Source: an uncultured Pseudomonadota bacterium
GTDB lineage: Bacteria > Myxococcota > UBA796
Assembly: GCA_913040875.1 (NCBI GenBank)
Contig: CAJWHX010000143.1
Span: 1 to 7,885, forward strand
Reading direction: 5' to 3'
DNA length: 7,885 bases
The notes under the pieces are model-generated. The model was not told the DNA's origin, made no database searches, and saw only the letters and a program-made list of their open reading frames with translations. Within the stretch, counting starts at the first letter, position 1, and the number at the start of each line of letters is the position of its first letter. Positions 1 to 7,885 of the stretch are shown one piece after another. The translations under genes were made by a program, and so were the position numbers.

Positions 1-1001
1 TTGCAAACAACCCCAATCTTAAGAGGCTCCCTCAAAACATCGGTCAACCCGAGACCCTTCAGATTGTTTCTCTTGCCAACAACCGACTCTTAGACATCCC
101 AGACAGCATCGGAGACTACAATCACATCACGGAACTGAATGTTGAAGGCAATCAGCTAACTCAACTGCCTTCGACCATCTCGAATCTAATAGAATTACAA
201 GCCCTCAATCTGTCCAACAATCCATATAGCTCACTACCACCAGAAGTGGGTACCCTCAGCAATCTACGTTCGTTGACTTTACATCATCTACCAAATCTAA
301 AAGCCTTACCAATCTTTTCCAACCCTAAAACACTCGAACGACTATCCATCTTAGACTGTCCAAATCTCACAGAAATCACAGAAGATATCCTCCTAGCATC
401 CAAACTCGTGGAACTAAAAATTCAAGCAACAGGTATAGAGAGATTGCCTTCGCAATTATTGAGTTTGCCCAGACTACACGATGTTAAAATTCGTATGAAC
501 CCAAATCTTAGAGAACTCCCCTCCGACATTGGCCACAACGATGCCCTGCGAATACTAAGCATGGATCAAAACAACATCTACATCATTCCAGAGGATCTCG
601 GCCTGCTAAATAGTCTTGAAACACTCAGCCTAGACGAGAATAAAATTGTGACCCTTCCCTCAGCGATCTGCTCACTGCCAAGACTGGAAAAACTCTCCCT
701 CTCTGACAATCAGATCTCCCATCTCTGTGATAACCTCGCAGCTTTACAAAAACTTCGAATGCTCAATATCAACTCCAATCCAATTCACACCCTCCCACCA
801 TCGATAGGAGAGTTACAAACTCTCGAACACATCAATCTTTGGGATGTCCCGTTGCTAACCGAGCCCACTCCGCTCTATGAATTGACCAATCTTCAGGTAC
901 TGTGTTTGAATCCTGCAGATTACTACCCTTCTCCTCAAATCATTCGCAACATCATAAAGAATATCCCATCTCGAGTGGATATCCTCACAACGGATGGATG
1001 A
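1..1001 (+). CDS. Leucine-rich repeat protein, 5' end outside window
   Basis: The reading frame is open from the window edge (first full codon at base 3) to a TGA at 999-1001, giving 332 C-terminal residues. About 13 repeats of 23-24 residues follow the bacterial pattern LxxLxLxxNxLxxLPxxIxxL, for example LQALNLSNNPYSSLPPEV, LETLSLDENKIVTLP and LRMLNINSNPIHTLP. Such repeats form a curved solenoid that normally binds proteins. The last ~30 residues lose the pattern and probably cap the solenoid. No catalytic domain is visible in this part, and the N-terminus, which would show any signal peptide or partner domain, is missing. A GTG at 246 lies in mid-repeat and is not a real start. The next gene begins one codon after the stop in the same frame, so the two are probably co-transcribed. 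The family call is secure; the binding partner is unknown. Confidence 0.93.
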   Translation, partial: ANNPNLKRLPQNIGQPETLQIVSLANNRLLDIPDSIGDYNHITELNVEGNQLTQLPSTISNLIELQALNLSNNPYSSLPPEVGTLSNLRSLTLHHLPNLKALPIFSNPKTLERLSILDCPNLTEITEDILLASKLVELKIQATGIERLPSQLLSLPRLHDVKIRMNPNLRELPSDIGHNDALRILSMDQNNIYIIPEDLGLLNSLETLSLDENKIVTLPSAICSLPRLEKLSLSDNQISHLCDNLAALQKLRMLNINSNPIHTLPPSIGELQTLEHINLWDVPLLTEPTPLYELTNLQVLCLNPADYYPSPQIIRNIIKNIPSRVDILTTDG

Positions 1002-1004
1002 CAG

Positions 1005-1850
1005 ATGATTTTCTTTTGGATGGCGTGCGGATTCAATCCTTCTGAGCCGATAACAGAACAGGACTCTGTATCTGCAGTTGTGACAATCTCTGCAGGCACC
1101 TATCAAATTGGTTCATCAAAGGAACTGAATGTACCACACACACTTCAGAGAACAGTGACACTGACTTATGACTTTGTAATTCAAAGTACCGAAGTCACCT
1201 ATAAACAATGGCTTGCAGTCACGCCAAATCTTCCAAACCAATACTGTGAATCGGGAATACAATCACACCGCATGAGTCCCACTAATCCTGTACGATGTGT
1301 ATCTTGGTGTGATGTTATCGTATTTTCAAATCAAAAGAGTATCTCCGATGGTTATGACCCCGCATACATCATAAATGAAGCCTTTATATCGAATATTGAC
1401 ACGATTTATTGCAATGAACAGGCTCAATTTGTACGATTAAACCAAGACTCCAATGGTTGGCGATTACCGACAGAAGCAGAATGGGAGATAGCCGCAGCTA
1501 TAGATTTGGAAGAAAATGACGAACGTGCATGGTACAAAGGCAACTCAAACGGACATCCACATCCAGTTGCACAATTCGAGCCTAACAAATGGGGGCTATA
1601 TGACACTCGAGGCAATGTATTTGAATGGATCTGGGAGCGATTTGGAGATTATGAATTGAGAACCGTTACAGACCCATTCCATTTTGAAGTGCCATTGATT
1701 GAGGTGTATACACGTCCCATCAAAGGAGGGTCTTATCTAAGTCCAAAAACTGCCCTCGCACCATACAACCGTCCTAATGCTTCCCCTTCGATGATGCATC
1801 CTGCAATCGGATTTCGCCTTGTTCGAACCAACGTATCAAATGATAATTGA
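1005..1850 (+). CDS. FGE/SUMF1-like domain protein, possible lipoprotein
   Basis: 281 residues matching the formylglycine-generating-enzyme-sulfatase fold. Visible signatures are GTYQIGS (31-37), EVTYKQW (63-69), NPVRCVSWCD (94-103), GWRLPTEAEWE (151-161), WGLYDTRGNVFEWIW (196-210), KGGSY (240-244) and GFRLVR (269-274). True FGEs carry two active-site cysteines just after the GGSY/GGSW motif. Here that stretch is SPKTALAPYNRP with no cysteine, so conversion of sulfatase cysteines to formylglycine is unlikely. The domain more probably has a binding or structural role, as in many bacterial relatives. The N-terminus MIFFWMAC resembles the end of a lipoprotein signal with Cys8, but it is far too short for a normal signal peptide. 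The ATG at 1005 follows the LRR stop by one codon, with only a weak GGA at 996-998 as ribosome site, so translation may be coupled to the LRR gene. The fold is confident; export is not. Confidence 0.88.
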   Translation: MIFFWMACGFNPSEPITEQDSVSAVVTISAGTYQIGSSKELNVPHTLQRTVTLTYDFVIQSTEVTYKQWLAVTPNLPNQYCESGIQSHRMSPTNPVRCVSWCDVIVFSNQKSISDGYDPAYIINEAFISNIDTIYCNEQAQFVRLNQDSNGWRLPTEAEWEIAAAIDLEENDERAWYKGNSNGHPHPVAQFEPNKWGLYDTRGNVFEWIWERFGDYELRTVTDPFHFEVPLIEVYTRPIKGGSYLSPKTALAPYNRPNASPSMMHPAIGFRLVRTNVSNDN

Positions 1851-1854
1851 GGAG
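1849..1854 (+). promoter_or_regulatory. Ribosome binding site for the twin-CX3C lipoprotein gene
   Basis: GAGGAG overlaps the TGA stop (1848-1850) of the preceding gene. It lies 5 nt before the ATG at 1860 and 8 nt before the adjacent ATG at 1863. Either start fits, and the 8-nt spacing slightly favours 1863. Confidence 0.7.
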
Positions 1855-1859
1855 ATTCG

Positions 1860-2195
1860 ATGATGTATCGACCATTGATCATGGTTCTGATGTGTACGTT
1901 TGCCTGTAGAAAAACTAGAACCACACCTGAAATGATTATCGATAAACCATCAATGGTCACCAGCCACTGTGACGTTGGTCTTGAGTACTGTCCACCACCA
2001 GGTTCCACCAAAGGAGTGTACGAGGCCGCCCATTCCGCGGTTGGCGATTGTCTCACTGGATGTATAGATGCCAATCAAACCGAAGACCGCAATGATGAAG
2101 ATATTTGGAAAGACTGTGCCCTGATCTGTGACCAATCGCCTTACTTAGAACTGATTCCAACGCCAACCTCAATTGATATCCAAGTGCTCGAATAG
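1860..2195 (+). CDS. Small cysteine-rich lipoprotein with twin CX3C motif
   Basis: 111 residues. The N-terminus MMYRPLIMVLMCTFAC has a basic residue, a hydrophobic stretch and a plausible lipobox (TFAC) with Cys16 as the lipidated residue, so the mature protein is probably anchored in the envelope. After Cys16 there are six more cysteines at 37, 44, 64, 68, 86 and 90. The last four form two CX3C motifs (CLTGC and CALIC) 17 residues apart, a spacing that suits a helical hairpin closed by two disulfides. The segment between them is acidic (EDRNDEDIW). I do not recognise the family. The gene follows the FGE-like gene by 9 nt with a good ribosome site and ends 9 nt before an inverted repeat that separates it from the next lipoprotein. 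The coding call and export are well supported; the function is unknown. Confidence 0.82.
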   Translation: MMYRPLIMVLMCTFACRKTRTTPEMIIDKPSMVTSHCDVGLEYCPPPGSTKGVYEAAHSAVGDCLTGCIDANQTEDRNDEDIWKDCALICDQSPYLELIPTPTSIDIQVLE

Positions 2196-2204
2196 TACCA
2201 TCAA

Positions 2205-2222
2205 CTTCCTTGGATAAGGAAG
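2205..2222. repeat. Perfect inverted repeat CTTCCTT-GGAT-AAGGAAG
   Basis: Two 7-bp arms (2205-2211 and 2216-2222) flank a 4-nt loop, just after the stop at 2195. No T-run follows, so a classical intrinsic terminator is doubtful. The repeat ends 17 bp before the extended -10 element (TGC at 2240-2242) and covers part of the usual -35 zone, so it could be an operator for the next gene or a weak transcript-end hairpin. Confidence 0.55.
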
Positions 2223-2239
2223 ACGCAACGGATGTGAAG

Positions 2240-2248
2240 TGCTATAAT
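2240..2248 (+). promoter_or_regulatory. Extended -10 promoter, TGCTATAAT
   Basis: A perfect TATAAT (2243-2248) is preceded by TG one base upstream, the extended -10 signature that can work without a good -35. No TTGACA-like hexamer sits 16-18 bp upstream. The expected transcription start is near 2255, giving a leader of roughly 17 nt to the ATG at 2272. Confidence 0.65.
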
Positions 2249-2260
2249 ATTATCAACACC

Positions 2261-2266
2261 AAGGAG
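2261..2266 (+). promoter_or_regulatory. Ribosome binding site AAGGAG
   Basis: A strong Shine-Dalgarno match 5 nt before the ATG at 2272. It fixes the start of the downstream lipoprotein gene. Confidence 0.8.
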
Positions 2267-2271
2267 ATCTC

Positions 2272-2547
2272 ATGACACGCATCACTATACTATCCAGCTT
2301 ACTCATGCTCACCGCTTGCTTTGAAGAAAAAGATTACTGTGACGAATATGTCGATTACATGTGTGAATGTCATGCGGACGACCCGAATTACGATTGCGCC
2401 ACTCAGCAATCCATTTATGAAGATGCCACACTCGACCAACAAACTGCCTGCGCGCTTACTCTCGATGAACAGTTGATCGAGGATGAAGAGAATGGTTTGG
2501 ATTGTGAACTTGGTTCAGATACCGGTACAAGTGATACCGGCGTTTAA
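2272..2547 (+). CDS. Small six-cysteine lipoprotein with Asp-Thr-Gly tail
   Basis: 91 residues. MTRITILSSLLMLTAC is a textbook lipoprotein signal with lipobox LTAC and Cys16. The mature part is very acidic and has six cysteines at 23, 31, 33, 42, 60 and 78, enough for three disulfides, as expected for a protein folded outside the cytoplasm. It ends in GSDTGTSDTGV, a low-complexity Asp-Thr-Gly tail of a kind I associate with predicted surface proteins of myxobacterium-like bacteria (recollection, not checked). The gene has its own extended -10 promoter and a strong ribosome site, so it can be expressed separately from the upstream operon. Its TAA stop overlaps the TAA of the convergent DHFR-LRR gene by four bases (TTAA), leaving no room for a terminator between them. 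The lipoprotein call is firm; the role is unknown. Confidence 0.88.
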   Translation: MTRITILSSLLMLTACFEEKDYCDEYVDYMCECHADDPNYDCATQQSIYEDATLDQQTACALTLDEQLIEDEENGLDCELGSDTGTSDTGV

Positions 2548-5408
2548 GTCGTCTCCTCAAGCGGTTTCGTTTCTGGTTCAGTCAGCACAATTGCATTGAT
2601 CAGACGCTCAAAGGAATCTGGAATGAACTTGCCCTTTTGAACCAAATGCGTATCGCTCATTTCAATACTGAGATAGTTCAACTGTCTAATCCATGACGAC
2701 ATTGGGTATATCATTTCAAACTGTTTTTTGACCAGTATGAGATGCAATCGTCGAAGATTGGGAGTAACCGGGAGCGTATCGGAGCCTGACAATCGATTCG
2801 CCCAGAGCGAAAGTGACCGTAGGGAATTTGACCAACGACTTGGCAACTGAAGATCTCCGGAGATTCGAATAGAACAATCTTGAAGAGTAGAAAGATACTC
2901 AAAATCCGACAAGTCCGTTATCGAATCTATTGACTTAACCACTCTCAGTTTCGAATTGGGAGCAAACTGAATCTCTTCATACTTCACGCTATATAATTCC
3001 AACACTTCGACAGATGCAGGTATGACCAACTTCTTCACCACTGCTTGAGACAGTACCAATTCTTTAATATTCGGCAACTGCTGAATTTGTGTGTGCAACC
3101 GTTCCCAATCCATATCCAGTTCAGTTTTAGGCCTGCCATTGGGACTACTATTAGTATAGCAGCGCCATTCCTCACTCGTATATTCACGGGTAAAATCCAT
3201 TCCCAACACTTGTAGACGTAACAATTTCGAACAGTGATCCAATCCCTCAATGTGCGTTAGCCGGCGACAATCTTTGATAGCAAGCGAATGCACTGGATTG
3301 CTCTCTGGAATAAAAACCTGCTGTAGTTCCGGGCACCATTCCAAACAGACATGTGTATCTCCACCAGTTGGATAGCTCGTCAATGTTTCATCACAATAAT
3401 AATGACTCTCTATCGTGTATTTCTCACTCGACTGACCATATCTAGTCCAATTGTCAATCAGGCTGTAACGTTCTTGATCCGACAAATGGAGAGGGTTGAC
3501 TTCATCTACCACCCAAGACATCCATCGATCAAAATATTGTAGGAACGATGGATACACACCCTCGATCAACACACGGGCCTGTGTAAAATCTTGCTCCTTA
3601 GCGCAGAGCAACTCCAAGATCTTATGCAAGTGTGGAGAATCCATCAATGCCCGAACTCCTCGTAAAAATGCACATACTCCCGATATTTCGGAGCCATTAT
3701 AACGCTCAAAGAGGAATCCAAAAGTACCCTCCAAACGGATTAGGTTAGGCAATCCTTCCACGACATCACATCGTTCCAAATAAGAACTTTCCCAACGACG
3801 GGCATAAAGATGGGTCAAAGACACAGGCAATCGAACAAGGCTTGTGATGCTCTCCAAGACAATCAAATGCGACACTTGCATCTCAGTCAAATCCATCTCA
3901 GCATCCAACGTCAACACGATTAGATACGTAGAAGAATCCCCAAAGGCAACAGGCTTCATCGACAGACCAGACACCAATGCATTGTATATATACTGTTCTT
4001 GATCTTCTCTAGAAGTATCCGCTGACCAATTAAAAAGACCCTTTGGTACGTCGATAATCCGCTCACAGACCAACAGTCCATCTACACAATCGACAGTTGC
4101 ATACCCACTCAAGTCATTCCAACGAACAGACCAGCCTTTTGCTTGATCAGCCTCTTTATGGTTGTTTTGGAGATAAGCCATCACAGTCGGTTGTACCAAG
4201 ATAAACTGTGGTGACACCACCCGTTCGCCTTTATGCAGCGGAAAGAACACGTCAATCCAAGACAATGTATCGGATAACGCCAGTTTCCACTCTGCTTGTT
4301 CACCTCTGTACAAAGCATCGTATCGATTGCGGTGCCCCTTCAAAAATGAAAACTTTGAAACAAGCACGACCCACAGTCGATCCTCATACCGATGTTGACT
4401 ATACTTATCTCTTGGTTCAAGTTCATCCGTATCAAAACTATACCCAAAACTTTCTGTAGGACCATACGCCTGCTCACAAGACTCCAATTCTATCACTCGA
4501 AATGATTCCAGTTCATCCAACAATTGACTCCAATGGTCTGGGTAGTCTCCATAGTCAACCATGAAATACTCGTCTGTTACACCATCATCGATCTGCACAT
4601 AAATATCCGAATACGAGCCTGCACCATCGTCATAGGTGTAGTCCACCCACATTGAAACATTAGAAATTTCAGGATCTCCACTCTGTACTGTATTGGAATT
4701 ATAGACATTAAGTCGCTCGAGAGTATGTTGACGTATAAACATCCACTGGAGATACTCGTCGTGTGAACTTTCAGCATCATAAGCGTGAGGCTCCAAACTA
4801 TCTACTTCTATACGACCCAAAGAAGAGGTATTCAAACACTTATCTTCGTAAACGGCTTCTTCTCCTGCGAAAGCTAGAATACAAGCATGAAAATCATCTA
4901 GATGGGATACAAAACCATTGAATGGTCGTATTTTCTGCAACCGTTGAAAGGTGACATCGGGATGCTGTTCTTCCCAAACGACAGGCCATTCATTTAAATC
5001 CTTCAGTGGCAAAAAACGATCGCATCCATAAGTTCCAGGTATACGTGAGAGAACAAACTCATCAATAATCGAAAGTGTCGCCTCAATTAGTGTTGCGCCA
5101 CCGATGATCCAAATTATTTTTCCAGGATGGATGTATTGCAAATCTAGAATTCGCTGTATGATATTGCCTTGGATCACACCATCGGCTTCTGAACAAACGT
5201 CTGGATTTCGGGTCACCACATAGGAGAGTCTATCGGATACCGGATGCCCGAGTTGTGAATCCTGCCATGTCGTCCGTCCCATGACCATCACGTGTCCTTT
5301 GGTCTGGTCCATAAACCATTGAAAGTCCACAGGAATATGTGGCCACGGCATTTTACCATTTAGTCCTACTCCACCAGATTCATCACAGGCTAATATTGCT
5401 TTGATCAT
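2544..5408 (-). CDS. Dihydrofolate reductase domain fused to LRR-like protein (954 aa)
   Basis: Residues 1-160 are a DHFR domain, the NADPH-dependent enzyme that makes tetrahydrofolate. Visible landmarks are KMPW (19-22), the catalytic acid Asp28 in PVDFQWF, MGRTTW (43-48), Arg60, IIGGA (101-105) and SRIPGTYGCDRFLP (121-134). Against E. coli DHFR, Tyr100 is replaced by Ile108 and Thr113 by Ser121. Normal DHFRs end near residue 160, but this frame runs on for about 790 residues. Residues ~200-330 are rich in acidic and aromatic residues. Irregular LRR-like segments appear at ~505-570 and ~685-920, such as HSLAIKDCRRLTHI, IKELVLSQAVVKKLVIP and NSLRSLSLWANRLSGS. I see no signal peptide or membrane segment, so the protein is probably cytoplasmic. 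The start lies 11 nt after the upstream gene's stop with a weak ribosome site (TTGAGTG), suggesting coupled translation. No thyA lies next to it within the window. The DHFR call is firm; the tail's function is unknown. Confidence 0.9.
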   Translation of the reverse strand: MIKAILACDESGGVGLNGKMPWPHIPVDFQWFMDQTKGHVMVMGRTTWQDSQLGHPVSDRLSYVVTRNPDVCSEADGVIQGNIIQRILDLQYIHPGKIIWIIGGATLIEATLSIIDEFVLSRIPGTYGCDRFLPLKDLNEWPVVWEEQHPDVTFQRLQKIRPFNGFVSHLDDFHACILAFAGEEAVYEDKCLNTSSLGRIEVDSLEPHAYDAESSHDEYLQWMFIRQHTLERLNVYNSNTVQSGDPEISNVSMWVDYTYDDGAGSYSDIYVQIDDGVTDEYFMVDYGDYPDHWSQLLDELESFRVIELESCEQAYGPTESFGYSFDTDELEPRDKYSQHRYEDRLWVVLVSKFSFLKGHRNRYDALYRGEQAEWKLALSDTLSWIDVFFPLHKGERVVSPQFILVQPTVMAYLQNNHKEADQAKGWSVRWNDLSGYATVDCVDGLLVCERIIDVPKGLFNWSADTSREDQEQYIYNALVSGLSMKPVAFGDSSTYLIVLTLDAEMDLTEMQVSHLIVLESITSLVRLPVSLTHLYARRWESSYLERCDVVEGLPNLIRLEGTFGFLFERYNGSEISGVCAFLRGVRALMDSPHLHKILELLCAKEQDFTQARVLIEGVYPSFLQYFDRWMSWVVDEVNPLHLSDQERYSLIDNWTRYGQSSEKYTIESHYYCDETLTSYPTGGDTHVCLEWCPELQQVFIPESNPVHSLAIKDCRRLTHIEGLDHCSKLLRLQVLGMDFTREYTSEEWRCYTNSSPNGRPKTELDMDWERLHTQIQQLPNIKELVLSQAVVKKLVIPASVEVLELYSVKYEEIQFAPNSKLRVVKSIDSITDLSDFEYLSTLQDCSIRISGDLQLPSRWSNSLRSLSLWANRLSGSDTLPVTPNLRRLHLILVKKQFEMIYPMSSWIRQLNYLSIEMSDTHLVQKGKFIPDSFERLINAIVLTEPETKPLEETT

Positions 5409-5419
5409 AGTACACTCAA

Positions 5420-6133
5420 CTAAGACAGGGTTGCTCCCTCAAGTGTACTTCTTTGAAACCAAAACTGCAACGGCTCTTCTGTCACACGATGTTTGGCACA
5501 CACCAACACAGGATCCATCGTAGAATCAATCAATGCTGCATTATCCGCGTCAAAGTGAAAGGTTTTTAACAGCTGATTGGCAACCGACGCATCGACCACC
5601 TTAATGGGAGTACTCTCCAAGCGACCTAAAAAATCTTCAAGCACCTGTCTTGATGCATCGACTATTCCTTTCCAATTCCAGGTTAGACGAGGATATCCAA
5701 AATAGTCATGAGTATGGTAATACAACGGTCCGCAGAGCAACAAACGCTGTGCCTTCGCCTCTACGTATCCATGACTTCGATCACTGATAATAACTTGCTC
5801 TTGCAACTCAGATGAAGGCAAGGGTCTGTCGAACATTTTGGCAAATACCTGATCCGATAGCACCTCAGAATCAATGCGACTAAATCCTGAGGGGACAGAC
5901 TCTTCTATATGTCCTGGATGATACATATCAAAATACAACTCTACAAATTTTTCACCCGTGAGATCCATTATGGCATAGCCATCTAAAAGATTTCCCTCTG
6001 TACGAAAACTCCCCATACGTTTGTAGCGAATAAACCCATGAGTCTCCGACACCAACTGATGTAAATAGCTCCGTTCGCCGATGGGCGCATCACATCGAAT
6101 GGGGTTGTCTATGGTTCCAAGTGTCGATATCAT
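5420..6133 (-). CDS. Uncharacterised protein upstream of DHFR-LRR gene (237 aa)
   Basis: I do not recognise a named family. Starting from the ATG at 6133-6131 the protein has 237 residues. Stretches that look conserved by composition are NPIRCDAPIGERSYLHQL (residues 10-27), GSFRTEGNLLDGYAI (41-55), ELYFDMYHPGHIEE (65-78) and a Trp/Tyr-rich block, PLYYHTHDYFGYPRLTWNW (136-154). Histidines, aspartates and tyrosines are frequent, but no catalytic motif can be named. There is no signal peptide or membrane segment, so a soluble cytoplasmic protein is likely. The start was chosen because AAGGA (6145-6141) lies 7 nt upstream of it. An in-frame ATG at 6157 would add eight residues but has no ribosome site and sits almost on a possible -10. 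The gene precedes the DHFR-LRR gene by 11 nt, so the two are probably one transcript and may act together. Confidence 0.78.
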   Translation of the reverse strand: MISTLGTIDNPIRCDAPIGERSYLHQLVSETHGFIRYKRMGSFRTEGNLLDGYAIMDLTGEKFVELYFDMYHPGHIEESVPSGFSRIDSEVLSDQVFAKMFDRPLPSSELQEQVIISDRSHGYVEAKAQRLLLCGPLYYHTHDYFGYPRLTWNWKGIVDASRQVLEDFLGRLESTPIKVVDASVANQLLKTFHFDADNAALIDSTMDPVLVCAKHRVTEEPLQFWFQRSTLEGATLS

Positions 6134-6140
6134 CCTGCAA

Positions 6141-6145
6141 TCCTT
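6141..6145 (-). promoter_or_regulatory. Ribosome binding site AAGGA deciding the start at 6133
   Basis: On the minus strand AAGGA stands 7 nt before the ATG at 6133. The alternative ATG at 6157 has no comparable site, so the shorter protein is preferred. Confidence 0.65.
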
Positions 6146-6186
6146 GTTGGAAATCATTCAGTTATATTGCTCTCTTTACAGAGCGT

Positions 6187-6204
6187 GTATCCGAATTCGG
6201 ATAC
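6187..6204. repeat. Perfect 18-bp palindrome GTATCCGAATTCGGATAC
   Basis: Every base pairs with its mirror base, centred between 6195 and 6196. The length and lack of a spacer fit a binding site for a dimeric regulator better than an RNA hairpin, because a folded RNA could not close a loop without losing central pairs. It lies 54 bp upstream of the minus-strand start at 6133, overlapping the likely -35 zone of that gene. No regulator gene is in the window. Confidence 0.7.
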
Positions 6205-6283
6205 TGAATCATAGTATTGTATGTAAACGCTAGATGCTCTCATAAACCAAGTCACTATAGCGTCTTTATGTAAGTAGGCACTT

Positions 6284-6297
6284 GTATCAGAATACGG
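6284..6297. promoter_or_regulatory. Second operator-like site GTATCAGAATACGG
   Basis: It matches the first 14 bases of the 18-bp palindrome (GTATCCGAATTCGG) at 12 of 14 positions. It also contains its own short inverted repeat, GTAT-CAGA-ATAC (6284-6295). It sits directly upstream of the possible plus-strand -10 TATAAA (6301-6306), a good place for a repressor. This is an inference from similarity only. Confidence 0.4.
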
Positions 6298-6344
6298 TCA
6301 TATAAATTCTACTACCCCGATATCCTTAGAACAATAAACGATTC

Positions 6345-7568
6345 ATGCTGCATTCTGCATTTGGTATACGCAGTATACAAGTCCCACCAAATGTCAACGC
6401 ATGTGCTAGTCTATGGGTAAAGGTGAAATTGGTGGACAGGTACATACTTGTGCACAAACGACTAATTATTGGGACTGCATATAAAAATGTAGACCCTAGG
6501 CACTTCTGTGTCTGCAAACTGTCCCGGGGGGGTACTGTGATTCCAAAAGAGCTTATCAACTTTCTCAAACAACTTCCAAATGGTCAACTGGAAATTGCCT
6601 ATGAGAATCTAACATACCAAAAAGAATGTATATCTGAACCTACACCGTCTACGCTGACAAGCAAAGAAGATATGGTCTCACTTCTGTGTTCCTTTCCATA
6701 TCTAGAGTTGCTCAATGAACTGATTGAATACGAAACATCTGACGGACACTCTCTACAATGTGAACTGGGCATTCTATATCAGAAGTGCAGCTGCATTGAA
6801 AGTGAACAGGCTCTCTTCCATTCTTTACTTCGAAAGCATCACTCCTACGGCTATCGAATGGAATTGTTTGAAGATTTTTCACAAAGCATTGACTGGCTAG
6901 AAGAGCCATTTGAACGAATCGTTGGAGTTTTGGCCCAGCAAAATGTGGGGTTCTTGCTTGAAACAAACCGCACGTGGTCTGATCCATTTTTCGCCATCGA
7001 GGTTCGAGCCTCTGAAGATGTCTCCCTGACTGAATTGCAACTGTTTGCGTATCTCGCCAAGTACAAATACTCGGCGGATTTTGAAGCGGAATACTGTCAG
7101 CACACCTATCAAACAGTTCATTATGAACACCCTATCCGATTGTTCTTTGATACGTATGCACCTGTCAATGAAGAGTTGTTACCAGACTGGAACCAAGCAT
7201 TGAACGATTTGTGCAGTCAAGATGCGTCCTGCCGCGTACGTGGAAGTGAGCTTTTGCTAGAAGTCGTGTCTCGTAGTTCCTCGATGCAAGAGTCTCTTTC
7301 CTTATTCGTGTCGGATGACTGTATCGAACCTCCAGAAACCTATCCCTTGTTCGAAAGAGAGTTGTGCTCTTCCAAGTCTTTACTGTCCGCGCTCTGGTTG
7401 TACACATATCTAGATATCGACTCTCCAAAGACTCTTACCTTAGCTAAAAAATGGGGTTCGGCAGACTATGAGGACTTAATGAAGCCCATCAGAGCCCTGT
7501 TCAATCCAATTTTCGATTGTGTACAGACTCAACAAATGCAAAATCGAACCTTTGAATCAACAGAATAA
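6345..7568 (+). CDS. Uncharacterised protein, up to 407 aa, start uncertain
   Basis: I do not recognise the family. The longest frame starts at the ATG at 6345 and ends with TAA at 7566-7568. From about residue 65 onward the protein looks genuine: acidic, helix-rich, with many Leu, Glu, Tyr and Cys, for example IPKELINFLKQLPNGQLEI, LFHSLLRKHHSYGYRMELF and SLLSALWLYTYLD. The first ~64 residues differ: they are basic and Val/Ile-rich, and the codon run includes two AGG, CGG and GGG. No ribosome site precedes 6345. In-frame alternatives are GTG 6423, GTG 6537 just after a run of seven Gs, and ATG 6672 behind AAGAAG. There is no signal peptide or membrane helix. The gene is divergent from the DHFR-LRR operon and may share its control region. 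It ends 12 nt from the convergent pseudouridine synthase. That a gene exists is likely; its start and function are unknown. Confidence 0.72.
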   Translation: MLHSAFGIRSIQVPPNVNACASLWVKVKLVDRYILVHKRLIIGTAYKNVDPRHFCVCKLSRGGTVIPKELINFLKQLPNGQLEIAYENLTYQKECISEPTPSTLTSKEDMVSLLCSFPYLELLNELIEYETSDGHSLQCELGILYQKCSCIESEQALFHSLLRKHHSYGYRMELFEDFSQSIDWLEEPFERIVGVLAQQNVGFLLETNRTWSDPFFAIEVRASEDVSLTELQLFAYLAKYKYSADFEAEYCQHTYQTVHYEHPIRLFFDTYAPVNEELLPDWNQALNDLCSQDASCRVRGSELLLEVVSRSSSMQESLSLFVSDDCIEPPETYPLFERELCSSKSLLSALWLYTYLDIDSPKTLTLAKKWGSADYEDLMKPIRALFNPIFDCVQTQQMQNRTFESTE

Positions 7569-7580
7569 ACCGGCCGATAT

Positions 7581-7885
7581 CTACTTATTAAAGTCGTGAG
7601 CCAACGTGCGTCGCAGTTTTTCCAAATCATCTGCAAGAGGGATCCTAAGCAAGTGTTTTTCGCCCGTTCGAGGATGCTCAAACGAGAGTGAATACGCATG
7701 CAGTGCCAACCGAGGTGCCCGCTCTTTAAGTCTTGGAGAACCATACAAAGTATCCCCTAGCACGGGATGCTTTGATTCACTGAGGTGAATCCGAATCTGA
7801 TGGGTTCGTCCAGTTTCTAGAGTGCACTGGACCATCGTAGACCCACTCAGCTTTTGAAGTGGCTGTATATGCGTAATGGCTCGTT
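7581..7885 (-). CDS. RluA-family pseudouridine synthase, C-terminal part, cut by window end
   Basis: The frame enters from the right edge and ends with TAG at 7583-7581, giving 100 residues. It shows the RluA-family C-terminal block: ITHIQPL, then LETGRTHQIRIHLSE, then HPVLGDTLYGSP, then LALHAYSLSFEHPRTGE and IPLADDL. Family members convert specific uridines of rRNA or tRNA to pseudouridine in the cytoplasm. The catalytic Asp, in the HRLD motif, lies upstream and outside the window, so activity and the exact member (RluA, C or D type) cannot be judged. The ATG at 7835 is internal: conserved sequence continues upstream of it. The gene converges on the preceding plus-strand gene with a 12-nt gap containing CGGCCG but no terminator. 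The family call is very secure. Confidence 0.93.
   Translation of the reverse strand, partial: RAITHIQPLQKLSGSTMVQCTLETGRTHQIRIHLSESKHPVLGDTLYGSPRLKERAPRLALHAYSLSFEHPRTGEKHLLRIPLADDLEKLRRTLAHDFNK

Follow-up and report, generated by a model that had tools for sequence, protein, structure and literature searches.

Dihydrofolate reductase (DHFR) is a standard model for the effects of fusions and mutations on an enzyme. The joining of DHFR to other domains is already known from bifunctional DHFR-thymidylate synthase, from the N-terminus of the NCBIfam model NF001751 and from long viral proteins annotated as DHFR. To our knowledge, natural DHFR fusions besides DHFR-thymidylate synthase are few. 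Most bacteria have folA (PMC1971073). In the part of that survey of bacterial folate genes considered here, several pathway fusions are described, including that of a flavin-dependent reductase, distinct from folA, to dihydropteroate synthase in bacteria, and a folA fusion of the kind reported below is not mentioned (PMC1971073). In the part considered of a second article, the DHFR of jumbo phages is treated together with thymidylate synthase (PMC7824862). No report of a natural DHFR-LRR fusion was found among the listed titles and abstract openings of open-licence papers.

The window, which is the whole stretch of 7,885 nucleotides that was analysed, carries a DHFR domain at the head of a much longer open frame. 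It probably represents an ordinary DHFR of a free-standing clade that, in one lineage, acquired a lineage-specific protein of about 790 residues as an in-frame extension of its natural C-terminus. The fusion looks private and recent, or like a sequence error, rather than like a new kind of enzyme.

Extent of the frame and state of the DHFR domain

The fusion ORF begins with an ATG and runs on the minus strand from 5408 to 2544 for 954 codons without interruption. The preliminary description of an apparently functional DHFR that continues without a stop into a long extra region is supported. At the base composition of the window, 792 codons would stay open by chance with a probability of about 1e-19. 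Codon scores trained on the window's other genes were positive for the fusion frame and negative for the other five frames in all five pieces tested (the DHFR and four pieces of the tail), stop codons pulling the other-frame scores down. With stops set aside, the mean coding score was 0.24 in frame, 0.01 off frame and -0.08 in intergenic DNA.

The domain has the DHFR fold and matches DHFR_1 (PF00186) in Pfam over residues 1-150 with 92.8 bits against a cut-off of 25. The active-site motifs reported earlier (D28, KMPW, MGRTTW and IIGGA) are all present in the translation, as are the conserved residues F32, T36, R45, T47, R60 and G103-G104. Together with D28, these presumably correspond, in position and role, to the acidic catalytic D27 and to F31, T35, R44, T46, R57 and the GG pair of E. 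coli DHFR. A free-standing DHFR is a chain of about 160 residues, and the frame here is open for 954; the fusion product is a protein with a DHFR domain and not a free-standing DHFR. The window departs in 1 of 96 columns that are invariant among its nine closest relatives, against 0 to 6 departures for each of the nine in a leave-one-out comparison, so the domain is, judged from its sequence, evolving like a working DHFR, with no decay.

Two substitutions, Tyr100 to Ile and Thr113 to Ser (in what we take to be E. coli numbering), had been read as a hint of altered ligand handling. Both changes are present; the hint is unsupported because free-standing relatives carry the same two residues, with Ser at the E. 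coli 113 position in all nine of the closest and Ile at 100 in eight. The Ile100/Ser113 pair is also carried by L010, L011 and L012, which had the lowest E-values of the cellular loci in the genome contig search; the rest of the 69 cellular DHFRs examined lack the pair. On the sequence evidence, the two residues are a signature of a DHFR subfamily and are uninformative about the fusion. Positions of the features are collected in Table 1.

Table 1. Features of the fusion ORF and of the ORF that precedes it, in window coordinates
Feature	Position	Strand	Basis or remark
DHFR domain, residues 1-160 of the fusion ORF	4929..5408	-	
Junction, residues 161-222	4743..4928	-	C-ends of DHFR relatives, coding score, start-codon list
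Acidic region, residues 163-360	4329..4922	-	pI 4.21; no Pfam match
Mid-tail, residues 361-690	3339..4328	-	No Pfam match
Possibly weakly LRR-like C-terminal region, residues 691-954	2547..3338	-	LRR-gene profile, sub-cut-off Pfam LRR_4
Best single LRR-type motif, residues 863-873 (LRSLSLWANRL)	2790..2822	-	Motif score 10
ORF of 245 aa, no known family	5420..6157	-	11 bp before the fusion ORF, same strand

Free-standing relatives and the junction

Searching 5.8 billion proteins with a DHFR profile yielded 262 matches, the best 120 of which are 153-184 aa long. Among the matches listed, nine relatives (P0040, P0048, P0059 and others) share 78-87% identity with the window's domain and have 160-165 aa. 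They form a close clade with 75-94% mutual identity, and their chains end three to eight residues past a shared FQRL, which is the window's junction. P0040 and P0059, at 87% identity, are encoded on contigs of up to 104 and 44 kb. The 61 DHFRs of a maximum-likelihood tree comprised the window, all 22 proteins with at least 55% identity from the 120 listed, 10 drawn from the remaining 98 and, from the 80 viral and 70 cellular loci, 15 and 13 respectively. In this tree, the window falls inside a ten-row clade (support 99/97) on an end branch of 0.077, and that clade lies inside a 23-row clade (100/99), every other row of which is a free-standing DHFR. In the genomes, 68 of the 70 bacterial and archaeal DHFR loci meet a stop codon no more than 171 codons after the match start; of the remaining two, L065 stops at 282 codons and L079, a partial match, at 84. 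Viral loci behave similarly: a stop follows within 197 codons in 75 of 80, and the other 5 reach the end of their contig first.

No second sequence with the DHFR-tail order was found in the protein, genome, viral, phage and plasmid searches, and the fusion protein itself did not appear among the matches listed from the 5.8-billion protein set. Among 131 candidate long proteins, no fused DHFR relative reached E <= 1e-3, in a search of low sensitivity that also missed the known DHFR-thymidylate synthases. A tblastn search with the whole protein returned 598 phage and 138 plasmid records; among the 15 listed for each, no single place covered 80% of the query. The preliminary description had pointed to a local fusion or an assembly error in the case that homologues end near residue 160 and the rest exists as a separate gene. 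The relatives seen do end there; no separate gene for the tail came to light.

The close clade was not met in the scans of genome contigs, which used a few exact patterns, and its hosts may be absent from that collection. The DHFR P0059 was sought phylum by phylum, and 16 of 245 genomes in the phylum of G001 matched at E <= 1e-30 (best identity 47%), as did one of 398 in that of G003 (50% identity), with no matches among 288 genomes of the phylum of G007 and 251 of that of G004. L010, L011 and L012 each encode a free-standing DHFR followed directly by an ORF whose sequence, judged without a profile search, looks like that of thymidylate synthase. In L010 (5992-7356) and L011 (5992-7346), the DHFR precedes this thyA-like ORF between the same flanking genes in two genomes. 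Their DHFR subfamily is otherwise rich in viral contigs, and 15 of the 16 genomes (out of 245) in the phylum of L010 with a P0059 match are 1.1 Mb or smaller. An old exchange between phage and cell is possible in this subfamily. A crude four-residue thyA signature, scored without a control, lies within 2.5 kb of 60 of 69 cellular and 62 of 80 viral loci.

The most economical account is a join at the natural C-terminus of the DHFR. The DHFR relatives seen are unfused, and the nine closest end at the junction. Residues 163-222, between the end of the DHFR and the first in-frame ATG, have a coding score of 0.23 with stops set aside, and the score of residues 163-191 is reached by 2.2% of off-frame windows. 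The stretch is coding-like and therefore unlike intergenic DNA newly read through. The first in-frame ATG or GTG after the DHFR is at residue 223, preceded by TTG codons at 192, 197 and 205. A GGAG-type site is found at none of the nine in-frame starts from residue 157 to 283. Of the 13 in-frame start codons in residues 157-308, it is near two, TTG 296 and TTG 297, where GGAG is placed 4 and 7 nt upstream. Five gene starts of the window were checked for such a site; two have it and three, including that of the DHFR, lack it. Because the two TTG codons have GGAG upstream and the DHFR start has no such site, an internal start at TTG 296 or 297 within the fusion ORF may be possible.

The main alternative is an artefact or an unfixed stop-loss, in which a base error, a misassembly or a recent allele joins a free-standing DHFR to a downstream orphan gene. 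The stop of the nine closest relatives at the junction (at up to 87% identity) and the short chains of the best 120 matches are expected under this account, and the fusion is unique among everything found. The tile over the junction, residues 151-180, also has the lowest in-frame coding score (0.03) of twelve 30-codon tiles across residues 121-315. However, a separate gene starting from ATG 223 would leave residues 163-222 non-coding, and these are coding-like in the fused frame. In addition, the two out-of-frame readings at the junction give ends unlike those of the relatives. Because the fusion is a singleton, an error or stop-loss between overlapping or abutting genes stays in contention, as a doubtful but by no means negligible account. 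The singleton status, the tail without relatives, the coding dip at 151-180 and the internal TTG starts with GGAG all count against the account of a genuine fusion.

The tail and its possible role

The middle region of the chain had been described as acidic, and it is: residues 163-360 contain 21% D+E and 6% K+R. The description of everything after the DHFR as a protein of about 790 LRR-like residues was not borne out. The best Pfam LRR match in the tail, LRR_4, has 10.2 bits against a cut-off of 27, and 3 LRR motifs were observed over the tail with 2.82 expected. Autocorrelation, with 300 shuffles each, detected no repeat in residues 690-954 (P 0.73) or 770-900 (P 0.69), whereas the neighbouring LRR gene showed a clear repeat at shift 23 (P 0.000). 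A signal at shift 32 in residues 481-570 (P 0.013) does not correspond to an LRR length. A Fourier period of 25.5 in residues 163-480 (P 0.005) was dropped, as another residue set gave P 0.81 and the same analysis failed on the known LRR gene.

A profile was made from eleven repeats of the neighbouring LRR gene, picked by position. On residues 691-954, one of four pieces tested, it scored 9.9 bits (P 0.001 of 1000 shuffles), and the other three pieces were at chance, including 163-480 (P 0.287) and 481-690 (P 0.329). A scan of the whole chain with this profile reported a single stretch, residues 863-874, at 4.7 bits. BLASTP against the window's other ORFs gave a lowest E of 0.10, between residues 687-741 and the LRR gene at 3-1001. 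In the full-length structural model, the tail is mostly below pLDDT 50, with helices predicted at residues 572-655 (block pLDDT 42-78) and paired short strands at 783-826 (block pLDDT 50-70); residues 480-954 folded alone had a mean pLDDT of 36.5. The strands at 783-826 would fit a solenoid in this low-confidence prediction. The last 260 or so residues are possibly, and at most, weakly LRR-like.

Residues 161-954 as query against 5.8 billion proteins gave 6189 candidates, limited to 0.55-1.75 times 954 aa (about 525-1670 aa), none with E <= 1. Six exact 8-residue patterns for the whole protein returned 17 stretches in genome contigs and no relative, and six exact patterns for the tail returned nothing in viral contigs. 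A search of 149 genomes from the phylum of G001, run without positive control, found nothing for the tail. Pfam and NCBIfam gave no tail match above cut-off, and PADLOC and PHROGs gave none. Matches from Foldseek against viral structures and from the VIA comparison of the whole model were taken up by the DHFR part and are uninformative on the tail.

For the preferred reading, a free-standing DHFR fused at its C-terminus to an orphan protein in one lineage only, the DHFR half is predicted from its sequence to reduce dihydrofolate with NADPH as usual. The tail would fold separately and be carried along. Its last 260 or so residues might form a weak LRR-type binding surface, which could tether the enzyme to a partner; this is a guess. 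The sequence analyses gave no evidence for the tail altering catalysis. If the fusion is real and expressed, an intact DHFR with an orphan tail would be a test case for the birth of new domain combinations.

Stronger roles can be imagined. The orphan, partly LRR-like tail of a fixed fusion could localise or regulate a working DHFR, coupling the supply of tetrahydrofolate to a partner, or could signal folate or NADPH occupancy; this reading as a whole is unlikely. A related proposal makes the two halves a regulated unit, with the DHFR serving as a folate/NADPH sensor or the tail recruiting it to a partner. It draws on an intact ligand-binding domain joined to a region with a weakly LRR-like end, but the active-site residues, including the Ile/Ser pair, match those of ordinary free-standing relatives. 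Moreover, the arrangement was not found conserved and no partner gene was recognised nearby, and the proposal is rated improbable.

The neighbouring genes and comparison with known systems

The ORF of 245 aa had no match in Pfam, NCBIfam or PADLOC and a PHROGs match at E 0.4 at best; it possibly shares a transcript with the fusion ORF. An ORF of 407 aa at 6345-7568 (+) likewise belongs to no family above cut-off in four profile libraries, and the weak matches of the two ORFs are limited to Pfam at E 0.17 and a PHROG at E 0.4. On the other side, an LRR protein gene at 3-1001 (+) is open at the 5' edge of the window and has regular repeats of about 23 residues. It is followed on the same strand by a gene like FGE/sulfatase-modifying factor at 1005-1850 (+). 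A small lipoprotein-like ORF at 2272-2547 (+) forms a convergent pair with the fusion ORF, their stop codons overlapping at 2544-2547. The lipoprotein-like and FGE-type neighbours may resemble those of Myxococcota. The C-terminal piece of an RluA-type gene is also present, and it had a match in 12 of 13 genomes (best 64.9 bits, 40% identity), a result that does not place the host lineage. The window has no Rfam match and no tRNA. Between 2000 and 6600, 15 promoter-like sites were counted with 10.6 expected (sd 2.9), and 3 terminator-like sites with 2.9 expected. No partner gene was recognised near the fusion ORF in Pfam, NCBIfam, PADLOC or PHROGs.

A phage or prophage protein at a viral locus is suggested by the viral members of the DHFR subfamily (80 of 91 viral-contig relatives were kept, 34-51% identical except for one 50-residue match at 62%) and by a first quick tree, made without the close relatives, that placed the window on a long branch among viral DHFRs; it is highly improbable, as that tree is superseded by the finer one for the window's nearest kin, the 23-row clade holds no viral-contig rows (its protein-database rows may be of any origin), the viral contigs yielded no member of the close clade, the best full-length viral match is 51%, and the neighbours are LRR, FGE-type and RluA-type genes.

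Several known systems resemble the fusion in part. Bifunctional DHFR-thymidylate synthase also holds a DHFR within a longer protein (PDB 8dae was matched to residues 4-149), but it has a thymidylate synthase domain, and none was detected by Pfam in the 954 aa of the window's protein. Bacterial LRR proteins, such as the gene at 3-1001, share a weak profile similarity with residues 691-954; unlike them, the tail has no Pfam LRR above cut-off and no regular period. NF001751 (PRK00478, named segregation and condensation protein A, 505 positions) has a DHFR-like N-terminal part as well, and its positions 1-153 match residues 1-159 with E 9.6e-8. The score is 31.3 bits against a cut-off of 436, and the remainder of the model has no counterpart in the tail; the match presumably reflects a DHFR-ScpA fusion in mycoplasmas. 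Foldseek recovered four Pandoravirus entries of 894-1349 aa, annotated with a DHFR domain or motif, that also place a DHFR-like domain in a long chain. Viral entries of 537-579 aa, one of them named Erwinia phage DHFR, do the same, and PHROG 11777 was matched at positions 376-518 of 546. The likeness to these long viral proteins is limited to the DHFR part, and the long Pandoravirus alignments have an rmsd of 29-41. The closest counterparts are the free-standing DHFRs of the close clade, which have the same active-site residues as the window and end where its chain continues for about 790 residues more.
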